Below are positions 1 to 5,188 of a DNA stretch of 5,188 nucleotides, piece by piece (position 1 is the first letter of the stretch; each line of letters starts with the position of its first letter). The position numbers and the translations under genes were made by a program. The DNA lies in the NCBI GenBank assembly GCA_016200125.1, contig JACQFK010000302.1, positions 1 through 5,188 of the forward strand, given 5' to 3'. The notes beneath the pieces are model-generated. The model was not told where the DNA came from and did not search any database. It saw only the letters and a list, made by a program, of their open reading frames with translations. The DNA is from Planctomycetota bacterium. Lineage in GTDB: Bacteria; Planctomycetota; MHYJ01; JACPRB01.

Positions 1-2270
1 CCCGGCTTGAGGTCGCCGCCGCTCGCCAAAGCGCCGCGCCAGTCCGGGGGCAGTTCGACTTTCTCCTTGAAGCGCTTGTAGTCGGGCCGCGGCTCGGGGA
101 CGGACACGCCGCGATCGTCGCGATAGTAGGTCCAGATGCGGTCGAGGAGGTCGCCGGCCACCTCGCGGGACTTCGGATCGCCGTGGGCGATGAGCGCCCG
201 CGCGAGCGCCGCCGCCACGCCCAGGTCCCGGGTCTCGTCGGCGGTCGAGACGTGCAGCCCGGCGCCGGGCCGACCCGACCATTTCAGCGTCGCGGGCAGG
301 GAGTAGCTCCCGTCCGGATGGAGCTTCACGACGCTCCGCGCCCAGGCGGCCCACTTGTCGACGACGGCGCGCGCGGCGGGATCGTCCGCGATCCGCGCGT
401 ACTGGGCCAGGCGGCCCATCGACCAGGCCTGCCAGCCGAACCATTCGTTCGACGGCGGGTCGCGGAAGACGGGATGATCGACGTAGGCGAGGCCGTGGAA
501 GGTGGGCGTCCCCGGCGGAAGCGGCTCGTAACGGCCGTTCAGGCTCGCCGTCGCGCCGCCGGCGATCGCTCCTTCGGCGGACTGCAGCCAGGCGTAGAAC
601 TCGACCTGCCGGGCCACGCTCGCCGACCAGTCGCGCGCCGCTCCGGGGGAGGGCGGCTTCAGCAGCGGGTCGTTCGCGAGCGCCCAGGCGGCGAGGGGAT
701 TCTGGTAGCCGAAGTGGACGTGGCTTGCGCCGCTCCTCCAGGCCCAGCCGTTGCTGCGGTCGAGCGATCCGCCCCAGGCCTGGGACCAGGCGAGGAGATG
801 GTGGTCGGTCTTGAAATACTTGTCGTGGAGCGCGTAGCGGAGCGAGTCGCCCATGCGCGCCGCCTTGTCGAGCGGCAGCAGCGCGGCAGGGTCCTTGCCC
901 TGCTCGCGCACCCAGCGCGCGGCCCAGTAGGCGGCCTGGATCACGCGGGCGTCGGCGTCGGGCGCCCCCGTGTAGCGCCACTGCTTCACGTAGGACGAGT
1001 CCTTGATGAAGAGGTCGAGGTAGCCGTTCTTCCCGCCGGCGCCGAAGGTCTCCTTCGACGGATGCGGGATCGTCTTCCAGACCGACTCGGAGGGCCCGCG
1101 CTGGAACGTGTTGACGAAGGCGTTCTTCCCGAAGCCGTAGAAGTCGTCCACGTCGACGAGCCAGTGCATGATGTAGAGGTCCTTCGAGATGAGTTCCGCG
1201 GGGAGCGGATCGGCGCCCACGGCGAAGGACGGATCCAGGGCGACGGGATAGTCGCGGACCCGGTCCATTTCGGGAACGTAGGTCGCGGGAACCTGCGGCT
1301 TGTAGAGATCGTTCGTCGGCTGGTCGGCCGGCGAGGGGATGAAGGCCTCCTCCATCTTCTTCCAGGCGGCGTTGAAGGGAGCCCAGTCGCCGGTCAGGCG
1401 GCCCTGCATCGCCTCGAGCCAGAGCCAGTAGCTCATCGTCTCGCTCGTGGTGAGGTGGCCGTAGTCGGGCGCGTCGACGATCAGCGTCTCGACGGAGTGA
1501 TAGGGGATGCCGTCGGCGCTGAAGTAGCCCTTCTTCGGATCGTGCAGGTCGCGCCAGAGCGCGGCGAAGCGGCCGTCATAGACGCCGCTCCGGAGGATCT
1601 TCGCGCCGGGCCGGGTCTCGGCCGCCTCCGACGCACCCACGTCGACGCTTTCGTCTCCCCCGATGAGCCGGACGCTGCCCTCGGTCACCTCTAGGCGCGT
1701 GGATTTCCCGGAAGCCGAGAGGATGAAGCGCGTGCCGAGCACCCGGGCCACGGCGTCCGGCGTGGTCAGGATCATCGGCTCCGGCTGGCGGGCGACGACG
1801 GCGCGCAGGGAGCCCTTGGAGAGCGTGAAGCGCTTCGCGGGCGTCAGGGCGCTGATGACGAACCGGGCATCCGGAGAGAGATCGATCCGGGTCGATTCGC
1901 CCGGGAACCTGAGCGAATGCTGGCCCCCCATGAACGTCAGCTGGTGCTGCGGCTTGCCGTCGAGGAAGAAGAGCGGCGGCTTCTCCCCGCGGGTCAGGTA
2001 GAACGCGAGGGTCGCGATCAGGAACGCGGCCGCGGCGGAGGCGACCCGGAGCCGGCGCCGGCGTCCGAGGCCGCGGATGCGGCCCTGGATCGCCGTGATC
2101 GCCTGCTCCTCGTGGAAGTGGCGGTCGAGCGCGTGGTCCAGGCGCGAGGCGCGGGCGAAGGCCTCCGCCGCGGCGGGCGACTCCGAGAGCAGGCGATCCA
2201 GCTCCTTCCGCTCCCCGTCGGTGGCGAGCCCGTCGAGGTGCTTCCGGATCAGGTCGTCGGGGGAGCTCAT
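1..2270 (-). CDS. FecR-type anti-sigma factor fused to GH48 cellobiohydrolase domain (partial, C-terminus off window)
   Basis: Reading down from ATG at 2270 there are 756 stop-free codons before the window edge. Residues 1-55 resemble the sigma-binding N-terminus of planctomycete anti-sigma proteins (LIRKHLDGL, then an acidic/alanine helix ending LDHALDRHF) and lack a zinc HxxxCxxC motif. An Arg cluster (~64-75) precedes one membrane helix (~75-93), predicting an N-in, C-out topology. Residues ~125-215 are FecR-like (FTLSKGSLRAVV, TTPDAVARVLGTRF, LEVTEGSVRL). From ~231 onward the protein is clearly GH48, the inverting, processive cellobiohydrolase family acting from cellulose reducing ends. 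Landmarks are YHSVET 257-262, APDYGH 267-272, TTSE 274-277 (Glu277 aligns with the proton donor, Glu55 of Cel48F), HWLVDVD 369-375, TFQRGP 388-393, APDADAR 436-442 (containing the proposed base) and AEGAIAGG 565-572. About 60-70 residues of GH48 should remain outside the window. FecR and GH48 share one frame (ATG 2270 and the EAM Met at 1409 are in phase). The start overlaps the sigma factor stop by ATGA. Whether the enzyme is active, a sensor, or both is inference. Confidence 0.94.
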   Translation of the reverse strand, partial: MSSPDDLIRKHLDGLATDGERKELDRLLSESPAAAEAFARASRLDHALDRHFHEEQAITAIQGRIRGLGRRRRLRVASAAAAFLIATLAFYLTRGEKPPLFFLDGKPQHQLTFMGGQHSLRFPGESTRIDLSPDARFVISALTPAKRFTLSKGSLRAVVARQPEPMILTTPDAVARVLGTRFILSASGKSTRLEVTEGSVRLIGGDESVDVGASEAAETRPGAKILRSGVYDGRFAALWRDLHDPKKGYFSADGIPYHSVETLIVDAPDYGHLTTSETMSYWLWLEAMQGRLTGDWAPFNAAWKKMEEAFIPSPADQPTNDLYKPQVPATYVPEMDRVRDYPVALDPSFAVGADPLPAELISKDLYIMHWLVDVDDFYGFGKNAFVNTFQRGPSESVWKTIPHPSKETFGAGGKNGYLDLFIKDSSYVKQWRYTGAPDADARVIQAAYWAARWVREQGKDPAALLPLDKAARMGDSLRYALHDKYFKTDHHLLAWSQAWGGSLDRSNGWAWRSGASHVHFGYQNPLAAWALANDPLLKPPSPGAARDWSASVARQVEFYAWLQSAEGAIAGGATASLNGRYEPLPPGTPTFHGLAYVDHPVFRDPPSNEWFGWQAWSMGRLAQYARIADDPAARAVVDKWAAWARSVVKLHPDGSYSLPATLKWSGRPGAGLHVSTADETRDLGVAAALARALIAHGDPKSREVAGDLLDRIWTYYRDDRGVSVPEPRPDYKRFKEKVELPPDWRGALASGGDLKP

Positions 2271-2779
2271 GGAGGTCCGGCCTGCAGGCGGCGCTGCAGG
2301 CACTCCTGGAGGTTTTCCCGTATGCGGCTGAGGAGCTTGTGGACGGCGTCGAGCGAACTGCCGACCTCCTTCGCAATTTCCGCCAGCTTGAGGGAGCGCT
2401 CGTAGCGCAGGGCGAGCAGGCTCTGTGAGCGGGGCGGCAGCTTCGAGATGCAGTCGCGGAGGTCGGCGGGGTCGGGGGCGAGCTTCTCGGTACGGTCGTA
2501 GGCGTCGACCAGCGCCTGGATGGACGGGGGGGAGAAGGCCAGCGGAAGCCGGCGGCTCTTCTCGAGCCCCTGGAGGACCTTCTTCATGGCGACCCCCCGC
2601 GCCCAGGCGCCGAAGGGCCGGGCCGGGTCGTAGTTGCCGAAGCTCTGCCAGAGGACGAGCGAGATCTCCTGGAAGAGGTCCTCCGCGGCCGCGCGGTCGC
2701 GCACGACCGAGCCGAGGAAGGCCCGGAGATCCCCCTGGTGCCGGAGGAACAGTTTCAGGAACTCCTCGTTCGTCTTCAT
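2267..2779 (-). CDS. ECF-type RNA polymerase sigma factor (Rhodopirellula/Verrucomicrobium-like family)
   Basis: This 170-residue protein (172 if started at the ATG at 2785) has the two-domain layout of a group 4 sigma factor. The sigma-2 region begins EEFLKLFLRHQGDLRAFL and contains DLFQEISLVLW, the core-binding/-10 recognition helix pattern. After a short linker, the sigma-4 helix-turn-helix reads LPPRSQSLLALRYERSLKLA followed by IAKEVGSSLDAVHKLLSRIR. The second ATG (2779) is preferred because AGGAG lies six bases before it, whereas the first ATG (2785) directly abuts AGGAG. The stop overlaps the ATG of the downstream FecR-GH48 gene (ATGA), the usual arrangement for an ECF sigma factor and its cognate anti-sigma factor. 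It should therefore be held at the membrane by that protein and released by an extracytoplasmic signal. Family assignment is confident; the target promoters are unknown, and no clear self-recognition motif is visible upstream. Confidence 0.95.
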   Translation of the reverse strand: MKTNEEFLKLFLRHQGDLRAFLGSVVRDRAAAEDLFQEISLVLWQSFGNYDPARPFGAWARGVAMKKVLQGLEKSRRLPLAFSPPSIQALVDAYDRTEKLAPDPADLRDCISKLPPRSQSLLALRYERSLKLAEIAKEVGSSLDAVHKLLSRIRENLQECLQRRLQAGPP

Positions 2780-2785
2780 GGACAT

Positions 2786-2790
2786 CTCCT
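2786..2790 (-). promoter_or_regulatory. Ribosome binding site of the sigma factor gene
   Basis: On the minus strand AGGAG is followed by six bases and then the ATG at 2779. The ATG at 2785 touches the motif directly, too close for normal initiation, so this site decides in favour of the shorter start. Confidence 0.7.
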
Positions 2791-2792
2791 AC

Positions 2793-2811
2793 TTCCGGTG
2801 GGGGGCCGGAA
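2793..2811 (-). repeat. Inverted repeat just upstream of the sigma factor ribosome binding site
   Basis: TTCCGG (2793-2798) and CCGGAA (2806-2811) are perfect complements around a 7-base loop that is C-rich in the transcript. The hairpin would end two bases before the AGGAG of the sigma gene. It lacks a following U tract, so it is not a rho-independent terminator. A role in translation control or RNA stability is possible but unproven. Confidence 0.45.
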
Positions 2812-2815
2812 TTGG

Positions 2816-2835
2816 ACGCGAAAAATGAATCGCGT
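2816..2835. repeat. Short inverted repeat in the GntR-sigma intergenic gap
   Basis: ACGCG (2816-2820) and CGCGT (2831-2835) flank a 10-base AT-rich centre, which stands out in this GC-rich region. It lies between the GntR stop and the sigma factor start. It could be an operator or simply part of a promoter; the T run sits in the loop rather than after the stem, so terminator function is unlikely. Confidence 0.3.
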
Positions 2836-2844
2836 GCGGAATTC

Positions 2845-3504
2845 CTAGGAGAGGTCCCGGAGGATCAGCTCGAGGGCGATGTCGAGGTGGGCCTTCATCG
2901 CGGCTTCCGCGGCGTCGGCGTCGTGCTTCTCCAGGGCGGCGATGACCTTCAGGTGCTCGGGGTGGGCCTGCTTCATCGTGGGCGGGTCGAGCTTGAGCCA
3001 CTGGATCGCGCGGACCCGGCGGTTGATGCGGGCGATCTCGTGGCGGAGCAGCGCGTTCGCGCTGGCTTCGGCCACCTTCAGGTGGAACTGGTTGTCGAGG
3101 TCGAGCTTCGCCTTCTTCTGCGACGGGCTGTCCGCCATCGCGTCGCACTGCTCGGCCACCTTGCGGAGCTCCGCGAGCTGCGCCCCGTTGACGTTCTTGG
3201 CCGCCAGCCGCGCCGCGCCGCACTCCAGGATCTCGCGGATCTGGAAGGTTTCGACGATGTCCTGCCGGCTGAAGTTGACCACCGTCGAGCGGCGGTTGGG
3301 GTTGCTGGTGACGAGCCCCTCGGCGGAGAGCCTCGAGATCGCGTCGCGCACGGGGCTCGGGCTCACGTTGAACTGCGAGGCGAGGTCGGCGACGTGGAGG
3401 GCCGCCCCGCTCGCGAGCGCGCCGGAGTGGATGGCGTCGACCAGCCGCGTGTAGACGTGGTCGGCCAGCGAGGTACGCGCGATTCCGGTTCCCAGCGGCG
3501 TCAT
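2845..3504 (-). CDS. GntR-family transcriptional regulator, FadR subfamily (FCD domain)
   Basis: This 219-residue regulator starts at the ATG at 3504 (MTPLGTGIARTSLADHVYTR). An N-terminal GntR winged helix-turn-helix (~12-76) contains VADLASQFNVSPSPVRDAIS followed by RLSAEGLV, the hallmark recognition segment. The C-terminal FCD all-helical ligand domain (~83-210) has the usual pattern of candidate metal ligands: Asp137 and His141 (DNQFH), His184 (PEHLKVIAAL) and His206 (MKAHL). FCD regulators generally respond to small organic acids or sugar-derived acids; the ligand here cannot be read from sequence. The reading frame stays open further upstream, but that part is arginine/proline-rich shadow sequence inside the beta-propeller gene. 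The chosen start overlaps that gene's stop by ATGA, implying translational coupling. It most plausibly regulates its own operon and perhaps the divergent cytochrome gene. Confidence 0.95.
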   Translation of the reverse strand: MTPLGTGIARTSLADHVYTRLVDAIHSGALASGAALHVADLASQFNVSPSPVRDAISRLSAEGLVTSNPNRRSTVVNFSRQDIVETFQIREILECGAARLAAKNVNGAQLAELRKVAEQCDAMADSPSQKKAKLDLDNQFHLKVAEASANALLRHEIARINRRVRAIQWLKLDPPTMKQAHPEHLKVIAALEKHDADAAEAAMKAHLDIALELILRDLS

Positions 3505-4397
3505 CGGAGCGGCACCCCCTCGAGCGGCTTTCCGTTCGTCTCCAGGATCTGGACGTGGTGGACGCCGGGGCGCTCGCTCGTCCAGGTCCACACGACCTTC
3601 TTCTCCCGGGTGACCTCGAAGAGCTTCACGCCTTTCGCCGACATCCCGTAGCTGGCGATGACGGTGTTGCCGTTCGGCAGCCGCTGGGCGCCGCAGGGGT
3701 CGCGGAAGAGCGGCGCGCCGAGGTCCTCGTTGGAGACCTGCCAGACGATCTTGCCCGCGGGGTCGAACTCGACCGCCCGGAGCCCGTGGGTCAGCGTGAC
3801 GAGCGTGTTGCCGCTGTCGAGCCGGATCGCGGTGAAGGGCCAGCACTCCTTGGGCTCGTCCGGCGTGCGGGCTTCCCACGCGACGCTGCCGTCGGGCTTG
3901 TACTCACGCACGACGCGGTCGAGCAGGTGGGGCACGAGGAAGTTCCCGTTGGCGAGCTTCCGCGTCATGCGGGATTCCATGTGATGGTTCTGCGTCTGGC
4001 ACTGGATCGGAATCTCGACGACGGTCTTCCCGTCGCGGTCGATTTCGAGCACTCGAGGTTTCGCTCCCGCCTCAGTCAGCAGGAGATGTCCGTCGGGCAA
4101 AGGCTGGACGGTGTTCACTTCGCTCTGGGTGCCTTTGAAATCGAAGTGGGTCTTGCCGTAGCGATCGACTTCGACCACCGCGCCGCCGGGATACTCCTTC
4201 GATTTCGAGACGGCGAGGAGGAGATGCCCGTTGGGCAGGACCCAGCCATCCCGCGTGGACTTGGGGTAGGTCCAGGAGATCGAGTCATCACCGGCGACGA
4301 TGTAGGTCTGGGCGCCGGCCACCAGGAACGAGTGGGTGATCTTCTCCGCAGACTCCTGCTGGGACAGGAGCAAAATCGAAAGAAACAGACCGTTCAT
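3501..4397 (-). CDS. Exported beta-propeller protein with PQQ-like/arylsulfotransferase-like repeats
   Basis: This protein has 298 residues. The first ~12 residues are hydrophobic (LFLSILLL) and look like a short signal peptide, though without the usual basic residues at the N-terminus. The rest is built of regular repeats about 46 residues apart. The turn L-x-[ND/S]-G-[HN] followed by hydrophobic residues occurs at ~54 (LPNGHLLLA), ~100 (LPDGHLLLT), ~148 (LANGNFLVP), ~193 (LDSGNTLVT) and ~240 (LPNGNTVIA). Each is followed by a strand pair of the type VxExDxxGKxVW, for example VEVDRYGKT, LEIDRDGKT and VEFDPAGKIVW. Five clear units plus terminal strands suggest a six-bladed propeller. No catalytic motif is recognisable and no cofactor can be assigned. 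An in-frame TGA just upstream leaves the ATG at 4397 as the only good start. It is the first gene of the minus-strand set and overlaps the GntR gene by four bases. Substrate or partner is unknown. Confidence 0.88.
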   Translation of the reverse strand: MNGLFLSILLLSQQESAEKITHSFLVAGAQTYIVAGDDSISWTYPKSTRDGWVLPNGHLLLAVSKSKEYPGGAVVEVDRYGKTHFDFKGTQSEVNTVQPLPDGHLLLTEAGAKPRVLEIDRDGKTVVEIPIQCQTQNHHMESRMTRKLANGNFLVPHLLDRVVREYKPDGSVAWEARTPDEPKECWPFTAIRLDSGNTLVTLTHGLRAVEFDPAGKIVWQVSNEDLGAPLFRDPCGAQRLPNGNTVIASYGMSAKGVKLFEVTREKKVVWTWTSERPGVHHVQILETNGKPLEGVPLR

Positions 4398-4406
4398 ATC
4401 CTTGTA

Positions 4407-4434
4407 AATATATCATATATGAAATTTGTTGCAA
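4407..4434 (-). promoter_or_regulatory. Candidate promoter of the beta-propeller/GntR operon
   Basis: On the minus strand TTGCAA (4434-4429), a 16-base spacer and TATATT (4412-4407) resemble a housekeeping sigma-70-type promoter. Transcription would begin within a few bases of the ATG at 4397, giving a very short leader or leaderless mRNA. This fits the poorly placed AAGGA, which has only one base between it and the ATG. It was read by eye, and AT-rich DNA can mimic such hexamers. Confidence 0.4.
4413..4422. promoter_or_regulatory. Perfect palindrome, candidate operator (possibly for the GntR regulator)
   Basis: TCATATATGA is a perfect 10-bp palindrome lying between the -35 and -10 hexamers of the candidate minus-strand promoter. 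Dimeric GntR/FCD regulators bind short palindromes of this size, often to repress their own operon. The sequence is not a known consensus, so assigning it to this GntR protein is inference. Confidence 0.4.
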
Positions 4435-4457
4435 GAGAGATTGGTACTCCCTATAGT
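4429..4457 (+). promoter_or_regulatory. Candidate promoter of the cytochrome c gene
   Basis: TTGCAA (4429-4434), a 17-base spacer and TATAGT (4452-4457) form a plausible sigma-70-type promoter directed at the plus-strand gene, with a leader of about 60 bases. The TTGCAA hexamer is self-complementary and is the same one used by the candidate minus-strand promoter. Confidence 0.4.
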
Positions 4458-4471
4458 GATTCCGGTGACGG

Positions 4472-4495
4472 CCGCCCCGGAAGCGGGAGGGGCGG
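4472..4495 (+). repeat. GC-rich hairpin in the leader of the cytochrome c gene
   Basis: CCGCCCC (4472-4478) pairs perfectly with GGGGCGG (4489-4495) around a 10-base loop. It would fold in the 5' leader of the plus-strand transcript. No T tract follows, so it does not look like an intrinsic terminator. It may affect mRNA stability or translation, or be a chance product of GC-rich sequence. Confidence 0.4.
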
Positions 4496-4504
4496 TATAG
4501 TTAC

Positions 4505-4513
4505 GGGGAAGAG
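4505..4513 (+). promoter_or_regulatory. Ribosome binding site of the cytochrome c gene
   Basis: The purine run GGGGAAGAG ends nine bases before the ATG at 4523. It supports that start, which is followed directly by a signal-peptide-like sequence. Confidence 0.5.
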
Positions 4514-4522
4514 CAAGCACGC

Positions 4523-5188
4523 ATGCGTATCATCCTCCTGTTCCTCCTGGCCGCCCTGATCGCGGATGACGCCGCCACAGCCAGGGTCCAGGAAGACCCC
4601 GCGGCGGCCGAGTTCTTCGAGAAGAAAATCCGGCCGGTCCTCGTCGACCGCTGCCACTCCTGCCACAGTTCCACCGCCGTCAAGTTGAAGGGCGGGCTCA
4701 AGCTCGACACCCTCGAGGCCGCGCTCAAGGGCGGCGACACCGGTCCCGCGCTCGTGCCGGGCCATCCCGAGAAGAGCCCGCTGGTCGAGGCGGTCTCCTA
4801 CAAGAACATCGACCTGCGCATGCCGCCGAAGGGCAAGCTCCCGGCGGAGCAGATCGCCGATCTCACCGAATGGATCCGCCGCGGCGCGCCCTGGCCCAAG
4901 GGAGCCGTCGGCGCCGGCGGTCCGAAGAAGGAGGAGTTCGATCTCGCGAAGCGCCGGTCGGAGCACTGGGCCTGGCAGCCGCTGCGCGCCGCCGCGCCGC
5001 CCGCGGTGAAGAACGCGGCCTGGCCGAAGCGGCCCCTCGACCGCTTCCTCCTCGCGAAGCTCGAGGAGCGCGGACTCGAGCCCGCGCCTCCCGCCGATCC
5101 GCGCACGCTGGTCCGCCGTCTCGCCTTCGATCTCACGGGCCTGCCGCCGACCCCCGCGCAGGTCGAGGCCTTCGTCGCGGATCCCTCC
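4523..5188 (+). CDS. Planctomycete-type cytochrome c protein (PSCyt1 plus DUF1549), partial
   Basis: This frame is open for 222 codons to the right edge. The N-terminus MRIILLFLLAALIADDA is a signal peptide or lipid-free membrane anchor. The region ~28-125 is a cytochrome c domain of the planctomycete PSCyt1 type: FFEKKIRPVLVDRCHSCH with the heme-binding Cys44, Cys47 and His48, a GGLKLDT segment, VPGHPEKSPLVEAV, and LRMPP whose Met100 is the likely second heme ligand. A linker with HWAWQPL (148-154) follows. At ~170 begins the DUF1549-like part, RPLDRFLLAKLEERGLEPAP and then RRLAFDLTGLPPTPAQVEAF. Complete proteins of this family are usually 700-1100 residues with a further DUF1553 domain, so most of the gene lies outside the window. 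These proteins are expected in the periplasm; their biochemical role is not settled. The gene is divergent from the beta-propeller/GntR operon and may share its control region. Confidence 0.95.
   Translation, partial: MRIILLFLLAALIADDAATARVQEDPAAAEFFEKKIRPVLVDRCHSCHSSTAVKLKGGLKLDTLEAALKGGDTGPALVPGHPEKSPLVEAVSYKNIDLRMPPKGKLPAEQIADLTEWIRRGAPWPKGAVGAGGPKKEEFDLAKRRSEHWAWQPLRAAAPPAVKNAAWPKRPLDRFLLAKLEERGLEPAPPADPRTLVRRLAFDLTGLPPTPAQVEAFVADPS

Follow-up and report, generated by a model that had tools for sequence, protein, structure and literature searches.

Genes and domains of the window

The window (the whole stretch of DNA analysed, 5,188 nucleotides) encodes on its minus strand an ECF sigma factor and, in an overlapping gene, a FecR-type regulator whose outer domain is GH48. 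Profile matches along one open frame bear out the original prediction of this arrangement, including FecR and GH48 (PF04773, PF02011), for which a domain search had been proposed.

2267..2785, minus: ECF sigma factor gene (172 aa), Rhodopirellula/Verrucomicrobium family (TIGR02989, Sigma70_r2, Sigma70_r4_2)
2267..2270, minus: ATGA shared by the sigma stop and the regulator start (sequence)
2052..2270, minus: N-terminal residues 1-73, helical and cytoplasmic, presumed to be the anti-sigma domain (predicted helices)
1995..2051, minus: transmembrane helix, residues 74-92 (hydropathy)
1668..1937, minus: FecR domain, residues 112-201 (PF04773, 7.2e-13)
1731..1736, minus: Gly179-Thr180, aligned by hhalign to Gly181-Thr182 of E. 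coli FecR (self-cleavage dipeptide)
3..1580, minus: GH48 domain, residues 231-756, truncated at its C-terminus by the window edge (PF02011)
1473..1475, minus: Asp266, at the position of Cel48F Glu44, clade-specific Glu-to-Asp change (alignment)
1440..1442, minus: Glu277, catalytic acid (CelS Glu87, Cel48F Glu55; alignment)
957..959, minus: Asp438, catalytic base (CelS Asp255, Cel48F Asp230; alignment)

The gene at 2267-2785 (minus) encodes an ECF sigma factor: Sigma70_r2 and Sigma70_r4_2 matches (Pfam) account for sigma2 and sigma4, and the family model TIGR02989 scores 137.3 bits (3.9e-40) against a cut-off of 124.55. The predicted four-base overlap with the regulator gene is present as ATGA at 2267-2270 (minus). 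From its ATG at 2270-2268 (minus) the regulator frame is open down to window base 3 (756 aa), running through N-terminal helices, a transmembrane helix, FecR and GH48 in that order; because the 5188-base contig stops there, the protein is incomplete, its last 50 or so residues lying beyond the window edge. No TonB-dependent receptor was found by Pfam among the five open reading frames scanned in the window, which ends before the regulator's downstream side.

The N-terminus was predicted to be an anti-sigma domain. The AlphaFold model of the window protein places helices at residues 3-12, 18-30 and 32-73 (pLDDT is below 50 for most of 50-81), and the model of a full-length relative (P0002) has similar ones. 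No anti-sigma model of Pfam matches the N-terminus of the window protein, so that residues 1-73 are presumed to be an anti-sigma domain from their position, the predicted helices and the gene overlap; weak matches to zf-HC2 (five; best E 0.11) and RskA_N (three; best E 0.0058) occur among 57 aligned members, all of which match both FecR and GH48 at E up to 1. The transmembrane helix has a hydropathy of 1.83 over 19 residues and follows an Arg-rich stretch; hydropathy at this place is at least 1.6 in 55 of the 56 clade members tested.

The FecR part aligns with E. coli FecR (hhalign), and P0002 has fold matches to PupR (6ovk) and a putative anti-sigma protein (4m0h); a FecR/juxta-membrane domain follows a single transmembrane helix, as in FecR-type sigma regulators. 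Gly179-Thr180 is unchanged in 57 of 57 aligned members and is possibly a site of self-cleavage, but cleavage does not follow from the pair itself, because Gly-Thr is part of the FecR-domain motif and published passages disagree, describing it as conserved among several regulators (PMC8144685) or as nonconserved (PMC7186176). STN is not among the Pfam families matched in the window protein or the 57 members; FecR ends at residue 201 and GH48 begins at residue 231, after a gap of about 30 residues.

The original prediction had spoken of a whole GH48 enzyme: PF02011 matches residues 231-755 over profile positions 1-564 of 619 (E 8.6e-215), and the C-terminus is cut by the window edge. P0002 has the GH48 fold (1.2 A over about 620 columns; mean pLDDT of the model 91.5), and profile match and fold together place the domain in GH48. 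Low model confidence at residues 263-268 of the window protein is attributed to the missing C-terminus (mean of this block in the full-length relative, 82). The catalytic acid is present in 59 of 60 clade rows, with one gap, and the catalytic base in 60 of 60. The position of Cel48F Glu44, at which Glu is conserved in GH48 without strictly defining it, is Asp in 58 of the 60 clade rows (one Glu, one gap), and all 228 other rows of free GH48 enzymes (19 of 19 clusters) have Glu there. Residues otherwise nearly fixed in GH48 are lost at 435, 496, 513 and 575; these losses and Asp266 suggest altered catalysis, and replacement of Cel48F Glu44 by Gln is described as leaving about 1% of activity (PMC4055089). 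Neither a CBM nor a dockerin is among the Pfam families listed for the 57 members.

Relatives, clades and gene context

The survey suggested with the original prediction yielded dozens of relatives with both domains: of 120 proteins listed, 59, among them the one from the window, combine FecR with GH48, and they lie on many separate contigs; the names of some relatives agree with the Planctomycetota setting. The planctomycete FecR-GH48 group is one clade, 60 rows of a 200-row GH48 tree (support 0.999), in which are counted the fragments P0040 and P0049 (FecR absent in the precomputed column) and P0036 (FecR visible at E up to 1); the GH48 alignments and counts exclude P0051, P0059 and P0060, whose sequences were too short. 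P0119 adjoins the main clade in the first tree with a support of only 0.386. Other fusions of GH48 with sigma machinery are a second, Verrucomicrobiota-like FecR clade, P0140, and P0161, a single sigma-TM-GH48 chain. In AU tests of groups named only after the tree had been seen, a single clade of the planctomycete and second groups was not rejected (p 0.26), addition of P0140 to that clade was rejected (p 0.0046), and a clade of the second group with P0140 was borderline (p 0.047). A search with the N-terminal part alone found 18 proteins, 16 with GH48 and two with FecR only; it was restricted to shared words, and other fusions may therefore be missed. Among the best 80 of 403 relatives kept in a scan of genome contigs, only the match at locus L001 (query residues 6-756) extends over the N-terminal part; the remainder, by title mostly Streptomyces, begin at residue 119 or later. 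GH48 is rare in this phylum: it was found in two of 392 sampled genomes, both times fused, and again in two of 392 in a second draw with another centre; it was found in none of three genomes of a class draw around G004, where no control matched either, and in none of 14 control genomes, whereas both found genomes matched. Each of these two genomes has one GH48 match, the fused protein.

Neighbouring genes can be read at three loci (the window, L001 and L083), all of them truncated by the end of a contig; the loci are few because only the L001 match covers the N-terminal part. At L001 the tail of a sigma gene overlaps the regulator gene by ATGA as in the window, so that the overlap is present at two of two loci where it can be seen. 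A GH5 cellulase gene follows the regulator gene with an ATGA overlap at L001 and L083, the two loci with a visible downstream side, and is the best GH5 match of each of the two genomes. These genomes encode 27 further FecR proteins, of which 24 were scanned with Pfam (all but L135, L138 and L141): seven carry CBM96 (four), PA14 (one), LamG with a kinase (one) or a WD40-type part (one), and in 17 no outer domain of these kinds was seen; sensor-like outer domains therefore occur in a minority. A sigma gene adjoins the FecR gene or is found nearby at 13 of the 27 other loci and was not found by this test at 14, in six of which the FecR frame runs off the contig end. The site-2-protease family is present in both genomes and in all 14 control genomes. 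For a TonB-dependent transducer, two and three barrel matches occur elsewhere in the two genomes; the relatives' loci are only partly visible.

The GH48 domain as a candidate ligand reader

The reading preferred here, with a probability of about 0.62, is that the two genes form a sigma/anti-sigma pair in which a GH48 cellobiohydrolase, as a reader of cellulose or cello-oligosaccharides, has taken the place of the module by which FecR-type regulators read an outer-membrane receptor. The regulator's N-terminus would tether the ECF sigma factor to the membrane, a FecR domain that may already be cleaved at Gly-Thr would act as the signal switch, and the GH48 domain would recognize the ligand on the periplasmic side. 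Once a chain of cellulose or a cello-oligosaccharide sits in the GH48 tunnel, or passes slowly through it, the FecR domain may be destabilized or pulled apart, upon which a site-2 protease would cut the membrane helix and the freed sigma factor would activate transcription of its own operon, including the secreted GH5 cellulase. In an outer-membraned cell the GH48 part would be periplasmic, and a fibre is therefore a less likely ligand than a chain or oligosaccharide that is soluble or has been imported. Retention of the catalytic acid and base, which an active enzyme requires, counts against this reading.

The GH48 domain might instead be a membrane-anchored periplasmic cellobiohydrolase on an anti-sigma/FecR anchor, with the sigma factor answering another signal read by FecR. 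Such an enzyme would account for the conserved catalytic acid and base, for the fused protein being the sole GH48 match of both genomes and for the GH5 partner encoded alongside. It is judged unlikely, as Pfam finds neither STN nor another reader domain in the protein, the outer domains identified in seven of 24 other FecR proteins are of binding or propeller type and none is an enzyme, no cellulose-binding module is listed for the 57 members, and the clade-only change lies where E44Q leaves Cel48F about 1% active (PMC4055089). Still less probable is a GH48 domain that is both working cellulase and sensor, with turnover (processive pulling or product) driving the switch: a processive tunnel enzyme on a possibly pre-cut FecR domain would be a plausible force sensor and the catalytic acid and base are conserved, but Asp266 and the residues lost at 435, 496, 513 and 575 suggest altered catalysis. 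That self-cleavage at Gly-Thr, which lines up with the cleavage site in E. coli FecR, frees the GH48 domain, so that anti-sigma protein and cellulase then act apart, is very improbable, given that the two parts of FoxR are reported to interact and to be both needed for signalling (PMC11637429). An assembly chimera or chance frame, the error that could have overturned the original prediction, is rejected with near certainty, the architecture being shared by the 59 proteins on many separate contigs, the planctomycete group forming one GH48 clade and the relative's model having a mean pLDDT of 91.5.

A speculative extension of the preferred reading, for which the odds are rather poor, is that GH48 has been turned into a slow probe of force or occupancy, an engaged chain pulling a pre-cut FecR domain apart, and has been recruited more than once; bacteria would then have come repeatedly, and convergently with RsgI, to sense cellulose through the tunnel of a processive cellulase. 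The recruitments meant are the planctomycete FecR clade with Asp266, the Verrucomicrobiota-like FecR clade, P0140 and the sigma-TM-GH48 chain.

No FecR-GH48 system is named in the titles and abstract openings of the open-licence literature searched, which does not prove absence; added here to the original prediction are the dozens of FecR-GH48 relatives, GH5 in the operon of two of them, the further fusions of GH48 with sigma machinery, Asp266, and GH48 in place of STN. To our knowledge, the sensing of insoluble cellulose by outer-membraned bacteria is poorly understood, and a single protein that joins a cellulose-threading enzyme to a sigma factor would be a directly testable sensor. A GH48 gene is the usual mark of a cellulose degrader, and annotators should be cautioned that here it may be a regulator.

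Comparison with known systems

Free and cellulosomal GH48 enzymes (CelS, Cel48F, the module of C. bescii CelA) share the fold and the catalytic acid and base with the domain described here, which differs in being fused to FecR, in having no CBM or dockerin family listed for any of 57 members, and in Asp at the Glu44 position. The ECF52 and ECF53 proteins of Actinobacteria likewise join sigma machinery to a carbohydrate-binding or predicted glycosyl hydrolase outer domain, but are one-chain sigma proteins with a zinc-finger domain, and the source passages on them mention no FecR and no GH48 (PMC10766802, PMC8999054); P0161 is closer to this kind.

Signalling of the FecI/FecR/FecA type (FecR, FoxR, PupR) has in common with this pair an ECF sigma factor, a single transmembrane helix, a FecR/juxta-membrane domain and Gly-Thr, and the annotated E. 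coli fecI and fecR genes overlap by four bases, as do sigma and regulator genes here. In signalling of this type a C-terminal STN subdomain and the juxta-membrane part are described as binding the TonB-dependent transducer (PMC7186176), whereas here no STN was found and GH48 occupies the place of the PupR-type STN module; if the preferred reading is true, an enzyme domain can feed the FecR switch in the role otherwise held by an outer-membrane receptor.

The SigI/RsgI systems of Clostridium thermocellum have a membrane anti-sigma factor with a polysaccharide-reading outer domain, as the preferred reading proposes here. They differ in their parts, the pair described here having an ECF factor with sigma2 and sigma4, FecR as the regulator domain and GH48 as the outer domain; unlike the clostridial systems, it belongs to an outer-membraned phylum. 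RsgI sensors comprise CBM3, CBM42, PA14, GH10 and an S1C peptidase, one being a glycoside hydrolase; the GH10 of RsgI6 is described as binding with very low activity (PMC4711584), RsgI as undergoing self-cleavage in the periplasm and then cleavage by RseP (PMC12203970), and SigI as having its sigma4 domain replaced (PMC6056542). The pair lies outside SigI/RsgI, a family defined by a sigma factor without sigma4 and by RsgI N-terminal and periplasmic domains: sigma4 is present, FecR stands instead of the RsgI domains, and the families listed for the 57 members include none of RsgI. The functional likeness to SigI/RsgI with different parts that was originally proposed is supported, and the best reading is of a counterpart of clostridial RsgI assembled from FecR parts, in which sensing and signalling would proceed by a similar logic; if so, polysaccharide sensing of the RsgI kind has evolved anew out of unrelated components.

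Organization of the sigma factor and regulator genes

The regulator is the last of four genes on the minus strand of the window, listed here in order of transcription:

3501-4397, minus strand, ORF with Mala_s_1-like and arylsulfotransferase-type matches
2845-3504, minus strand, GntR/FCD regulator gene
2267-2785, minus strand, ECF sigma gene, after a 59-base gap behind the GntR/FCD regulator gene
2270-2268 (ATG) to the window edge, minus strand, regulator/GH48 frame

The predicted sigma factor scores above the TIGR02989 model cut-off, and its stop codon shares the sequence ATGA with the start codon of the regulator. Directly upstream of the sigma gene, the GntR/FCD gene and the Mala_s_1-like/arylsulfotransferase-type gene (2845-4397, minus strand) also overlap by four bases, and the start of a planctomycete cytochrome (PSCyt1/PSCyt2) protein is encoded divergently on the plus strand (4523-5188).

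In the regulator, Pfam assigns residues 112-201 to FecR and residues 231-755 to GH48. The GH48 match stops at profile position 564 of 619 where the contig ends, so about 50 residues are missing from the C-terminus; close full-length relatives are approximately 800 amino acids long. Because basic residues mark the cytoplasmic side of a transmembrane segment (the positive-inside rule), the Arg-rich stretch ahead of a 19-residue hydrophobic segment (residues 74-92) predicts that the N-terminus is inside and the C-terminus outside. The original prediction that FecR and GH48 are joined in one frame holds, and an artefact is excluded by the presence of both Pfam domains in 59 of 120 listed proteins, which come from numerous separate contigs (a recount from a precomputed domain column, which includes the window's own protein and P0119, the second search query). 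A few of the 59 carry names of Planctomycetota or Planctomycetaceae MAGs. Both domains were matched in all 57 aligned members (E up to 1), and the planctomycete clade, which makes up 60 of the 200 rows in a GH48 domain tree, has a support of 0.999. The AlphaFold model of a full-length relative, P0002 (mean pLDDT 91.5), has N-terminal helices that run into a membrane helix (pLDDT below 50 at residues 69-81), followed by a beta domain from about 100 to 217 and by GH48 from 228. Its ten best Foldseek matches to solved GH48 enzymes are within 1.2-1.4 A; further matches are the putative anti-sigma factor 4m0h and PupR (6ovk), both of which are also retrieved by the sequence profile (positions 97-222).

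The FecR and GH48 domains

Gly179-Thr180 of the window protein aligns with Gly181-Thr182 of E. coli FecR (hhalign, E 3e-5, probability 72), and the pair is invariant in 57 of 57 members. E. coli FecR is described as cleaving itself between Gly181 and Thr182, with RseP cutting later (PMC8144685), and FoxR is reported to cleave itself at Gly191-Thr192 (PMC11637429); one passage of PMC7186176 terms the Gly-Thr pair nonconserved. The motif is part of the FecR domain, and its conservation would be over-read if taken to indicate self-cleavage. PupR has an STN subdomain after its juxta-membrane subdomain, and binding of the outer-membrane transducer is said to need both (PMC7186176), whereas in the window protein GH48 occupies that place. 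GH48 begins within 30 residues of the end of FecR, and STN is absent from the families matched in the window protein and the 57 members; thus, a cellulase domain appears to have replaced the receptor-reading module. The families listed for the 57 members include neither a cellulose-binding module nor a dockerin.

Alignment to CelS identifies Glu277 as the catalytic acid (CelS Glu87) and Asp438 as the catalytic base (CelS Asp255), which correspond to Glu55 and Asp230 of Cel48F in the literature; they are present in 59 of the 60 clade rows (one gap) and in all 60, respectively. Eleven residues ahead of the acid, Asp266 is at the position of Cel48F Glu44, where the clade has Asp in 58 of 60 rows (Glu only in P0044, and one gap) and all 228 other rows, many of them close Streptomyces sequences, have Glu. 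After thinning, 43 of the 44 clusters from the clade have Asp, and all 19 other clusters have Glu. Substitution of Gln for Glu44 is reported to leave Cel48F about 1% of its activity (PMC4055089). The clade also differs at the otherwise nearly fixed positions 496 (Tyr to mostly Ser), 513 and 575 and at five others, and has Gly, Cys, Ala or Ser at position 435, where other GH48 have Asn, Asp, Thr or, once, Ala. These substitutions may be read as retuning of catalysis rather than its abolition. A parallel is the GH10 domain of RsgI6, described as binding with very low activity (PMC4711584).

Genomic context and origins of the fusions

DNA context is available for two relatives, L001 and L083. At L001, ATGA joins the tail of a sigma gene to the regulator and the regulator to a GH5 gene; at L083, where the contig end cuts off the upstream part of the regulator, a CBM6-GH5 gene overlaps the regulator's end by ATGA. 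Each GH5 gene is the strongest GH5 match of its genome. By eye, both GH5 proteins (L001 2786-4102, L083 5369-7273) have C-terminal Gly-rich and hydrophobic stretches and basic residues, which look like a C-terminal sorting signal, and a Gfo/Idh-like oxidoreductase ORF (4149-5186, plus strand) lies behind the GH5 gene of L001.

GH48 was found in 2 of the 392 genomes sampled from the phylum, in frame with FecR in both; both belong to one class, from which 23 genomes were searched. Neither has a GH9 match. They encode two and three TonB-receptor barrels, weak STN matches (one over the cut-off), and site-2-protease family members, which are also present in every control genome. FecR matches number 11 and 19. 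Among 24 other FecR proteins scanned in these genomes, seven have an additional domain of outer type, namely CBM96 (4), PA14 (1), a WD40-type propeller (1) or LamG (1, in a protein that starts with a kinase); in the remainder the scan showed a zinc finger, a match below threshold or nothing besides FecR. A sigma gene is beside or close to FecR in 13 of 27 other loci. These varied domains indicate that FecR proteins of these bacteria undergo repeated swapping of outer domains.

A search with P0119 found a second FecR-GH48 group (P0119, P0125-P0128) outside the planctomycete clade; P0140, likewise outside that clade, with GH48 plus FecR (23.6 bits) and DUF4880 (24.4) just below their cut-offs; and P0161, a single sequence of 921 amino acids from an 8033-base contig, in which one chain comprises an ECF sigma factor (42-190), a hydrophobic segment (262-280) and a complete GH48 (296-919), and which may be a chimera. 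All seven retain Glu at the Cel48F Glu44 position. In a quick tree of 41 rows, the second group is beside P0133 (SH-aLRT 99), which has the same domain set as P0132, whose name refers to a Verrucomicrobiota MAG, and P0140 is with P0173 (named Humisphaera) and P0151 (support 98); the starred branches require four or more switches between the fused and the free state. Uniting the second group with the planctomycete one in a single clade is not rejected (p 0.26), but adding P0140 to them is (p 0.0046). These placements favour at least two origins of FecR-GH48, plus the sigma-GH48 chain on its one contig.

Proposed mechanism and comparison with known systems

The best-supported model is an RsgI-like sensor, in which the regulator would bind the sigma factor and keep it at the membrane, the FecR domain would be the switch, the GH48 domain would be the reader, and the trigger would be occupancy of the tunnel, turnover or force; GH5 would be part of the output. 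Planctomycetota have an outer membrane, so the chains or oligosaccharides that reach the reader would be periplasmic ones.

The component parts are already known, and some members are named FecR or GH48 proteins in database records, but the combination seems undescribed, as no description of it was found in searches of open-licence papers. The same logic has earlier cases in RsgI with GH10 (PMC12203970, PMC4711584) and in actinobacterial ECF52/53, for which glycosyl hydrolase or carbohydrate-binding domains are predicted (PMC10766802, PMC8999054), and FecR-GH48 is thus a variation on it.
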